Shown one piece after another: positions 1-64,000 of a stretch of 64,000 nucleotides of DNA. The translations under genes and the position numbers were made by a program. The stretch spans positions 434,001-498,000 of the forward strand of contig NZ_RJWA01000003.1 in assembly GCF_003762835.1 (NCBI RefSeq). The letters are read 5' to 3'. Numbering within the stretch: the stretch's first letter is position 1; every line of letters begins with the position of its first letter. This stretch comes from Micromonospora sp. HM5-17 (GTDB lineage: Bacteria > Actinomycetota > Actinomycetes > Mycobacteriales > Micromonosporaceae). The notes below the pieces were generated by a model. It saw only the letters and a list, made by a program, of their open reading frames with translations. It had not been told where the DNA came from and searched no databases.

Positions 1-417
1 CAGGACGGGTTCACCGCCGAGGAGCGCGAGGCCATGAGGGAGCGCGCCCGGGAGGTGAGGGCGGGCGCCCGGCGGGGCGCCAAGGCCGACCCGGAGGGCG
101 AGGTGCTCGCGAAGATCGCCGAGATGTCGGAATCCGACCGAACCATCGCCGAGCGGCTGCACAACCTGATCAAGGCGACCGCCCCGGCCCTCACGCCGAG
201 GCTGTGGTACGGCATGCCCGCGTACGCCCGGGACGGCAAGGTCGTCTGCTTCTTCCAGAGCGCGGCGAAGTTCAAGACACGGTACGCGACGCTCGGCTTC
301 AGCGACGAGGCGAACCTCGACGAGGGCACCATGTGGCCCACCTCCTTCGCCCTGACCAGGCTGACCGCCGACGACGAGGCGAGGATCAGCGCGCTCGTCC
401 GGCGGGCGGTGAGCTGA
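1..417 (+). CDS. DUF1801 (YdhG-like) protein, 5' end outside the window
   Basis: The frame is open from base 1 and the first Met is at base 34, so the true start probably lies before the window; about 138 codons are visible. The product resembles DUF1801/YdhG-like proteins, small soluble proteins of unclear role. The best signature is [17 protein letters not shown] in the middle, followed by a segment ending in [20 protein letters not shown]. The charged N-terminal stretch, read from base 1 as [10 protein letters not shown] and continuing past Met34, is normal for long actinobacterial members, which supports a start upstream. The gene is convergent with the copper oxidase operon and is separated from it by two strong hairpins. 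Confidence 0.75.
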
Positions 418-428
418 GGGTCGGCGTG

Positions 429-505
429 CCGCCGGGTCGGCCGGCACGGGGTGGGCCGGCCGACCCGGCGGTTCCCGGGCCGGCACCGGCGCCGGCCCGG
501 GAACC
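429..505. terminator. Two abutting perfect hairpins between convergent genes
   Basis: Arms 429-445 and 455-471 are a perfect 17-bp inverted repeat with a 9-nt loop. Arms 471-484 and 492-505 are a second perfect 14-bp repeat with a 7-nt loop. They share base 471 and lie between two converging genes, so they probably act as a bidirectional terminator. There is no T-run, which is common in high-GC actinomycetes. Confidence 0.75.
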
Positions 506-570
506 CCGATCCGCTCGACCGCCGGTGCCCCGGGCTGTCCGGGCCGCGGTCACCCGGATCCGTACCGCGC

Positions 571-2337
571 TCACCCGTACATCAGGTGCAGCACCATTCC
601 GGCCTCGGCGTGCGGGAGGTTGTGACAGTGGTTGGCCCACACCCCGGGGTTGTCGGCCGGGAACGCCACCTCCCAGACCTCGCCGGGGCGTACGTCGAAG
701 GAGTCCAGCCACAGTGGGCTCCCGGTCGCCGGTTTGCCGTTCCGGGACAGCACCAGGACGTGATGCCCGTGCAGATGCCACGGGTGCACCACCAGTGATC
801 GGTTCACGATCGTGAACCGGACGATGTCGCCGAGGCGGACGACCTGGGGCGGGATGTCCGGGTCCGCGGCGCCGTTGACCGTGTGGGCGTACCGGGGAAG
901 CAGCCCGCGCAGGTCGAGGCCGCGATCGAGCACGAGGGTGAAGTCGCGGTCGAACCGGGACCACGGGACCGGGGAACCGGCGCCGTAGCTGAGCGGATCC
1001 AGCACCGGCCAGCGGTCGGTCGCGGTGGAGACCGATCCGGTCGACCAGACCGCCCGGCCGTCGACGAACAGCGCCACCGGGGTGGCGGGTGCGGAGAACA
1101 CCAGGTCGTAGCGCCCGCCGGCCGGCACCAGTACGGCGGTGTCGCGCAGCGGCTGCGGCCCCCGCAGATCGAACCCGTCGATGGCGGCGACCTGGAACGG
1201 GGTCCCGGCCAGGGCGTACCGGTGGGTTGTACTGTCGGTGTTGATCAGGCGTAGCCGTACGGGCGTCCCCGCCTCGACGCGCTCCGAGCGCGGCTCGGGC
1301 AGCGCGACGCCGGCCAGCGTGTGCACCGGCACCGTGACGTCGACGCCGGCGCCCGGCGCAGGAACGTCGACGCCGGCCACCGGGGCCGGGCGCACCACCA
1401 GGACGCCGTAGAGGCCCTTCCGCACGCCGATGTCGGATACCGCGTGCGTGTGGTACCAGTACGTCCCGACCTGGTCGGCGCGGAACCGGTAGACGAACTC
1501 CTGTCCGGGCAGGACCGCCTCCTGCGTCACGCCCGGCACACCGTCCTGGCTGTTCGGCACGTCGTACCCGTGCCAGTGCAGCGTGACACCCCGCGCGATG
1601 TCCCGGTTGCGCAGGGTCACCTCGATGATGTCACCGGCGGTGGCGGTCAGCTCCGGCCCGGGGACCTGCCCGTTGAACGCCCACGCCGCGACGTCACGGC
1701 CGCCGACGCGTACCGTGGCGGTCCCGGCCGTCAGCGTGAACCGCCGGGTCGGCTCGCCCACGGGCCGCTCGTCCCGGTTGCGGTGGTCGTGCGGTACGGC
1801 CGGAGCGGCGCCCGGCGCGACGGCCAGCCCGGTTCCGGTCACCAGCGCCCCGACCGCCACCGCGAGGGCCACCCGGTACGCCGCCCGGGACGGGCGGGAT
1901 CCGAGGGCGCGCCACGAGACCACGGTCGCCGTGAGCACGCCGGCGACCGCGAGCAGTCCCGCGCCCGCCGAGGCCGGATAGCCGTGCAGGACCGTGACGA
2001 GCAGGGCGCCGCCGTTGGCGTACCCGGCGAAGAGGAGCGGGACCGCGACGGCCCGGATGTCGCCGGGGACCCGCAGCAGCCGCGGCCCGGCGACGGCCAG
2101 CGCCGCGAGCGACAGCGGGGCGGCGATGAGGACCTTCTCCGCCGCGAACCACCAGCCGGCGCGGACGAGCGTGGTGATCGTGACCGCGCGGGCGAGCGTG
2201 GCGACCAGCGCGAGGGCGGCCAGTCCCAGGGCGAGCCGGCGGCGCCGGGCGCTCGCCGCGGCGCCGCCGCCGAGCCAGCCGGCAGCGGCGAGGACCGCGA
2301 CCCCGAGGTCGGCCGCGATCAGCGAGCCGACGCTCAT
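571..2337 (-). CDS. Multicopper oxidase with fused N-terminal multi-pass membrane domain
   Basis: 588 residues. Residues 1-180 hold about six hydrophobic segments (near 5-22, 35-50, 68-88, 95-115, 123-142, 155-178), then a His-containing linker and cupredoxin domains. All copper motifs are present: HWHG (254-257), YWYHTH (293-298), HPWHLHGHH (518-526) and HCHNLPHAEAGM (570-581), so type 1, 2 and 3 sites should be complete. The oxidase domain is expected to face outward and couple oxidation of an unknown substrate (Cu(I), phenols or similar) to oxygen reduction. Its start overlaps the stop of the DUF6220 gene by 4 nt (ATGA), so translation is probably coupled. Most multicopper oxidases carry a Tat or lipoprotein signal instead of a multi-pass domain, so the fusion is unusual. 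Substrate is not predictable. Confidence 0.88.
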   Translation of the reverse strand: MSVGSLIAADLGVAVLAAAGWLGGGAAASARRRRLALGLAALALVATLARAVTITTLVRAGWWFAAEKVLIAAPLSLAALAVAGPRLLRVPGDIRAVAVPLLFAGYANGGALLVTVLHGYPASAGAGLLAVAGVLTATVVSWRALGSRPSRAAYRVALAVAVGALVTGTGLAVAPGAAPAVPHDHRNRDERPVGEPTRRFTLTAGTATVRVGGRDVAAWAFNGQVPGPELTATAGDIIEVTLRNRDIARGVTLHWHGYDVPNSQDGVPGVTQEAVLPGQEFVYRFRADQVGTYWYHTHAVSDIGVRKGLYGVLVVRPAPVAGVDVPAPGAGVDVTVPVHTLAGVALPEPRSERVEAGTPVRLRLINTDSTTHRYALAGTPFQVAAIDGFDLRGPQPLRDTAVLVPAGGRYDLVFSAPATPVALFVDGRAVWSTGSVSTATDRWPVLDPLSYGAGSPVPWSRFDRDFTLVLDRGLDLRGLLPRYAHTVNGAADPDIPPQVVRLGDIVRFTIVNRSLVVHPWHLHGHHVLVLSRNGKPATGSPLWLDSFDVRPGEVWEVAFPADNPGVWANHCHNLPHAEAGMVLHLMYG

Positions 2338-2786
2338 ACCGGCTCCGATTCCCGGACGGCGACCGGGGCGGTGTCGGCCGACGCCGAACCGGCCAGCTTC
2401 CGCGCCGCCTGGTGGACGGAGACCACGACGTGTACCGCGATGATCCCGTTGAGCGCGTGCAGTCCGGCGATGACCAGCCCGAACGGGGTGCTGGTGCCGC
2501 CGGCGTCGGCGGACGCGTTCGCCAGCATGGCGAGGAGCGCCTGCAGGACGACGAGACCGAGCGGCAGGGCCGTCAGCCCGACGAGCCGGCCCGGCGCCTT
2601 CGCCAGCACGGCGAGCACGATGGTGAGCAGGGTGAGCCCGGGGATGATCGCGCTTCCGGTGACGCTGTGCAGGATGTACGCGCCCTCACCCCCGGGTTTC
2701 GTGAACGCGCCGACGGCGGCGAAGGCGAACTGGAAGACGAACGCGACGAGCAGCGCGGTGGTGGCGACGAGGAACGCCTTGCGCAT
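2334..2786 (-). CDS. DUF6220-like four-helix membrane protein
   Basis: 150 residues with four hydrophobic segments (about 5-27, 40-62, 70-90, 103-125) and a polar tail. It looks like DUF6220-type small membrane proteins of unknown function. The start has a strong ribosome site (AGGAGGT), and the stop codon of the upstream AhpD-like gene overlaps that site, leaving only 9 nt between the genes. It overlaps the oxidase gene by 4 nt downstream. The tight packing suggests that it works with the membrane-fused oxidase, for example as a helper or haem/quinone-type partner, but no cofactor motif proves this. Confidence 0.7.
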   Translation of the reverse strand: MRKAFLVATTALLVAFVFQFAFAAVGAFTKPGGEGAYILHSVTGSAIIPGLTLLTIVLAVLAKAPGRLVGLTALPLGLVVLQALLAMLANASADAGGTSTPFGLVIAGLHALNGIIAVHVVVSVHQAARKLAGSASADTAPVAVRESEPV

Positions 2787-2795
2787 GGTGACCTC

Positions 2796-3785
2796 CTAGC
2801 GGTGAGCCGGGACCAGGGCCCGGGCGACGTGGTCGGTGGCCGTGATCGCGCCGTACGCGACCAGCCGGACGAGATCGGCGTCGGCCGGGTGGGCGAGCCG
2901 CCAGCGGTCGACGTCGCCCGGGTTGATCGCGCCGGGCGCGAACGCCGCCAGCAGGGCGATTCGCGCCCCCGCGCGTTCGGGTTCGGGCAGGTTCCGGACC
3001 AGCTCGGTGGCCCACCGGGCGGGTTCGGCCGGGTGCCGCCCGTCCTCCCCGCGCACCGTGGCCGTGACAAGCTGACGGGCCGCGTCGCTCAGGAGGTCCC
3101 CGCCCCGCGTCGCGGTCTCCCGCAGCGACGCGTACGCCACCCCGACCGGGCTGTCCCCGGCCCAGGCCGGTGGCGCCACGCCGACGGCGTCCAGCAGCGA
3201 AAGACTCCGGCCGGGCTCCCCCGACTTTCGGGCGGTCCTGGCGTAGAGGCGGCCCCCGAGGGACCGCACCACCGGGACGCGCTGCAGGCCGCCGGGGAGC
3301 AGGTCCGGGTCGAGCAGCGCCGAGACGATCCGGTTGACGAAGTGGAAGGTGAGCACGGTGCCGGTGATCTCGGGACCGTGCGGGCTGGTCCAGTCGGTGG
3401 TCCGGGGGTGGCGGCTGGCCTCGGCCCAGGCGACGAGCGCGGCGCGCCCGGGACCCGGCGGTGTGCCGCCCCGGGCGACGACCTCGGCCAGTCTGGGCTC
3501 GCCGAGCGCGTGCAGCAGCGTCACGTGGGCGTCGACGCAGAACCGGCAGCGGTTGGCTCGGGACACCCCCGCGGCGACGAGTTCGCGGTCGACCCGGGAC
3601 ACGTCCCCGGCGAGCAGGGCCTCGCGCAGCAGCGCCCAGGTCGCCGCCAACAGCTCCGGCACGGGCGAGAGTGCCCGGAAGGTGGGGACCGGCCCGATGA
3701 ACTCGTCCCGCAGCTGCCGGTAGACCTCCGCGGTGAGCCCGTTCACCGCCGACGCCTTGACCGGGGTGAAGAAGCGGTATGTCAT
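2796..3785 (-). CDS. Carboxymuconolactone decarboxylase / AhpD-like protein
   Basis: 329 residues from the ATG at 3785; an upstream in-frame ATG at 3839 gives a Pro/Ala-rich extension that looks non-coding. The AhpD-type redox motif is CRFCVDAH, with Cys80, Cys83 and His87. This is the usual CxxC...H arrangement of alkylhydroperoxidase-like proteins, which reduce peroxides through a thiol cycle. The protein is about twice the length of a single AhpD domain, and its second half keeps no CxxC, so a degenerate second repeat is likely. It is the first gene of the operon with the DUF6220 protein and the multicopper oxidase, suggesting a shared oxidative or metal-stress role. It is divergent from a two-component system. 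Confidence 0.75.
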   Translation of the reverse strand: MTYRFFTPVKASAVNGLTAEVYRQLRDEFIGPVPTFRALSPVPELLAATWALLREALLAGDVSRVDRELVAAGVSRANRCRFCVDAHVTLLHALGEPRLAEVVARGGTPPGPGRAALVAWAEASRHPRTTDWTSPHGPEITGTVLTFHFVNRIVSALLDPDLLPGGLQRVPVVRSLGGRLYARTARKSGEPGRSLSLLDAVGVAPPAWAGDSPVGVAYASLRETATRGGDLLSDAARQLVTATVRGEDGRHPAEPARWATELVRNLPEPERAGARIALLAAFAPGAINPGDVDRWRLAHPADADLVRLVAYGAITATDHVARALVPAHR

Positions 3786-3853
3786 GGCCTCGATGCTCGC
3801 CGCGGCGGGCGGGGGAAAGCGTCGTGCCGATGCAGGCACTTGCGGGTCGCCGA

Positions 3854-3885
3854 TACCGCGTCCGCGGTACGTCCGGTTACCGCGG
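3854..3885. promoter_or_regulatory. Three inverted TACCGCG half-sites in a divergent intergenic region
   Basis: TACCGCG at 3854-3860, its reverse complement CGCGGTA at 3863-3869, and TACCGCG again at 3878-3884. The last pair forms an 8-bp inverted repeat with an 8-nt spacer. The sites lie between the oxidase operon and the sensor kinase gene, upstream of the kinase -10 element. A binding site for the neighbouring response regulator is the simplest reading, but it is an inference. Confidence 0.45.
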
Positions 3886-3915
3886 AGGCGGGATGCTCCC
3901 TGATGACGGCCGCTC

Positions 3916-3921
3916 TACAGT
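3916..3921 (+). promoter_or_regulatory. -10 element TACAGT, leaderless type
   Basis: TACAGT ends 6 nt before the ATG at 3928. This spacing places the transcript start on the start codon, and no ribosome site is visible. Confidence 0.5.
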
Positions 3922-3927
3922 GCGACC

Positions 3928-5058
3928 ATGCGCCGGGATCTGCCCTACGCCCTCGGTGGCCTCGCCCTCGGCGGCTTCCTGCTCGGCAACGCCGCGCTCG
4001 CGCCGGACGCCGCGGCGGTGCGCGCGGTCGACGTCGCCCTGGTTCTGGCGATGGCCGCGGGCCTCGCGGTGTGCCGGCGGTACCCGGTGGCGGCGCTGGT
4101 CGTGGCGACCGCCACCATGCTTGCCCTGCACGTCCGGGTGCACGCCGGGGTGTCCGCCGCGTTCCCCGTCCTCGGTGCGGTCTGCGTCGCCTCCTGCCGG
4201 GGGCACCGGTGGGCCGCCGCCCTGGCCAGCGTCGTCTTCCTCGGCGGCTTCCTGGCCCGCGACATCTCGGTCGCCCCCGCCGACAGTTCCGGCCAGCAGA
4301 TCGTCGAGCGCACCGGGCTGCTGCTGGGCTGGTTCGTCGCGACCAACGTCGCCGGGCTCGTCGCACGGCAGCACCGGGCATACCTGGAACAGGTCGAGCA
4401 GCGGGCGATCGAGGCCGAACGCACCCGCGAGGAGATGGCGCTGCGTCGTGCCGGGGAGGAGCGTCTGCGCATCGCCCGGGACCTGCACGACTCGTTGACC
4501 CACAGCATCTCGGTGATCAAGGTGCAGGCCGGAATCGCCGTGCACCTCGCCCGCAAGCGCGGCGAGGAACCGTCGGCCGCGCTGTTGGCGATCCAGGAGG
4601 CCAGCGCTGCCGCGATGCGGGAACTGCGGGCGACGCTGGAGGTCCTGCGTACGCCCTCCGACGGGGACGGCGTCGGGCTGGCCCGGGTCGGCGAGCTCGC
4701 TGAGCGGACCCGGGCCGCCGGCGTACCGGTGCGGCTGACCGTCACCGGCGAGCCGCGGAACCTGCCCACCGAACTCGACCAGGCCGGATACCGCGTCGTC
4801 CAGGAGGCTCTGACGAACATCGCGCGCCACGCCGGCCCCGCCACCGCCCAGGTCCACGTCGAGTACGCCCCGACCCAGCTGACCGTCTCGGTGACCGACG
4901 ACGGTCAGGCGTCACCGGACCGGCCGGTCACCCCGGGCGTGGGCCTGCGCGGCATGCGGGAACGGGTCACCAGCCTGGGCGGCACGCTGCACGCCGCTCC
5001 CCGCGACGGCGGTGGCTTCGCCGTACGGGCCACGTTCCCGCTGGGCGGCGCGGCGTGA
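3928..5058 (+). CDS. NarL-family sensor histidine kinase
   Basis: 376 residues. Several hydrophobic helices occupy residues 5-145, then a coiled linker (about 150-178), a HisKA_3 dimerisation helix with the phospho-acceptor His187 in RIARDLHDSLTHS, and a HATPase domain ending with the G-box-like VGLRGMRERV. There is no extracellular sensor domain of any size, so the signal is probably sensed in the membrane. The start is supported by a leaderless -10 element. The cognate regulator follows 73 nt downstream. The divergent oxidase operon is the most likely target of this pair. Confidence 0.88.
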   Translation: MRRDLPYALGGLALGGFLLGNAALAPDAAAVRAVDVALVLAMAAGLAVCRRYPVAALVVATATMLALHVRVHAGVSAAFPVLGAVCVASCRGHRWAAALASVVFLGGFLARDISVAPADSSGQQIVERTGLLLGWFVATNVAGLVARQHRAYLEQVEQRAIEAERTREEMALRRAGEERLRIARDLHDSLTHSISVIKVQAGIAVHLARKRGEEPSAALLAIQEASAAAMRELRATLEVLRTPSDGDGVGLARVGELAERTRAAGVPVRLTVTGEPRNLPTELDQAGYRVVQEALTNIARHAGPATAQVHVEYAPTQLTVSVTDDGQASPDRPVTPGVGLRGMRERVTSLGGTLHAAPRDGGGFAVRATFPLGGAA

Positions 5059-5131
5059 CCGGGCGCGTGCGGGAGGTCCGACCGGCACGACCCGTCGTGG
5101 AGCGTGGTGGTGGCCCGCGGGAGGAGCCGGC

Positions 5132-5794
5132 ATGATCCGGGTTCTGCTCGCCGACGACCAGGCCCTGATGCGGGCCGGATTCCGGGCCCTGCTCGACGCC
5201 GAGGACGATCTGGAGGTCGTCGGCGAGGCCGCCGACGGCGGTACGGCGGTCCAGCTGTCGCGACGCCTCCGGCCGGACGTCGTCCTGATGGACGTGCAGA
5301 TGCCGGGACTCGACGGCATCGAGGCCACCCGGCGCATCGCCGCCGATCCCGACCTCGCCGCGGTCCGGGTGCTCATCCTCACCAACTACGGGCTCGACGC
5401 CTACGTCTTCGCGGCGCTGCGCGCGGGTGCCAGCGGGTTCCTCCTCAAGGACGCCGACCCCGCCGACCTGCTCCAGGCCGTCGCCGTCGTGGCCCGGGGC
5501 GACGCGCTGCTCGCCCCGGCGGTGACGCGTACGCTCATCAGCGAGTTCGTCAACAGTCCGCCGCCGGCCGATCCCGCGGCCGGACGCGACGTGCTGACCG
5601 CCCGGGAACAGGAGGTCGTCGAGCTCGTCGCCCGGGGGCTGAGCAACGACGAGATCGCCGAGCGGATGGTGATCAGTCCGCTGACCGCCAAGACGCACGT
5701 CAACCGGGCGATGGCGAAGCTTCACTGTCGCGACCGCGCGCAACTCGTGGTGTGGGCGTACGAGTCTGGGCTGGTCACGCCGCGTCGCCGATGA
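5132..5794 (+). CDS. NarL/FixJ-type response regulator
   Basis: 220 residues from ATG 5132, preceded by GGAGGAG. The receiver domain holds the acidic pair in LLADDQ (Asp8-Asp9), the phospho-acceptor Asp54 in LMDVQMPG and the conserved Lys in LLKDA. The C-terminal LuxR-type helix-turn-helix includes LTAREQEVVELVARGLSNDEIA. It pairs with the upstream kinase and should bind DNA as a dimer when phosphorylated. The inverted TACCGCG sites at 3854-3885 are candidate targets. Confidence 0.9.
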   Translation: MIRVLLADDQALMRAGFRALLDAEDDLEVVGEAADGGTAVQLSRRLRPDVVLMDVQMPGLDGIEATRRIAADPDLAAVRVLILTNYGLDAYVFAALRAGASGFLLKDADPADLLQAVAVVARGDALLAPAVTRTLISEFVNSPPPADPAAGRDVLTAREQEVVELVARGLSNDEIAERMVISPLTAKTHVNRAMAKLHCRDRAQLVVWAYESGLVTPRRR

Positions 5795-6043
5795 CATCCC
5801 GTCGGGTAGGGACGGGCGCCGGAGGCGGAACCACGCCGGTGGCCCGCGGGGCGGGCGCCATCCGCGTCGCCCCGCACGGATCCCCGGTGGCCAGGGCCGG
5901 ATCCGCCGGGGCCGGGACCGGTTTCCACATCGTCCCGTCAGCAGTACCCGCCGGGGTGATGGCGAAGCGCATCGAGGACTGATAGACCGATCGGCGACGA
6001 ATGTGACCGTGAGCGGCCATCCGCGACGATCGACAGGAGACCG

Positions 6044-9000
6044 GTGTCAGATCGGACAGTGTTGACCTGGTACGGCACGTCCTTCGGCGTACTCGCGGTC
6101 TGCTACTTCGCCGTGCCCTCGGCCCGTACGCCGCTGACCGGCGCGATCGGTGCGCTCAGCGTCGCCGCCGTGGTCGCCGGGACACGTCGGCACCGTCCCG
6201 ACCGGGCGTACGCGTGGTGGCTGCTCGGCGCCGCCGTCGCGGTCTTCGCGATCGGCGACACCGTCTACCTGCTCGACGTCGACCCGGGGCTCGGATCGCG
6301 CGGCACCGCATCGGTCGTCTCGGACGTCTGCTACCTGGTGATGCTGCCGCTGATCGGCGCCGGGCTGCTCGGACTGACCCGGGCCACCACCGGGGCCCGC
6401 GACCGGTCCGGACTGCTCGACTTCCTCATCTTCACCACCGCGGGTGGATTCCTGCTCTGGGTGCTGGTCATCCGGCCTTACCTGGTGGGGGATGGCGGGA
6501 GCGGCTTCGCGCAGTCGGCGGTGGCGGCGTACGCCCTGGTCGACCTGCTGTTGCTGGCCACCACCGTCCGTCTGGCGGTGACCTCCCGCGGCAGCGGCGC
6601 CGCGCTGCTGCTCGCGGCCGGCGCCGCCGGGGTGCTCGTCGCCGACCTGCTCTACGGCGCCGCGCTGCTGCGCGGTGACTGGCGGCCCGGCGGACCGGTG
6701 GAGCTGGGCTGGCTGGTGCTCTACGCCGCCTGGGGAGCGGCGGCGCTGCATCCGTCCATGGTGGTGTTGACCGAGACGGCGGTGCCACAGCACCGGGACG
6801 TCACCCGGACCCGGCTCGTGCTGCTCGGGCTCGCCGCGACGCTCGCCCCGGTGGTGCTGCTGCTCCAGGTGCTGACCGGAGAGGTCCGGGACGGCGCGGT
6901 GATCGCCGTGGTCGGCGGCATCATCTTCGCCCTGGTGCTGAGCCGGCTCGCCGACGCCGTCGACGCGCACGGCCAGGCGGTCGCCCGGGAGCGAGGCCTG
7001 CGGCTGGCCGGCGCCGAGCTGGTGGCGGCGGTCGACGCGGCCGAGGTGGAGCGGGTGGTCCGCCGCGCGGTGGCCCGACTGGTGCCCCGGCAGGCCGCCC
7101 ACCGGATCATCCTCTCGGTGCACCAGAGCGACGGGGTGCCGGCCGGCACCACCAGCATCTGGGGGCCGCAACTGGTCGACGTGCCGCCCCTGTATCCGGC
7201 GCCGACCGTGGCGGCGGCCCGGCGCAGTCGGCTGTTGCGGGTCGGCACGCTCCAGCCGGCCCTGGCGGAGCAGCTGCGCGGCTTCGACACCGTCGTCCTC
7301 TGCCCGCTGGTCGCCGACGGATGGTCCGGCTCGGCGTCCTGGGTCGGCGCGCTGCTGGTGGCGGCCGACAGCCGCCTGCTGCCGGCGCTGCGGGACTCGT
7401 TGGAGGTGCTGGCCGTGCAGGCGGCACTGGCGCTGGCCCGGATCAGCCTCGATCGGGAGGTCAGCCGTCGGGACAGCGAGGCGTACTTCCGCAGCCTGGT
7501 GCAGAACGCCACCGACGTCATCCTGATCGTCGACGACGACCAGCGGATCCGGTACGCCAGCCCGTCGGTCCGGACGGTGCTCGGGGTGGAGCCGGCCGAC
7601 TGCCACGACCTGGGGGCGCTGCTGGACTCCGACGACCAGCTCTCGGTGGCCGCGCTGCTCGACTCGGCGCGCGGCGGGCCGGACCGGCGCGGCGAGGGGG
7701 TCGACTGGAGCGTACGACGCCCGGACGGCCAGCGGGTGCAGTTGGAGGTGATCTGTCGGGACCTGCGCCGGGACCGGGCGGTTCGTGGCTTCGTGCTGAC
7801 CATGCGCGACGTCACCGAGCGGGTCCGGCTGGAGCAGGAGCTGACCCACCGGGCAGTCCACGACACGCTGACCGGGCTCGCCAACCGGGCCTCCTACCAG
7901 GACCAGGTCTACGAGGCGGTGGAGAAGGCCCGCGACGGCGACCGGACCGTCGGCGCCCTCTCGATCGACCTGGACGAGTTCACCGCGGTCAACGACACCC
8001 ACGGACACGCCATCGGCGACGCCATGCTGATCGCCGCCGGGCAGCGGCTGCGGGAGGTGGTCGGCCCGGACAACCTGGTCGCCCGCCTCGGCGGCGACGA
8101 GTTCGCCGTACTGGTGCCGGAGGCGGACGACCCCGAGCAGGTGGAGCGGGTCGCCGACGAGCTGGTCCGGGCGCTCGCCGTACCGCTCTCCGTCGGCGAC
8201 ACCGTGGTCAACGGCTCGGTCAGCGTCGGCGTGGCCACCACGGCCGACGCCCGGGACGCCGGGGAGCTGCTGCAACGGGCCGACCTGGCGCTGTACGTGG
8301 CCAAGGGCGCCGGCAAGGGCCGCTGGTGCCGGTACCAGTCGGAGCTACACACCGCCATCGTGGAGCGGCTGGAGCTGCGCGCCGCGCTCGCCGAGGCGGT
8401 GCAGAAGCTGAGCTTCTCCGTCGAGTACCAGCCGATCGTCGACATGCGCACCGGGGGAGCGGTCGGATTCGAGGCGCTGGCCCGCTGGCACCATCCGGCC
8501 CGGGGACCGGTGCCGCCGGAGCAGTTCATCGGACTGGCCGAGGAGACCGGGCTCATCGAGCCGCTCGGCACCTGGGTGCTCCGGCAGGCGGTCGAGGCCG
8601 CGGCCCGCTGGCGGATCGACCGTGCCCCGGCGACCGCCCCGTACGTCAGCGTCAACGTCTCGGCGCGGCAGTTGCGGACGCCCGGGTTCGTGGGGATCGT
8701 GCGGGCCGCGCTGACCGCGGCCGACGTACCGCCGAGCCGGGTGATGTTGGAGATCACCGAGAGCCTGCTGCTCCGGGACCACGAGCCGGTGTGGGGGGAG
8801 CTGGCCGAGCTGCGTTCCCTCGGGCTGCGGGTGGCGATCGACGACTTCGGCACCGGCTTCTCGTCGCTCAGCTATCTCCAGCAGATGCCGGCCGACGTAC
8901 TCAAGATCGACCGCTCGTTCACCGAGACCATCGCCTCGTCCCGGCGGCAGCGGCTCCTGGTCGAGGGGATCATCCGGCTCGCCGGCACGCTCGGCCTGGA

Positions 9001-9190
9001 CGTGATCGCCGAGGGGGTGGAGACCGAGGCGGTCCGGACGATCCTGCTGGACATGGGCTGCGCCTCCGGTCAGGGGTACCTCTTCTCCCGGCCGCTGCGC
9101 GACCGCGACACCCTGCGCTGGCTGCGCGGCGAGTCGGCCCCGCCGCTGCCGTCCGGTACGCCCCCGAGGCCCCGACCGCCCGGCGACTGA
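6044..9190 (+). CDS. Membrane GGDEF-EAL protein with PAS domain (cyclic di-GMP metabolism)
   Basis: 1048 residues from GTG 6044, after AGGAGA. About ten membrane helices fill residues 1-310; then come a GAF-like region (about 325-475), a PAS domain (about 480-600), GGDEF and EAL domains. The cyclase signature GGDEF is intact at 683-687, but the four residues at the I-site position read GPDN, so RxxD product inhibition is missing. The EAL domain is complete by motif (EAL at 810-812, DDFGTGFSSLSYL, LKIDRSF, AEGVETE). Both synthesis and hydrolysis of cyclic di-GMP are therefore possible, and the PAS/membrane part probably sets the balance. It is a single-gene unit. Confidence 0.93.
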   Translation: MSDRTVLTWYGTSFGVLAVCYFAVPSARTPLTGAIGALSVAAVVAGTRRHRPDRAYAWWLLGAAVAVFAIGDTVYLLDVDPGLGSRGTASVVSDVCYLVMLPLIGAGLLGLTRATTGARDRSGLLDFLIFTTAGGFLLWVLVIRPYLVGDGGSGFAQSAVAAYALVDLLLLATTVRLAVTSRGSGAALLLAAGAAGVLVADLLYGAALLRGDWRPGGPVELGWLVLYAAWGAAALHPSMVVLTETAVPQHRDVTRTRLVLLGLAATLAPVVLLLQVLTGEVRDGAVIAVVGGIIFALVLSRLADAVDAHGQAVARERGLRLAGAELVAAVDAAEVERVVRRAVARLVPRQAAHRIILSVHQSDGVPAGTTSIWGPQLVDVPPLYPAPTVAAARRSRLLRVGTLQPALAEQLRGFDTVVLCPLVADGWSGSASWVGALLVAADSRLLPALRDSLEVLAVQAALALARISLDREVSRRDSEAYFRSLVQNATDVILIVDDDQRIRYASPSVRTVLGVEPADCHDLGALLDSDDQLSVAALLDSARGGPDRRGEGVDWSVRRPDGQRVQLEVICRDLRRDRAVRGFVLTMRDVTERVRLEQELTHRAVHDTLTGLANRASYQDQVYEAVEKARDGDRTVGALSIDLDEFTAVNDTHGHAIGDAMLIAAGQRLREVVGPDNLVARLGGDEFAVLVPEADDPEQVERVADELVRALAVPLSVGDTVVNGSVSVGVATTADARDAGELLQRADLALYVAKGAGKGRWCRYQSELHTAIVERLELRAALAEAVQKLSFSVEYQPIVDMRTGGAVGFEALARWHHPARGPVPPEQFIGLAEETGLIEPLGTWVLRQAVEAAARWRIDRAPATAPYVSVNVSARQLRTPGFVGIVRAALTAADVPPSRVMLEITESLLLRDHEPVWGELAELRSLGLRVAIDDFGTGFSSLSYLQQMPADVLKIDRSFTETIASSRRQRLLVEGIIRLAGTLGLDVIAEGVETEAVRTILLDMGCASGQGYLFSRPLRDRDTLRWLRGESAPPLPSGTPPRPRPPGD

Positions 9191-9365
9191 CCCCGGCGGG
9201 TTCGGGCGTGTCTGGTCGCCCGGCTGTGCCGGCTCCGATCGGCCCGTGAGCGCGTGGGTCGGCGTGTGCGGGCCGGCGTGCGTGGGTCGGTGCGCTGTAC
9301 CCGGCCATTCAGGGCGGCGTGCGCGCGGGCCGACCGTGTAGACCGACGCGTGGCAACCGGCGTGG

Positions 9366-9962
9366 TCAGGCCGACGCGGCGGGGGCACCGTCGATCCGGC
9401 GGAGGACGCGGGCCGGGTTGCCGACCGCGACGACCCCGGGCGGCAGGTCCCGGGTGACCACGCTGCCGGCCCCGACCACGGTGTCGGCGCCGATGGTGAC
9501 GCCGCCGAGCACGATCACCCCGCCCCCGAGCCAGACGTTGTCGCCGATGACGATCGGCCGGGCCGCCTCCCACTTTTCCCGGCGCGGCTCCGGCTCGACG
9601 GGGTGGTGCGGGGTCAGCAGCTGGACGTTCGGACCGATCTGTACGTCGGCTCCGATTTCGATTGTCGCCACGTCCAGCAGCACCGTGTTGACGTTCAGGT
9701 ACGCCCGGTCGCCGATCCGGATCTGTGAGCCGTAGTCGCAGTAGAACGGTGGCCGGATCGTCACCTCGGCACCGACCGACCCGAGCAGTTCGCGCAGCAG
9801 CGCCTCCCGGCGCTCCGGCTCGTCGGCCCCGGTGCCGTTGTACGCCCGGACGAGGCGGTCGGCGCGCCGGGCCAGGGCGACGAGTTCCGGGTCGTCGGCC
9901 CGGTACAGCTCCCCGGCGAGCATCCGCTCCCGGGCGGAGCGCCGGTCGGGTGCGTCGTCCAT
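9366..9962 (-). CDS. Maltose/galactoside O-acetyltransferase-type hexapeptide transferase
   Basis: 198 residues. It has the N-terminal helical segment of the Maa/LacA/NodL group (MLAGELYRADDPELV) followed by left-handed beta-helix hexapeptide repeats such as IGADVQIGPNV, IGDNVWLGGGV and IGADTVVGAGSVV. The catalytic His sits in LLTPHHPVE. These enzymes move acetyl from acetyl-CoA to sugar hydroxyls; the acceptor here is unknown. It reads away from the GGDEF-EAL gene and is 31 nt downstream of dapD on the same strand, so it may be co-transcribed with dapD. Confidence 0.88.
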   Translation of the reverse strand: MDDAPDRRSARERMLAGELYRADDPELVALARRADRLVRAYNGTGADEPERREALLRELLGSVGAEVTIRPPFYCDYGSQIRIGDRAYLNVNTVLLDVATIEIGADVQIGPNVQLLTPHHPVEPEPRREKWEAARPIVIGDNVWLGGGVIVLGGVTIGADTVVGAGSVVTRDLPPGVVAVGNPARVLRRIDGAPAASA

Positions 9963-9993
9963 GGCCGGCCCCCGCCCCCCCGGTACGCCGGTG

Positions 9994-10941
9994 TCAGTCG
10001 TTGGCGTGCAGCGCGGCGTTCAGCTCGATGCCTCGCCCGGTCCGCGGCCTCGCCTCCAGTGCACCGGTCACCGAGTTGCGCCAGAAGAGCAGCCCGTTGA
10101 CCCCGGAGAGTTCCCGGGCCTTGACCACCCGGCCGTCCGGCAGGGTCACCTTCGCGCCCGCGGTGATGTAGCAGCCCGCCTCGACCACGCAGTCGTCACC
10201 GAGGGAGATCCCGATTCCGGCGTTGGCGCCGAGCAGGCTCCGCTCGCCGATCCGGATCTTCTCCTTACCGCCGCCCGACAGGGTTCCCATGATCGAGGCG
10301 CCGGCGCCGATGTCGGAGCCGTCGCCGACCACCACCCCGGCGACGATCCGGCCCTCGACCATCGAGGCACCCAGGGTGCCGGCGTTGAAGTTGCAGAAGC
10401 CCTCGTGCATCACGGTGGTGCCGGGGGCGAGGTGGGCGCCGAGCCGGACCCGGTCGGCGTCGGCGATCCGGACCCCGGACGGGACGACGTAGTCGGTCAT
10501 CCGGGGGAACTTGTCGACTCCGTAGACGGCGAGGTGTCGCCCGGCGGCCCGCTCGATGATCCGCAGTTCGTCGACCCGGTCCGGCGGGCAGGGCCCGGCC
10601 GAGGTCCAGGCCACGTTCGGGAGCACCCCGAAGATGCCGTCGAGGTTGAGCTCGTTGGGCCGGACCAGGCGGTGGGAGAGGAGGTGTAGCCGGAGGTACG
10701 CGTCCGGCACGTCCTTGATCGGGTCGGCCAGCGAGCCGATCTCGGTGGTGACCACGACGGTCCGCAGCCCGGGCAGTGCCCGGTCGCCGAGGACGCCCGG
10801 CGGAAGGTCGAGCGGGTCCTCGCCGGCCCCCAGCGGCGACTCGCCGAGGCCCAGCTTGCCGGCCGGGTACCAGGTGTCCAGTACCTGGTCGCCGGCGATG
10901 GTGGCCACTCCGATCCCCCAGGCGGGCGCTGTGGTCGTCAC
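9994..10941 (-). CDS. dapD: 2,3,4,5-tetrahydropyridine-2,6-dicarboxylate N-succinyltransferase
   Basis: 315 residues from GTG 10941, with GAGAGG 5-10 nt upstream; a longer open frame to 11331 runs into dapE on the other strand and is not coding. The protein is a trimeric hexapeptide-repeat enzyme of the actinobacterial DapD group, with repeats such as [18 protein letters not shown] and [16 protein letters not shown]. It uses succinyl-CoA to acylate tetrahydrodipicolinate, committing flux to meso-diaminopimelate (peptidoglycan) and lysine. It is divergent from dapE, the later desuccinylase, across 115 bp, so both steps can be controlled from one region. Confidence 0.93.
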
Positions 10942-11042
10942 CGGATACCTCTCACTCGTACGGGGCGACTGGTTGCCCTGGTCGGGCGTGGGGGACGTCA
11001 TTCGCGAGCACGGGACGCGTCCCGCCGTTACGACTGTGACGG

Positions 11043-11048
11043 TACCGT
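11043..11048 (+). promoter_or_regulatory. -10 element TACCGT before dapE
   Basis: TACCGT ends 8 nt before the dapE ATG, and no ribosome site is visible, so dapE mRNA is probably leaderless or nearly so. Confidence 0.45.
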
Positions 11049-11056
11049 CTCCCACC

Positions 11057-12130
11057 ATGGAGAACCCGCTCACCCCCGAGGTGTTGGCCGATCCGGTGGC
11101 GTTGACCCGTGCCCTGGTCGACATCGAGTCCGTTTCGCGGAACGAGAAGAGGATCGCGGACTGCGTCGAGGAGGTGCTCCGGGGCGTGCCGCACCTGGAG
11201 GTGCGGCGGCACAGCAACACGGTGATGGCCCGGACCGAGCTGGGGCGGGCCCAGCGCGTGGTGTTGGCGGGGCACCTCGACACCGTGCCGTTGAACGACA
11301 ACCTCCCCTCCACCATCCAGGGCGACCTCATCTACGGCTGCGGTACCTCCGACATGAAGTCCGGGGTGGCGTTCGCGCTGCACCTGGCGGTGAGCGTGCC
11401 GGAGCCGCGGTACGACGTGACGTACTTCTTCTACGAGGCCGAGGAGATCGAGTCCCGGTACAACGGGCTGACCCTGGTCGCCGAGGCGCACCCGGAGTGG
11501 CTGACGGCGGACTTCGCGGTGCTGCTGGAGCCGACCCACGGCGTCGTCGAGGCGGGCTGCCAGGGCACCATGCGGGCCACCGTCACCGCGACGGGCCGGC
11601 GCGCCCACTCGGCCCGCTCCTGGAACGGCGTGAACGCGATCCACGCGATCGGTCCGGCGCTGGAGCGGCTCGCCACGTACCAGGCCCGGATGGTCACCAT
11701 CGACGGCTGCGTCTACCGGGAGGGTATGAACGCGGTCCGGATCGGCGGCGGCGTCGCCGGCAACGTCATCCCCGACCTCTGCGAGATGGAGGTCAACTAC
11801 CGCTTCGCGCCGGACCGCACCGTCGAGGAGGCGGAGGCGCACATCCGTGAGGTCTTCGCCGGGTACGACGTCCGGGTGACCGACTACGCGCCCGGCGCGC
11901 TGCCCGGGCTGACCGCGGCGCCGGCGCGGGAGTTCCTGGCGGCGGTCGGCGCGGACCCGGTCGGGAAGCTCGGCTGGACCGACGTCGCCCGGTTCGCCGC
12001 GCTCGGCATCCCGGCGCTGAACTTCGGCCCCGGTGACCCGAACCTGGCGCACGCCCCGGACGAGCACGTGGAGATCAGCAAGATCCGCGACGGCGCCGCC
12101 ACCCTGCACCGCTGGCTCGCGTCCCACTGA
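11057..12130 (+). CDS. dapE: Succinyl-diaminopimelate desuccinylase
   Basis: 357 residues from ATG 11057. M20-family metallopeptidase fold: the first metal His/Asp in LAGHLDTVP, the bridging region [12 protein letters not shown], the catalytic Glu pair in YEAEEIES and a late metal ligand near [13 protein letters not shown]. It removes succinate from N-succinyl-LL-diaminopimelate. The dimerisation (lid) domain is in the middle, around [12 protein letters not shown]. Length fits the actinobacterial group. A strong hairpin follows, so dapE is probably a one-gene transcript. The dapD/dapE divergence followed by a LOG-family gene recalls the mycobacterial Rv1201c-Rv1202-Rv1205 region (from memory). 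Confidence 0.93.
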
Positions 12131-12225
12131 ACCCGCCGCCCGGGCCGGTTGGCGGCACGGGTGTCGGGTGGGACAGCGGCGGGCTGGCCCGTACCGGCGC
12201 CCGACGGGACCGGCGTCCACCGGGG

Positions 12226-12266
12226 CCGTGGCCGACCGGCGGCTGACCCCCGCCGGTCGGCCACGG
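12226..12266. terminator. Perfect 17-bp hairpin after dapE
   Basis: Arms 12226-12242 and 12250-12266 are exact reverse complements with a 7-nt loop (CTGACCC). It lies between dapE and an oppositely oriented small ORF, so it can serve both strands. Confidence 0.75.
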
Positions 12267-12283
12267 AGCCTCCGGTTATCCCT

Positions 12284-12451
12284 TTATCCCTCGATCGGCT
12301 GTGGCAGGTGGGTCTGGCCCGGCTCCGGCCCCTGGTCGGGCTCGTCGGCACCGGTGGGTGCGGCGTACCGGGCCATCCGACGCTCGGCCACCACGGCCCG
12401 AATCCGGCGCTGCATCTGCCGGCGGAGCCGGGCGATCTCCCCGTTCGTCAT
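12284..12451 (-). CDS. Small basic hypothetical protein
   Basis: About 55 residues if started at ATG 12451, which has a G-rich stretch about 12 nt upstream; upstream in-frame Met codons exist at 12496. The N-terminal half is a basic amphipathic helix (MTNGEIARLRRQMQRRIRAV) and the tail is Pro/Gln-rich. I do not recognise a family. It sits between two hairpin/promoter regions and faces dapE. It could be a real small protein or chance; the helix and the plausible start favour a gene. Confidence 0.4.
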   Translation of the reverse strand: MTNGEIARLRRQMQRRIRAVVAERRMARYAAPTGADEPDQGPEPGQTHLPQPIEG

Positions 12452-12608
12452 CACAATCGGCCCCCCGAAGGTGCGTGGCGGTGGTGTGGGTGCCACGCGT
12501 TCCCCCTGTGTACTGCATTAGACGCCGGAGGACCCCGGCAGGTTGCCCCGGGTTGTATGTTTGTCACCCATGCGACGCCGATGCCGCACCCGGGGCCGTA
12601 CCCCCCAC

Positions 12609-12614
12609 TACGGT
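12609..12614 (+). promoter_or_regulatory. -10 element TACGGT, leaderless type
   Basis: TACGGT ends 6 nt before the ATG at 12621 of the LOG-family gene, matching leaderless spacing. Confidence 0.5.
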
Positions 12615-12620
12615 GGACGC

Positions 12621-13472
12621 ATGAACCACATCGAGGGGCGCAACGGGAGCCGCGGTCCCGGACCGGAACGGCACCGGGGTGCGGTCACCCTCCGGCGCGA
12701 CGCCATCCCGTTGAGTACCGCAGATCAGCGGCTGCTCGACTCCCGGACCCGGGCGGACTGGAAGACCAAGGACGCCTGGCGGGCGCTGCGGATCCTGTCG
12801 GAGTTCGTCGAGGGTTTCGACACCCTCGCCGACCTGCCCCCGGCGGTCAGCGTCTTCGGCTCGGCCCGGAGCAAGCCGGACAGCCCGGAGTGCGAGCTGG
12901 CCGAGGCGCTGGGCGCGGCACTGGCCCGCGCCGGTTACGCGGTCATCACCGGCGGTGGCCCGGGGGTGATGGAGGCGGCCAACCGGGGCGCCAGCGAGGC
13001 CGGCGGCCTCTCCGTCGGGCTCGGCATCGAGCTGCCGTTCGAGCAGGGCATCAACGACTGGGTCGACATGGCGATCGACTTCCGGTACTTCTTCGCCCGC
13101 AAGACCATGTTCGTCAAGTACGCCCAGGCGTTCGTGGTGCTGCCCGGTGGCTTCGGCACCCTCGACGAGCTCTTCGAGGCGCTGACCCTGGTGCAGACCG
13201 GCAAGGTGACCCGCTTCCCGGTCGTGCTCATGGGCTCGGCGTACTGGCGGGGTCTGCTCGACTGGATGCGTGACACCCTCGCCGCCGACGGCAAGATCAG
13301 TCCGGCCGACCTGGAACTGATCGTCGTGACCGACGAGGTCGACACCGCCGTCCAGCACATCGTCGACGCGGATGCGGCGCTCGCCGCCGAGCAGGATGCG
13401 CTGCAGGAGACGGCGATCGCCCAGGCCGAGGCCGACCAGGCGTCGGCGTCCGGCGGCCGCGCCACCCGTTGA
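12621..13472 (+). CDS. LOG-family (TIGR00730) Rossmann-fold protein
   Basis: 283 residues from ATG 12621; an open frame begins at 12543 but the -10 element points to 12621. The defining motif PGGFGTLDE (phosphoribohydrolase active-site loop) and the nucleotide-binding GGGPGVMEAANRGA are present. LOG proteins cleave cytokinin riboside monophosphates or related nucleotides; older records call them lysine decarboxylases without support. Residues about 1-60 and the Ala/Glu-rich tail are extra compared with minimal LOG proteins. The position after dapE is conserved in some actinobacteria (from memory). A weak 7-bp hairpin follows at 13476-13492. Confidence 0.87.
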   Translation: MNHIEGRNGSRGPGPERHRGAVTLRRDAIPLSTADQRLLDSRTRADWKTKDAWRALRILSEFVEGFDTLADLPPAVSVFGSARSKPDSPECELAEALGAALARAGYAVITGGGPGVMEAANRGASEAGGLSVGLGIELPFEQGINDWVDMAIDFRYFFARKTMFVKYAQAFVVLPGGFGTLDELFEALTLVQTGKVTRFPVVLMGSAYWRGLLDWMRDTLAADGKISPADLELIVVTDEVDTAVQHIVDADAALAAEQDALQETAIAQAEADQASASGGRATR

Positions 13473-13514
13473 GTCGCGTCACGCCGTGACGCCCGTCGTG
13501 CCACATTCCCCGCC

Positions 13515-16500
13515 GTGCCTGGCGAGATTGCGTCAGCCGGACATGGTGTGATGGGCGCCGTGCAGGCGTACCGGCTGGTCCGCCGGCCGGCCGATGCTGG
13601 GCCGGTGCGGCTGCCCGACCCTGCGCAGGAGGCGGTCGTCGCACACACCGACGGTCCGCTGCTGGTCCTCGGCGGGCCGGGCACCGGCAAGACGAGCACG
13701 CTGGTCGAGGCGGTCGCGGCCCGGGTCGCCGCCGGGGTGGACCCGGAGCGCATCCTCGTGCTGACCTTCGGGCGGCGGACCGCCACCGCGTTGCGGCATC
13801 GGATCGAGGCCCGGATCGCCGGTGGCACCCGCCGGGTGCTGCACGAACCGCTGGTGCGGACCTTCCCGGCGTACGCCTTCGGGCTGCTTCGCCGGGCGGC
13901 GGCCGAGCGCGGCGAGCCGTCACCGCGGCTGCTCACCGGTCCGGAGCAGGACCTCATCATCCGGGAACTCCTCGGGGTGGTCGGCGCGGAGGGCGCGGAG
14001 GAGTCGCAGGAGATCGAGGACCCGGTCGGCTGGCCGGAGGAGCTGCGGCCGGCGGTGCGGACCCGGGCCTTCGCGCAACAGCTCCGTGACCTGCTGATGC
14101 GGGCCGCCGAACGCGGTGTCGGTCCGGTGGAACTGGCCCGGCTCGGCGAGCGGCTCGGCCGGGCCGACTGGCCGGCGGCCGCCCGCTTCCTCCGGCAGTA
14201 CGTCGCCGTGCTGGCCCTGCGCGACGTCAGCAACCGAGGCTCGGTGGCGTACGACCCGGCCGAGCTGGTCAGGGCCGCCAGTGGTCTGCTCCGCGACGAC
14301 CCCGAGCTGCTCGACGCCGAACGACACCGGCTCGGGTACGTCTACGTCGACGAGCTCGCCGACACCGACCCGGCCCAGATCGAGCTGCTGGAACTCGTGG
14401 CCGGGGGCGGGAAGCCGCTGGTCGCCTTCGCCGACCCGGACTCGTCGACGTACGCCTTCCGGGGCGCCGACCCGACGATCGTCGGTACCTTCCCGGGTCG
14501 GTTCCGGACCGCCGCCGGCGCGGTCGCCCCGACCCTGACCCTGCACACCTCCTATCGGGCCGGTCCGGGGCTGCTGGACGCGACGCGGCGGCTGGCGCGG
14601 CGGCTGCGCGGCCCGGCCGGGCACCGTGACCTGCGTCCGGCGTCCGGGCTCACGCCGGGCTCGGTCGAGGTCCGCACCTTCCGCTCCGGGACGAGCGAGG
14701 CGGCGTACCTGGCGCACGCGCTGCGCGCCGCGCACCTGCTGGACGGGGTGCCGTGGTCCCGGATGGCGGTGGTGGTCCGCTCCACCACCCGGCAACTGCC
14801 CCCGTTGCAGCGCGCCCTGCACACCGCCGGAGTACCGACCGTGGTGCACGCCGAGGACCTGCCGCTGCACGCCCAGCCGGCGGTGGCGCCACTGCTGCTC
14901 CTGCTCCGCTGCGCCCTGGAGCCCGAGCGGCTGGACGAGGAGGCGGCGGTGACGCTGCTGCACTCGCCGCTCGGCGGTGCCGACCCGCTCGCCGAACGGC
15001 GGCTGCGGCAGGGGCTGCGGGCGCTGGCGCTGGCCGCCGGTGACCGGCGTCCCTCGGGGGAACTGCTGGTCGAGGCGCTGCGCGACCCGACCGACCTGAT
15101 CGCGGTCGAACGGCGCTGGGCCGAGCCGGCGAAGGCGATCGCCACGCTGCTCGCGACCGCCCGCGAGGCCGCCGCCGCGCCCGGGGCGACCGCCGAGGAC
15201 GTGCTCTGGGCGGTGTGGCGGGCCAGCGGGCTCGCCGAACGCTGGGCCGGCGTCCTCGCCCGGGCCCGGAGCGCCGCCGGTGCGGCGGACAGCGGGCTGC
15301 GCTGGCGGGCGGCGGCGGCCGACCGGGACCTGGACGCGGTGGTCGTTCTCTTCGACGCCGCCGCGCGGTTCGTCGACCGGCTACCCGGGGCGCGTACCGA
15401 GGTCTTCCTCGACCACGTCATGAATCAGGAGCTCCCGGCGGACACCCTCGCTCCGAGCGCTGACCGGGGCGAGGCGGTACGGCTGCTCACCGCGCACGCG
15501 GCGAAGGGACTGGAGTGGGACCTGGTCGCGATCGCCGGCGTGCAGGAGGGGATCTGGCCCGACCTGCGGCTTCGGGGTAGCCTGCTCGGCTCGGAGCGGC
15601 TGGTCGACGTCCTGGCGGGGCGGGGAGAGGATGGCGGGGAGGCCGCCACCCTGGTGGGGCAGACCTCGGCGATGCTCGACGAGGAACGGCGGCTCTTCTA
15701 CGTCGCCGCCACTCGGGCGCGGCGCCGGTTGCTGGTCAGCGCGGTCGCCTCGGCCTCGGTCGGCGTCGCCGACCAGGAGGAGCAGCCGAGCCGGTTCCTC
15801 TACGAACTCGGCCCGGCGGTCGAGCACCCGGACGACGACCCGGCCGGGCCGATCGATGACCGGGCCGGGCCGGCCGACGGCGGCGCCGCGGCCCGGCGGG
15901 TCAACGGCGGTGCGGGGCGGACGGATGGCGCGGTCGGGCGGGTCGATGGCGCGGCCGAGACCGCGACCGGCGCGGCCGCGCCGGAGCGGGAGGCGCACGG
16001 GCACATGCCGACCATCCCGCGGGCCCTGACGCTTCCGGCGCTGGTGGCGGAGCTGCGGACGGTACTCACCGACCCGACCGCGTCCCCGATCCTGCGCCGG
16101 GCGGCGGCCGAGGAACTGGCCCGGCTGGCCCGCGCCGGCGTGCCGGGGGCGCACCCGGACGACTGGTGGGGGCTGCGGCCGCTCTCGGACGACCGGCCGC
16201 TGGTCGACGAGGGGGAGCCGGTCCGGGTCACCCCGTCCGCCGTGGAGAGTGCGCTCCGGTGCAGTCTGCGCTGGCTGCTGGAACGGCACGGCGGCCGGGC
16301 ACCGGCCGGCGCCGCCCAGGGAGTCGGCAACCTGGTGCACGCCGCCGCGATGCTCGCCGAGGACGCCAGCGTCGACCGGAGCACGCTGCTGGAGTACGTC
16401 GCCGCCCGGTTTGACATGATCGAGCTGGCAGCCCGATGGCTCGCCGGGCCGGAGCGGGCCCGGGCCGAGGCGATGGTGGACAAACTGCTCCGCTGGCTGG

Positions 16501-17051
16501 CCGGCAACCCGCGTCGGTTGCTCGCCATCGAGCACGAGTTCGCGGTCCGCATCGACGACCCGAAGCGGCCGATCGAGCTGACCGGCCGGGTGGACCGGCT
16601 GGAGGTGGACGACCAGGGTCGGCTCGTCGTCGTCGACCTGAAGACCGGCCGCTCGACGGTGGTGAACGCCAGCGACATCGCCGAACACCCGCAACTCGGC
16701 GCGTACCAGGCGGCGGTCGAGGCGGGCGCCTTCGCCGACCTCGGGGTCGGGACCGAGTCCGGTGGGGCGGCGTTGGTGCAGCTCGGCACCGCGACGAAGG
16801 AGGCGAGGGAGCAGGTCCAGCCACCGGCCTCCGGTACGGGTGAGGAGGAGGGCTGGGCCCGGGCGATGGTGCGGCGTACCGCCGAGACGATGGCCGCGGC
16901 GACCTTCTCCGCGGTGGCGAACGCGACGTGCCGGGTCTGCCCCGTCCGGACGAGCTGCCCGGTCTCCGGCCAGGGACGGCAGGTCGTCGAGCCGCCGCGG
17001 GGGCGGCCGGGCGGCCGGGTGCGACCGCCGGACCAGCGGGGTGGCCGGTGA
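13515..17051 (+). CDS. adnA: AdnA-like helicase-nuclease subunit
   Basis: 1178 residues from GTG 13515; ATG 13551 is an equally possible start. The N-terminal half is a UvrD/Rep-type motor with Walker A GGPGTGKT (53-60) and the late motif TAHAAKGLEWDLV. A Gly/Ala/Asp-rich linker (about 775-825) leads to a RecB-like nuclease with the DxK core in VVDLKTGR (about 1040). An early Cys (ALRCSLRW) and the late CRVCPVRTSC give the C...CxxCx5C pattern of AddB-type iron-sulphur nucleases. In mycobacteria AdnA-AdnB resects double-strand breaks. The motif II region reads DELADTDPAQ instead of a clean DExxQ, so this motor may be the weaker one. It overlaps adnB by 4 nt. Confidence 0.88.
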   Translation: MPGEIASAGHGVMGAVQAYRLVRRPADAGPVRLPDPAQEAVVAHTDGPLLVLGGPGTGKTSTLVEAVAARVAAGVDPERILVLTFGRRTATALRHRIEARIAGGTRRVLHEPLVRTFPAYAFGLLRRAAAERGEPSPRLLTGPEQDLIIRELLGVVGAEGAEESQEIEDPVGWPEELRPAVRTRAFAQQLRDLLMRAAERGVGPVELARLGERLGRADWPAAARFLRQYVAVLALRDVSNRGSVAYDPAELVRAASGLLRDDPELLDAERHRLGYVYVDELADTDPAQIELLELVAGGGKPLVAFADPDSSTYAFRGADPTIVGTFPGRFRTAAGAVAPTLTLHTSYRAGPGLLDATRRLARRLRGPAGHRDLRPASGLTPGSVEVRTFRSGTSEAAYLAHALRAAHLLDGVPWSRMAVVVRSTTRQLPPLQRALHTAGVPTVVHAEDLPLHAQPAVAPLLLLLRCALEPERLDEEAAVTLLHSPLGGADPLAERRLRQGLRALALAAGDRRPSGELLVEALRDPTDLIAVERRWAEPAKAIATLLATAREAAAAPGATAEDVLWAVWRASGLAERWAGVLARARSAAGAADSGLRWRAAAADRDLDAVVVLFDAAARFVDRLPGARTEVFLDHVMNQELPADTLAPSADRGEAVRLLTAHAAKGLEWDLVAIAGVQEGIWPDLRLRGSLLGSERLVDVLAGRGEDGGEAATLVGQTSAMLDEERRLFYVAATRARRRLLVSAVASASVGVADQEEQPSRFLYELGPAVEHPDDDPAGPIDDRAGPADGGAAARRVNGGAGRTDGAVGRVDGAAETATGAAAPEREAHGHMPTIPRALTLPALVAELRTVLTDPTASPILRRAAAEELARLARAGVPGAHPDDWWGLRPLSDDRPLVDEGEPVRVTPSAVESALRCSLRWLLERHGGRAPAGAAQGVGNLVHAAAMLAEDASVDRSTLLEYVAARFDMIELAARWLAGPERARAEAMVDKLLRWLAGNPRRLLAIEHEFAVRIDDPKRPIELTGRVDRLEVDDQGRLVVVDLKTGRSTVVNASDIAEHPQLGAYQAAVEAGAFADLGVGTESGGAALVQLGTATKEAREQVQPPASGTGEEEGWARAMVRRTAETMAAATFSAVANATCRVCPVRTSCPVSGQGRQVVEPPRGRPGGRVRPPDQRGGR

Positions 17052-20000
17052 TCCAGCCGTCGCTCTTCCCCGCCGCCGAGACTCGGCCCCGCCCGACCGT
17101 GGACGCCGGGCCCCGGTTCACCCCGGTCGAGCTGGCCCGGCTACTCGGGCTCCCCGCCCCGACGGTCGAGCAGGCGGAGATCATCGCCGCCCCGGTCGAG
17201 CCCCTGCTGGTGGTCGCCGGGGCCGGCTCCGGCAAGACCGAGACGATGGCCGCGCGGGTGGTCTGGCTGGTCGCCAACGGGTACGTCCAGCCCGGCCAGG
17301 TCCTCGGGCTCACCTTCACCCGCAAAGCCGCCGGGGAACTCGGCACCCGGATCCGTACCCGGCTCGGCCAGCTCGTCCGCCGCCTCGGCCGCGACCACCG
17401 TGACCTCGCCGGTGACCCGCTCGGCGGTGAGCCGACCGTGGCGACCTACCACTCCTACGCGGCCCGGATCGTCACCGAGCACGGCCTGCGGGCCGGGTAC
17501 GAGCCCTCCACCCGGCTGCTCACCGAGGCGTCCCGGTGGCAGCTCGTCGACCTGTTGGTCCGCAACCACGACGGAGACCTGGCCGAGGTGGGGCGGATGC
17601 CGAGCACGATCACCGACGCCGTCCTGGCCCTCGCCGGGGACCTGGCCGAGCACCTGGTGACTCCGGACGAGCTGGCCGCCTGGACCGGCCGGTTCTTCGC
17701 CGAGGTGCAGTCCCGGCCCGGTCGGATGTACGCCGACGTCCGCAAGGCCCTGCACCTGCAACAGCTCCGGCTGCGGCTGCTCCCGCTGATCCGCGCGTAC
17801 GACCAGCGGAAACAGGATCTCGAGGCGATGGACTTCAGTGACCAGCTCGCCCGGGCGGCGCTGGTGGCCCGGGACCATCCCGAGGTCGGCGCGATCGAGC
17901 GAAGCCGCTACCGGGTGGTGCTGCTCGACGAGTACCAGGACACCAGTCACGCCCAGGTGGTGCTGCTCCGGTCCCTCTTCGGCGGTGGCCACCCGGTGAC
18001 CGCGGTCGGCGACCCCTGTCAGTCGATCTACGGCTGGCGGGGCGCCAGTGCCGGGACCCTGGAGCGGTTTCCGACCGAGTTCGGCCACCCGGACGGGCGG
18101 CCGGCGCAGATCCGGACCCTGACCACGAGCTGGCGGAACCGCCCGCAGATCCTGGACGTCGCCAACGGGCTCGCCGCGCCGCTGCGCGCCGCCGGGGCCC
18201 GGGTCGCCGAGCTGGCCGCCGCGTACCGGGTCGACGAGGAGATCCCGGCCCGGACGGCCCGGGGCCGGCCCGGCGGCACCGTGCACTGCGCGCTGCTGGA
18301 GACGTACGTCGACGAGGCGGAGTGGATCGCCGACAGCATCCTCGCCGCCTGGCGGGGCGCGGCGCGGATGCCGGACGCGCTGCCGGAGCAGATTCCGGTG
18401 GCGAAGCGGCCCACGACGGCCGTCCTGGTCCGGCTGCGCAGCCAGATCCCGGCGATCGAGGCGGCGCTGCGGGACCGGGGACTGCCGGTCGAGGTGGTGG
18501 GCCTCGGCGGCCTGCTCGACACCCCCGAGGTCCGGGACGTGGTCTGCACGTTGCGGGTCCTCGCCGACCCGACCGACGGGGCGGCACTGCTTCGGCTGCT
18601 CACCGGAGCGCGGTGGCGGATCGGCCCCCGTGACCTGGTCGCCCTGCACCGCCGGGCCACCGCGATCGCCGCCGCCCGCCGCACGCGGCCGGCCGAGGAG
18701 GACGAGCCGGAGATCGTCACCGACCGGTTGGACGAGGCGAGTCTCGTCGAGGCCCTTGCCGACCTGGGGCCGGCGCGGGCGTACTCGGCCGAGGGGTACG
18801 CCCGGCTGCGCGCGTACGCCCGGGAACTGGACCTGCTTCGGCAGCGCCTGGACCAGCCGTTGCCGGACCTGCTCGCGGACATTGAGCGGACGATGGGGCT
18901 CGACGTGGAGGTGGCGGTCCGGGCCGGCCGGGACGGCCGGGGCGGCGACGCCGGATTGGCCCGGGGCCACCTGGACGCGCTCGGCGACGTGGCGGCCCGG
19001 TTCGCCGGCGAGGCCGGTGGGGCGACGCTCTCCGCCTTCCTGGCCTACCTCGCCGCCGCCGAGGACGAGGAGCGTGGCCTCTCCCCGGGCGAGGTGGAGG
19101 TGGTCGAGGGGGCGGTGCAGGTCCTCACCGCGCACGCGGCCAAGGGCCTGGAGTGGGAGGTGGTCTCGGTCGCCGGGCTCAGCCGCGGCGTCTGGCCCGG
19201 CACCGCGCGCGCCTCCGACCACTATCTCCAGGGTCTGGGGGTGCTGCCGTTCCCGCTGCGTGGCGACGCCGACGGCCTGCCCCGGCTGGCGCTGGAGGAG
19301 GCCGAGGACCAGAAGGGGGTGGCCCGGGCGCTGGCCACCTTCGCCGACGACTGGCGCGCGCACGACGAGCGCGAGGAGCGGCGGCTGGCGTACGTCGCGG
19401 TGACCCGGCCCCGCCGACTGCTGCTCTGCTCGGGCTACTGGTGGGGGGAGGGGACGAAGCGGCCGCGCGGCCCGTCGGCCTTCCTCCGCGAGGTGTACGA
19501 CTGGTGCGTCGGCGCGCCGGACGCCGGCGGTGGCAGCGGGTTCGTGGTCGACGTCTGGGCGCCGGAGCCGGCCGCCGATGCGACGAACCCGACCAGCGAG
19601 GTGGTACGCCGGGCCGAGTGGCCGGCCGATCCACTCGGCGCCCGCCGGCCGGTGCTGGCCGAGGCGGCTGCCCTGGTCCGCCGGCTGATCGCCGAGCAGG
19701 AGTACGCGGAGTCGGTATCGACGCGGCAGGCAGCCGAGGTATCGGAGGAGCGGCCGGCGGCCGAGGTGCGGCGAGCGGATGCGCCGCTGCCGTCGGTGGA
19801 CGCGGCCGAGCCCGGGCCACCCGCGGGCGGGGTCGGTTCGGTGCCGCCGGCGGCCGATCCGGAGACGGCGGCAATCGTGGCCGCCTGGCGCCGCGAGGCC
19901 GATCTGCTGCTCGCCGAACGGGAGGCGCTCGCGTACCGCGCCGGGCCGGTGGAGGTGGTGCTCCCCGAGCACCTCTCCGTCTCCCAACTGGTGGCGCTGC

Positions 20001-20569
20001 GCCGAGACCCGGCGGCGCTGGCTCGTGCCCTGCGTCGGCCGATGCCGGCCCGACCGGAGCCGCACACCCGACGCGGCACGGCGTTCCACGCGTGGCTGGA
20101 ACAGCGGTACGGCGCCAGCCGGCTGCTCGACCTCGACGAGCTGCCGGGGGCGGAGGACGCCGACGCCGCGCCCGACGAGATGCTGGCCGAGTTGCAGGAG
20201 CGCTTCCTGGCCAGCGAGTGGGCCGACCGTGTCCCGGTGGAGGTGGAGGTGCCGTTCGCCACGGTGATCGGCGGGCTGCTGGTCCGGGGCCGGATGGACG
20301 CGGTCTTCGCCACGCCGGACGGCCGGTACGACGTGGTCGACTGGAAGACCGGCCGCCAGCCGACCGGGGCGGAGGCGGAGGCCGCGGCGGTGCAGTTGGC
20401 GGCGTACCGGCTGGCCTGGGCGGAGTTGGCCAAGGTGCCGGTGGAGCGGGTTCGGGCGGCGTTCCACTACGTTCGGGACAACGTCACGGTGCGTCCGGCG
20501 GACCTGCTCGACGCGGACGGACTCGCCGCCCTGGTGACGCAGCTGCCCGAGGCGGACCCACGGGGCTGA
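17048..20569 (+). CDS. adnB: AdnB-like helicase-nuclease subunit
   Basis: 1173 residues from GTG 17048, whose last two bases begin the adnA stop (GTGA overlap), so the two subunits should be made in step. Superfamily 1 motor motifs are intact: Walker A AGAGSGKT (about 57-64), motif II DEYQDTSHAQ (about 295), GDPCQSIYGWRGA, and TAHAAKGLEWEVV. The C-terminal RecB-like nuclease carries DAVFATPDGRYDVVDWKTGR around residue 1085-1105, with the catalytic Asp and Lys present. It should be the main translocating subunit of the AdnAB end-resection machine, working in the cytoplasm on broken DNA ends. No Cys quartet is seen, unlike the AdnA-like partner. Confidence 0.9.
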   Translation: MIQPSLFPAAETRPRPTVDAGPRFTPVELARLLGLPAPTVEQAEIIAAPVEPLLVVAGAGSGKTETMAARVVWLVANGYVQPGQVLGLTFTRKAAGELGTRIRTRLGQLVRRLGRDHRDLAGDPLGGEPTVATYHSYAARIVTEHGLRAGYEPSTRLLTEASRWQLVDLLVRNHDGDLAEVGRMPSTITDAVLALAGDLAEHLVTPDELAAWTGRFFAEVQSRPGRMYADVRKALHLQQLRLRLLPLIRAYDQRKQDLEAMDFSDQLARAALVARDHPEVGAIERSRYRVVLLDEYQDTSHAQVVLLRSLFGGGHPVTAVGDPCQSIYGWRGASAGTLERFPTEFGHPDGRPAQIRTLTTSWRNRPQILDVANGLAAPLRAAGARVAELAAAYRVDEEIPARTARGRPGGTVHCALLETYVDEAEWIADSILAAWRGAARMPDALPEQIPVAKRPTTAVLVRLRSQIPAIEAALRDRGLPVEVVGLGGLLDTPEVRDVVCTLRVLADPTDGAALLRLLTGARWRIGPRDLVALHRRATAIAAARRTRPAEEDEPEIVTDRLDEASLVEALADLGPARAYSAEGYARLRAYARELDLLRQRLDQPLPDLLADIERTMGLDVEVAVRAGRDGRGGDAGLARGHLDALGDVAARFAGEAGGATLSAFLAYLAAAEDEERGLSPGEVEVVEGAVQVLTAHAAKGLEWEVVSVAGLSRGVWPGTARASDHYLQGLGVLPFPLRGDADGLPRLALEEAEDQKGVARALATFADDWRAHDEREERRLAYVAVTRPRRLLLCSGYWWGEGTKRPRGPSAFLREVYDWCVGAPDAGGGSGFVVDVWAPEPAADATNPTSEVVRRAEWPADPLGARRPVLAEAAALVRRLIAEQEYAESVSTRQAAEVSEERPAAEVRRADAPLPSVDAAEPGPPAGGVGSVPPAADPETAAIVAAWRREADLLLAEREALAYRAGPVEVVLPEHLSVSQLVALRRDPAALARALRRPMPARPEPHTRRGTAFHAWLEQRYGASRLLDLDELPGAEDADAAPDEMLAELQERFLASEWADRVPVEVEVPFATVIGGLLVRGRMDAVFATPDGRYDVVDWKTGRQPTGAEAEAAAVQLAAYRLAWAELAKVPVERVRAAFHYVRDNVTVRPADLLDADGLAALVTQLPEADPRG

Positions 20570-20796
20570 GCCGCCGGATCGGGCCGGGCCGACCCGGCGG
20601 ATCGCCCGGTCACCCGGGACAACTGACCCGACGGCGTACCGGAAATTCCCGGTTCGCTCCCCGAACGGCCAGTCCAGTTATGTCCGTGAATACACCTGAT
20701 CGCGCCCGATGGGCGACTGTGGACCGCCCGTTGACCCGGCATTCTGTCCTGGGAATCCAGTGGCCAATGGGGACGGTCGCGGTGGGGGAGGTTGCG

Positions 20797-20997
20797 ATGA
20801 CCGCGGGTGCCGGTGCCGGCTCGGTGCGGGAGATTCTGGTCGTGCTCGCACTCGCCGTCGCCGGTCTGCTCCTGGCCATGGCCGCGGCCTTCACACCGTG
20901 GTACGGCACGGCCGCCGGCTCGACCGAGCTGGAGGTGGTGGAGATGTACGCCCCGCCCCCGGCGATCGGCGGCGTCGCGGCCGCCAGCGACGGCTGA
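20797..20997 (+). CDS. Small single-span membrane protein
   Basis: 66 residues from ATG 20797, supported by a strong GGGGGAGG ribosome site 5-6 nt upstream. One hydrophobic helix (about 10-31, REILVVLALAVAGLLLAM) is followed by FTPWYGTAAGS and an acidic, Pro-rich tail. I do not recognise a named family. It stands between adnB and a membrane-anchored protein gene in the same direction. An earlier in-frame ATG at 20767 lacks a ribosome site. Confidence 0.6.
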   Translation: MTAGAGAGSVREILVVLALAVAGLLLAMAAAFTPWYGTAAGSTELEVVEMYAPPPAIGGVAAASDG

Positions 20998-21106
20998 CAG
21001 CCGGAGCCGGCGGTGAGGCCGTCGTCGTCGGCGGTCGCCTCGGCCTCCGTTCGGCCGCTCCGACGCTGCACACCGGTGGCCCGCCGGCGTGGTGTTCACT
21101 AGAGGA

Positions 21107-22054
21107 ATGCCGGTGAATCCCACCCCTTCGTCGAGCGGTTCCCAGGCCTCGCCCGGTGCCAGCTGGGCGGCGGGGCCGGTGACCCGACTCGGTACGCCGA
21201 CACTGCCGCCGATCCCGCCGGCCGGACCCCCGACGGTGCCGCCGTCCGGATCCGGGGGCGGCGGGGACCGCCGCCGGCTCTGGTGGTTTGGCGGCGCCGC
21301 CGGCGCCGTACTGGTGATCGGTCTGGTGGTGGTGCTCGCCCTGACCCTGACCGGCAGGCAGGGTGCCAGCCCGTTCGAGGGGAAGCCCAGGGCGGCCGAG
21401 GACGTCCGGCCTCCGCTGGCCCGGAGATGCCCGCCGCTGGCCGGCTCGGCGACACCGACCTCGCCGGCCCGGCCGGCCGACCCGGCGCCCGAGCCCCGGG
21501 TCCCGCCGGGTGCCCCGGGCCAGCCGCTGGCCGGAGAGCGCACCGTCGACCGGGAAGCCGGGATCTCGTACCCGGCGTACGGGGCACCGTGGCGGCCGTG
21601 GCGGGCGGTCTGGAACGCGGGCAGCCTCCAGGTGCCGTACAAGGTCGGGCAGCACTTCGTCACCGAGGAGGCGTACGACGGGTTCAGCGACTACCACGCC
21701 TCGATCCTGTCGGCGGCCGTGCCGGCGGCGGAGAACGACGCCCTCACCTTCGACCTCGAGTGCGTCGGCCGGCAGGTGGCGCACGACGCCCGCACCGAGT
21801 ACTACCCGCAGCCGAACCGGATGGAGCCGATCCGGGACGAACGGACCACCCTCGACGGCCGGCCGGCCTGGGTGACGGTGTTCCGGCTGCACTTCCGCAG
21901 CGAGGGGCTCCGGGCGACGGACGAGCTGGTGGCGATCGCCTGTATCGACGTCGGAAAGCCCAGCGCCGCCGTCCTCTACGTCTCCGTTCCCGGTACCCAC
22001 CGCCAGTTCGACTGGGTGGTCGACCACGCCCTCGCCTCGGTGCAGGTCCTCTGA
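21107..22054 (+). CDS. Membrane-anchored protein with Pro-rich cytoplasmic tail
   Basis: About 315 residues. The N-terminal 50 residues are Pro/Ser/Gly-rich, then RRR precedes one transmembrane helix (about 62-82), and the rest is an exported globular domain of about 190 residues that begins near SYPAYGAPW. It resembles septum- or cell-surface-associated actinobacterial proteins of unknown function. Start choice is open: GAGG is only 2 nt before ATG 21107 but 7 nt before GTG 21113; GTG 21089 is also in frame. A leaderless M16 gene follows. Confidence 0.7.
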   Translation: MPVNPTPSSSGSQASPGASWAAGPVTRLGTPTLPPIPPAGPPTVPPSGSGGGGDRRRLWWFGGAAGAVLVIGLVVVLALTLTGRQGASPFEGKPRAAEDVRPPLARRCPPLAGSATPTSPARPADPAPEPRVPPGAPGQPLAGERTVDREAGISYPAYGAPWRPWRAVWNAGSLQVPYKVGQHFVTEEAYDGFSDYHASILSAAVPAAENDALTFDLECVGRQVAHDARTEYYPQPNRMEPIRDERTTLDGRPAWVTVFRLHFRSEGLRATDELVAIACIDVGKPSAAVLYVSVPGTHRQFDWVVDHALASVQVL

Positions 22055-22128
22055 CCACGCGTCGCCTCCGCCGGGCGGGGCCGGCCGAGCGTGGCGGGGA
22101 GCCCGCCCGAAGCGGGCGTCGGACGCGC

Positions 22129-22134
22129 TAGGGT
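22129..22134 (+). promoter_or_regulatory. -10 element TAGGGT, leaderless type
   Basis: TAGGGT ends 6 nt before GTG 22141 and should start transcription of the protease-nudC operon. Confidence 0.5.
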
Positions 22135-22140
22135 CGTCTC

Positions 22141-23454
22141 GTGGCGGCGGGAAGATCGAGAATCCCAGGAGCGAAGCATCCGGTCGAGCGGTTCACCCTG
22201 GACAACGGCCTGCGGGTGGTGCTGACCCCGGACCGCAGCGCCCCGGTCATCGGGGTCGCGGTCGTCTACGACGTCGGCATTCGCTCCGAGCCGGAGGGGC
22301 GGACGGGCTTCGCCCACCTCTTCGAGCACCTGATGTTCCAGGGGTCGGAGAGCCTGGAGAAGCTCGCGCACTTCCGGCACGTCCAGGGCGCCGGCGGCAC
22401 CTTCAACGGGTCGACCCACCTGGACTACACCGACTACTGGGAGACGCTGCCGAGCAACGCGCTGGAGCGGGCGCTCTTCCTGGAGGCGGACCGGATGCGC
22501 GGTCCCCGGCTGACCGAGGAGAACCTGCGCAACCAGGTCGACGTGGTCAAGGAGGAGATCCGGGTCAACGTGCTGAACCGGCCGTACGGCGGGTTCCCCT
22601 GGCTGCGGTTGCCGCCGGTGCTCTTCGACACCTTCCCGAACGCCCACGACGGCTACGGCTCGTTCGAGGACCTGGAGAGCGCCACCATCGCCGACGCGAC
22701 CGACTTCTTCGACCGCTACTACGCCTGCGGCAACGCGGTGCTGGCGGTCGGTGGGGACCTGGACGTGGCGGAGACGATCGCGCTGATCGAGCGGCACTTC
22801 GGGGATGTGCCGGCCCGGCCGGCCCCGGCCCGGCCCAGCTTCGCCGAGCCCGACCTGACCGGTGAGCGCCGCGAGTCGTACGTCGACGCGCTGGCTCCCC
22901 TGCCGGCGGTGGCCGCGGCCTGGCGGGTGCCGGACCCGATCGAGGACTTTGCCGGCTATCTGCCGTACGTGGTCCTCGCCGAGGTGCTGACCGACGGCGA
23001 CGCCTCCCGGCTGGTCGAGCGGCTGGTGCTGCGGGACCGGGCGGTGACCAGCGTCGGCGGCTACCTCGGTCTGATGGGCAGTCCGTTCGACGTCCGGGAC
23101 CCGACCGCCCTGGTGCTGCAGGCGCACCTGCCCCCGGGCGGCGACGTGGACAAGGTGCTCCGCACCGTCGACGAGGAGATCGACCGGCTGGCCACCGACG
23201 GGGTCGCCGCCGAGGAGCTGGCCCGGACGCAGGCCCGGATGGCCACCCACCTGCTCCGGGAGACCGACGCGGTGCTCGGCCGGACGTTGCAGATGGCGGT
23301 CCTGGAACAGCAGCGCGCCGACCCGGGACTCCTCGGCGAACTGCCCCGACTGGTCGGCGAGGTCACCGCCGAGCAGGTGCGCGCGGCGGCGGCTACGCTG
23401 CGTCCGCAGCGTCGGGCCGCCGTCGAGGTCGTCCCCGGTGGAGGTGCCCGGTGA
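22141..23454 (+). CDS. M16-family zinc metalloprotease, catalytic member
   Basis: 437 residues from GTG 22141. The inverted zinc motif HxxEH is present as HLFEHLMFQG about residue 60, and the downstream acidic zinc ligand is expected in the helix ending LRNQVDVVKEEIRVN. The two-domain M16 layout fits members that degrade peptides or mature secreted peptides as heterodimers. It overlaps the next gene by 4 nt. That gene encodes a second M16 protein without the zinc motif, which is the usual alpha/beta pairing. No signal peptide is visible, so cytoplasmic action is expected. Confidence 0.9.
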   Translation: MAAGRSRIPGAKHPVERFTLDNGLRVVLTPDRSAPVIGVAVVYDVGIRSEPEGRTGFAHLFEHLMFQGSESLEKLAHFRHVQGAGGTFNGSTHLDYTDYWETLPSNALERALFLEADRMRGPRLTEENLRNQVDVVKEEIRVNVLNRPYGGFPWLRLPPVLFDTFPNAHDGYGSFEDLESATIADATDFFDRYYACGNAVLAVGGDLDVAETIALIERHFGDVPARPAPARPSFAEPDLTGERRESYVDALAPLPAVAAAWRVPDPIEDFAGYLPYVVLAEVLTDGDASRLVERLVLRDRAVTSVGGYLGLMGSPFDVRDPTALVLQAHLPPGGDVDKVLRTVDEEIDRLATDGVAAEELARTQARMATHLLRETDAVLGRTLQMAVLEQQRADPGLLGELPRLVGEVTAEQVRAAAATLRPQRRAAVEVVPGGGAR

Positions 23455-24776
23455 GCGTCCGTACCCTGCCCCCGCTCGGACCGAACCGCGCGCTGCGGCT
23501 GCCCCCCGTGGCCGAGCGGACCCTGGACAACGGGCTGACGGTGATCGCGATTCGCCGGCCCTCCGTTCCCCTGGTGGAGCTGCGGCTCTGGCTGCCCTTC
23601 GGCCGGGCGCACCTGGCTCGGGGGCTGATGCTCTCCCAGACGCTGCTCTCCGGGACCGCCGAGATGACCTCGGTGCAGCTCGCCGCCGAGTTGCAGAAGG
23701 TCGGCGGCGGCCTCTCCGCCGGGCTCGACGCCGACCGGCTGCTGGTTTCCGGTACGGGCCTGGTCACCGGGCTGGACCGGATCCTGGAGCTGCTCGCCGA
23801 GGTGCTGACCGGGGCCACCTACCCCAGGGACGAGGTCGCCACCGAGCGGGCCCGGCTGATCGACGGGATTCGGATGGCGCAGAGCCAGCCGACCCACCTG
23901 GTCCGGAAGGCGCTGCTGAAACGGATGTACGGCCGGCATCCGTACGCCGTGCAGACGCCGGAGCCGGAGCAGGTCGAGGCGGTTCGGCCGGCGGCGCTGC
24001 GCGCCCTGCACGCCGACCGGGTACGTCCCACCGGGGCGATCCTGCTGCTCGTCGGTGACGTGCAGCCGGACCGGGCGTTGGACGCCGCGGAGCGGGCGCT
24101 GAGCGGCTGGACCGGGGATGGCACGCCGGGCGCGTTGCCGCCGACGCCGCCGCTGGAGCCGGGACCGTTGCTCCTGGTCGACCGGCCTGGTTCGGTGCAG
24201 TCCTCGCTGCGGCTGGCGTTGCCGGCGGTGCCGCGTACCCACCCGGACCACGCCGCGCTGCAACTGGCGAACCTCGTCTTCGGCGGCTACTTCTCGTCGC
24301 GCTGGGTGGAGAACATTCGGGAGGACAAGGGGTACACGTACGGGCCGCACTCGGCGATCGAGCACTCCGTCGCCGGGTCGGCGCTGATCGTCTCCGCCGA
24401 GGTCGCGACCGAGGTGACCGGTCCGGCGATGCTGGAGACGCTCTACGAGCTGGGCCGGCTCGCCTCGCTGCCGCCCAAGGAGGACGAGCTGGAGCAGGCC
24501 CGGCAGTACGCCCTCGGGACGTTGCAGCTCGGGGTCTCGACCCAGTCCGGGCTCGCCGCGGTGGCCATCGCGTACGCCGGTGTCGGGCTGCGGCTGGAGT
24601 TCCTGGCCGAACACGCGGCCCGGCTGGCGAAGGTGACCCGGGATGAGGTGGCGGCCGCCGCGGCGACGTACCTGGCGCCGGCGCGGGCGGTCAGCGTGGT
24701 GCTGGGGGATGCGGGTCGGGTCGAGGCGCCACTGGCGGTGCTGGGGCCGGTGCGGACGGAGGCCGCCGGATCGTGA
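23451..24776 (+). CDS. M16-family protein lacking the zinc motif (partner subunit)
   Basis: 441 residues from GTG 23451, overlapping the catalytic M16 gene by 4 nt (GTGA). The fold is M16-like throughout, for example LDNGLTVIAIRRPSVPLVEL and the C-terminal FGGYFSSRWVENIREDKGYTYG region (positions about 280-300). Where the protease has HxxEH, this protein has GRAHLARGLMLSQ, so it cannot bind catalytic zinc in the standard way. The R/Y substrate-binding pair seen in partner subunits (RxxKGYTY) is present. It should complete a chamber-forming heterodimer with the upstream protease. Confidence 0.87.
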   Translation: MSVRTLPPLGPNRALRLPPVAERTLDNGLTVIAIRRPSVPLVELRLWLPFGRAHLARGLMLSQTLLSGTAEMTSVQLAAELQKVGGGLSAGLDADRLLVSGTGLVTGLDRILELLAEVLTGATYPRDEVATERARLIDGIRMAQSQPTHLVRKALLKRMYGRHPYAVQTPEPEQVEAVRPAALRALHADRVRPTGAILLLVGDVQPDRALDAAERALSGWTGDGTPGALPPTPPLEPGPLLLVDRPGSVQSSLRLALPAVPRTHPDHAALQLANLVFGGYFSSRWVENIREDKGYTYGPHSAIEHSVAGSALIVSAEVATEVTGPAMLETLYELGRLASLPPKEDELEQARQYALGTLQLGVSTQSGLAAVAIAYAGVGLRLEFLAEHAARLAKVTRDEVAAAAATYLAPARAVSVVLGDAGRVEAPLAVLGPVRTEAAGS

Positions 24777-25744
24777 CGTCTCCCGCCGCGCCCAGGCCGG
24801 AGGGGGTGGTCCATCCGCCGCTCGCCCGCTCCACCCTCGACCGGGCGGCGCACCGGCGGACCGACGAGCGGTGGCTGGCCGAGGCCTGGCAGCGGGCCCG
24901 GGTGCTGGTGGTCGACGTGACGGCCGGGGGCCGGACGCTGGTGGGAACGTCGACCGACAAGCCGGAGCTGGTGCTCTTCGGCCCGGCGGACGTGCCGGGG
25001 GGCGAGCCGGGCGACCGGCTCTTTCTCGGGGTCGAGCCGGACGGCGTACCGGTCTTCGCGGTCGACGCGCCGCTGCCGGTGGTCGAGGGCACCCGGCCGG
25101 CGACCCTGCGCGAGGTCGGGCACCTGCTCAGTGATCGGGACACCGGCCTGTTCACCACCGCGGTCGCGCTGGCCAACTGGCACGCCCGGCACCCGTACTC
25201 GTCGCTCACCGGACTGCCCACCACGGCCGGTGACGCTGGCTGGACCCGGCGGGACGCGACCGGCCACCAGATCTGGCCGCGGACCGACCCGGCGATGATC
25301 GTGCTCGTGCACGACGGTGTGGCGGGGCCGGAGGGCCGCTGCCTGCTCGGCAACAACGCGGCATGGCGGCCGGCCGAGGGGGTGCGCCGGTTCTCCTGCC
25401 TCGCCGGGTACGTCGAGCCGGGCGAGTCGGCCGAGGACGCGGTGCTCCGGGAGGTGGCCGAGGAGGTCGGCCTCGTGCCGCACCACGTCGGGTACGTCGC
25501 GAGCCAGGCCTGGCCGTTCCCGAGCTCGCTGATGCTCGGCTTCTTCGCCCTTGCCGATCCGGAGCAGCCGTTGCGGCTGGACCCGGCCGAGATCGCCCAC
25601 GCCGCCTGGTTCACCCGGCGGGACATCGCCAGGGTCCTGGCCGGGCAGCGGGTCGAGCTGGGTGACGGGCTGCGGCTGGGTCTGCCCCCGCCGTCGTCGA
25701 TCGCCCTGTTCCTGATCCAGCGGTGGCTGACTCTGCCCCAGTGA
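24773..25744 (+). CDS. nudC: NAD(+)/NADH pyrophosphatase (RNA deNADding Nudix enzyme)
   Basis: 323 residues from GTG 24773, again a 4-nt GTGA overlap, so three genes are translationally chained. The Nudix box GYVEPGESAEDAVLREVAEE (about 212-231) and the NADH-specific SQAWPFPSS (about 243) identify NudC. The zinc-ribbon Cys quartet of E. coli NudC is absent; the equivalent stretch reads NWHARHPYSSLTGLPTT. The enzyme hydrolyses NAD(H) to NMN(H) and AMP and can remove NAD caps from RNA. In mycobacteria nudC lies near mrx1-uvrD2 as it does here (from memory). Confidence 0.9.
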   Translation: MTSPAAPRPEGVVHPPLARSTLDRAAHRRTDERWLAEAWQRARVLVVDVTAGGRTLVGTSTDKPELVLFGPADVPGGEPGDRLFLGVEPDGVPVFAVDAPLPVVEGTRPATLREVGHLLSDRDTGLFTTAVALANWHARHPYSSLTGLPTTAGDAGWTRRDATGHQIWPRTDPAMIVLVHDGVAGPEGRCLLGNNAAWRPAEGVRRFSCLAGYVEPGESAEDAVLREVAEEVGLVPHHVGYVASQAWPFPSSLMLGFFALADPEQPLRLDPAEIAHAAWFTRRDIARVLAGQRVELGDGLRLGLPPPSSIALFLIQRWLTLPQ

Positions 25745-25849
25745 CGTCGTCTTCTGCCCCGGTGACCCTGCCGGCGTCCGGCGTCGGCCGACCCCGGGCG
25801 TCCGGTGTGGGCTGACCAGGGGCGGGATGACCGGTGCGGCGATGAGCAC

Positions 25850-25900
25850 GATCTTGGCCCGCGACCGCCGTTGCCGCGACGATCACAGGCCAAGATCTTG
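25850..25900. repeat. Inverted repeat containing the palindrome CAAGATCTTG
   Basis: GATCTTGGCC at 25850-25859 is the exact reverse complement of GGCCAAGATC at 25888-25897, and 25891-25900 is the palindrome CAAGATCTTG. It lies in the 218-bp gap between nudC and an oppositely oriented gene. It may be a dispersed intergenic repeat, a long-loop terminator, or a protein site. Confidence 0.4.
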
Positions 25901-25962
25901 GACCGTCGTGGCCGGGTGTGGCAGGTGCGTGGCGGGGGAGCCGCCCGACCGACGACGGTTGT

Positions 25963-26388
25963 CTAGGTGGTCAACCCCAGCCGTGAGCCGGGGGTCCCGG
26001 GTTGCGGGCCGAGGTGGGACGGTTGCGGAGCCGGGGCCTCCGGCGGCGAGAACGGATTGCCGGAGGGCGTACCGACAACGGGGGGATGGGTGGTCGAACC
26101 GTTCGTGGGGGCGGCCGGCTCGGCGGCGTCACGCTGGTCGGCGCGCCGGCGCTCGGGCTCGCCGATGGGGAGCACCTTCACCCGTTGCCGGCCGGCCCGT
26201 ACGGCACCGACGCTGGCGAGTGCGCGGGCCAGGTGCAACGCGGCCTCCCGGTCGTCGGCCCGGACGACCTGACGGCGGGGCTCGGGAGCGTTCTGCTCGT
26301 CGCGGAGGCACTCTCCCTGGGCCCAGGCGGCGGCCAGCTCGTCGTCACCGATGGCACGGATGTCCGTGCGAACGATGAGAAACCGCAT
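25963..26388 (-). CDS. Hypothetical protein with Pro-rich tail
   Basis: 141 residues, starting at ATG 26388 with GGAGA 7 nt upstream. The first 75 residues look like a small alpha/beta domain (MRFLIVRTDIRAIGDDELAA and a helix AALHLARALASVG), ending in RVKVLPIGEPE. The last 55 residues are Pro/Gly/Ser-rich and probably disordered. I do not recognise a family. It follows the XRE-regulator gene on the same strand but after a strong terminator and has its own AT-richer upstream region with a palindrome. Confidence 0.65.
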   Translation of the reverse strand: MRFLIVRTDIRAIGDDELAAAWAQGECLRDEQNAPEPRRQVVRADDREAALHLARALASVGAVRAGRQRVKVLPIGEPERRRADQRDAAEPAAPTNGSTTHPPVVGTPSGNPFSPPEAPAPQPSHLGPQPGTPGSRLGLTT

Positions 26389-26720
26389 GAGTGTCTCCGT
26401 GAGACGGTTACGGATTTATGAGTCTCTGATTACTGAGAGAAGTTGCTTCGTGGAACTTCCACGCGTTCTCTTGGCCTATGTTCACCTATGACGGATGGAC
26501 GGGCAAGTGAAACGCGCCGATTGGCCTGCACGCTCGTCCGATCGGGCGACAAGCCGGTCTCCTGTTCACGCCCGCGACGCCCGCCCGACGGCAAAGTCGC
26601 CGGCCAACGGACACGGTTGTCGACGGGCGCCACCGTCGGTCGTCGCCGTCACCGTCCCGTCACCGGCTGGCACCGTCGCACGGCCGCCGTCGACATCCCG
26701 GGCGCCCGGCGGGTCCACAG
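26389..26720. other. Intergenic region upstream of the 141-residue gene
   Basis: No convincing gene. The part nearest the 141-residue gene (26400-26490) is clearly more AT-rich than its surroundings, holds TCTCT/AGAGA short inverted arms and the palindrome at 26449-26463, and probably contains the promoter. I could not fix a -35/-10 pair. The rest is ordinary GC-rich spacer. Confidence 0.4.
26449..26463. promoter_or_regulatory. Palindrome CGTGGAACTTCCACG, possible operator
   Basis: Two perfect 7-bp arms around a single central base, in an AT-richer promoter-like region. The neighbouring XRE/DUF5753 regulator is a possible binder; no direct support. Confidence 0.4.
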
Positions 26721-26767
26721 CGGACGAGGCCGCCGGCTCCCGTGTCGGGAACCGGCGGCCTCGTCCG
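26721..26767 (-). terminator. Long terminator hairpin after the XRE regulator gene
   Basis: Perfect 16-bp arms 26721-26736 and 26752-26767; the loop holds a further TCCCG-TGT-CGGGA stem, so almost the whole element is paired. It begins 7 nt after the regulator stop codon on the minus strand. Confidence 0.75.
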
Positions 26768-26773
26768 GACGCG

Positions 26774-27754
26774 TTACTGCTCGGTGAGCCGACCCGTACG
26801 CCGGCTGCGCTGGGTGGGTGGCACCGCCGGGGCGCGTACGGCGGCGGGGCTGCGGGCGGGTCGGGAGGATCGCTGGGCGGCGGTGTCGGCGAGCCAGGCG
26901 AGTGTCTCGTCGGGACTGAGCGCGGCGCCCTGGAGCCATTCGAAGATTGTGTTGTAGGTGCTGATCTCGTACGGGTCGGTGAGGATCAGGTTCTTGCACT
27001 GCCCCTCGATCGCGAGGGTCTCCGGATCCTGGGGCTCGGCGAAGCGGTACAGCGAGAAGCCGGTGTGCGGCAGGTACCAGTCGGCGATGGTGGTCTCCGA
27101 GAGCAGCACCTGGAGCGTGACGTTCGGCATCTGGGCGAGCCGGCGCAGCTGCACCAGCTGACCGCGTACCACGTTGCGGGGGCCGGCGCGGCTGCCGAGC
27201 GCGGCCTCCTCGATCACCGCCGAGTAGCGTGGCGGCTCGGTGCCCCGCGTGAGGAGCGCCTGCTGCCGGGACATCCGGGCGGCGACCTCGGTCTCCGCAT
27301 CCTCGGTGTCGTCGTGCTCGGGATCGGTCACCAACTTCCGGGACGAGAGGATCCGCGTCTTCGCGTACTCCTTGGTCTGCAACAGGCCGGGCACGACCAC
27401 GGGGCTGTACTCGCGGATCTCGACACAGCCCGCCTCCAGCTCGGCGAAGACCTGCTGCCGCGGCGTCATCACCTGGTACGACCGCAGCCAGCCTCGGATG
27501 TCGCCGGCCTCGCCGACGATGGTGGCCAGCTCGTCGCGGAGCGGACCGGTGACCCGGTAGAGGTCCAGCAGGTCGAGGACGTCCTTCAGGTCCGGCCGGC
27601 TGCGGCCGTTCTCCAGCCGGGACAGTTTGGAGGCGGAGGCCCAGCCCACCGCCTCGATGACCTGGTCGCCGGTGAGCCTGGCCTGCTCGCGGAGGCGGCG
27701 TAGCTCCGTGCCGAGCCGGCGGCGTCGCAAGATCGGACTGGGTTGAGGAGGCAC
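26774..27754 (-). CDS. XRE-family regulator with DUF5753 domain
   Basis: 326 residues from GTG 27754. An N-terminal helix-turn-helix (about 13-70) includes LRRLREQARLTGDQVIEAVG and SKLSRLENGRSRP. It is followed by a DUF5753 ligand-like domain recognised by VVVPGLLQTKEYAKTRI and by the later VTLQVLLSETT and LPHTGFSLYRF. Such proteins are abundant in mycelial actinomycetes and often control development or small neighbouring genes; typical DUF397 partners are not seen here. The Arg/Ala/Pro-rich tail is variable. It is divergent from an MFS transporter gene, which is a possible target. Confidence 0.88.
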   Translation of the reverse strand: MPPQPSPILRRRRLGTELRRLREQARLTGDQVIEAVGWASASKLSRLENGRSRPDLKDVLDLLDLYRVTGPLRDELATIVGEAGDIRGWLRSYQVMTPRQQVFAELEAGCVEIREYSPVVVPGLLQTKEYAKTRILSSRKLVTDPEHDDTEDAETEVAARMSRQQALLTRGTEPPRYSAVIEEAALGSRAGPRNVVRGQLVQLRRLAQMPNVTLQVLLSETTIADWYLPHTGFSLYRFAEPQDPETLAIEGQCKNLILTDPYEISTYNTIFEWLQGAALSPDETLAWLADTAAQRSSRPARSPAAVRAPAVPPTQRSRRTGRLTEQ

Positions 27755-28042
27755 TGGATTCTCGCTATCGATCGCGTCGGGCCCGTGGCCGGGCTGGGTG
27801 TGGACGGTCCGTTGCGCGCCCCAGCGCTCCAGTATGCCGCGGGGTCAGCACTGTCCGCTGCTGAATGGCCACGGCGTGTCGCGATCCGGCCACGGGTATC
27901 GCCCTGAGGCGGTGGCCGGGGCGGTCCACCCTCGACAGGCGGCGGACCCCGGAAGCCACGGCGGCACCCGACCATAGGGATTCGGGCCCGCCCCCGGGGG
28001 CCCCACGGTCGACGACCTCGCCCATCCGAAGGGACCCCTCCG

Positions 28043-29275
28043 ATGCGAACCGTGCTGCGCCGTCCCGACTTCCGGCTCCTCTTCGCCGGACTCGTGTTCA
28101 GTATGACCGCCGAGTCAATCATGGCGTTGGCGCTGGCGGTCTGGGTCAAGGACCTGACCGGCTCGGACGGCATGGCCGGTGCCACCGTCTTCGCGATGAT
28201 CGCGCCGATGGTCTTCGCCCCCGTCGTCGGCTGGGTGGCGGACCGGTTCCGCCGCCGCCCGTTCTTCGTCGCGGCCAACATCGGCACCGCGCTCGTGCTC
28301 ACCCCGCTGTTCCTGGTCCGGGAACGGGACGACGTCTGGATCATCTACGTCGTCGGTTCCCTCTACGGGCTCGCGTACGTCGCGCTCAACGCGGCGCTGA
28401 ACGGGCTGCTCAAGCAGATCATGCCCGAGGCGCTGATGGCCGAGGCGAACGGTGCGCTGCAGACCGTCAAGCAGGGCCTGCGCCTGGTCGGTCCGCTGCT
28501 CGGTGCCGCGCTCTACAGCGGGGCGGGCGGCTGGACCCTGGCGCTCGTCGGGATGGTCGGGTTCCTCACCGCCGCGACCGCGGTCTCCGGGCTGCCGGTC
28601 GAGGAGGCGCGACCGCAGCCGGCGCGGCTGCGCTGGATCGCCGAGGTCGGCGCGGGGCTGCGGCACATGACGCACGAACCGGCGCTGCGCCGCGCCGTAC
28701 TCGGCGTCGCACTGGCCGTCCTGGTGATGGGGTTCAGCGAGTCACTGATCTTCGCGTACGTGGATCAGGGGCTGGGTCGGGAACCGGCGTTCGTCGGCGT
28801 CCTGGTGACCGTCCAGGGCGTCGGCGGGCTGCTCGGCGGACTGCTCTCCCCGGTGGTGGTACGCCGGTTCGGCGAGGTGGCCGCGCTCGCCGTCGGGGTG
28901 ACGGTCTTCGCCTCCGGCGCGCTGCTGCTGGTGTACCCGACGCTGTGGCTGGCCTTCGTGGCCCTGGTCCTGCTCGGGTTCAACCTGCCGATCGCGCTGG
29001 TCGGCATGGCGACGCTCATCCAGCGTCGTACCCCCGGGTTCCTCCTCGGCCGGGTCGGCGCGGCGTCCGCGGCGCTGATCAGCGGGCCGTCCGCGGTCTC
29101 CATCGGCACCGGGGCGCTCCTGGTCGGTCTGGTGGACTACCGGCTGCTCTTCGTGGTGATGACGGTGGTGATGATGGCCGCGGCCGGCTACCTGTGGACC
29201 GGGCGCCGACTCTCGCCGCCGGCCGTCGACCGGCCCCGGGCGCTCACCGTCGCCGCCCGGGTGCGCGGGGACTAG
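28043..29275 (+). CDS. MFS transporter
   Basis: 410 residues from ATG 28043, with a weak GGGA ribosome site. About twelve hydrophobic helices are seen, with the loop 2-3 signature VGWVADRFRRRP near residue 60-72. The layout matches small MFS exporters of the drug/enterobactin type (MFS_3). It is divergent from the XRE/DUF5753 gene across 288 bp and convergent with mrx1. Substrate cannot be predicted; drug or metabolite export is the common role. Confidence 0.85.
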   Translation: MRTVLRRPDFRLLFAGLVFSMTAESIMALALAVWVKDLTGSDGMAGATVFAMIAPMVFAPVVGWVADRFRRRPFFVAANIGTALVLTPLFLVRERDDVWIIYVVGSLYGLAYVALNAALNGLLKQIMPEALMAEANGALQTVKQGLRLVGPLLGAALYSGAGGWTLALVGMVGFLTAATAVSGLPVEEARPQPARLRWIAEVGAGLRHMTHEPALRRAVLGVALAVLVMGFSESLIFAYVDQGLGREPAFVGVLVTVQGVGGLLGGLLSPVVVRRFGEVAALAVGVTVFASGALLLVYPTLWLAFVALVLLGFNLPIALVGMATLIQRRTPGFLLGRVGAASAALISGPSAVSIGTGALLVGLVDYRLLFVVMTVVMMAAAGYLWTGRRLSPPAVDRPRALTVAARVRGD

Positions 29276-29405
29276 GAGGGCCGCACGTCGGGTCCCGGAC
29301 CGGAGCGCCGTACGGCGGCGACCGGCGAGGCCGGGCGGGCGCCGGGTCGGGGTGGCCCCGTCCCGCGCGAGAAGCGACAAGATGGGGCCCACCCCTGCAA
29401 GCCTG

Positions 29406-29651
29406 CTATTTCTCCGCGAGCGTGGCCAGCTGCTTCTTGACCTCCACGATGGAGGGGTTGGTCAGCGTGGTGCCGTCCGGGAACCGGACCGTCGGCACGG
29501 TCTGGTTGCCACCGTTGACGCTCATCACGAACTCCGCGGCGGCCGGGTCCTGCTCGATGTCCACCACCTCGTAGCCGATGCCCTCCCGATCGAGCTGGGA
29601 CTTCAACCGGCGGCAGTAGCCGCACCAGGACGTGGAATACATCGTCAACAT
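29406..29651 (-). CDS. mrx1: Mycoredoxin (mycothiol-dependent glutaredoxin-like protein)
   Basis: 81 residues. The active site is Cys10-Gly-Tyr-Cys13 in YSTSWCGYCRRL, and TVPTVRFPDGT gives the cis-Pro. The protein reduces mixed disulphides between proteins and mycothiol, the actinobacterial low-molecular-weight thiol. It is divergent from uvrD2 across 132 bp, the same pairing I recall for mycobacterial Rv3198A-Rv3198c. With the SigR-type gene at the right end of the window it belongs to the thiol-stress network, although I find no SigR-type promoter directly before it. Confidence 0.9.
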   Translation of the reverse strand: MLTMYSTSWCGYCRRLKSQLDREGIGYEVVDIEQDPAAAEFVMSVNGGNQTVPTVRFPDGTTLTNPSIVEVKKQLATLAEK

Positions 29652-29783
29652 CGGAACCTCCGCGGTGTCGGTGTCGTCGGCCGGTCCGGCCGGCCGGGTG
29701 CCGGCCGGAGATCGGATCGGACGGGATGTCGATCACACAGGCTAAAAGTGCAACGTCGGCGAGGGCTGCCATGATTCCTACCT

Positions 29784-32051
29784 GTGGCGGCTGACGCAGA
29801 CGTGGAACGGATCCTGGCCGGGCTCGACCCCGAGCAGCGCAGCGCGGTGACCGCGCCGGCCGGGCCGGTCTGCATCCTGGCCGGGGCCGGCACCGGCAAG
29901 ACCCGGGCGATCACCCACCGGATCGCGTACCGGGTGCGCAGCGGCCAGATCGCGGCCGGGCACGTCCTCGCGGTCACCTTCACGGCGCGGGCGGCGGCGG
30001 AGATGCGGGCCCGACTCGGCGGTCTCGGCGTTCCCGGGGTGCAGGCCCGGACCTTCCACGGCGCCGCCCTCCGACAGGTCCGCTACTTCGCCCCCCGGCT
30101 GCTGGGTGGGCGGGAGATGCCGGAGCTGCTGGACAGCAAGGTGCGGCTGGTCACCCTGGCCGCCGCCCGGGCCGGGCTGCGCACCGACCGGGCCGCCGCC
30201 CGCGACCTGGCCGGCGAGATCGAGTGGGCCAAGTCCTCGCTGGTCGAGCCCGGGGAGTACGTCGTCGCGGCCGCCAAGGCGGCCCGGGAGACCCCGTTCG
30301 AGCCCGCGAAGGTGGCCGAGGTCTTCGCCGCGTACGAGCAGGCCAAGCGGGCCAACGGGGTGATCGACTTCGAGGACATGCTCCGGGCCGCGGTCTGGGG
30401 CATCGAGGAACACCCGGACGTGGCCGAACAGATCCGCGCCCAGTACCGGCACTTCGTCGTCGACGAGTACCAGGACGTCAACCCGCTCCAGCAGCGGCTG
30501 CTGGAGGCCTGGCTCGGCGGCCGGGACGACCTGACCGTGGTCGGGGACGCCAGCCAGACCATCTACTCCTTCACCGGCGCCACCTCCGGGTACCTGATCG
30601 ACTTCCCTCGCCGGCACCGGAACGCGGTGGTGGTCCGGCTGGTCCGGGACTACCGCTCGACGCCGCAGGTGGTCGGGCTCGCCAACGCGGTGATCCGGCA
30701 GGCCGCCGGCGCCGAGGCTCGGCTGCGGCTGGAGCTGGTCGGACAGCGCCCGCCCGGCCCCGAACCGGACCTGCGGATCTTCCCGGACGAGCCGGCGGAG
30801 GCGGCCGCGGTCGCGGTCCGGTGCCGCGAGCTGATCGCCGCCGGTACGCCGGCACGGGAGATCGCCGTCCTGTTCCGTACCAACGCCCAGTCGGAGGCGT
30901 ACGAGAAGGCGCTGGCCGAGGCGGAGGTGCCGTACCAGGTCCAGGGCGCGGAGCGCTTCTTCGAACGAGACGAGATCCGGCAGGCGATGGTGGCGCTGCG
31001 GGCGGCTACCCGGAGCACGCCCGGGCAGGCACCGCTGGTGCCGGCCGTGATCGAGGCACTCGCCGCGGTCGGCTGGGCGCCGGACCGACCCCCGCCCGGC
31101 GGCGCGGCGCGGGAGCGCTGGGAGGCACTCGCCGCACTGGTCCAACTCGCCGAGGAGTACGCCGCCACGCCGGCCATCGTGCCGGTCGGCGAGGCGGCGG
31201 GCGGGGGGAGGGCGCCGGGTCGCCCGGTGGTCGCCAGCGAGGGGGTCGCCGTCGTGGAACGAGCGATCTCGCTCGCCGACTTCTGCGCGGAACTCGCCCG
31301 GCGTGCCGCCGCCCAGCACGTCCCGACGGTCGAGGGTGTGACGCTCGCCTCGCTGCACTCGGCGAAGGGGCTGGAGTGGGACGCGGTGTTCCTGGTCGGG
31401 CTCTCCGACGGGACGCTGCCGACCAGCTACGCCAGGACGGCCGAGCAGGTGGAGGAGGAGCGGCGGCTGCTCTACGTCGGCCTCACCCGGGCTCGGGAGT
31501 TCCTCTGGCTGTCGTACGCCCAGGCCCGGTCGCCCGGGGGCCGGACCCGACGCCCGTGCCGCTTCCTGCCCCAGTTCGACCGTTCCGGCGGCGGGCGGGC
31601 GGCCGGCCGGGGGACGGACGGCGCGACGGGCCGGAAGGCCGACCGGGCGCGCAACCGGGTCGTCTCCTGCCGGGTCTGTGGTGCGACCCTGCTCTCCGGC
31701 GCGGATCGCAAGCTGGGCCGGTGTGCGGACTGTCCCTCGGACCTGGACGAGGGGCTGTTCGACCGGCTCCGGGAGTGGCGCAGCCGGGTCGCCGGGGCGC
31801 AGAAGGTCCCCGCGTACGTGGTCTTCACCGACGCCACCCTGGTCGCGCTCGCCGAGCGCCGGCCGACCCGGTCGGAGGAACTGCTCGCCATCGCCGGCAT
31901 CGGCCCCCGCAAGCTCAACCTTTACGGCGACGCGGTGCTCGCGCTGATCGACGGCTCCGAGGTCGACGACGTGCTGATGTCGGCGGAGCCCGGGAGCGGG
32001 GCGACGGCCGACGGAGTGGTTCCGGAAGAGACTTCTGTCATCCGGCCGTAA
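29784..32051 (+). CDS. uvrD2: UvrD2-type DNA helicase with tetracysteine and HRDC domains
   Basis: 755 residues from GTG 29784. Superfamily 1A motifs: Walker A AGAGTGKTRAITHR (about 33), motif II DEYQDVNPLQ (about 226), GDASQTIYSFTGA, and LHSAKGLEWDAVF. Two CxxC pairs follow at about 629-650 (CRVC...CADC), then an HRDC domain (about 675-740, ELLAIAGIGPRKLNLYG). This order is specific to the mycobacterial UvrD2 type, a 3'-5' helicase that is essential in M. tuberculosis as I recall. The tetracysteine probably binds zinc. The stop codon lies within the start of the whiB7 promoter region. Confidence 0.92.
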   Translation: MAADADVERILAGLDPEQRSAVTAPAGPVCILAGAGTGKTRAITHRIAYRVRSGQIAAGHVLAVTFTARAAAEMRARLGGLGVPGVQARTFHGAALRQVRYFAPRLLGGREMPELLDSKVRLVTLAAARAGLRTDRAAARDLAGEIEWAKSSLVEPGEYVVAAAKAARETPFEPAKVAEVFAAYEQAKRANGVIDFEDMLRAAVWGIEEHPDVAEQIRAQYRHFVVDEYQDVNPLQQRLLEAWLGGRDDLTVVGDASQTIYSFTGATSGYLIDFPRRHRNAVVVRLVRDYRSTPQVVGLANAVIRQAAGAEARLRLELVGQRPPGPEPDLRIFPDEPAEAAAVAVRCRELIAAGTPAREIAVLFRTNAQSEAYEKALAEAEVPYQVQGAERFFERDEIRQAMVALRAATRSTPGQAPLVPAVIEALAAVGWAPDRPPPGGAARERWEALAALVQLAEEYAATPAIVPVGEAAGGGRAPGRPVVASEGVAVVERAISLADFCAELARRAAAQHVPTVEGVTLASLHSAKGLEWDAVFLVGLSDGTLPTSYARTAEQVEEERRLLYVGLTRAREFLWLSYAQARSPGGRTRRPCRFLPQFDRSGGGRAAGRGTDGATGRKADRARNRVVSCRVCGATLLSGADRKLGRCADCPSDLDEGLFDRLREWRSRVAGAQKVPAYVVFTDATLVALAERRPTRSEELLAIAGIGPRKLNLYGDAVLALIDGSEVDDVLMSAEPGSGATADGVVPEETSVIRP

Positions 32052-32057
32052 ATTCGT

Positions 32058-32087
32058 TTGCCCTCGCCCCGGGATGAGGAATAGCCT
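32058..32087 (+). promoter_or_regulatory. whiB7 promoter candidate
   Basis: TTGCCC (32058-32063), 18-nt spacer, TAGCCT (32082-32087), giving a start near 32094. AAATTCG lies just upstream of the -35, which fits the AT-rich patch that WhiB7 is known to bind when it activates its own promoter. Confidence 0.55.
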
Positions 32088-32179
32088 CATGACACACCTC
32101 GCGAGCGGCCTCGTTCGGGCTGCTCACGAGGGGTCTGAGTCCGATGTTGGCGACGAGTGAGAGTCAGGAGGTGGCACCG

Positions 32180-32434
32180 ATGGTGACGACATATCTCGTC
32201 GAACGACCGTCGGCGCTGTCTGCTGCCCTCGCTCCGATGTCGGAGGCCCGGTGCATCCTGGCCGCCGGCACCCCACGGCTTCCGCAGGCGCACCAGGTAC
32301 TGGCCCAGGCCGAGCTGGGTCAGGCCCGCGTGTCCGCTGAGCAGGGGACCACCGGATTCACGGGCAATGGCATCCGCGTCGATGTCAAGCGCATGGATGT
32401 CAGCGGTGTTCCACCTCGAGGGAGACCGGTCTAA
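32180..32434 (+). CDS. Leader uORF upstream of whiB7
   Basis: 84 codons from ATG 32180, which has AGGAGG 8 nt upstream; ATG 32144 is in frame but has no such site. The peptide (MVTTYLVERPSALSAALAPM...) has no recognised domain. Its stop codon (32432-32434) falls in the loop region of hairpin 32428-32441, and a terminator hairpin follows 24 nt later. This is the arrangement expected for ribosome-sensed attenuation: translation of the uORF should decide which hairpin forms, so antibiotics that slow ribosomes can open whiB7. The role is inferred from layout and from what is known of whiB7 leaders. Confidence 0.65.
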   Translation: MVTTYLVERPSALSAALAPMSEARCILAAGTPRLPQAHQVLAQAELGQARVSAEQGTTGFTGNGIRVDVKRMDVSGVPPRGRPV

Positions 32435-32500
32435 ACAGACCAGCCGGCTCACCTCGAGGCCGCGGAACCCGCACACCGGGATCCGCGGCCTTAGTCATTT
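32414..32500 (+). terminator. whiB7 attenuator: anti-terminator-like hairpin and intrinsic terminator
   Basis: CCTCGAGG at 32414-32421 can pair with CCTCGAGG at 32452-32459, enclosing a GGTCT/AGACC stem (32428-32432 and 32437-32441). The terminator has 9-bp arms 32458-32466 and 32482-32490 (GGCCGCGGA / TCCGCGGCC) plus inner CCCG/CGGG pairs, and a T-rich tail TTAGTCATTT. The two structures overlap by only 2 nt, so they compete weakly unless other pairings help. Confidence 0.65.
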
Positions 32501-32565
32501 CCGCACATCGAAGAACGTCGGAACAGCGATCTACGAGATCGAATCGAGAGAGAGGTGACCGGGCG

Positions 32566-32931
32566 ATGAGTCTGGCGTTGGCCCCCGTCGGCGGCAACGT
32601 CGAGCTGGAGGCGAACCTGCCCTGCCGGAAGTTCGACCCCGACCTGTGGTTCGCCGACTCGCCCGCCGAGCTGGAGCTGGCGAAGTCGCTCTGCGGGGAC
32701 TGCCCGCTGCGCGTCGAGTGCCTGGCCGGTGCGGTGGAGCGGGCCGAGCCCTGGGGTGTCTGGGGCGGCGAGATCTTTGAGCGTGGCGCGGTGGTCCCGC
32801 GCAAGCGGCCCCGGGGCCGCCCGCGCAAGGAGGACGCTGCCCGCGACGCCGCGCTGCGGGTCGAGGCCCAGGCGCGGCTGGCGGCCAGCGGGCTCGCCGA
32901 GTCGCGTACCGCGGTCCGGTTGGCGGCCTGA
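32566..32931 (+). CDS. whiB7: WhiB7 antibiotic-resistance transcription factor
   Basis: 121 residues from ATG 32566, after GAGAGAGGTGA. Four iron-sulphur Cys (Cys20, Cys43, Cys46, Cys52), the turn GVWGGE (66-71) and an AT-hook KRPRGRPRK (80-88) identify WhiB7. It binds the primary sigma factor and AT-rich DNA next to -35 elements and activates intrinsic resistance genes and itself. Context (uvrD2 before, ABC1 kinase after) matches mycobacteria and Streptomyces as I recall. Expression is probably controlled by the uORF/attenuator leader. Confidence 0.95.
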   Translation: MSLALAPVGGNVELEANLPCRKFDPDLWFADSPAELELAKSLCGDCPLRVECLAGAVERAEPWGVWGGEIFERGAVVPRKRPRGRPRKEDAARDAALRVEAQARLAASGLAESRTAVRLAA

Positions 32932-33043
32932 CATGAACCCGATCCGTACCTTCGCCGGCCTCGTACCGGCGCCGCAATCCGCTGAGCTGTCGGTGGTCGC
33001 GCAGTCGAACACCGTCCTGCCCGTTCTGAACGGAGTGACCAGG

Positions 33044-33190
33044 TTGTATCTCATCCACGAAGCGTTGTCCCGGGCCCGAATGCGGGAGCCTCAGGCCGGT
33101 CATACCACGAGCACTGAGGCATCCCGTTCCGCCCGTAGCGTCGCCATCCGGGCCCGCCGCCGGGCCGCTCGCGAACTGGGCGTCCTGTAG
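33044..33190 (+). CDS. Small basic protein downstream of whiB7
   Basis: 48 residues from TTG 33044, which has GGAG 8 nt upstream; an in-frame ATG at 32933, 2 nt after the whiB7 stop, would give 85 residues but has no separate ribosome site. The peptide MYLIHEALSRARMREPQ... ends in an Arg-rich helix (RSVAIRARRRAARELGVL). Similar 45-60 residue Arg/Ala-rich proteins are common in actinomycetes, without assigned function. It is followed by a strong terminator and may be co-expressed with whiB7. Confidence 0.55.
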   Translation: MYLIHEALSRARMREPQAGHTTSTEASRSARSVAIRARRRAARELGVL

Positions 33191-33246
33191 GCACGTCGGC
33201 CCGGGCCGACCCGAGTGAACCGCCGCCGGTGCCGGCGGCGATGGGA

Positions 33247-33284
33247 GGCCCGGTGCGGTGACGATCCACCGCACCGGGCCTTTT
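33247..33284 (+). terminator. Rho-independent terminator of the whiB7 unit
   Basis: Perfect 14-bp arms 33247-33260 and 33267-33280, a 6-nt loop, and TTTT at 33281-33284. Confidence 0.85.
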
Positions 33285-33337
33285 GGGCTGTGGGGTGACC
33301 GCGGCCGGGCTGGCCGTCGCGCGGGATACCCGGCAGG

Positions 33338-34729
33338 CTAGGGCACCGGCGCGAAACCGGGCAGCCAGCGCTCCACGATGCTGCGGTAGGGGGCCTTCGC
33401 CTCCAGTTGGCAGAGCACCCCGATCGACCCCAGGGTCACCCGGTGGATCAACAGGTACGACGGCGGCAGGTTGAGCTGCCGGCCCAGCTGGTAGGCCGGT
33501 GACCGGGGGTTGGCGATCCGGGCCGCCTCGACCCGCAACCAGGCCCTGGTGAACCGGAACTCCTCCACCGAGAGGGGTTGCAGGATCGGCATCAGGAAGT
33601 CGAGCACCGCCTGGGCGTCGATCTTGTTGTCCGCCGGAATGAAACCCTCCTCGCGGAGGCCGGCGACCACCGCCTCGGCGTCGCCGGCGAGCGCGAGCCG
33701 GACCAGCCGGCCGATCGGCTCCGGGTGCCCGCCGGGGAGCCGAGCCACCCCGCCAAAGTCGATCACCCCGAGCCGGCCGTCGGGGAGCAGCCGGAAGTTG
33801 CCGGGGTGCGGGTCCGCGTGCAGCAGGCCGACCCGCATCGGCGCGGAGAAGTGCAGGGTGGCCATCAGCCGGCCGGCCCGGTCCCGCTCGGCCTGGGTGC
33901 CGGAGTCGATGATCTGGGAGAGTGGCGTGCCCTCGACCCAGTCCGTCACCAGCACCTGCGGCGCCGCCGCCACCACGTCGGGGACGAAGATCTCCGGGTC
34001 GTCCGCGTACGCCGCGGCGAAGGCCCGCTGGGACTCCGCCTCCAACTCGTAGTCGAGCTCCTCGCTGATCCGGGCGCGGAGTTCGGCGAGCAGCGGCTTG
34101 ATGTCCAGGCCGGGTTGGATGGCCCGGAACATCGCGCTGAGCCGGGACAGCTGCTTCAGGTCGGAGAGCAGGGCCGGTCCGGCGCCCGGGTACTGCACCT
34201 TGACCGCCACCGGGCGCCCGCCGACGGCGTCCGGGCGGGTGGCGGCGGACCGCGCCGTCGCCCGGGCACCCCGGCGTCGTCCGGCCGAGGGCTCGGTCCG
34301 CCAGATCGCCCGGTGCACCTGGCCGATGCTCGCCGCCGCCGCCGGCCTGTCGTCGAACTCGACGAAGTACGACCGCCAGTCGGGGCCGAGCTGTTCGGCG
34401 AGCACCTGGTGCACGGTCGCCACGGGCAGTGGCGGCGCCGCCTCCTGGAGCTTGGTCAGCGCCTGCCGGTACGGTGCGGCGATCTCGTCGGGCAGCGCGG
34501 CCTCGAAGACCGACAGGGCCTGACCGAACTTCATCGCGCCGCCCTTGAGCTGCCCGAGGACGCTGAACAGCTGCTCGGCGGTGCGCTGTTGGATCTCGGT
34601 CGAGATGACCTCGGAGGCGAGCCCGGTCACCCGCTTGCCCACGCCGAGCACGGTCCGGCCCGCGAAGCCGAGCGGCAGAGCGGCGAGCTTGGCGGTCCGA
34701 GAGACGGCGCGGCGTGGGATGTCGGTCAC
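33338..34729 (-). CDS. ABC1 (UbiB/AarF-type) atypical kinase
   Basis: 463 residues from GTG 34729. UbiB-family motifs are intact: KxGQ in GGAMKFGQALS, the Ala-rich nucleotide loop AAAASIGQVHRA, the lysine in VAVKVQYPG, the catalytic HADPHPGNF and the DFG loop VIDFGGVARL. These proteins are kinase-like ATPases associated with quinone or lipid metabolism. An Arg/Ala-rich insertion of about 25 residues separates the Ala-rich loop from the VAVK strand. It lies next to whiB7 in mycobacteria also (Rv3197, from memory), where it has been linked to macrolide tolerance. Gene order on the minus strand is E1-like protein, then this kinase. Confidence 0.9.
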   Translation of the reverse strand: MTDIPRRAVSRTAKLAALPLGFAGRTVLGVGKRVTGLASEVISTEIQQRTAEQLFSVLGQLKGGAMKFGQALSVFEAALPDEIAAPYRQALTKLQEAAPPLPVATVHQVLAEQLGPDWRSYFVEFDDRPAAAASIGQVHRAIWRTEPSAGRRRGARATARSAATRPDAVGGRPVAVKVQYPGAGPALLSDLKQLSRLSAMFRAIQPGLDIKPLLAELRARISEELDYELEAESQRAFAAAYADDPEIFVPDVVAAAPQVLVTDWVEGTPLSQIIDSGTQAERDRAGRLMATLHFSAPMRVGLLHADPHPGNFRLLPDGRLGVIDFGGVARLPGGHPEPIGRLVRLALAGDAEAVVAGLREEGFIPADNKIDAQAVLDFLMPILQPLSVEEFRFTRAWLRVEAARIANPRSPAYQLGRQLNLPPSYLLIHRVTLGSIGVLCQLEAKAPYRSIVERWLPGFAPVP

Positions 34730-34864
34730 CAGATCATTGTTACCGACTCAACGGTGTTGCGGCCGGTGTCGGCGGGTGGCCCGGGCCACGTCATCCCCGA
34801 GGTCGTGCCCGGTTTGGCGGCTGTTCCGCCCGAGGCGGTCGGTCCGTCCCCCACCGGTGGCGGC

Positions 34865-35935
34865 CTATGGCGGGTCCGCGCGCCGCCGTCCCCGGCGACC
34901 GCACCCGCAGGCGGGGTGGGGTGGCCAGGTGCGGCGCCGGACCTGGCCCGGTCCGGTGACCTCCACGGCTCCGCCCAGCGTCTCCCCGGCGGCGCCGTCC
35001 AGGAAGGCGAGGGCCTCGGCCACGGCGTACCCGGTGGCCGCGATCAGGGTGGCGACCAGGCAGGGCTCCGGCGTGGTGCCGGCGGTCAGCTGGGCGGCGA
35101 GGTGGGGCCAGCCCGGGTCGCGGTCCTGCCGGTGCAGGTCGATGCAGTTCAGGCAGGGCGAGCCGTTCGCGGGCACCAGTGGGCCGATCACCGGGGTGCC
35201 GTCGCGCAGGTCCAGCAGCAGGTGCGGTTGTCGGCGCTGCGCGTACGCGGCGGCGAGCAGCCCGGCGGGACGGTCCACCCCCACCTGGACCACCAGGTCG
35301 ACCCGGCCGCGTCGGACGGGCCGGACGTCGGTACCGGGTGCGCAGCGGACGATCGCGTCCGCCACGGCGGCGGCCCGGGGCCGCCGGATGTCGGCGGCGA
35401 GCAGCCCGCCACCGGCGGTGTCGGTGGGGACGACCTGGCCGGCCAGGTCGGGGTGGACGTGCCCCACCCCCGACTGGGCCAGGGCGATCGCGACCGGGGC
35501 GGCGAGCCGGCCTCGCCCGGTCACCACGACCCGGGCGGCGGCGCGCCGGCGGAGCACCTGGGCCGGGGTACCGGAGAGGTCCGGCACCCGCCGGGCGAGC
35601 GCCGCGGCCTCGGCGGCGAGCCGCTGCCGGGCCGGCTCGGGCAGGTCGGTGGGGAGAAGCGTGTGCGCGGCGACGACCAGGCCCGCCGCGCGAAGCGTGT
35701 CGATCAGGGCGCGGGCGTCGTCCCGGGTGACGTTGACGGTGACGGCGTGGTCCAGGATGGCCCGCTCGCTCCGGGTGCCGTCGAGCAGGTCAAGCAGCCG
35801 GGCGGCCGCGGGATTGGCCACCTCGAGCAGGACCGCATGGCGCGGGTCGAGGCCGAGTTGGAGGGTGTGACGGTCACGCCAGAGCCGGGCGAGGCCGGGT
35901 AGCAGGGTGGGACGAGGCAGGACGCTTCGGGTCAT
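34865..35935 (-). CDS. Orphan RRE-E1-like (ocin-ThiF-like) protein
   Basis: 356 residues from ATG 35935 (GTG 35953 possible). Residues about 30-95 form a winged-helix-like segment (ARLLDLLDGTRSERAILDHA ... LIDTLRAAGLVV) of the kind that binds leader peptides in RiPP systems. Residues about 133-260 are a Rossmann-type E1/ThiF-like domain (VVVTGRGRLAAPVAIALAQS), but the NLxRQ-type adenylation residues of true E1 enzymes are not apparent. Two Cys pairs (Cys261/Cys264 in CLNC, Cys343/Cys345 in CGC) can hold zinc. There is no YcaO, precursor peptide or dehydrogenase near, so it is not a normal TOMM cluster. Its place between ABC1 kinase and a zinc-ribbon gene matches mycobacterial Rv3196 as I recall. 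Function unknown. Confidence 0.7.
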   Translation of the reverse strand: MTRSVLPRPTLLPGLARLWRDRHTLQLGLDPRHAVLLEVANPAAARLLDLLDGTRSERAILDHAVTVNVTRDDARALIDTLRAAGLVVAAHTLLPTDLPEPARQRLAAEAAALARRVPDLSGTPAQVLRRRAAARVVVTGRGRLAAPVAIALAQSGVGHVHPDLAGQVVPTDTAGGGLLAADIRRPRAAAVADAIVRCAPGTDVRPVRRGRVDLVVQVGVDRPAGLLAAAYAQRRQPHLLLDLRDGTPVIGPLVPANGSPCLNCIDLHRQDRDPGWPHLAAQLTAGTTPEPCLVATLIAATGYAVAEALAFLDGAAGETLGGAVEVTGPGQVRRRTWPPHPACGCGRRGRRRADPP

Positions 35936-35977
35936 GGCGAGACAGGCTGTCACCGCTCAGGGCGACGGTGCCGGCGT

Positions 35978-36039
35978 TCGTCCACAGCCCGGTGGCGCTG
36001 TGCACTGCCCTATCCACAGGATTCGGCTCGTTTTCCACA
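35978..36039 (+). promoter_or_regulatory. Cluster of three DnaA-box-like nonamers
   Basis: TCGTCCACA (35978-35986), CTATCCACA (36010-36018) and TTTTCCACA (36031-36039). Each is one mismatch from TT(G/A)TCCACA, all are in the same orientation, and all lie in a short intergenic region. Binding by DnaA is an inference. Confidence 0.4.
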
Positions 36040-36108
36040 ACCGGAAGGTAACTCGTGTCGCCGCGCTGACACGACGGCTGGTGTCCGTACCGCGACAGTC
36101 CGCGGAAA

Positions 36109-36141
36109 GCGGGGAGGGGTGGCCTGGCCACCCCTCCCCGC
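36109..36141 (-). terminator. Terminator after the zinc-ribbon gene
   Basis: Perfect 16-bp arms 36109-36124 and 36126-36141 around one central base, starting 20 nt past the stop of the minus-strand gene. Confidence 0.75.
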
Positions 36142-36160
36142 AGTGCACATGATTGCCGGG

Positions 36161-36328
36161 TCAGACCTTGGCCTTGCCGAGGATCCGGTTGACGGTCGTG
36201 CCACAGACCGGACACTTCCCCTTGGCCATGTTCATCCCCGTCTTGGAAACCTCGACGTTGCCCTCGAAGTCACGCTTCTCCTTGCACTTCACGCAGTATC
36301 CGTTGTAGGTCTGGGCCTTATCGGCCAC
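36161..36328 (-). CDS. DUF5679 zinc-ribbon protein
   Basis: 55 residues from GTG 36328, with GAGGAGG just upstream; longer in-frame starts (ATG 36391) lie in GC-rich leader. Two knuckles, CVKC (Cys12, Cys15) and CPVC (Cys39, Cys42), form a zinc ribbon; between them is the Lys/Glu-rich KEKRDFEGNVEVSKTGM. This is the DUF5679 family, highly conserved in actinobacteria but without known role. The length and basic charge suggest nucleic-acid or ribosome contact. A strong own terminator follows, so it is a single-gene unit with a long leader. High conservation and own control suggest abundant expression (inference). Confidence 0.88.
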   Translation of the reverse strand: MADKAQTYNGYCVKCKEKRDFEGNVEVSKTGMNMAKGKCPVCGTTVNRILGKAKV

Positions 36329-36837
36329 GGTGCCCTCCTCGTCTCCTCCGCCGGCTCTCTCGAGCCTGACGTGCGCCCGGCAGCGGGCCACGTAGGCGCC
36401 AGCGCTGGGGTTTCTCCGCGGTCACCGCTGTGACCGCCGGTCCGCGGACCCTACCCAGATCTGGGCAGTTCCATGTCAGCAATCTGTCGACACTGTGAGG
36501 AAGCCGACGACCAGAGTGTGCATGCCGGAATAGGTCGGATAAGTCAGTTTCGCAGGGACACGCCGGATGAACCCTGGCGAACGGGGGGCCCGAGGTGCCC
36601 ACGCGGGAGCCAGGCATGATCGTCTACCGTTGTCAACGATGCCCCGCCGTCTCGATCGGGGACGGCCGGTGCGGCCCGAGGGGCTAACCGGCGATCATCG
36701 CAATGAATTTTTTCTGGACTGTTCGGGCCTAACCAGTATTTTTCTGGCAGCAATCTCGGTGTTGACTCTTGCGGTCCCCGGGTCGGTAAGCATTAGTTTT
36801 CCATCGTGAACGGAACCCGGGGCTGCGTGGTCCGCTA
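36329..36837. other. 509-bp gene-free divergent region
   Basis: No convincing gene. Nearest the zinc-ribbon gene lie two 12-bp palindromes and a candidate promoter (36448-36478). Around 36700-36800 the sequence is strikingly AT-rich for this genome, with two copies of ATTTTTCTGG-like sequence 30 bp apart (ending at 36717 and 36747). A TTGACT (36762-36767) with TAAGCA 19 nt later may drive the metallopeptidase gene at 36838. A short open frame at 36567-36809 has no coding character. Confidence 0.5.
36448..36478 (-). promoter_or_regulatory. Candidate promoter of the zinc-ribbon gene with palindrome in the spacer
   Basis: Read on the minus strand, TGACAT (36473-36478), 19-nt spacer, TAGGGT (36448-36453). 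The perfect palindrome CCCAGATCTGGG (36454-36465) fills the spacer, and GGTCCGCGGACC (36439-36450) overlaps the -10. Both could be operators. Confidence 0.4.
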
Positions 36838-37368
36838 ATGGCGGGGGCGCGCAAGCCGGTCGTCGAGGTGCGGCGCAGTCAGCGCCGGCGTCGGACGGTG
36901 TCCGCGTATCGGGACGGCGAGCGCGTCGTGGTCCTCATCCCTGACCAGTTCTCCCGGGCCGAGGAGAGCGAGTGGGTGGACCGGATGCTCGCCCGGCTCG
37001 CCGCCCGCGAGGAGCGGGCCGGACGGTCCGACGAGGAACTGCTGCTTCGGTCCCGACGCCTCGTCGACCGCTATCTGAGCGAGCATGGTGGAACCGCGGT
37101 GCCGGCGAGCGTCCGGTGGGTGACGAATCAGAATGGTCGTTGGGGTTCATGTACGCCCGCCGATCGCACGATTCGGATCTCCCACCGGATCCAGGAAATG
37201 CCGGACTGGGTGATCGATTACGTGTTGCTGCACGAGTTGGCCCACCTCGTGGTGCCCAGCCACGACGCGCGGTTCTGGGCCCTGGTGGGGCGGTACCCGA
37301 AGGCGGAACGTGCCCGGGGCTACCTGGAGGGGGTCGCGGCGGCCGCCGGGATAGCCCTGGCCGACTGA
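36838..37368 (+). CDS. YgjP-like (SprT/DUF45-type) zinc metallopeptidase
   Basis: 176 residues from ATG 36838. The zinc motif is HELAHLVVPSH with His132, Glu133, His136 and the third His142, and the upstream signature NGRWGSC (100-105) is typical of the YgjP/DUF45 family. Members are small cytoplasmic metallopeptidase-like proteins; some are toxin-linked to type I restriction systems, but no such partner is here. No clear ribosome site is present. A TTGACT/TAAGCA promoter lies about 50-75 bp upstream. The next gene follows after 33 nt and has its own leaderless -10. Confidence 0.87.
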   Translation: MAGARKPVVEVRRSQRRRRTVSAYRDGERVVVLIPDQFSRAEESEWVDRMLARLAAREERAGRSDEELLLRSRRLVDRYLSEHGGTAVPASVRWVTNQNGRWGSCTPADRTIRISHRIQEMPDWVIDYVLLHELAHLVVPSHDARFWALVGRYPKAERARGYLEGVAAAAGIALAD

Positions 37369-37388
37369 GCGGGCACCGGTCCGCGTAC

Positions 37389-37394
37389 TAGGGT
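37389..37394 (+). promoter_or_regulatory. -10 element TAGGGT, leaderless type
   Basis: TAGGGT ends 7 nt before GTG 37402. Confidence 0.45.
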
Positions 37395-37401
37395 CGAGCG
37401 G

Positions 37402-38001
37402 GTGGCCCGCCGTGTGATCGTGGTGATGCTCGGACCTGTCCCGTGGGCGCCGCCGGGGACCAGCCCCGACCAGTGGCGCTCCGCCCTCGCCGAGGACGTG
37501 GTCGACCTGGTCGCCACCCTGCGCGAGGTGGACGCCGCCCTCGGCGCCACCGCCGTCGACCGGCCACTGGCGGAGGCGGTCGCCTGGCCCGGCATGCCGG
37601 TCTACGAGCTGCCGGCTCCCCGGGTCGGCGCGGCGTTCGCCGCCGCGGCCGCCGACGGGTACGACCAGGCGGCCGTCATCGCCGCCGACGTACCGGACCT
37701 GCCAGGGCTGCTCCTCGGCAAGCTGCTGCGTCCGCTGACCACCCGGGCCGTCGCGGTCGCTCCCGCGCTCGGCTCCGGTCCGGGGCTGCTCGGGGTGGCG
37801 GCCCGGCTGCCGGTGCCGGCCTGGCTGCCGGAGCTGGACCTCGACACCGCCACCACCGGCCAGCTCCGGAGCGCCGCACCGCGACCGGGCGAGGTCGCCG
37901 TCACCCCGGGTTGGCGCAGGATCCGGGCCGCCGCGGACGTCGCCACGCTGGATCCGGCGGTCGAGGGGTGGGACACCACACGGATGCTGCTCGGCGGCTG
38001 A
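37402..38001 (+). CDS. DUF2064/CofC-like nucleotidyltransferase-fold protein
   Basis: 199 residues from GTG 37402. The GT-A/MobA-type fold is suggested by the N-terminal strand VIVVMLGPVP, and by AAVIAADVPDLPGLLLGKLL, where Asp in ADVPDLP corresponds to the metal-binding Asp of DUF2064 and CofC proteins. The usual Lys-rich signature near the N-terminus is not obvious, so substrate and even activity are uncertain. It could be a nucleotidyltransferase of coenzyme F420 synthesis type or a sugar-nucleotide enzyme; no F420 genes lie beside it. It is convergent with the DUF2342 metalloprotease gene. Confidence 0.6.
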   Translation: MARRVIVVMLGPVPWAPPGTSPDQWRSALAEDVVDLVATLREVDAALGATAVDRPLAEAVAWPGMPVYELPAPRVGAAFAAAAADGYDQAAVIAADVPDLPGLLLGKLLRPLTTRAVAVAPALGSGPGLLGVAARLPVPAWLPELDLDTATTGQLRSAAPRPGEVAVTPGWRRIRAAADVATLDPAVEGWDTTRMLLGG

Positions 38002-38079
38002 CCGGCCCGGCCCCATCCGTTCGGCTGACCGGACCGGCCCCACCTGCCCGCACCGTCGCCCGGCTCGAATCCGGGGCGG

Positions 38080-39372
38080 CTATCCGGTCTGTCCCGGGCC
38101 GGAGTCGTCCGGCTCGTCCGGCCGCTCCTGATCCGGCTCCGCCGCCCTCTCGGCGGTGCCGAAGTCGAGGTCCTCCAGGTCTCTGAGGTCGAGCTGGGAC
38201 CGGGCGAAGGCCTGCGGGTCGGCGAAGTCCTCCTCGGCGGGGAGCAGGTCCGGGTGGCCCCAGAGCGCGTCCCGGCCGGCGATCCCCCGGTGCTCGGTCA
38301 GCGCCGCCCAGAGCGCCGCCGCCTCGCGAAGCCGGCGGGGACGCAGCTCCAGCCCGACCAGGGCCGCGAACGTCTGCTCGGCCGGGCCACCGGCGGCCCG
38401 CCTCCGCCGGAACGCCTCGCTGAGCCGGTTGGCGTTGGGCAGGCGGCCCGAGGCGGCGGCGTCGACGACGTGGCAGACCCACCCCTCGACCAGGGCCAGC
38501 GTGGTCTCCAGCCGGGCCAACGAGGCCTTCTGCGCCGGGGTGTCCTCCGGGGTGAAGATCCCCTCCAGCGCCAGCGCCTGGAGCGACTCCGGGTTCATCG
38601 GATCGAGCCGGCCCATCGCCTCCTCGATCGCCTCCCGGTTCACCGTGATGCCGGCCGCGTACACCTCCACGGCGCTGAGGACGTGGCCGCGCAGCCACGG
38701 CACGTGCTGGAAGAGTCGCTGGTGCGCCGCCTCACGCAGCGCGACGTAGAGCCGTACCTCGTCCTCGGGGAGTTCGAGGCCCTCGCCGTACCTCTTGATG
38801 TTGGCCGGGACGAGTGCGGCCGTGCCGGCCGGACCGAGCGGGAGACCGATGTCGCCGGCCGAGAGCACCTCGGCGGCGAGCGACCCGAGCGCCTGACCGA
38901 GCTGGCCGCCGAAGAGCGCCCCGCCGAGGGTGGTGAGCATCGACTGCATCGGCCCGAGCTGCGCCCGGGCCTCCGGCGGCACCAGGTCGCTCATCGCGCT
39001 CACCATCCGCCCCGCCACCGGGTCGCAGAGCTTCCGCCAGACGTCGAGGGTCTTGTAGATCCACTCGTTCCGGTTCCAGGCCAGCGAGACGCGGATGCCG
39101 GACGGATGTGCCGAGGCGGGATCGAGCCACAGGTCGGCCAGGCGCAGCGCCTCCTCGACCGCGTTGCGCTCGTACGGCGTCACGGCCGGGTCGCCGGCGG
39201 CGGCGAGCTGGCTGGCCGCGACCTGGCGGGCCAGGTCCCAGTTGACCGGGCCGCTGCCCGGGGCGGCGAACAGTTGGTGAAGCTGGGCCATGAACTGCTG
39301 CATCTGCCGCGGGTCGTTGGGGTCGGGCGGTTGACCACCCGGGAGGGCGAAGCCGAACGGGATATCAGGCAC
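38080..39372 (-). CDS. DUF2342 zinc-dependent metalloprotease-like protein
   Basis: 430 residues from GTG 39372, for which TACCGT 6 nt upstream gives a leaderless promoter; the longer open frame is a shadow. It matches the actinobacterial DUF2342/COG5282 family by PFGFALPGG, the long helical bundle, LREAAHQRLFQHVPWL and FTPEDTPAQKASLARLETTL. It is called a zinc-dependent metalloprotease, but a canonical HExxH is missing here (REAAH), so catalysis is doubtful. The Asp/Glu-rich tail is disordered. It is divergent from the PDZ-Lon protease gene, as in mycobacteria (Rv3195/Rv3194c, from memory). Confidence 0.85.
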   Translation of the reverse strand: MPDIPFGFALPGGQPPDPNDPRQMQQFMAQLHQLFAAPGSGPVNWDLARQVAASQLAAAGDPAVTPYERNAVEEALRLADLWLDPASAHPSGIRVSLAWNRNEWIYKTLDVWRKLCDPVAGRMVSAMSDLVPPEARAQLGPMQSMLTTLGGALFGGQLGQALGSLAAEVLSAGDIGLPLGPAGTAALVPANIKRYGEGLELPEDEVRLYVALREAAHQRLFQHVPWLRGHVLSAVEVYAAGITVNREAIEEAMGRLDPMNPESLQALALEGIFTPEDTPAQKASLARLETTLALVEGWVCHVVDAAASGRLPNANRLSEAFRRRRAAGGPAEQTFAALVGLELRPRRLREAAALWAALTEHRGIAGRDALWGHPDLLPAEEDFADPQAFARSQLDLRDLEDLDFGTAERAAEPDQERPDEPDDSGPGQTG

Positions 39373-39378
39373 CCGTCC

Positions 39379-39384
39379 ACGGTA
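39379..39384 (-). promoter_or_regulatory. -10 element TACCGT, leaderless type (minus strand)
   Basis: TACCGT on the minus strand ends 6 nt before GTG 39372. Confidence 0.45.
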
Positions 39385-39533
39385 CGCGCGCGGCCCAGCC
39401 GGACGCCCGTCCAGGTGTTGCGCTGAGAGGGGAAATCCGGGTCGCACCAGGGTCGGGGAGCCTCCGGGGCGGCGGTGAGCCGCCACCGGGCGGAGACCGG
39501 GGTTCGGTCGCCGGCGAGTCCCCGGCGCATGGG

Positions 39534-39539
39534 TACGCT
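39534..39539 (+). promoter_or_regulatory. -10 element TACGCT, leaderless type
   Basis: TACGCT ends 7 nt before ATG 39547. Confidence 0.45.
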
Positions 39540-39546
39540 TCGCCCT

Positions 39547-40563
39547 ATGAGACGTCGCGGTGTCACGGTTCTGCTCGGCGCGGTGATCACCGCCCTGCTC
39601 AGTCTCGGCGTGCTCGCCGCTCCCATCCCGTACGTCGTGCTCGGCCCGGGCCCGACCGTGGACACCCTGGGCCGGCAGGACGACAAGGAGGTGATCCAGG
39701 TGTCCGGCCGGGAGACCTCCACCTCGGCGGGGCAACTGCGACTGACCACGGTCGGGGTCCAGCCCGACGTCAAACTCCTCACCGCGATCGCCGGCTGGCT
39801 CTCCTCCGACGAGGCGGTGGTGCCGTACGAGCTGATCTACCCGCCGGGTGAGACGCAGCAGGAGGTGGAGCGGCGCAACGCCGAGGACTTCGCCGCCTCC
39901 CAGACCAGCGCGGAGACGGCGGCCCTGCGCGAACTCGGCTACCCGGTGCAGGTGGTGGTCAAGAACGTCGTCGCCGGCGGCGCCTCCGAGGGGATCCTGA
40001 AGGCCGGCGACATCATCACCTCGGTCGACGACAAGCCGGTACCGACCGCGGGGACCCTCACCAGGCTGGTGCAGGCCCAGCCGGCCGGTACGGCGCTCAC
40101 CATCGGCTACACCCGCGACGGCGCGCCGGCGACCGCGACCATCGTGACCCGCGCCACGGACGGCGGGCCGCCCCGGATCGGCGTCGAGGTCGAACAGCGG
40201 CAGCCGCACCCGTTCGATCTGAAGATCGATCTCGGCAACATCGGCGGGCCGAGCGCCGGCCTGATGTTCGCGCTCGGAATCATCGACAAGCTCACCGCGG
40301 AGGACCTCACCGGCGGTCGGATCATCGCGGGCACCGGCACCATCAACGACGAGGGCGAGGTCGGCCCGATCGGCGGTATCCCGCAGAAGCTCGTCGGGGC
40401 GAAGCGCGCGGGGGCGACGTACTTCCTCGTGCCGGCCGACAACTGCGCGGAGGCCGTGCGCAACGCCCAGCCCGGACTCCCGATGGCCCGGGTCGCCACC
40501 CTCCAGGACGCGCTCGCCGCCCTGGCGACCATCCGCGCCGGGGGCGAGCCGCCGCACTGCTGA
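39547..40563 (+). CDS. YlbL-type PDZ-Lon (S16) membrane-anchored protease
   Basis: 338 residues from ATG 39547. One N-terminal membrane helix (about 5-25), a PDZ domain (about 125-200, VVAGGASEGILKAGDIITSV) and a Lon-type proteolytic domain. The catalytic Ser236 lies in GGPSAGLMF and Lys281 in GGIPQKLVGAK, 45 residues apart as in Lon. It has no ATPase domain, so substrate delivery is probably by the PDZ domain outside the membrane. YlbL in Bacillus acts in DNA-damage checkpoint recovery. It is next to UPF0182, as in mycobacteria (from memory). Confidence 0.9.
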   Translation: MRRRGVTVLLGAVITALLSLGVLAAPIPYVVLGPGPTVDTLGRQDDKEVIQVSGRETSTSAGQLRLTTVGVQPDVKLLTAIAGWLSSDEAVVPYELIYPPGETQQEVERRNAEDFAASQTSAETAALRELGYPVQVVVKNVVAGGASEGILKAGDIITSVDDKPVPTAGTLTRLVQAQPAGTALTIGYTRDGAPATATIVTRATDGGPPRIGVEVEQRQPHPFDLKIDLGNIGGPSAGLMFALGIIDKLTAEDLTGGRIIAGTGTINDEGEVGPIGGIPQKLVGAKRAGATYFLVPADNCAEAVRNAQPGLPMARVATLQDALAALATIRAGGEPPHC

Positions 40564-40583
40564 CCCGGCTGCCGACCCCGCCA

Positions 40584-40610
40584 CCGGATCCGTCTTTCCG
40601 GAGGATCCGG
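40584..40610 (+). terminator. Hairpin after the PDZ-Lon gene
   Basis: 8-bp arms CCGGATCC (40584-40591) and GGATCCGG (40603-40610) with an 11-nt loop, 20 nt past the stop. Confidence 0.5.
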
Positions 40611-40773
40611 CTCCGTCCGCGGCGTCGGCCGCGGCTGCCCCGGGCGGCACGCGTCCGTCGTTCGGCGTGCCCGATTCGCCGCCTCGTTGACGGCGGACCG
40701 ATCAGACCCAGGAATACCCCGTAGTCTAGGTGCCTGATCAGAGCCGGTCACTTCCGAACGTGCGGAGCCAACA

Positions 40774-43700
40774 GTGGTCATGCGTAGCAGCCCCCTACCA
40801 AGAATGAGCCGGCGCGGCCGCGCCACGGTGGGCGTCCTCCTCGGGGTGTTTCTGCTTCTCACCCTGCTCGGCTGGGGCGTCCAGGCCTGGACCGACTGGC
40901 TCTGGTTCCAGGAGGTCGACTACACGCAGGTCTTCACCGGCGTGCTGGTCACCCGGATCCTGCTCTTCGTCGTGGTCGGGCTGGCCATGGCGTTGCTGGT
41001 CGCCGGCAACATGTGGCTGGCCTACCGGCTGCGACCGCTGCTGCGGCCGAACTCGCCCGAGCAGGTGACCCTGGAGCGCTACCGTTCGATCCTGACGCCG
41101 CGGATCGGCATCTGGCTCGCCGCGATCGGGGTGATCGTCGGGTTCTTCGCCGGGCTCTCCGCGCAGACCCGCTGGGCCCAGTGGATGCTCTTCCGCAATT
41201 CGCAGAACTTCGGGGTGCGGGATCCCGAATTCCACATCGACGTCGGCTTCTACGTCTTCCAGTTCCCGTTCCTGCGCTACCTGCTCGGCGTCGGGTTCAC
41301 CGCCGTGGTGCTGGCGGTGATCGGTTCGCTCGCGATGCACTACATCTTCGGCGGGGTACGGCTCCAGGGGGTCGGCGACCGGATGACCACCGCCGCCCGG
41401 GCCCACCTGACCACGCTGGTCGCGGTCTTCGTCCTGCTCAAGGCGGTCGCGTACGTCCTGGACCGCCGGGCCATGCTGCTGGAGTTCAACGAGGGGGTCG
41501 ACCTCTACGGGGCTGGGTACGCCGCCATCAACGCCCTGCTGCCGGCGAAGGAGATCCTGGCGTACATCTCGATCGTGGTCGCGATCGCGATCATCGTCTT
41601 CTCCAACGCCGTGATGCGGAACCTGGTCTGGCCCGGCATCTCCCTCGCCCTGCTCGGTATCTCGGCGGTGGCGATCGGCGGCATCTACCCGTGGGCGGTG
41701 CAGACCTTCGAGGTGCGGCCGAGCGTGAAGGACAAGGAAGCGGTCTACATCCAGCGGAGCATCGACGCCACCCGGGCCGCCTTCGGCCTCGCGGACACCA
41801 AGGTCATCCCGTACAGCGCGTCCAACCTCAGGCCACCGGAGAGCCTGGCCACCGACACCAACGTGGTGCCGAACGTCCGGTTGCTCGACCCGCAGCTGGT
41901 CTCCGAGACGTACACGCTCGCGCAGCAGGTGCGCAGCTTCTACGACTTCGGGGAGAAGCTCGACATCGACCGCTACCAGATCGGCGGCAAGACCCAGGAC
42001 GTCGTCGTCGGGATGCGCGAGATCAACTACCTGAAGCTGACCGACCAGCAGAGCAACTGGATCAACCGGCACACCATCTACACCCACGGCTACGGCATGG
42101 TCAGCGCCCCGGCCAACCGGGTGGTCTGCGGCGGCCAGCCGTACTTCGTCTCCGGCTTCCTCGGGGAGCAGCGCCAGGAGGGCTGCTCCTCGGCGACCGA
42201 GCAGATCGTGGTCGATCAGCCGCGGATCTACTACGGCGAGCAGATGGACGACGGCGACTACGCGATCGTCGGGCAGACCGACCCCAACCGCCACGTCGAG
42301 TTCGACCGGCCGACCAGCCAGGAGGGCGAGGGCGGCTACACCTACACCGGCTCGGGCGGGGTCGACATCGGCTCGTTCGGGCGCCGACTGCTCTACGCGA
42401 TCAAGGAGCAGGAGCCGAACTTCCTCCTCTCCGAGGCGGTCAACGCCAACTCCAAGCTCCTCTACGTGCGGAACCCGCGGGACCGGGTGGAGAAGGTGGC
42501 GCCGTTCCTCACCCTGGACGGCGACCCGTACCCGGCGGTGGTCGGTGGCCGGATCGTCTGGATCCTGGACGGCTACACCACCGCGGCCACCTACCCGTAC
42601 TCCCAGCAGATCAACCTCCAGGAGGAGACGGCCGACGAGCTGACCGGCCTCGGCACGTTCGAGCTGGCCCGCGAGAACATCAACTACATCCGGAACTCGG
42701 TCAAGGCCACGGTCGACGCGTACGACGGCACGGTCCGGCTCTACGAGGTGGACGACCAGGACCCGGTGCTGAAGGCGTGGAACAAGGCCTTCGGCGGTGA
42801 CCTGGTGATCCCGAAGTCGGAGATTCCCGCCGAGCTGGCCGAACACTTCCGTTACCCGGCCGACCTGTTCAAGGTGCAGCGCAACCTGCTGGCGAAGTTC
42901 CACGTGACGAACCCGTCCGAGTTCTTCTCGGGGCAGGACTTCTGGGAGGTGCCGAACGCCCCGGACGCTCCGGACAGCGGGAAGAAGCAGCCGCCGTACT
43001 ACCTGTACACCCAGTTCCCGGAGCAGGAGGGGCCGCGCTTCCAGCTCACCTCGGCGGTCACCCCCGTCGGGCGGCAGAACCTCGCCGCGTTGATCAGTGG
43101 GTCGTACGTCGACGGCCAGCCCCGGCTGGAGGTGCTGGAGCTGCCCGACCAGACGGCGATCTCGGGGCCGGTCCAGGTCCACCAGAACATGACCAACAAC
43201 GCGACCATCCGACAGCAGCTCAACTGGCTCACCTCGAACCAGGCGCAGGTGCAGTACGGCAACCTGCTCTCGCTGCCGTTCGGCGACGGGATGCTCTACG
43301 TCGAGCCGGTGTACGTGAAGAGCAACCAGCAGAACGCGTATCCGCTGCTCCAGCGGGTGCTGATCTCGTACGGTGACGGCGGCCAGTACGTCGCCCTCGC
43401 GAACAGCCTGGAGGAGGGGGTCAAGGAACTCGTCCGGCAGGGCAAGGAGGCCGGCACCGGCACCGGTACCCAGCCTCCGCCGCAGACGGGGGACACCACC
43501 ACCCCGCCGTCGTCGCCACCCCCGTCGGATGGGACTCCTCAGCTCACGCCGGAGTTGGCCGCCGCCGCGACGAAGATCCAGAACGCCATCGCCGAGGTGA
43601 AGGCGGCCCAGGCGTCGGGCGACTTCGCGCGGTATGGCCAGGCCCTGAAGGCCCTGGACGAGGCGATGAACGAGTTCCAGGAGGCGCAGAAGGCGGCTTC

Positions 43701-43800
43701 CGGGACGCCGACCCCGGGTGGCTCTCCGGCCCCGGCCGGCTCACCGGCCGCCAGCGGCGGTACGCCGAGCCCGTCGCCGTCTCCGGGTACCGGCGGCTGA
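40774..43800 (+). CDS. UPF0182 large membrane protein
   Basis: 1008 residues from GTG 40774, which has GGAG 6 nt upstream; ATG 40780 is also in frame. About seven membrane helices lie in residues 1-320, then a large extracytoplasmic region with family signatures such as YALTDQ-like IRNSVKATVDAYDGTV and QLNWLTSNQAQVQYG. Length and profile match UPF0182/COG1615. The Pro/Thr/Ser-rich C-terminal region (about 895-1008) with a coiled stretch is variable. Function is unknown, although the gene is conserved in actinobacteria next to the PDZ-Lon protease. A strong terminator follows. Confidence 0.9.
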   Translation: MVMRSSPLPRMSRRGRATVGVLLGVFLLLTLLGWGVQAWTDWLWFQEVDYTQVFTGVLVTRILLFVVVGLAMALLVAGNMWLAYRLRPLLRPNSPEQVTLERYRSILTPRIGIWLAAIGVIVGFFAGLSAQTRWAQWMLFRNSQNFGVRDPEFHIDVGFYVFQFPFLRYLLGVGFTAVVLAVIGSLAMHYIFGGVRLQGVGDRMTTAARAHLTTLVAVFVLLKAVAYVLDRRAMLLEFNEGVDLYGAGYAAINALLPAKEILAYISIVVAIAIIVFSNAVMRNLVWPGISLALLGISAVAIGGIYPWAVQTFEVRPSVKDKEAVYIQRSIDATRAAFGLADTKVIPYSASNLRPPESLATDTNVVPNVRLLDPQLVSETYTLAQQVRSFYDFGEKLDIDRYQIGGKTQDVVVGMREINYLKLTDQQSNWINRHTIYTHGYGMVSAPANRVVCGGQPYFVSGFLGEQRQEGCSSATEQIVVDQPRIYYGEQMDDGDYAIVGQTDPNRHVEFDRPTSQEGEGGYTYTGSGGVDIGSFGRRLLYAIKEQEPNFLLSEAVNANSKLLYVRNPRDRVEKVAPFLTLDGDPYPAVVGGRIVWILDGYTTAATYPYSQQINLQEETADELTGLGTFELARENINYIRNSVKATVDAYDGTVRLYEVDDQDPVLKAWNKAFGGDLVIPKSEIPAELAEHFRYPADLFKVQRNLLAKFHVTNPSEFFSGQDFWEVPNAPDAPDSGKKQPPYYLYTQFPEQEGPRFQLTSAVTPVGRQNLAALISGSYVDGQPRLEVLELPDQTAISGPVQVHQNMTNNATIRQQLNWLTSNQAQVQYGNLLSLPFGDGMLYVEPVYVKSNQQNAYPLLQRVLISYGDGGQYVALANSLEEGVKELVRQGKEAGTGTGTQPPPQTGDTTTPPSSPPPSDGTPQLTPELAAAATKIQNAIAEVKAAQASGDFARYGQALKALDEAMNEFQEAQKAASGTPTPGGSPAPAGSPAASGGTPSPSPSPGTGG

Positions 43801-43814
43801 CCTGTGCGTTCTCC

Positions 43815-43854
43815 CTGATCGGCGGCCGCCACCGGCGGCCGCCGATCAGTTTCC
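43815..43854 (+). terminator. Terminator of the UPF0182 gene
   Basis: Perfect 16-bp arms 43815-43830 and 43834-43849, a 3-nt loop and a TTTCC tail. Confidence 0.85.
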
Positions 43855-43863
43855 GCCCCCGTT

Positions 43864-43893
43864 TTGCGGACGGCGGGCCGAGTGCGCTAATGT
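43864..43893 (+). promoter_or_regulatory. tRNA-fMet promoter
   Basis: TTGCGG (43864-43869), 18-nt spacer, TAATGT (43888-43893), 12 nt before the tRNA. Confidence 0.65.
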
Positions 43894-43905
43894 TAACGGC
43901 GCCGA

Positions 43906-43982
43906 CGCGGGGTGGAGCAGCTCGGTAGCTCGCTGGGCTCATAACCCAGAGGTCGCAGGTTCAAATCCTGTCCCCGCTACCA
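43906..43982 (+). tRNA. Initiator tRNA-fMet (CAT)
   Basis: 77 nt including an encoded CCA. Anticodon CAT lies in CTGGG-CTCATAA-CCCAG, with the three G:C pairs at the base of the anticodon stem that mark initiator tRNA. Acceptor arm 43906-43912 (CGCGGGG) pairs with CCCCGC, but position 1 (C) faces T at position 72, the initiator mismatch that allows formylation. The T-arm GCAGG-TTCAAAT-CCTGT is normal. A promoter and a terminator frame it as a single-gene unit. Confidence 0.95.
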
Positions 43983-43988
43983 CGGAGA

Positions 43989-44022
43989 ACGGCCCTCCAG
44001 AGATCATCTGGAGGGCCGTTTC
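43989..44022 (+). terminator. tRNA terminator
   Basis: Perfect 12-bp arms 43989-44000 and 44008-44019, a 7-nt loop, then TTTC. Confidence 0.85.
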
Positions 44023-44131
44023 GCGTGTCCGGGTTGCGCCGGTCGTGACCGGCGCCCCGGCCGCGCCGCGGACCTCGCCGTTCTCCGCCGCGTTGCCGAC
44101 GTGATTTGCCCCGAGCGCCGAGGATGGGGGC

Positions 44132-44377
44132 ATGGAGATTTTCAGGAGCTGGTGGGTCCGGTTGACCGGGTTGCTCGGCGCGACGGCCCTGGCGGTGTTC
44201 GTTCCCGCGGCGGCCTGGGCCGCGACCCCCGCAGGTGGGGTCGTGCTGGAGGCGGCCCGCCGGCGCTCCGGCGTCCGGTTCAGCCCCTTCACCTGCGCGT
44301 GCTGCCTGATCGTGCTCGCGGTGATCGTCGTCGTGCTCGTGTACGTCATGCGCAGCCGCCGGTCCGGGCGGCGCTGA
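44132..44377 (+). CDS. Small membrane protein with signal-like N-terminus
   Basis: 81 residues from ATG 44132. A basic start, a hydrophobic helix (about 12-30) ending in AAAWA-ATP that could be a signal-peptidase site, a short Arg-rich loop, then a second helix (about 53-73, CACCLIVLAVIVVVLVYVM) with paired Cys, and an Arg-rich end. No family recognised. It lies alone between the tRNA and an oppositely oriented lipoprotein gene. Topology: either two spans or a cleaved signal and one span. Confidence 0.6.
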   Translation: MEIFRSWWVRLTGLLGATALAVFVPAAAWAATPAGGVVLEAARRRSGVRFSPFTCACCLIVLAVIVVVLVYVMRSRRSGRR

Positions 44378-44424
44378 GCCCGCCCGGAGTACCGTCGGAC
44401 CGCTCGGCGTGAGCCCGTCGGGGG

Positions 44425-45729
44425 TCAGCTCGTCAGGGTGGCGTTCGCCTGGCTGATGAAGGCGGCGGCGGCCTCCCGGGGAGTGGCGCGTCCGAACTGA
44501 ACGTTCTCCGCCGCCTGCAGGAGCAGGGTCTTGACCGTGGCGTGCCCCCGGGGCGGCGGCACCGGGGCCGGCCCGAACCGCTCGGCCATCCCGGCCTCGA
44601 AGGCGGCGGTGAGTTTCATGCTCTCGTCGGTCAGGGATTCCTGCACCACCTGGCGGACGTCGAGGTTGGCGCTCAGGCCCCGCTCGGTGCCGAGGATGGT
44701 TCCGGCCTGGACGTCGTTGACCAGGAAGTCGATGACGTGCACCACCCTGTCCGGGTGCCGGGTACCGCGGAAGCCGGCCCAGTAGATCGACGCCCGCGCC
44801 CACTGGGCTTCCGGTGCGCCGGGATAACTCACCACCCGGAGCTTGTCCTTCGTCAGCTTCTGCAACTCGGGCAGCTGATTCGACCAGGCGAACGAGGCCG
44901 CCGCCTCGCCGGTGGCAACCAGCTGTTGGGTGACGTCGCCGCTGTTCGCGCGGTGGATGACCCGGGCCGGCGGGGTGGCGCCGCCGCGCCGGGCGTCACG
45001 CCACATCTCGAACCACCGGGTGAGGTCGTCCTCGGTGAACCCGATCTGCCGGCCCTTGTACAGCTCCTTCTGCTGTGAGCGCAGCCAGAGCCACAGCGCC
45101 TTGTAGTCGCCGGACGGGTCCATCGTGCCCGCCACCTTGCCGCCGGTGCGCTCGGTCACCCGTTTCGCCCACGCCAGGTACTCCGGGTACGACATCCCGA
45201 TCCACGGCTCCGGCAGATCGAGCCGGTCGAGCAGGCTCTTGTTGTAGATCAGCCCGGGCGTGTTCGCCGCTCCCGCCGCGGCGACGATCCGGCCGCCGAC
45301 CTGGCTGGACTGGGCGAGACCGCTCGGAAGCTTGCGCAGGTCGAGCCTGCCGGCCCGGACGTAGTCGGTCAGGTCGAGCAGGATCTCCCGCTGGGCGTAC
45401 TCGGTGAGGTAGTTGTCGTCGATCTGGAAGATGTCCGGGGCGTTCCCGGCGGCGGCCTCGGTGGAGAGCCGGTCGTAGTAGCCGGCGTTGCCCTGCCAGG
45501 TGAACTTGAAGGTCACGGTCGGATACCGCTGGCTGTAGAGCTCCAGGGCCTGCTTGGTCAGGGCTGCCCGCTGCTCCCCACCCCACCAGAAGACGGAGAG
45601 CTCGATCCGCTCCTGTGGTATCGCGGTGTCCCCTCGCGTGCAGCCGCTCAGCGTGATCGCGATGGCGAGCAGGGCGGCACCGAGACGCCACGGGGTCCGG
45701 CCGGTCTGGGTGGGACGGGGGAGAGGCAC
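44425..45729 (-). CDS. Sugar-type ABC solute-binding lipoprotein (orphan)
   Basis: 434 residues from GTG 45729, which has AGGAG 5 nt upstream; GTG 45747 is also in frame but poorly supported. The signal peptide ends with the lipobox LSGC, so it is a lipoprotein. The rest matches the extracellular solute-binding family 1 that binds oligosaccharides, e.g. FWWGGEQRAALTKQALELY and GNAPDIFQIDDNYL. No permease or ATPase gene is near, so it must use components encoded elsewhere. Its minus-strand promoter has a good TTGACA/TGTAAA pair, and a 13-bp direct repeat overlaps the -10, suggesting regulated expression. Confidence 0.88.
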   Translation of the reverse strand: MPLPRPTQTGRTPWRLGAALLAIAITLSGCTRGDTAIPQERIELSVFWWGGEQRAALTKQALELYSQRYPTVTFKFTWQGNAGYYDRLSTEAAAGNAPDIFQIDDNYLTEYAQREILLDLTDYVRAGRLDLRKLPSGLAQSSQVGGRIVAAAGAANTPGLIYNKSLLDRLDLPEPWIGMSYPEYLAWAKRVTERTGGKVAGTMDPSGDYKALWLWLRSQQKELYKGRQIGFTEDDLTRWFEMWRDARRGGATPPARVIHRANSGDVTQQLVATGEAAASFAWSNQLPELQKLTKDKLRVVSYPGAPEAQWARASIYWAGFRGTRHPDRVVHVIDFLVNDVQAGTILGTERGLSANLDVRQVVQESLTDESMKLTAAFEAGMAERFGPAPVPPPRGHATVKTLLLQAAENVQFGRATPREAAAAFISQANATLTS

Positions 45730-45767
45730 GGCAGCTCCTGACGACACCGGTCAGTGGGACGACAACC

Positions 45768-45796
45768 GGATCATTGACACCGGGGATCATTTACAC
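45768..45796. repeat. Direct repeat at the lipoprotein promoter
   Basis: GGATCATTGACAC (45768-45780) and GGATCATTTACAC (45784-45796), one mismatch, 16-bp period. The second copy covers the -10. Possible operator for a regulator encoded elsewhere. Confidence 0.5.
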
Positions 45797-45818
45797 AGCC
45801 CCTGTCGCCGGGTGTCAA
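45790..45818 (-). promoter_or_regulatory. Promoter of the solute-binding lipoprotein gene
   Basis: On the minus strand TTGACA (45813-45818), 17-nt spacer, TGTAAA (45790-45795). Strong for this genome. Confidence 0.6.
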
Positions 45819-45920
45819 CGGTCATCCGGTCGGGATCGCTGGCGGCGTACCCGAGGGCGGGTGACCGGGGTGGGCCGGGGGCGGCCCGGCACCGGTGCCG
45901 CCGCGTGATGTACTGGCCGG

Positions 45921-46751
45921 GTGGAACTGCTGCATTCCGGCAAGGTCAGGGACGTGTACGCCGACGGCGACGACCTGATCCTGGTCGCCTCGGACCGGGT
46001 CTCGGTCTACGACGTGGTGCTGCCGACCCCGATCCCGGACAAGGGCAAGCTGCTCACCGCCCTCTCGCTCTGGTGGTTCGAACAGCTCGCCGACCTCGTG
46101 CCCCACCACGTCATCTCGGCCACCGACGTACCGCCCGAGTTCGCCGGGCGGGCGATCCGGGTACGTCGGCTGGAGATGGTTCCGGTCGAGTGCATCGTGC
46201 GGGGCTATCTGACCGGGTCCGGCCTGGCCGAGTACGAGAAGACCGGCGCGGTCTGTGGCATCCCGTTGCCCCCCGGGCTGGTGGAGTCCTCGAAACTTCC
46301 CGAACCGATCTTCACCCCGACGACGAAGGCGCCGACGGGGCAGCACGACACGGCGATGACCTTCGCCGACGTGGTGGCGAAGGTCGGCGCCGAGACCGCG
46401 GAGCGGCTGCGCGAGATCACCCTGGCCGTCTACCGGCGCGGCGCCGAGATCGCCGCCGACCGGGGGATCCTGGTCGCCGATACCAAGCTGGAGCTGGGCT
46501 GGGCGCCGGACGGCACCCTGGTCCTCGGCGACGAGGTCCTCACCTCAGACTCGTCCCGGTTCTGGTGGGCGGCGGACTACCAGCCCGGCCGCCCGCAGTA
46601 CGCGTTGAGCAAGCAGTACGTCCGGGACTGGGCGGTCAGTACCGGCTGGGACCGGACCGGACCGGCTCCCGAGATGCCGCCCGAGGCTGTCGAGGCGACC
46701 CGGGAGCGGTACGTCGAGGTCTACGAGCGCCTCACCGGCCGCCGCTGGTAG
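45921..46751 (+). CDS. purC: SAICAR synthase
   Basis: 276 residues from GTG 45921. PurC motifs are clear: SGKVRDVYADGDDLILVASD at the start (ATP loop), VRRLEMVPVECIVRGYLTGS, and TPTTKAPTGQHD. It ligates aspartate to CAIR in purine synthesis, using ATP, in the cytoplasm. Length fits the short eukaryote-like/actinobacterial form. No other pur genes are adjacent. It converges with the ECF sigma gene across a perfect 16-bp hairpin. Confidence 0.94.
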   Translation: MELLHSGKVRDVYADGDDLILVASDRVSVYDVVLPTPIPDKGKLLTALSLWWFEQLADLVPHHVISATDVPPEFAGRAIRVRRLEMVPVECIVRGYLTGSGLAEYEKTGAVCGIPLPPGLVESSKLPEPIFTPTTKAPTGQHDTAMTFADVVAKVGAETAERLREITLAVYRRGAEIAADRGILVADTKLELGWAPDGTLVLGDEVLTSDSSRFWWAADYQPGRPQYALSKQYVRDWAVSTGWDRTGPAPEMPPEAVEATRERYVEVYERLTGRRW

Positions 46752-46765
46752 CACCGGCCACCGCC

Positions 46766-46813
46766 GGTGGCGCCGGCCACCGCTCGTGTCCGGGCGGGGT
46801 GGCCGGCGCCACC
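46766..46813. terminator. Perfect 16-bp hairpin between purC and the ECF gene
   Basis: Arms 46766-46781 and 46798-46813 are exact reverse complements with a 16-nt loop. It lies between convergent genes and so may serve both. Confidence 0.7.
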
Positions 46814-46834
46814 AGGGCTCGCCTGCCGCGCCGG

Positions 46835-47716
46835 TCAGGCGCTCGCGACCTGTATCTCGAGTTCCCGGAGCTGGTCCGGGTCGGCGACCGCCTCGATCGC
46901 GATGATCCGGCCGTTGGCGATGCTGAAGCTGACGGCGAGCCAGATCTTCCCGGCGGGCGTCCGGACCACGGCACCGGCGGCGCCGTCGATGACGGCCGGT
47001 GCGGCGGTCTGGGCCCGACCGGAGAAGTACGCGGCGACCGCGCGCGATCCCCGTAGCGCGGAGGTGCCCTCGTGCCGGGCCAACACCGCGTCGGCGCGTA
47101 GGACGACATCCGGGTCGAGCAGGGTGAGCAGGGTGTCGAACTCGCCGCCGCGTGAGGCGGCGAGGAAGGCGTCGACGATTTCGCGCTGTCGCGCGACGTC
47201 GACGTCCGGCGTCGCCGCGGCGCCCTGGACCCGGCGGCGGGCTCGGCTGGCGAGCTGCCGGGTCGCGGCCGGGCTGCGTCCGACGATCGGCGCGATCTCG
47301 TCGAAGGAGATCGCGAACATGTCGTGGAGCACGAACGCGAGCCGCTCGGCCGGGGTCAGGGTGTCCAGGACGACGAGCAGCGCCAGGCCGACCGAGTCCG
47401 CGAGCAGCGCCTCCTGCTCGGGGTCAGCCCCGTCGCCGCTGGCGGCGGGCTCGCTCGGCCGGTCGTCGATCGGCTCCTCCCGACGGTGGTCCCGGGACCG
47501 CAGCATGTCCAGGCAGATGCGCCCGACGACCGTGGTGAGCCAGGCGTCGAGGTTGTCGAGCTCGCCGTGGTCCGTTCGGGTCAGCCGCAGCCAGGCTTCC
47601 TGTACGGCGTCGTCGGCCTCGGTCCGCGAGCCGAGCATCCGGTAGGCCACCGCCCGCAGCCGGGGGCGGCACCGCTCGAAGCGCTCGGCCAGCAGGTCGT
47701 CGCTGCTCACAGTCAT
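46835..47716 (-). CDS. ECF41-like sigma factor with fused SnoaL-type C-terminal domain
   Basis: 293 residues from ATG 47716, with GGAG close upstream. Sigma region 2 (about 8-75, YRMLGSRTEADDAVQEAWLR) and region 4 (about 115-165, LTPAERLAFVLHDMF...ATRQLASRARRRV) are followed by a SnoaL/NTF2-like domain (about 175-293) that ends with ADPDQLREL, close to the NPDKL-type motif of ECF41. In ECF41 factors this domain replaces a separate anti-sigma factor. The divergent neighbour is an AhpD-type gene, the classic genetic partner of ECF41. Confidence 0.85.
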   Translation of the reverse strand: MTVSSDDLLAERFERCRPRLRAVAYRMLGSRTEADDAVQEAWLRLTRTDHGELDNLDAWLTTVVGRICLDMLRSRDHRREEPIDDRPSEPAASGDGADPEQEALLADSVGLALLVVLDTLTPAERLAFVLHDMFAISFDEIAPIVGRSPAATRQLASRARRRVQGAAATPDVDVARQREIVDAFLAASRGGEFDTLLTLLDPDVVLRADAVLARHEGTSALRGSRAVAAYFSGRAQTAAPAVIDGAAGAVVRTPAGKIWLAVSFSIANGRIIAIEAVADPDQLRELEIQVASA

Positions 47717-47761
47717 GATCTCCGTCCATTGTGGGGGCAGTTTTGTGACTGTCGCCACATT

Positions 47762-47788
47762 CGTCACATTTGTTGGCCCGGGGCCGTC
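47762..47788 (+). promoter_or_regulatory. ECF41-type promoter
   Basis: CGTCACA (47762-47768), exact 16-nt spacer, CGTC (47785-47788), directing the AhpD-type gene. As I recall, the ECF41 consensus is TGTCACA-N16-CGTC, so only one base differs. The -35 is also the right arm of the inverted repeat TGTGAC-N13-GTCACA (47744-47768). Confidence 0.65.
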
Positions 47789-47857
47789 GACAACGTGACG
47801 AACCATGACGTGCCGATGTGACACCCACACCGGCCAAGGATCGCAAAGGAGACCACC

Positions 47858-48316
47858 ATGCAGGCACGGATCGAGAACCCGGCCAAGCTCTTCCCCGACA
47901 CCACCAAGGCGATCAACCTGATCCACAAGGCGACGCACTCCGCCGGGGTTCCCACCCGGACGCTGGAGCTGGTGCACCTCCGAGCCAGCCAGATCAACGG
48001 CTGCGGTGCGTGCGTGGACTTCGGTGCCCGCCAGGCGAAGCGCAACGGTGAGACCGACGAGCGACTCTTCGCGGTGGCGGCGTGGCGGGAGACGCCGTAC
48101 TTCACCGACGCCGAGCGGGCGGCTCTCGCCCTCGCGGAGGCGGTCACCCGGATCGCCGACCGTCCGGAGGCGGTCTCCGACGAGATCTGGGCGGACGCGG
48201 CCAAGCACTACAACGAGAAGGAACTCGCGGCGCTGGTGCTCTGGATCGCCATGACCAACTTCTTCAACCGGGTCAACGTCACCATCCGGCAGCCGGTCGT
48301 GCAGAGCTGGGAGTGA
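47858..48316 (+). CDS. AhpD-type carboxymuconolactone decarboxylase family protein
   Basis: 152 residues from ATG 47858, with AAGGAGA 6-12 nt upstream. The redox motif CGAC (Cys49, Cys52) is in INGCGACVDFGARQAKRNGE, the peroxidase-like CxxC...GxR arrangement of the YnjA/AhpD group. Proteins of this type are the usual co-genes of ECF41 sigma factors and probably reduce organic peroxides or detoxify an unknown electrophile. The promoter matches the ECF41 pattern, so it should be the sigma factor's direct target. Confidence 0.88.
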   Translation: MQARIENPAKLFPDTTKAINLIHKATHSAGVPTRTLELVHLRASQINGCGACVDFGARQAKRNGETDERLFAVAAWRETPYFTDAERAALALAEAVTRIADRPEAVSDEIWADAAKHYNEKELAALVLWIAMTNFFNRVNVTIRQPVVQSWE

Positions 48317-48518
48317 GCCGGACCCCGTCCCGGGCGGACGGACCGGGAGGGCGGCGTCCGCGTCGCCGCTCCCGGCCCGTCCGGCGGCGGTCCCGTGGGC
48401 CGTCCGCCGCCCGGTACCCGGTCGCCGGGGACGGCGACACTCCGCGGGTGGGTAGGTTCCGGGGCGCGCCCGGCACGGTGTCGAGTGGTCCGTTGGTACC
48501 GTCCTGGGCCAGTGGCGC

Positions 48519-48974
48519 TCAGGCGGTGGGGGCGGGGGCGCGTCGGCGGCGAATCGCCCGGATCAGGATGAGGACCCACGCCACCGCCGCGACCAGGCCG
48601 CCCACCACGAGTCCGGTGATGATCAACCAGGTATATCCGCCGTCGGCGGCGAAGACACCGTTGCGGGCGCCGGTGTCCCGCGCCGCCACCTGCTGGCCCA
48701 CCACCATGCCGTCGGGTTCGTCGTAGAGGATGACGTCGGTCCGCCGCTTCCCGCCGTCGGCGGCCACGAAATCGCCGTACCAGGTGCAGCTACGCCCACC
48801 GCAGTCCTCCCGGACGGCGGTGAAGGTGCCCTCGGTGCCCTTGCCGGCCTTCGCCTGCCACGCCGGGACCAGGTCGAACATGCCGAAGGAGAACCCGATG
48901 GCGGCGATGACGGGAAGTCCGACCCAGACGAAGAACGCCCTCCGCCAGCGAGAGATCTTTTCGAAGATGGTCAC
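48519..48974 (-). CDS. Membrane protein with extracytoplasmic two-Cys domain
   Basis: 151 residues. N-terminal span (about 15-35), an extracytoplasmic domain of about 75 residues with a Cys pair in EDCGGRSCTWYGDF that could form a disulphide, and a C-terminal span (about 115-138) followed by an Arg-rich cytoplasmic end. The pattern of GTFTAVREDCGGRSC and VILYDEP resembles actinobacterial DUF3592-like membrane proteins, but I cannot name the family with certainty. It is isolated, between the AhpD-type gene and a nucleotidyltransferase gene. Confidence 0.65.
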   Translation of the reverse strand: MTIFEKISRWRRAFFVWVGLPVIAAIGFSFGMFDLVPAWQAKAGKGTEGTFTAVREDCGGRSCTWYGDFVAADGGKRRTDVILYDEPDGMVVGQQVAARDTGARNGVFAADGGYTWLIITGLVVGGLVAAVAWVLILIRAIRRRRAPAPTA

Positions 48975-49111
48975 GGCGGGTCAGGCTAGTGGACCGGAGC
49001 GCCATCCAACCGGTACGCCATCGGCAACCCACGGACTCCGTCCCTCCGCCCGCGGTGAAGTCTGCACCTCCCGCCGGGTCAGCATCGGGTCGACCGACCG
49101 AAGCGGGTCAA

Positions 49112-49117
49112 TATACT
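49112..49117 (+). promoter_or_regulatory. -10 element TATACT, leaderless type
   Basis: TATACT ends 7 nt before ATG 49125. Confidence 0.5.
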
Positions 49118-49124
49118 CGCCATC

Positions 49125-49937
49125 ATGGCGACGTCACCCGCCGTTGTTCGAGCGCTTGACGAACAACTGAGGGGGCTCGGGTGGGTCAGCGACCTGATGG
49201 TGGACGGGTCATTGGCCACCGGCGACTACATACCCCGCATCAGCGACCTCGACCTGGTTGCGCTGGTCGACGGACCGGTTGACGCCGATCGGCAGGCCGC
49301 GCTCGTCGCCATCCATCGTCGCCTCGACAACGGGATCGGCGCGGGTTTCAAGCTCGGCTGCGTCTACGTCGACAGCACGACCATCACCCGCATCGAGCTG
49401 CGGCATCCGACGCGGACACACGGCCAACTCGTGCACCGCATCCTCTCCGGGATCACGCGGGCAGAGCTGGTACGACACGGATACCAGATCTTTGGGCGCT
49501 CGCCGCGCGACGTCTTCCCCGAAGTCTCGGCGGACGACATCCGCGCGGCGGCCCGCGCCGAACTGACCGGCTACTGGGCCTGGGCCGCTCGCCGCCCGTG
49601 GCTCTGGCTGGACCCCACCCTCGCTGACCTCGGCCTTACCTCCATGGCCCGGAGTCGCCACGCACTCGACAACGGCGAGCTCCTCACCAAGACGCAAGCC
49701 ATCGGGCAGGCGCACGCCCCGGCCTGGCTGATCAACCACCTCGCCGCCAGACGGCGAGGTGAGCCCGTCACCTCGCCACGGCTACGCACCGCCCTGATCG
49801 CCTGGCGGGACGCCCGCCGTACGGTCGCCCGGGCGAAGCGCGGCCGGCGAGACTCCCCGACTCCGCAACCCCCCCACCGTGCGGTGAGGACCCAACCGGC
49901 CGACGACGCGGCCGGCTGGGTCCGGACACCCTCGTGA
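49125..49937 (+). CDS. Nucleotidyltransferase-domain protein (aminoglycoside adenylyltransferase-like)
   Basis: 270 residues from ATG 49125. The polymerase-beta-type nucleotidyltransferase core is GSLATGDYIPRISDLDL (28-44), with Gly28-Ser29 and the metal-binding Asp41 and Asp43. The rest is helical, as in the C-terminal domain of ANT(3'')-like enzymes. It could adenylylate a small molecule or be a repair/toxin-type nucleotidyltransferase; substrate is not predictable. Codon use is less extreme in GC than its neighbours, which may point to later acquisition. The final 16 codons form one arm and loop of a hairpin shared with glpK's terminator. Confidence 0.75.
   Translation: MATSPAVVRALDEQLRGLGWVSDLMVDGSLATGDYIPRISDLDLVALVDGPVDADRQAALVAIHRRLDNGIGAGFKLGCVYVDSTTITRIELRHPTRTHGQLVHRILSGITRAELVRHGYQIFGRSPRDVFPEVSADDIRAAARAELTGYWAWAARRPWLWLDPTLADLGLTSMARSRHALDNGELLTKTQAIGQAHAPAWLINHLAARRRGEPVTSPRLRTALIAWRDARRTVARAKRGRRDSPTPQPPHRAVRTQPADDAAGWVRTPS
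49889..49922. terminator. Terminator hairpin overlapping a coding end
   Basis: 14-bp arms 49889-49902 and 49909-49922 with one mismatch and a 6-nt loop, inside the last codons of the nucleotidyltransferase gene and before the glpK stop on the other strand. Confidence 0.55.
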
Positions 49938-49993
49938 CGACTCGTCCGCGCGATGGTGTCCCGCCCGTGGTCGTTCGGTCGACCGAGGGCTCG

Positions 49994-51487
49994 TTACTCG
50001 CCCTCCTCCACCCAGTCCAGGGTGCGCTGCACGGCCTTGCGCCAGTTGCGCAGCTCGCGGTCCCGGTGCGCCGGGTCCATCGCCGGCTCCCATGCGGCCT
50101 CCTGGCGCCACTGGGCGCGCAGCGTCTCCAGGTCCGGCCAGAAGCCGACCGCGAGACCGGCGGCGTACGCCGCGCCGAGGCAGGTGGTCTCGCTGACCGC
50201 GGGGCGCACCACCGGTACGTCGAGCACGTCGGCGAGGAACTGCATCAGCAGCGCGTTGGCGGTCATCCCGCCGTCGACCCGGAGCCGGCGGAGCGCCACG
50301 TCCGAGTCGGCGGTCATCGCGTCCACCACCTCCCGGGTCTGCCAGGCCGTCGCCTCCAGCACGGCCCGGGCCAGGTGCCCCTTCGTGACGTACCCGGTCA
50401 GGCCGGCGATCACCCCCCGGGCGTCGGCGCGCCAGTGCGGAGCGAAGAGTCCGGAGAACGCCGGCACGATGTAGCAGCCGCCGTTGTCCTCGACGGTCCG
50501 GGCCAGCTCCTCCACCTCCGGCGCGGAGGAGATCAGCCCCAGGTTGTCCCGCAGCCACTGCACCAACGAGCCGGTGACCGCGATCGCCCCCTCCAGGGCG
50601 TACGTCGCCGGCTGGTCCCCGATCCGGTAGCCGACGGTGGTGAGCAGGCCGTGTCGGGAGACGACCGGCGACTCACCGGTGTTGAGCAGCAGGAAGCTCC
50701 CGGTGCCGTACGTGCACTTCGCCTCGCCGGGGTGGAAGCAGGTCTGTCCGAAGAGCGCGGCCTGCTGGTCGCCGAGGGCACTCGCCACCGGCACCCCGGC
50801 CAGCACCCCGGTGGCGGTGCCGTAGACCTCGGCCGAGGAGCGGATCTCCGGCAACATCGCCCGAGGCACGCCGAGCGCGTCGAGGAGCTCCGGATCCCAG
50901 TCCAGGGTGCGCAGGTCCATCAGCAGCGTCCGACTGGCGTTCGTCACGTCGGTGACGTGCCGGCCGGTCAGCTTCCAGATCAGCCAGCTGTCCATCGTGC
51001 CGAACAGGACCTCCCCGCGCTCGGCCCGGGCCCGCAGGCCGTCGACGTTGTCCAGCAGCCAGCGCAGCTTCGGTCCGGCGAAGTACGTCGCCAGCGGCAG
51101 CCCGGTACGCTCCCGGACGCGCTGCTCACCGTACTCGGCGTCCAGGTGACGCAGCAGCGGCCCGGTTCGGGTGTCCTGCCAGACGATGGCGTGGTGCACC
51201 GGGGCGCCGGTGGCCCGGTCCCAGACCACCGTGGTCTCCCGCTGGTTGGTGATGCCGATCGCGGCCAGGCGGTCCGGCCCGATCGACACGGCGGCGAGTG
51301 CCTCCCGGACCACCTGTTCGACGTTGGTCCAGATCTCCTCGGCATCGTGCTCGACCCAGCCGGGGCGCGGGAAGATCTGCCGGTGCTCCCGCTGGGCGAT
51401 GGTGACGACGGTGCCGGTGGCGTCGAAGACGATGCACCGGGACGAGGTGGTGCCCTGATCGATCGCGGCGACGTACTGATCGGTCAT
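49994..51487 (-). CDS. glpK: Glycerol kinase
   Basis: 497 residues from ATG 51487; a leaderless TACGGT supports this start over GTG/ATG 51523. FGGY-family motifs are clear: the ATP loop [16 protein letters not shown] at the N-terminus, [13 protein letters not shown], and the late [17 protein letters not shown]. It phosphorylates glycerol to glycerol-3-phosphate. glpF and glpD are not nearby. Next upstream on the same strand is an anti-sigma-type ATPase gene 48 nt away. Confidence 0.95.
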
Positions 51488-51494
51488 TCGCAGC

Positions 51495-51500
51495 ACCGTA
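51495..51500 (-). promoter_or_regulatory. -10 element TACGGT before glpK (minus strand)
   Basis: On the minus strand TACGGT ends 7 nt before the ATG at 51487, the leaderless spacing. Confidence 0.45.
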
Positions 51501-51535
51501 CCCGGCGGCGTGGCGCGCGTCACCTGCCGTGCCCG

Positions 51536-52027
51536 TCACCCCGTGCCGGCGACGGACTCCCGAACGGTTCCGGCGTCGTCGCCCTCGCCCGGTGGCGGGC
51601 CGAGGCGCGCGCTGACCCGTACCGTGGTGCCGCCCGGTCCGCTCTCCACCACCATCTCGTCGGTGAGCTGCCGGGCCAGCCAGAGGCCCCAACCCCCGCA
51701 CGCGTCCGGGTCTGGTCGCTGCCGCGTGTCGAGCCGGTCGGTGGCGATTCCGCCACCGGTGTCGGAGACCGCACAGTGCAGGAGCTGGTCGGCACACCAC
51801 AGCCGCAGCCTGCCCTGCCCGCCGCCGTGCCGGACCGCGTTCGTGATCAGCTCGTTGACCGCGAGGACGTAGTCGTCGAGGCGCGCGCCGGTGAGCCCCG
51901 CCGCCGCCGCGCAGTCGGCGACGGCGTGCCGGAGCCTGGTGACCTCGCCGTGGGCGAAGGCCCGGGCGAGGAGCAGGACGGAGGCGTGGACGGCGGCGAC
52001 GGATGGAAAAGAACCTGTGTCGTTCAT
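51536..52027 (-). CDS. ATP-binding anti-sigma-type (HATPase_c_2) protein
   Basis: 163 residues from ATG 52027. GHKL motifs are present: N box NELITNAVRHGG, G1 DTGGG, and G2-like GGWGLWLARQL. It matches the RsbW/SpoIIAB-like protein kinases that hold sigma factors or act as phosphatase partners in actinomycetes. No anti-anti-sigma (STAS) or sigma-B-type gene is next to it, so the partner must lie elsewhere. It is divergent from the MacS-type kinase gene across 155 bp. Confidence 0.82.
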   Translation of the reverse strand: MNDTGSFPSVAAVHASVLLLARAFAHGEVTRLRHAVADCAAAAGLTGARLDDYVLAVNELITNAVRHGGGQGRLRLWCADQLLHCAVSDTGGGIATDRLDTRQRPDPDACGGWGLWLARQLTDEMVVESGPGGTTVRVSARLGPPPGEGDDAGTVRESVAGTG

Positions 52028-52182
52028 CAACCTTCTCGCCGCGGCTCGTCACGTCCTTTCCGGGATCTTTCACATTACGTCAGGGCGTCCTGACCCGCAC
52101 CGGTGCCGAGTTGCGGGGCCGGGACGCCGGGCCGGCCGTGCCGGGTTCCCGCGAGCCGGGAAGGCTGTGGGATCGTCGGAGC

Positions 52183-53334
52183 GTGCCGGACCCGGACGAC
52201 CCGCGCGAGCGGCGTGCGCCGCTGGACAACCTGCAGGCGCCGCTGTGGCGCTCGATCGCCGTCTACCGGTTCGCCGCCCTCGCGTACGTCGCGGTGCTCG
52301 CCATCCGCAACCTGGGCGAGTACGCGCACCCGGTCGCCGGCGGGGTACTGCTGCTGTTCATGGCCGGCTGGACCGTCGTCACCGGGTGGGCGTACGCCGA
52401 CCCGGCCCGGCGCCGGTGGCCGCTGCTGCTCACCGACCTCGCGGTCGCGCTGGCCGTACTCCTCGCCGCCCTGCGGGTCGTCGGTCGGCCGGCGCTGAAC
52501 GCCGGCATCCCGCCGCCGAGCGTCGCCTGGCTGGCCGCCCCGGTGTTGGCCTGGGCGGTCTCCGGCGGTCGCCGGCGCGGGGTGGCGGCGGCCCTGGTTC
52601 TCGGCGCCACGGATGTGGCGGTGCGGGAACGGCTGACCCAGGCGTCGCTGACCGGCGCCGCGCTGATGCTGCTCGCCGGGATCGCGGTCGGGCACGTCGC
52701 CCGGCTCGCCGTGATCGCCGAGGAACGGCTCCAGCAGGCGGTCGAGCTGGAGGCCGCGACGCGGGAGCGGGAGCGCCTCGCCCGGGACATCCACGACTCC
52801 GTCCTTCAGGTCCTGGCCCTGGTCCGGCGGCGCGGCGCCCACCTGGACGGTGAGGCCGGCGAGCTGGCCCGGCTCGCCGGCGAACAGGAGGCGGCGTTGC
52901 GTGCGCTGATCACGACCGGCCCGCCGGTCGGCCTGGAGCGGCGGGAGGTCGACCTGCGGACCGTGCTCGGCCGCTACGCCTCCCCGACGGTCTCGCTCGC
53001 CACCCCGGCGACACCGGTACCGGTGCCGGCCGACGTGGCCCGGGAGGTGGCCGCCGCGGTTGGCGCCGCGCTCGACAACGTCGCCCGGCACGGCGGCGGT
53101 CGGGGCTGGGTGCTGGTCGAGGACGACGCCGCCGAGGTCACCGTCTCGGTTCGGGACGACGGGCCGGGCATTCCGGCGGGCCGGCTCGCCGAGGCGGCCC
53201 GGGAGGGGCGGCTCGGCGTCGCCCGGTCGATCCAGGGGCGGATCGCGGACCTGGGCGGTACGGTGCGGATCAGCTCGGCGCCGGGAGAGGGGACCGAGGT
53301 CGAGCTGCGGGTGCCGCGTGGGCGACCGGGCTGA
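52183..53334 (+). CDS. MacS-type sensor histidine kinase
   Basis: 383 residues from GTG 52183; the open frame extends to 52003 but that part overlaps the divergent gene and reads as non-coding. A six-helix-like membrane domain fills residues about 25-185 (DUF5931-type), followed by HisKA_3 with His204 in LARDIHDSVLQVLALV and a HATPase domain with DDGPGIP. The family is named MacS in actinobacteria. Its response regulator follows after 51 nt. The signal is unknown; a membrane-perturbation signal is typical for this architecture. Confidence 0.87.
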   Translation: MPDPDDPRERRAPLDNLQAPLWRSIAVYRFAALAYVAVLAIRNLGEYAHPVAGGVLLLFMAGWTVVTGWAYADPARRRWPLLLTDLAVALAVLLAALRVVGRPALNAGIPPPSVAWLAAPVLAWAVSGGRRRGVAAALVLGATDVAVRERLTQASLTGAALMLLAGIAVGHVARLAVIAEERLQQAVELEAATRERERLARDIHDSVLQVLALVRRRGAHLDGEAGELARLAGEQEAALRALITTGPPVGLERREVDLRTVLGRYASPTVSLATPATPVPVPADVAREVAAAVGAALDNVARHGGGRGWVLVEDDAAEVTVSVRDDGPGIPAGRLAEAAREGRLGVARSIQGRIADLGGTVRISSAPGEGTEVELRVPRGRPG

Positions 53335-53373
53335 GCCCGATCACCGGGGCCGCGTCGACCGTGGTGCGGGGAT

Positions 53374-53379
53374 TACGCT
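53374..53379 (+). promoter_or_regulatory. -10 element TACGCT, leaderless type
   Basis: TACGCT ends 6 nt before GTG 53386, inside the gap behind the kinase gene, so the regulator may have a transcript of its own. Confidence 0.45.
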
Positions 53380-53385
53380 CGGCCG

Positions 53386-54048
53386 GTGACCGACGAGCCG
53401 CCGATCCGGGTGATGGTCGTCGACGACCATCCGATGTGGAGGGAGGGAGTCGCGCGCGACCTGACCGAGGCCGGGCATCTCGTTGTGGCCACCACGGGGG
53501 AGGGGCGCCAGGCGATCCGGATCGCCCGGGCCACCCGGCCCGACGTCGTCGTCCTCGACCTCCAACTGCCCGACATCTCCGGGGTGGAGGTGATCCGTGG
53601 CCTGCTGGCCGAGGTGCCGGATGCCCGGGTCCTCATGCTCTCCGCCAGTGGGGAGCAGCAGAGCGTGCTGGACGCGGTGAAGGCGGGCGCGACCGGATAC
53701 CTGGTCAAGTCGGCGTCGCCGGCGGAGTTCCTGGAGGCGGTCCGCCGCACCGCCGCGGGGGAGGCCGTCTTCACCCCCAACCTGGCCGGGCTGGTGCTCG
53801 GCGAGTACCGACGGCTCGCGGTGACGCCCCGACCGACGGACGACGGGAACCCGCCCCGGTTGACGGAGCGGGAGACCGAGGTGCTGCGGCTGGTCGCCAA
53901 GGGGATGTCCTACAAGCAGATCGCCGCCCGGCTCGGGATCTCGCACCGGACGGTGCAGAACCACGTCCAGAACACGCTGGGCAAGCTCCAGATGCACAAC
54001 CGGGTGGAACTCACCCGGTACGCCATCGAACACGGCATCGACGGCTGA
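53386..54048 (+). CDS. LuxR/NarL-type response regulator
   Basis: 220 residues from GTG 53386. Receiver domain with Asp13/Asp14 pair in VVDDHPMWREG, phospho-acceptor Asp58 in VVLDLQLPD and Lys in YLVKSASP. The C-terminal HTH reads LTERETEVLRLVAKGMSYKQ and then HRTVQNHVQNTLGKL. It is the partner of the upstream MacS-type kinase. It has its own leaderless -10, so it can be expressed without the kinase. Confidence 0.9.
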   Translation: MTDEPPIRVMVVDDHPMWREGVARDLTEAGHLVVATTGEGRQAIRIARATRPDVVVLDLQLPDISGVEVIRGLLAEVPDARVLMLSASGEQQSVLDAVKAGATGYLVKSASPAEFLEAVRRTAAGEAVFTPNLAGLVLGEYRRLAVTPRPTDDGNPPRLTERETEVLRLVAKGMSYKQIAARLGISHRTVQNHVQNTLGKLQMHNRVELTRYAIEHGIDG

Positions 54049-54152
54049 CCGGGTCCCGGGTGGCGCGGCGCCGGTGGTCGGGGCCGCGCGCCGGACGCCG
54101 CGCGAAGGGGGATCGTCCGGCCGGCCCGGTGTCGGCGACCCACACCCGTGGA

Positions 54153-54186
54153 GGGTGGCCGGGACGGTGACCGGCGCCGGCCACCC
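54153..54186. terminator. Hairpin between convergent genes
   Basis: 10-bp arms 54153-54162 and 54177-54186 with a 14-nt loop, between the response regulator and the DUF5709 gene. Confidence 0.5.
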
Positions 54187-54206
54187 GGCGACCGACCGTC
54201 CGGCGG

Positions 54207-54788
54207 TCACAGCGCGGTGGACGACGGCGGGGAGTCGGTCTCGTTGATCGCGAGTTCCTCGGCACTCGCCCCGCCGCCGGACGCACCCGCGTCGTAGGCG
54301 ATCGAGTCGGTCTCGTCGTCGTCGCGCGCTCCCTGGTCCGGCTCGACCAGCCGGCCGACGGGCCCGCCGCCCGGATTGTCGCCGAGCCTGCCGTGGTCGT
54401 ACACCGAGACCGGGGAGCGGGGGTCGGAGGCGGGGCCGTCATCGATCACGTCCGCGTCGAACTGTGCCTGGGCCGCGGCCTCCTCGCTGTCCGCCTCGGC
54501 CGCGATGGCGGGGTCGACCGGTCCGGCCAGGGGGTCGTCGATCGACGGTTCGGGCTGCTCCCGCGCGATCTTGTAGTCCAGGGACTCGCCGTCGAGCTGT
54601 TCCTCCGCCGTACTGCCGAACCGGTCCACGGCGAGCGGCCGGTCGGCCGGCAGCTGCGCCGGGTCGGGACCGTCGGCCTCGCGGCCGGTCAGTACGTCGT
54701 TACCGGCCGTCGAGTCGTCGTCGGCGGTGCCGGGAAGGCCCTCCGCCTCGGGGTCGGACACCGGAGTCGGAAACTCGTTGTCGCGCAT
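54207..54788 (-). CDS. DUF5709 acidic protein
   Basis: 193 residues, strongly acidic and low in hydrophobic content. It matches DUF5709 by the LDGESLDYKIAREQPEP region and the late VSVYDHGRLGDN. These proteins are restricted to actinobacteria, are probably disordered and have no established function; some are stress-induced. The start is ATG 54788 and no ribosome site is obvious. It stands alone between the MacS/regulator pair and the glycosyltransferase gene. Confidence 0.85.
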   Translation of the reverse strand: MRDNEFPTPVSDPEAEGLPGTADDDSTAGNDVLTGREADGPDPAQLPADRPLAVDRFGSTAEEQLDGESLDYKIAREQPEPSIDDPLAGPVDPAIAAEADSEEAAAQAQFDADVIDDGPASDPRSPVSVYDHGRLGDNPGGGPVGRLVEPDQGARDDDETDSIAYDAGASGGGASAEELAINETDSPPSSTAL

Positions 54789-55289
54789 GACAGATCACTA
54801 CCCGGTGCGGCACGGGATAACCCGCCCGCGCCGCGAGCGGGCGGCTCGGCCCGGGTTTCCGGCCCGTGTCACCGGTCATGACCGTCCCGGCCCGCGGAGT
54901 CCGGTCCCGGCCCGGCAACCTGTCGTGTGCCGCGGAGTCGCCGTCCGACTCGCCCGCCGCCGTCCCGGTCCGGCGCCGCCTGTCCGGCCCGGCACCGGCT
55001 GGGCGGCCTGGTGCCGACTGGGGCAACCGGCCCCGGCTGTCTCGCCCGAGACGGCCGGTCTCGGGCGGTTCGGCCGTGCCCGGCCGGGTCTCGGGCGGTT
55101 CGGCGGTGCCCGGCCGGGCGGGACCGGTTCCCGCCTGGTCCGAGCGGGTCAGACCGGGGACGTCGGGCGGGCCTGCCGTCCGGCCCTCCACCGCCCGCCG
55201 GACTTGCCAAGTTTCCGCTCGGTCCGGCCCGGTTAATGGGAGCCTCTGATCGAACGGCCGTTGCCCGTAGCCCTTTGCTGGAGGTGACC
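54789..55289. other. 501-bp gene-free region
   Basis: All reading frames here are compositional shadows. The only internal structure I see is a 30-bp tandem duplication at 55061-55120 in GC-rich sequence. Promoter elements for the two flanking genes could not be fixed with confidence; the glycosyltransferase gene has a good ribosome site (TGGAGG) just inside the right edge. Confidence 0.45.
55061..55120. repeat. Two tandem 30-bp units
   Basis: Units 55061-55090 and 55091-55120 begin TCGGGCGGTTCGGC and match except for an internal C/G change and the end bases. Confidence 0.6.
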
Positions 55290-56492
55290 ATGCGCGTCGG
55301 CCTCGTCTGCGCACACGCCGGCCCGCCGCAGGAGGTCCGTAACCGGTACGCCGGCACACACCAGCATGTCGCCCGGGTCGCCGCCGAGCTGGCCGGCCGG
55401 GGGCACGAGGTACGGGTCTACGAGCGGCTCGACGACCCCGAGCTGCCGCCAACGAGCGACATCGCCGGTTACCGGGTGGAACGGGTTCCCGTGGGTCCGT
55501 TGCGGCGCACCTCGACCGGCGAACTGGTACCGCACGTGCCCGAACTCGGCCGGTGGCTGACCGAGCGGTGGGCGGCGGAGTGGACGCCGGACGTGGTGCA
55601 CGGCCACTTCTGGATCGGCGGCCTCGCGGCGGCCAGTGCGGTCCGGGAGACGCTCATCCCGGTGGTGCAGACGTTCCACTCCCTCGGCGTCGAACAGCTG
55701 CGCCACCTCGGCGCCGCGTACGCCGGACCCGAGCAGCGGATACCGCTGGAACTCGCGCTGACCCGGGCGGTGGACCTGGCCGTGGCCCAGCACAGCGACG
55801 AGGTCGACGAGCTGACCCGGATGGGCCTGCAACGGGCCTCCGTGGTCGTGGTGCCGACCGGCGTCGACACCGAGCTCTTCACCCCGGAGGGCGAGACGGC
55901 GCCCCGGGACGAGCGGCCGCGGATCCTCGCGGCCGGCGGGTTGAACCCGGGGCACGGTCAGGAGGACCTGGTCCAGGCGATGCGGCTGGTCGGGGACGCC
56001 GAGCTGGTCATCGTCGGCGGCCCGCCCGGCGGCGACCTCGACAGCCACGCCGAGGCCCGCCGGCTGCGTGAGGTCGCCGCGCAGCTCGGGGTCGCCGACC
56101 AGATCCGGCTGATCGGCCCGGTGCCGCACGACGAGATGCCCGCCTGGTACCGGTCCGCCGACGTGGTGGCCTGCACCCCCCGGTACGCCTGCACGGGCCG
56201 GGTGCCGCTGGAGGCCATGGCCTGCGGGGTGCCGGTCGTCGGCTACGCCCTGGGCGGCATCGCGGACACCGTGGTCGACGAGGTGACGGGGCGGCTGGTG
56301 CAGCCGGGCGACGTACGCGGGCTGGGCATCACCCTGCGTCGGCTGCTCGCCGCCGACGCCGAGCGGTTCGCGTACGGGCACGCGGCCGTGGACCGGGCTC
56401 GGTGCAGCTACACCTGGGACCGTACGGTCGGCGCCCTGGAGCGGCTCTACGAGCGGGTGGTCCGCCGACGCCAGCCCGCGACGAGCCAGTAG
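55290..56492 (+). CDS. GT4-family glycosyltransferase
   Basis: 400 residues from ATG 55290, with GGAGGT 6-11 nt upstream; the long open frame before it is not coding. GT-B fold: N-terminal acceptor domain (THQHVARVAAELAGRGHEV), then donor-site elements VVPTGVDTELFTPEG, ILAAGGLNPGHGQEDLVQAM, and the EX7E-type region RVPLEAMACGVPVVG. These enzymes transfer a sugar from a nucleotide donor to lipid, glycan or metabolite acceptors. The acceptor is unknown. It is a single-gene unit convergent with the EamA-like transporter gene. Confidence 0.88.
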   Translation: MRVGLVCAHAGPPQEVRNRYAGTHQHVARVAAELAGRGHEVRVYERLDDPELPPTSDIAGYRVERVPVGPLRRTSTGELVPHVPELGRWLTERWAAEWTPDVVHGHFWIGGLAAASAVRETLIPVVQTFHSLGVEQLRHLGAAYAGPEQRIPLELALTRAVDLAVAQHSDEVDELTRMGLQRASVVVVPTGVDTELFTPEGETAPRDERPRILAAGGLNPGHGQEDLVQAMRLVGDAELVIVGGPPGGDLDSHAEARRLREVAAQLGVADQIRLIGPVPHDEMPAWYRSADVVACTPRYACTGRVPLEAMACGVPVVGYALGGIADTVVDEVTGRLVQPGDVRGLGITLRRLLAADAERFAYGHAAVDRARCSYTWDRTVGALERLYERVVRRRQPATSQ

Positions 56493-56569
56493 CGGACCGG
56501 ACGCCGGGACCAACCCGCGCCGCAGGTGTCGGGGCTCGGGCGGGCCGGGGTGCCCGGGGACGCGGACCG

Positions 56570-57469
56570 TCACGAGGGTGCGCGCTGCCGGCCGAGGGCG
56601 ACGAACACGGCATCCGCCTTCCCGGCCCGGCCGGGGCGATGCTGGTGTTGCGGTTCGGCGTACCGGGTCAGGCCCAGCACCGCGACCAGCGTGATCAGGA
56701 AGCCGGCGGTGGCCAGCCACTCCCGGCCCGGCCAGATCCGGTCGCCGAGCAGCAGCAGTCCCACGATCGCGGCGGGGACCGCCCCGGCCGCGTCCATCGC
56801 GGCCACCGCGGCGGTGGTGGAGCCGCGCTGCATGGCGAGCCCGAGTAGCAGTTGGCCGACGACCGAGTGGGCCGCCAGCAGGTAGAGCAGCGGATGGGTG
56901 AGGAAGGCGTCGACCGTGTGCACCGAGGCGAGCGGTCGGGCGGCCACCGCGGCGGCCGAGAACGCCAGCCCGGCCAGGGAGCCGAGCGCCACCGAACCGG
57001 GTGCGCCGTGGAGCCGTACCGCGAGGACGCCGAGCCCGCCGATCACGCCGAGCGCGACGACCAGCCCTGCCACCGCGGCAGGGCCGAGCTGGCGTGACGG
57101 CGCCGGCCGGGCGGCCACCACCAGCGCGGTGATCCCGGTGAGGAGGAGGACGAGCAGCAGTACCTCGGCGGTGGGCAGGCGCCACTTGAGCACCAGCACC
57201 CCGAGCAGGGCGGTGACCCCGAGCCCGGCCGCCACGCTCGCCTGGACCAGGAAGAGTGGCAGGTCACGCCGGGCCAGGAAGGCCAGGACGAAGCCGAGGG
57301 CCTGGCAGCCCAGCCCGAGCAGGTACGTGCGGTGCCCGGCCAGGCGTACCAGCAGCGCCGGGTCGAATCGGTGGTGGGGGGTGGTGCGGGTCGCCGCCAC
57401 CGACTGGAGAAGGTTGGCAAGGCCGTAGGCGGCGATCATGGCCGCGAGGAAGCACCAGCCGGTGGACAC
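56570..57469 (-). CDS. EamA/DMT-type ten-helix membrane protein
   Basis: 299 residues from GTG 57469; TATCCT on the minus strand ends 6 nt upstream, so this start is preferred over GTG 57502. About ten hydrophobic helices are present with the internal repeat typical of DMT/EamA transporters. No substrate signature is seen. It follows hisN by 87 nt on the same strand but with its own leaderless promoter. Confidence 0.75.
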   Translation of the reverse strand: MSTGWCFLAAMIAAYGLANLLQSVAATRTTPHHRFDPALLVRLAGHRTYLLGLGCQALGFVLAFLARRDLPLFLVQASVAAGLGVTALLGVLVLKWRLPTAEVLLLVLLLTGITALVVAARPAPSRQLGPAAVAGLVVALGVIGGLGVLAVRLHGAPGSVALGSLAGLAFSAAAVAARPLASVHTVDAFLTHPLLYLLAAHSVVGQLLLGLAMQRGSTTAAVAAMDAAGAVPAAIVGLLLLGDRIWPGREWLATAGFLITLVAVLGLTRYAEPQHQHRPGRAGKADAVFVALGRQRAPS

Positions 57470-57475
57470 CTGGCG

Positions 57476-57481
57476 AGGATA
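57476..57481 (-). promoter_or_regulatory. -10 element TATCCT (minus strand)
   Basis: TATCCT on the minus strand ends 6 nt before GTG 57469. Confidence 0.5.
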
Positions 57482-57556
57482 GAGGGTGACTCCGCTCACC
57501 ACCCGTCCGGCCGGGCGGCTCGGTCGGGGAGTTTTCGGTCCGGCCGGCGGTGCAGG

Positions 57557-58348
57557 TCAGCCGAGCCGGTCGAGGAGGTCCCGGTGCAGCTTGCCGTTGC
57601 TGGCCACCGCGCTGCGGCCCGCCGGCCCCGGACGTCCGGTCAGGTCGGTGAAGGTGCCGCCGGCCTCGGTGACGATCGGGATCAGGGCGGCGAGGTCCCA
57701 CAGCGACAGCTCCGGCTCGACCATGGCGTCGACCGCGCCCTCGGCCACCAGCATGTAGCCGTAGAAATCGCCGTACGCCCGGTTCCGCCAGCTGGTCCGG
57801 ATGATGTCGAGCATCGCGTCGAGCCGGCCGGACTCCTCCCAGCCGTTCAGCGACGAGTAGCAGAAGCTGGCGTCGGCGAGCCGCGCCACCCCGGAGACCC
57901 GGATCGGGGTCGCCGCCGCCTGGTGCCGGCCGGCGAAGGCGCCGTGTCCGGTCGCCGCCCACCAGCGCCGCCCGAGGGCGGGGGCGGAGACCAGCCCGAC
58001 GACCGGCTGGTCGCCCTCCATCAGGGCGATCAGGGTGCCCCAGATCGGCACGCCGCGGACGAAGTTCTTCGTGCCGTCGATCGGGTCGATCACCCACTGT
58101 CGGCTGCCGGGGCCGGCTGCCGGGGCGGAGGCGCCGAACTCCTCGCCGAGTACGCCGTCCCGGGGACGGGTCCGGGCCAGGGTCGCCCGGATGGCCCGTT
58201 CCACGGCGGTGTCGGCGTCGGTGACCGGGGTCAGATCCGGTTTCGACTCGACGTGCAAATCGAGGGCTCGGAACCGGGCCATCGAGATGGAGTCGGCGGT
58301 GTCGGCGAGCATGTGCGCCAGAGCGAGGTCGTCCGCGTACCGGGCCAT
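57557..58348 (-). CDS. hisN: Histidinol-phosphatase, inositol-monophosphatase family
   Basis: 263 residues from ATG 58348. Metal-site motifs of the IMPase fold: GEEFGAS, DPIDGTKNFVRG and WDLAALIPIVTEAGG. This actinobacterial branch is HisN, removing phosphate from L-histidinol phosphate in histidine synthesis, with DHRTKL-type short N-terminus. Alternatives are inositol or fructose-1,6-bisphosphate phosphatase activity. It follows rsgA by 60 nt and has its own leaderless -10 (TAGGTT). Confidence 0.88.
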   Translation of the reverse strand: MARYADDLALAHMLADTADSISMARFRALDLHVESKPDLTPVTDADTAVERAIRATLARTRPRDGVLGEEFGASAPAAGPGSRQWVIDPIDGTKNFVRGVPIWGTLIALMEGDQPVVGLVSAPALGRRWWAATGHGAFAGRHQAAATPIRVSGVARLADASFCYSSLNGWEESGRLDAMLDIIRTSWRNRAYGDFYGYMLVAEGAVDAMVEPELSLWDLAALIPIVTEAGGTFTDLTGRPGPAGRSAVASNGKLHRDLLDRLG

Positions 58349-58355
58349 GCTGGGA

Positions 58356-58361
58356 AACCTA
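58356..58361 (-). promoter_or_regulatory. -10 element TAGGTT before hisN (minus strand)
   Basis: TAGGTT on the minus strand ends 7 nt before ATG 58348. Confidence 0.45.
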
Positions 58362-58408
58362 CTCGATCCGGGCCGGCCGGTCGTCGCGCGGCGCCCCGGG
58401 CGGATCGC

Positions 58409-59338
58409 CTACTCGATCTCGCCGGCCCGCGAGGCGAGCAGTCGACGGTACGACGCCAGTCGTCGCGGGTCCGCGTTGCCGGCCACCACCCAGGCGTCCA
58501 GGGCACAGTCGGTCTCGTCCGGGGTGTGCTCACAGTTCGGCGGGCAGTCCACGGTCCCCTCCACCAGGTCCGGGAAGCCGTGCAGGAGGCTCGACGCCGA
58601 GACGTGGGCCAGGCCGAAACTGCGGACCCCGGGCGTGTCGATGATCCAACCGGGGTGGTCCCGGGTGCCGGGCACCGGTGGCAGGCGCAGCGCGACCGCG
58701 CTGGTCGAGGTGTGCCGGCCGCGGCCGATCGCACTGACCGCGCCGACCGCCCGCGCCGCCGCCGGGACCAGGCGGTTGACCAGGGTCGACTTTCCCACCC
58801 CGGAGTGGCCGACCAGCACCGAGATCCGTCCGCTGAGCAGCCGGCGCAGTTCGCCGAGGTCGGTGGTGGGCCCGACGAGGACGGAGGGCAGGTCCAGCTC
58901 GGCGTAGTAGTCGAGCACCCCGTCCGGCGACGCCAGGTCGGCCTTGGTCAGGCAGAGCAGCGGCTCGATGTCGGCGTCGTACGCGGCGACCAGGCAGCGG
59001 TCGATGAAGCCGGTCCGGGGCGGTGGGTCGGCGAGCGCGCTGACGATCACCAGTTGGTCGGCGTTGGCGACGACGACCCGTTCCAGCCGCCCCTCGGGGG
59101 TCGTCTCGTCGTCGTCGGCGGTCCGCCGCAGCACCGAACTCCGGTCGGCGATCCGGACGATCCGGGCGAGCGTCCCGGGCGCCCCGGAGGTGTCCCCGAC
59201 CAGGGCCACCCGGTCGCCGACCACCACCGATCGGCGGCCCAACTCGCGGGCCCGCATCGCGGTCACCGTCGCCACGTCGTCAGTCGTCGGGTCGTCCGCG
59301 GTCACGCAGGTGTAGCGACCCCGGTCCACCGCGACCAC
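58409..59338 (-). CDS. rsgA: Ribosome small-subunit GTPase RsgA
   Basis: 309 residues from the conventional GTG 59338, but the true N-terminus probably lies at a CTG at 59452. Circularly permuted GTPase motifs are present: TKAD, VGHSGVGKSTLVNRL, and the switch region TPGVRSFGL. The zinc knuckle is CPPNCEHTPDETDC. RsgA checks 30S maturation. In-frame translation above 59338 gives 38 residues (…YDEDDVRVRPGRSSRPRTRT…) like the basic arm of Streptomyces RsgA, with no ATG/GTG/TTG but AGGGG 6 nt before CTG. Gap to aroA is 70-184 nt depending on the start. Confidence 0.9.
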   Translation of the reverse strand: MVAVDRGRYTCVTADDPTTDDVATVTAMRARELGRRSVVVGDRVALVGDTSGAPGTLARIVRIADRSSVLRRTADDDETTPEGRLERVVVANADQLVIVSALADPPPRTGFIDRCLVAAYDADIEPLLCLTKADLASPDGVLDYYAELDLPSVLVGPTTDLGELRRLLSGRISVLVGHSGVGKSTLVNRLVPAAARAVGAVSAIGRGRHTSTSAVALRLPPVPGTRDHPGWIIDTPGVRSFGLAHVSASSLLHGFPDLVEGTVDCPPNCEHTPDETDCALDAWVVAGNADPRRLASYRRLLASRAGEIE

Positions 59339-59522
59339 GAAACCCTCGACCGCATCGGCGTGCCGTGGCCGGGTGCGGGTACGCGGACGCGACGAACGAC
59401 CGGGTCTGACCCGTACGTCGTCCTCGTCGTACTCGCGTCGTCTGCCCGCCAGTGCGGTCCCCTGTCTCGTCTCGCGCCCTCGTCGGCCGGCGGCGGGACG
59501 GGACAGACCGGGAGGGTCCCGG

Positions 59523-60833
59523 CTACCGGTGCCCGCTGCCGCCGCTCACCATCGTTGACCATAGTGCCGGGAACTCGGGCATGGTCTTGGAGGTACACGC
59601 CACGTCGTCCACCGTGATCCCCGGTACCGCCAGCCCGATCACCGCGGCGGCGTGCGCCATCCGGTGGTCCGCGTACGTCCCGAAGGTGCCGCCGCGCAGC
59701 GGCCGCGGCCGGATCTCCAGCCCGTCGGGTGCCTCGGTGACCTCGGCTCCGACGGCGGTCAGCTCCCGGGCGAGCGCGGCCAGCCGGTCGGTCTCGTGGC
59801 CGCGGATGTGCGCCACCCCGAAGAGCCGGGACGGCGAGTCGGCGAGCGCGGCGAGGGCGGCCAGCACCGGGGTGAGTTCGCTGACCTCGGAGAGATCGGC
59901 GTCGAGCCCGTGCAGCACCCCCGTGCCACGGACCGTGAGGCCGTCCGGGCCGATCGTCACCTTGCCGCCCATCCGCTCCAGCAGCGATCGCAGCGTGTCG
60001 ACCGGCTGTAGGCTGTCGCGCGGCCAGTCAGGCAGGGTGACGCTGCCGCCGGTGACCAGCGCGGCGGCGAAGAACGGCACCGCGCCGGAGAGATCCGGTT
60101 CGATCTCCCACTCCCGTCCGGCGAGGCGGCCCGGCTCCACGACCCACACGTCCGGGACACTGTCGTCGACCACGGCTCCGGCGGCCCGGAGCATCTGTAC
60201 GGTCATCCGTAGGTGCGGCGCGGAGGGGACGGGTGGCCCCTCGTGGCGGACCACGACCCCACGCTCGAACCGTGCCGCGCTCAGCAGTAGCCCGGAGACG
60301 AACTGGCTGGAGGCCGAGGCGTCGATGGTGACCTCGCCGCCGGTCACCCGTCCGGTTCCCCGGACGGTGAGCGGCAGCCCGCCGCCGGCCGCCGCGTCGA
60401 TCCGGACGCCGAGCGAGCGGAGCGCCTCGACCAGCGGGCCCAGGGGCCGGACCCGCGCCTGCGGGTCGCCGTCGAAGGTGACCGTCCCCTCGGCCAGCCC
60501 GGCGACCGGCGGTACGAACCGCATGACCGTCCCGGAAAGCCCGACGTCGACGTGGGCGGGGCCGCGGAGCGTGTCCGGTCGGACCAGCCACCGCTCGTTG
60601 TCCACAATGGAGACCTGCGCGCCCATCGCCCGCAACCCGCCGGCCATCAACTCGGTGTCGCGGGCCCGGAGCGGGTGGCGCAGCGTGCCGGGAGCGTCGG
60701 CGACCGCGCTGAGCACCAGGGCCCGAGCGGTCAACGACTTGCTTCCGGGCAGCCGCAGGGTCGCCTCGACCGGGTCGGATGCGGCCGGCGCGGCCCAGGG
60801 ACGGCGCGGATGGGTTGCGGTCACGTTCGCCAC
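59523..60833 (-). CDS. aroA: 5-enolpyruvylshikimate-3-phosphate synthase
   Basis: 436 residues from GTG 60833. EPSP synthase signatures: PGSKSLTARALVLSAVA (substrate Lys), GLSGTVMRF, and the central DASASSQFVSGLL. It joins shikimate-3-phosphate and phosphoenolpyruvate in aromatic amino acid synthesis. By PGSKSLTAR it is in the class that is normally glyphosate-sensitive, but I did not test the resistance sites. It is followed by rsgA on the same strand, as in mycobacteria (from memory), and is divergent from the SRAP gene. Confidence 0.94.
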   Translation of the reverse strand: MANVTATHPRRPWAAPAASDPVEATLRLPGSKSLTARALVLSAVADAPGTLRHPLRARDTELMAGGLRAMGAQVSIVDNERWLVRPDTLRGPAHVDVGLSGTVMRFVPPVAGLAEGTVTFDGDPQARVRPLGPLVEALRSLGVRIDAAAGGGLPLTVRGTGRVTGGEVTIDASASSQFVSGLLLSAARFERGVVVRHEGPPVPSAPHLRMTVQMLRAAGAVVDDSVPDVWVVEPGRLAGREWEIEPDLSGAVPFFAAALVTGGSVTLPDWPRDSLQPVDTLRSLLERMGGKVTIGPDGLTVRGTGVLHGLDADLSEVSELTPVLAALAALADSPSRLFGVAHIRGHETDRLAALARELTAVGAEVTEAPDGLEIRPRPLRGGTFGTYADHRMAHAAAVIGLAVPGITVDDVACTSKTMPEFPALWSTMVSGGSGHR

Positions 60834-60976
60834 CGCTCCAGTCTGCCCCGGGCCCCGCTCTTGCCGGCCGCCGGCTCGATGGGTCCCGCCTGCCGGGACG
60901 GTGGGCCGCCGGCTCGGCTGCTCCGCCTGCCCAAGGGGCGGGCCGCGGCGGGGCGGCCGAACCGCCGCCGAGGCGC

Positions 60977-60982
60977 TAGCGT
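60977..60982 (+). promoter_or_regulatory. -10 element TAGCGT, leaderless type
   Basis: TAGCGT ends 6 nt before ATG 60989 of the SRAP gene. Confidence 0.5.
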
Positions 60983-60988
60983 GTGGTC

Positions 60989-61711
60989 ATGTGTGGCAGG
61001 TACGCGACGACCCGGAGCGCGGCCGACCTCGGCGCGCTGTTCGAGGCGTACGACGACACCGGTGACCAGCTCCGTCCCGACTACAACGTCGCACCCACCG
61101 ATCCGGTGCCGATCGTCCGGATCTCCGAGGCGACCGGCGGTTCCGTGCTCTCGGTCGCCCGGTGGGGACTGCTTCCGCCCTGGGCGAAGGACGCCCGGGT
61201 CGGCGCACGCATGATCAATGCCCGGGCCGAGACGGTCGCCACGACGCGGGCGTACGCCTCCTCGTTCGCCCGGCGTCGCTGCCTCGTCCCGGCCGATGGC
61301 TGGTACGAGTGGGTGCGTCGGGGCGGTTCCCGGCAGCCGTATTTCATGACCCCCCGGGACGGCTCGGTGCTCGCCTTCGCCGGGCTTTGGTCGGTCTGGA
61401 AGGGCGCCGATACCCCGCTATTGACCTGCAGCATCGTCACCACGGCCGCGCTCGGCGACCTCGCTGCGGTGCACGACCGGATGCCGCTGCTGCTGCCTTC
61501 CGACCGCTGGGCCGACTGGCTGGCCGGCGATGGCGAGCCGGACGCGCTCCTCGCCCCGCCACCCCCGGAATGGTTGGCGGGACTGGAGATTCGACCGGTC
61601 GGAAAGGCGGTCGGCGACGTACGGAACAACGGCCCCGACCTGGTCGCCGCCGTTCCCGCCCCGCCGCTGCGCGCGTTGCCGGAAGAGCCCGCGGTATCGA
61701 CATTGTTCTGA
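60989..61711 (+). CDS. SRAP (HMCES/YedK) abasic-site DNA-protein crosslink protein
   Basis: 240 residues from ATG 60989. The start is decided by chemistry: SRAP needs Cys2 exposed after Met removal, and this start gives MCGRYATTR, while the upstream GTG 60983 would bury it. Catalytic residues are in place: Cys2, Asn77 (MINARAE), Glu107 (GWYEW) and His in VHDRMP. It crosslinks to abasic sites in single-stranded DNA, protecting them during replication. The leaderless -10 supports the start. A WhiB gene follows after 200 nt. Confidence 0.94.
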   Translation: MCGRYATTRSAADLGALFEAYDDTGDQLRPDYNVAPTDPVPIVRISEATGGSVLSVARWGLLPPWAKDARVGARMINARAETVATTRAYASSFARRRCLVPADGWYEWVRRGGSRQPYFMTPRDGSVLAFAGLWSVWKGADTPLLTCSIVTTAALGDLAAVHDRMPLLLPSDRWADWLAGDGEPDALLAPPPPEWLAGLEIRPVGKAVGDVRNNGPDLVAAVPAPPLRALPEEPAVSTLF

Positions 61712-61799
61712 GCGGCGAACCACGCATTCGCGTGCACCGATTTGACACCCTTCGAGGTGGAAAGTCGTACGGAGTTTCTTAAACCTTTGCGGCTAACCC

Positions 61800-61829
61800 T
61801 TGTCACCCATCGTGAGAGTGCGATAGAAC
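61800..61829 (+). promoter_or_regulatory. Candidate promoter of the WhiB gene
   Basis: TTGTCA (61800-61805), 18-nt spacer, TAGAAC (61824-61829), about 80 nt before the start codon in an AT-richer stretch. Confidence 0.4.
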
Positions 61830-61911
61830 ACAGCGCCGGCAGTGGATGTCAGCTCGCATGGGGTGAGCGACGTCCACCGATCTTCGTCGGTCCCACGGGG
61901 GAGGTGGGTGA

Positions 61912-62316
61912 ATGACACGGGCGCGCATGCCACGCCCGCACGAGGTTGCCGCGGCACGACGAGACCCGAGGCTGATTCGGGCCCTCAACGAGCGGCGCCT
62001 CGACGACGCCTGGCGGACCAGGGGGGTATGTCAAAGCGTAGACCCGGAGACGTTCTTTCCGGCGCCGAGCGAGCCGGCCGACTCTGCGGTGGCGCTGTGC
62101 CGCACCTGCGACGTGCAGGGGCCGTGCCTGGCGTGGGCTCTGGAGGTGGGTGACTGCCACGGCGTCTGGGGGGCCACCACGCCGCGTGAGCGCCGGGCGA
62201 TGCTGGTCGCCTGGCGGGACCAGGTCGAGGCCGACCCGTCCGCGGCCGGCGACGCCGGTCCGCCGGTCCGAGACCGGCTGCTGACCCTCGCGCCGGTCGG
62301 CTCCGGCCGTCGCTGA
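61912..62316 (+). CDS. WhiB-family transcription factor
   Basis: 134 residues from ATG 61912, with GGGGGAGG upstream. The iron-sulphur Cys set is Cys40, Cys63, Cys66 and Cys72 (CRTCDVQGPC), followed by GVWGATTPRERR. There is no AT-hook, so it is not WhiB7; the sub-type cannot be fixed from sequence alone. The 39-residue N-terminus before the first Cys is longer than in WhiB1. It is likely to bind the primary sigma factor and respond to redox or NO. Neighbours (SRAP, SigR) support a stress-response setting. A strong hairpin follows at 62387. Confidence 0.9.
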   Translation: MTRARMPRPHEVAAARRDPRLIRALNERRLDDAWRTRGVCQSVDPETFFPAPSEPADSAVALCRTCDVQGPCLAWALEVGDCHGVWGATTPRERRAMLVAWRDQVEADPSAAGDAGPPVRDRLLTLAPVGSGRR

Positions 62317-62386
62317 CGCCGGGGCCGGAGCGCCGCCGGGACCCCGCGCGGCCGGCCGTCGCCGGCCCGCACCGCCGGATTCGCGT

Positions 62387-62420
62387 ACGGCCGCCGACGG
62401 CTCCGGCCGTCGGCGGCCGT
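62387..62420 (+). terminator. Perfect 14-bp hairpin after the WhiB gene
   Basis: Arms 62387-62400 and 62407-62420 are exact reverse complements with a 6-nt loop (CTCCGG). Confidence 0.7.
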
Positions 62421-62520
62421 CGGACGGGTCGTCGCGCCGCACGGGACCGGCCCGCGACCGCGAGCCCGCCGGCGCTGTTCCCGCGTCGAGGCACCGCACG
62501 CGACCTCCGGTGACCTGCCA

Positions 62521-62526
62521 TACAGT
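62521..62526 (+). promoter_or_regulatory. -10 element TACAGT, leaderless type
   Basis: TACAGT ends 6 nt before GTG 62533. Confidence 0.5.
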
Positions 62527-62532
62527 GGCGCG

Positions 62533-63147
62533 GTGCGCCGCAGTGACGAGATCGACACCCCGCGGGGACCGGCCCGCGTCGCGTACGACCTGCCGTGCCC
62601 TCGTCCCGCGACGCTGCTGGTGCTCGGGCACGGGGCGGGCGGCGGGGTAGACGCGCCGGATCTGCTCGCGCTCCGGGACGCGGCGGTCGCCGCCGGGGTC
62701 GGAGTGGTCCGGGTGACCCAGCCGTACCGGGTGGCCGGGCGACGTGCGCCCGCCCCGGCCGGCCACCTCGACGAGGCCTGGACGGCGGTCGTGACGGCGG
62801 TGCTGCGCCGCTGGTCGCCCCGGCCGACCCTGCTCGTCGGCGGCCGGTCCAGTGGGGCCCGGGTCGCCTGCCGTACCGCCCGCGCCTGCGGCGCCGTCGG
62901 GATCGTCGCCCTGGCGTTTCCGCTGCACCCGCCGGGGAAGCCGGAGCGATCCCGGGCGGCGGAGCTGGTGACGGGGCTGTCGACCCTGGTGGTGAACGGC
63001 GACCGTGACCCGTTCGGCGTACCGGAGGCCGGCCCGGGGATCCGGGTCGAGGTCCGGCCCGGCGAGGGGCACGACCTACGGCGTGATCCCCGGGGCACGG
63101 CCGAGGTGGTGCTGCGGTGGCTGCGCGAGCGGGGCTGGGCGAGCTGA
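62533..63147 (+). CDS. Small alpha/beta-hydrolase of the KANL3/Tex30 type
   Basis: 204 residues from GTG 62533, no ribosome site, leaderless -10 instead. The fold starts with LLVLGHGAGGGVDAP (oxyanion loop), the nucleophile Ser lies in GGRSSGARVACRTA, the acid in VVNGDRDPFG and the His in GEGHDLRR. The family has no assigned substrate in bacteria. It sits between the WhiB gene and sigR with its own promoter and terminator. Confidence 0.85.
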   Translation: MRRSDEIDTPRGPARVAYDLPCPRPATLLVLGHGAGGGVDAPDLLALRDAAVAAGVGVVRVTQPYRVAGRRAPAPAGHLDEAWTAVVTAVLRRWSPRPTLLVGGRSSGARVACRTARACGAVGIVALAFPLHPPGKPERSRAAELVTGLSTLVVNGDRDPFGVPEAGPGIRVEVRPGEGHDLRRDPRGTAEVVLRWLRERGWAS

Positions 63148-63207
63148 CCCCGGCGCGTCGGCCGTTTCCCGGTCTCGGGGCGGTCGTTGCTCCACATGAT
63201 GCCGGAC

Positions 63208-63247
63208 ACCGGGCGGGCTCGCCGAGCCCGTGACGGCGCCCGGTTTC
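63208..63247 (+). terminator. Nested hairpin terminator after the hydrolase gene
   Basis: Outer arms ACCGGGCG (63208-63215) and CGCCCGGT (63237-63244), inner arms CGGGCTC (63214-63220) and GAGCCCG (63224-63230) as an alternative, followed by TTTC. It separates the hydrolase from the sigR promoter. Confidence 0.6.
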
Positions 63248-63329
63248 ATCCTCCCAGGCCCTTCCTGGTCCCAGCGGTGGCAAGTCCGGCCGGATGCGCC
63301 ACGGCGGGGGCCAGGGACGGGCAGCTCCC

Positions 63330-63355
63330 GGAATGCGCCACCGGTCGGTTGTGTT
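63330..63355 (+). promoter_or_regulatory. SigR/SigH-type promoter before sigR
   Basis: GGAAT (63330-63334), exact 18-nt spacer, GTT (63353-63355) in GTTGCT. This is the known SigR consensus GGAAT-N18-GTT and implies that the sigma factor amplifies its own gene under thiol oxidation. Confidence 0.8.
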
Positions 63356-63633
63356 GCTACCCGGCGGAAGCACCCGAGCGCGAGGGGGTTGAACCGGTGT
63401 CGACCGAGACGCGGAGCCTGGAGTACGGCCGCGAGACGCGGCGTCCCGACCGGAGACGGGCCGGGCCGGTCTTCCGGTCTCCTGGCGACAGAGCTCCGGC
63501 GTACCCCGGTGCCCCGCGAACCGAATCGCCCGGCCGTGGTTTCCGCGTATCCTCGGCGGGACAGCCGACTCGGGTCGCGGCGGCGGTACCGGCCGTGGCG
63601 CCGACCCGGTATCGAGGCGAGGGGGGCGCGCGG

Positions 63634-64000
63634 TTGACACGACCGGAGAAAACGGACGAGCGTACGGACGAGCGTCGAGCCCGGTTCGAGCGTGACGCGC
63701 TGCCCTTCGTCGACCAGTTGTACGCGGCGGGCCTACGGATGACCCGGAACCCGGCCGACGCCGAGGATCTGGTGCAGGAGACCTTCCTGAAGGCGTTCGC
63801 CGCGTTTCACCAGTTCGAAGAGGGCACGAACCTCAAGGCCTGGCTCTACCGCATCCTGACCAACACCTACATCAACTCCTACCGTCGTCGGCAGCGGCAG
63901 CCGGTGCAGGCCCCGACCGAGGAGATCACCGACTGGCAGCTCGCCGAGGCCGAGTCGCACACCTCCAGCGGCCTGCGCTCGGCCGAGACCGAGGCGCTGG
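63634..64000 (+). CDS. sigR: SigR/SigH-type ECF sigma factor, 3' end outside the window
   Basis: The window ends in this gene; 122 codons are visible from TTG 63634, which has AGGGGGG 7 nt upstream. Region 2 is typical of SigR/Sig[20 protein letters not shown], then [37 protein letters not shown] and [10 protein letters not shown]. It should be held by a zinc anti-sigma factor (RsrA/RshA), probably encoded just past the window, and released by disulphide stress. The frame is open upstream without a stop to 63361, and GTG 63397 with GAGGGGG 8 nt before it would give a form 79 residues longer, like the known unstable SigR' isoform. Confidence 0.92.

Follow-up and report, generated by a model that had tools for sequence, protein, structure and literature searches.

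A probable two-promoter, two-start sigR gene with a longer SigR' isoform in Micromonosporaceae

The closest described counterpart of the locus considered here is the sigR-rsrA pair of Streptomyces coelicolor, for which the isoforms SigR and SigR' were reportedly set out by Kim et al. in 2009. In Streptomyces, promoter p2 gives rise to SigR', with 55-58 extra residues, and promoter p1 to a stable SigR; SigR' has a half-life of about 10 min and is degraded by Clp proteases (as stated in PMC5472188 and PMC4921905). PMC5472188 also describes control of Streptomyces SigR by IF3, for which the GTC start is needed. A second counterpart is the mycobacterial pair SigH-RshA, an orthologous sigma/anti-sigma pair, and the protein model for the sigma factor, TIGR02947, is itself named SigH_actino. 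A literature search for Micromonospora or Micromonosporaceae together with SigR returned work that, by title and abstract, concerns other subjects; Kim et al. 2009 and 2012 fell outside that search.

The window, that is the whole stretch of 64,000 nucleotides analysed, spans positions 434001-498000 of a 6.17 Mb Plantactinospora genome and ends within sigR (Table 1). The sigR product matches TIGR02947 at 350.2 bits (cut-off 251.55), the mark of a SigR-type ECF sigma factor, and the rsrA product matches TIGR03988 at 109.1 bits (cut-off 62.5). Judged by sequence, sigR and the adjoining rsrA are orthologues of the SigR-RsrA redox sigma/anti-sigma pair. The layout is that of S. coelicolor: a predicted SigR-dependent p2, an upstream in-frame start, a putative SigR-independent p1 within the coding sequence of the extension, and rsrA as the next gene. 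An earlier note on this DNA had claimed that Micromonosporaceae have the same parts as Streptomyces, and p2, the long start, the frame and the p1 -10 element do all prove to be conserved in relatives. There are differences, however. The S. coelicolor extension has 58 residues and an ATG start, compared with 79 residues and GTG here, and the short form begins with GTC in Streptomyces but with TTG here, so that the GTC start for IF3 control is absent. The extension was rightly described as rich in Arg and Pro (16 and 10, respectively, among its 79 residues). Its description as longer holds against S. coelicolor, but lengths within the family vary, from 42 to 107 residues in 45 sampled members, counting as far as the codon that aligns with TTG of the window.

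We conclude that the window sigR is very probably a two-promoter, two-start gene of the SigR/SigR' kind. At rest, a transcript from p1, with TATCCT as its -10, would be translated from its first start, TTG 63634, to give SigR, which would be held by RsrA. If induction follows the Streptomyces pattern, thiol oxidation would free SigR, which would then read p2 (GGAAT-N18-GTT); the longer p2 transcript would carry GTG 63397 and give SigR' with its 79 extra residues, amplifying the response. From the Streptomyces precedent we infer that the long form is unstable in the window's lineage also, in which case rapid proteolysis of SigR' would later shut the response down.

Table 1. Features of the sigR region. 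Positions are those of the window, except where locus L009 is named.
Feature	Position	Strand	Basis
sigRp2-type promoter GGAAT-N18-GTT (GGAAT 63330-63334, 18 nt spacer, GTT 63353-63355), predicted SigR-dependent and autoregulatory	63330..63355	+	same element 5' of sigR in relatives
RBS of long form, GAGGGGG, 8 nt before GTG 63397	63382..63388	+	sequence; Shine-Dalgarno-like purine run and start in relatives
N-terminal extension of SigR', GTG start, 237 nt (79 codons) to TTG 63634, stop-free	63397..63633	+	frame kept among relatives
TATCCT, predicted -10 of sigRp1 (short-form promoter), embedded in extension coding sequence	63548..63553	+	conservation; Streptomyces-like placement
RBS of short form, AGGGGGG	63620..63626	+	sequence
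sigR, short form from TTG, running past the window end to L009:1460	63634..64000	+	TIGR02947
rsrA, RsrA-type zinc anti-sigma factor gene, just beyond the window	L009:1467-1751		TIGR03988

The genes around sigR (window 60983-63147 and L009:1886-2426) comprise those for an SRAP peptidase, a WhiB-like protein and an alpha/beta hydrolase in addition to sigR and rsrA. On the 3' side of rsrA is a tiny Lys/Arg-rich reading frame, which we take to resemble ribosomal bL37, followed by a gene for a biotinyl-domain protein; the neighbourhood as a whole presumably resembles that of mycobacterial sigH.

SigR is present in 159 of 160 sampled genomes of the family, representing 44 genera, among the matches listed. 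From these matches 128 genomes were taken which, with the window genome, give 129 sigR upstream regions from 39 genera. Loci near contig ends and extra members of well-sampled genera were left out, the choice being made before any upstream DNA was fetched, though open-frame lengths could be seen among the matches. The set from outside the family comprises 54 sigR upstream regions from 19 other families, made up of 40 fetched regions and 14 of 27 further loci, the other 13 being excluded because their reading frame was not located by the script.

The autoregulatory promoter predicted in the earlier note is present in the window, and GGAAT-N18/19-GTT lies 5' of sigR in 126 of the 129 family regions, with a spacer of 18 nucleotides in 77 and of 19 in 49. 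The regions without it (L065, L076 and L091) are all three fetched members of a single genus, g25; they still have a PEW motif and the p1 element described below, and L076 has GGAAC-N19-GTT at -157. Outside Micromonosporaceae the element precedes sigR in 39 of the 54 regions, and over the whole window genome it occurs 59 times, compared with 7 for the reversed pattern.

For the start of the long form, transcription from p2 was assumed to begin about 7 nt after GTT, and a start was called where a start codon with a purine-rich RBS, permissively defined, lay within 110 nt of this point and after the last in-frame stop. The 125 regions considered exclude the three without GGAAT-N18/19-GTT and L121, which is discussed below. 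By this rule 119 of 125 genomes have a start and RBS in the SigR frame (95 GTG, 21 ATG and 3 TTG), at a median distance of 35 nt from the predicted transcription start, and none is found in the other six; the same rule finds starts in only 17 and 5 of 125 genomes in the other two sense frames. In the window itself the claimed GTG 63397 is in place, with GAGGGGG well spaced before it. A SigR-frame stop falls between the predicted transcription start and the SigR start in 41 of 125 genomes. In 17 of 19 Micromonospora and two Plantactinospora (L010 and L011) such a stop lies two codons ahead of the long start codon, so that the site of the start is bounded.

Does the upstream frame exist for a reason, or is it open simply by chance in GC-rich DNA, the region being a plain 5' leader from which a single SigR is made? 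The earlier note had pointed to the openness of the 79-codon frame. The frame is indeed stop-free as far as TTG, but its openness carries no weight by itself, since none of the three sense frames has a stop within these codons and, in the SigR frame, 162 codons above TTG contain no stop; we therefore rejected it as evidence, and the case rests on the relatives. Two further properties sit comfortably with a leader open by chance. The pN/pS of the extension, from protein-guided alignments of 16 genera, lies between 0.29 and 0.81, with Plantactinospora at 0.64, and the GC content at the three codon positions is 0.71, 0.65 and 0.77 in extensions, compared with 0.66, 0.42 and 0.93 in sigR cores. 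With pN/pS high and the GC pattern only weakly coding-like, constraint on the peptide is loose.

The frame itself tells a different story. Between a point 36 nt after the predicted transcription start and the first codon of SigR, 120 of 125 genomes have no stop in the SigR frame, compared with 12 for the +1 frame, 45 for the +2 frame, and 54, 85 and 41 for the three antisense frames. Three of the five SigR-frame exceptions (L129, L131 and L132) have a longer leader, with the stop ahead of the start codon. Counted from 40 nt after the transcription start, 8254 codons contain 5, 211 and 110 stops in frames 0, +1 and +2, respectively. Congeners with 70% identity or more were aligned as nucleotides, up to six per genus and with the pairs within a genus not independent; of 87 internal gaps in the extension, 78 are multiples of three, compared with one of 35 in the promoter-leader stretch used as control, which has a spacing constraint of its own. 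Of 15 genera, 13 show strictly the highest variability at the third codon position, one is tied and one is an exception; once p1 and all that lies downstream of it are removed, the third position leads in 9 of 9. For Plantactinospora, frame 0 is without stops in 7 of 7 genomes, and all nine gaps before p1, in 19 pairs, have a length of 3. The alignment of the extension among relatives, proposed in the earlier note, did not reveal frequent stops or frameshifts: L121 (genome G074) is the only frameshifted genome of the 129, with one G fewer than three congeners. The deficit sits in the G run of the short form's RBS and may be a real loss, a slippage-prone site or a sequencing error. That the SigR frame is the one kept open across relatives, that indels come mostly in threes, and that a start and RBS recur at a similar distance from p2 in this frame and rarely in the others all speak against a leader open by chance, which we regard as very improbable. 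By comparative sequence criteria, selection is keeping the extension in frame with SigR.

Within the extension, TATCCT is the best conserved piece of the whole sigR upstream region. The longer form GTAT[CT]CTC could be placed in 104 of 129 genomes, and 103 of these have it in phase with SigR, its distance from a fixed SigR codon taking 20 values between 69 and 168 nt; L044 also has an in-frame p1 element and falls outside the 104 through a misplaced anchor. Genera without GTAT[CT]CTC have other TAnnnT sequences in the same part, such as TACCCT, TAACCT, TAGGCT and TAGAGT. Read as protein, the element is VSSA, and its valine codon GTA makes up 163 of 805 GTN codons in extensions (start codons included) compared with 9 of 801 in sigR cores. 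Since GTA is rare in the cores and common in the extensions, the constraint at p1 acts on the DNA.

Could the conserved blocks be nothing more than DNA elements, p1 and other regulator sites, with peptide conservation simply following from them? The codon usage at VSSA is what this would produce. Three observations run counter to it: the TATCCTC sequence stays in phase with SigR over its 20 distances, the excess of third-position variation holds upstream of p1, and LLxxPEWPA, the peptide motif best conserved in the family's extension, varies freely at synonymous positions. We find this explanation scarcely credible.

For the earlier suggestion that the short form is transcribed by way of TATCCT, the conservation of this element and its placement in Streptomyces-like genomes give strong support at the level of sequence. 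Family f17 has TATCCTC or TATTCTC in 10 of 10 regions; its AGGAGGTG site, its use of GTC as start (one of the ten has GTT) and the N-terminal sequence of L251 lead us to regard it as Streptomycetaceae. By the primer coordinates in PMC4921905, sigRp1 of S. coelicolor initiates some 41 nt ahead of the GTG annotated as start, a point that in L251 lies 7 nt after the last T of TATCCT. The SigR of L251 begins TGTDAGTEH, the N-terminus given for S. coelicolor SigR in PMC5472188; we treat L251 as Streptomyces-like rather than as proven S. coelicolor. As a class-wide element the p1 -10 had to be rejected: TAT[CT]CTC occurs in 14 of 54 regions outside the window's family, ten of them in f17 and four among the other 44, and in none of the eight f2 or five f18 regions. 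A check for a WblC site found no conspicuous AT-rich run before p1 in Plantactinospora, though on this measure the Streptomyces-like regions are hardly distinguishable. About 45 nt 5' of TATCCT, a number of genera, among them Micromonospora, g30, g34 and g1, have a GTGAGCAC-N-GGCAC-like block that may be the site of a regulator or else a motif of the peptide (VSTxT).

Short-form starts were assigned in 128 of 129 genomes, all except L044 with its misplaced anchor; 65 are TTG, including 7 of 7 Plantactinospora, and 63 are GTG. None of the 128 is ATG, and none is a non-canonical GTC or GTT. We considered avoidance of ATG as a sign of translational control but found the argument weak, as GTG also prevails among the rsrA starts of these loci (58 GTG and 22 ATG, a comparison that is incomplete with 49 of 129 unassigned).

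What, then, does the tail do? We detected no homology between the family's extension and that of Streptomyces (hhalign probability 0.1%, 45 sequences against 9, the latter being nine of the ten f17 extensions). In f2, taken to be Mycobacteriaceae, the upstream peptides look by eye unrelated to those of the window's family, and GGAAT-N18/19-GTT is present in 0 of 8 regions, with a looser GGAA[TC] form in four of the eight. As between Streptomyces and Micromonosporaceae, the comparison indicates that the layout, with p2, a long start and p1 inside the coding sequence, has been kept rather than the peptide.

In 103 of the 129 family genomes, drawn from 32 of the 39 genera, the extension carries LLxxPxW, mostly as LLxxPEWPA; with one sequence per genus it is found in 30 of 38, compared with at most 1 in 300 rounds of shuffling. 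Its synonymous codons vary freely, the Pro codon being CCG in 49, CCC in 46, CCT in 5 and CCA in 3, in a motif whose Pro and Trp were required by the search pattern. It is absent from all seven Plantactinospora (g1), and also from genera 11, 21, 24, 31, 34 and 38; judged by eye, some of these genera retain a degenerate version. A quick sigR tree covering 74 sequences of the family, in which support is poor for 30 of the 73 inner branches, has the motif in its earliest branches and requires at least seven changes of it. An AlphaFold2 model of one Micromonospora SigR' places a helix at residues 7-22, just before the motif, with low-to-moderate confidence; the remainder of the extension is of low confidence, with no confident structure (pTM 0.35), and shows nothing interpretable as docking on the sigma factor. 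LLxxPEWPA may serve as a signal for degradation or for docking.

A class-wide LLxxP(EW) motif looked plausible by eye and was not upheld, [LVI][LI]..P being found in 3 of 15 families compared with 0.8 in shuffles (largest 5). The shorter [PL][DE]W occurs in 12 of 45 non-family sequences compared with 0.7 in shuffles (largest 4), by eye mostly in the Streptomyces-like family. Nor is the extension a module reused elsewhere; in a profile search of 10 genomes, with 150 candidates each, sigR was the best match every time, and the next match elsewhere had an E-value of 0.026.

Loss of the motif raises the possibility, which we think on the unlikely side though worth keeping in mind, that the long form is made but stable in Plantactinospora, where the LLxxPEWPA helix is lost, or that the extension serves another purpose, such as tuning the binding of RsrA or RNA polymerase. 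Such an explanation conflicts with the SigR/SigR' scheme solely at its last step, proteolysis. It draws on the absence of LLxxPxW from every Plantactinospora when so many genera have it, early sigR branches included, and on the failure to detect homology with the extension of Streptomyces, for which instability has been measured. Set against it, LLxxPEWPA is itself a conjectural degradation signal, Plantactinospora still shows constraint on the frame, and a disordered tail rich in Arg and Pro may be short-lived even where it has no motif. A more speculative suggestion, which we consider rather improbable, is that Micromonosporaceae evolved their own helix-plus-LLxxPEWPA signal for turnover of the long isoform or for a partner, and that Plantactinospora and some neighbours have lost the signal and kept the isoform, with the negative feedback arm rewired.

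For the preferred scheme, in which the long form is both made and degraded, a Clp loop is unsupported here, since a quick scan found no convincing SigR-type promoter at clp genes and none in the sense direction at three clpP loci; the scan did find one GGGAAC-N16-CGTT, in a clpC-like locus (L321).

The sequence comparisons indicate that Streptomyces is not alone in having a longer, self-amplifying form of SigR, and that such an isoform occurs widely among Micromonosporaceae; an annotation of sigR that starts at TTG would miss the 79 upstream codons. The more interesting question is the role of the tail, whose sequence is lineage-specific and whose family-conserved part has been lost in the window's genus. 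Lineages with and without LLxxPEWPA offer a natural experiment for finding the part of the tail that governs how long the sigma factor lasts.

Finally, the window has two occurrences of GGAAT-N18/19-GTT, where chance would give 0.47, and two or more arise in 10 of 100 shuffles. The second match, GGAAT-N19-GTT at 29752-29778 on the minus strand, points away from a reading frame, helicase-like by eye, that starts at 29784 on the plus strand, and is probably due to chance.
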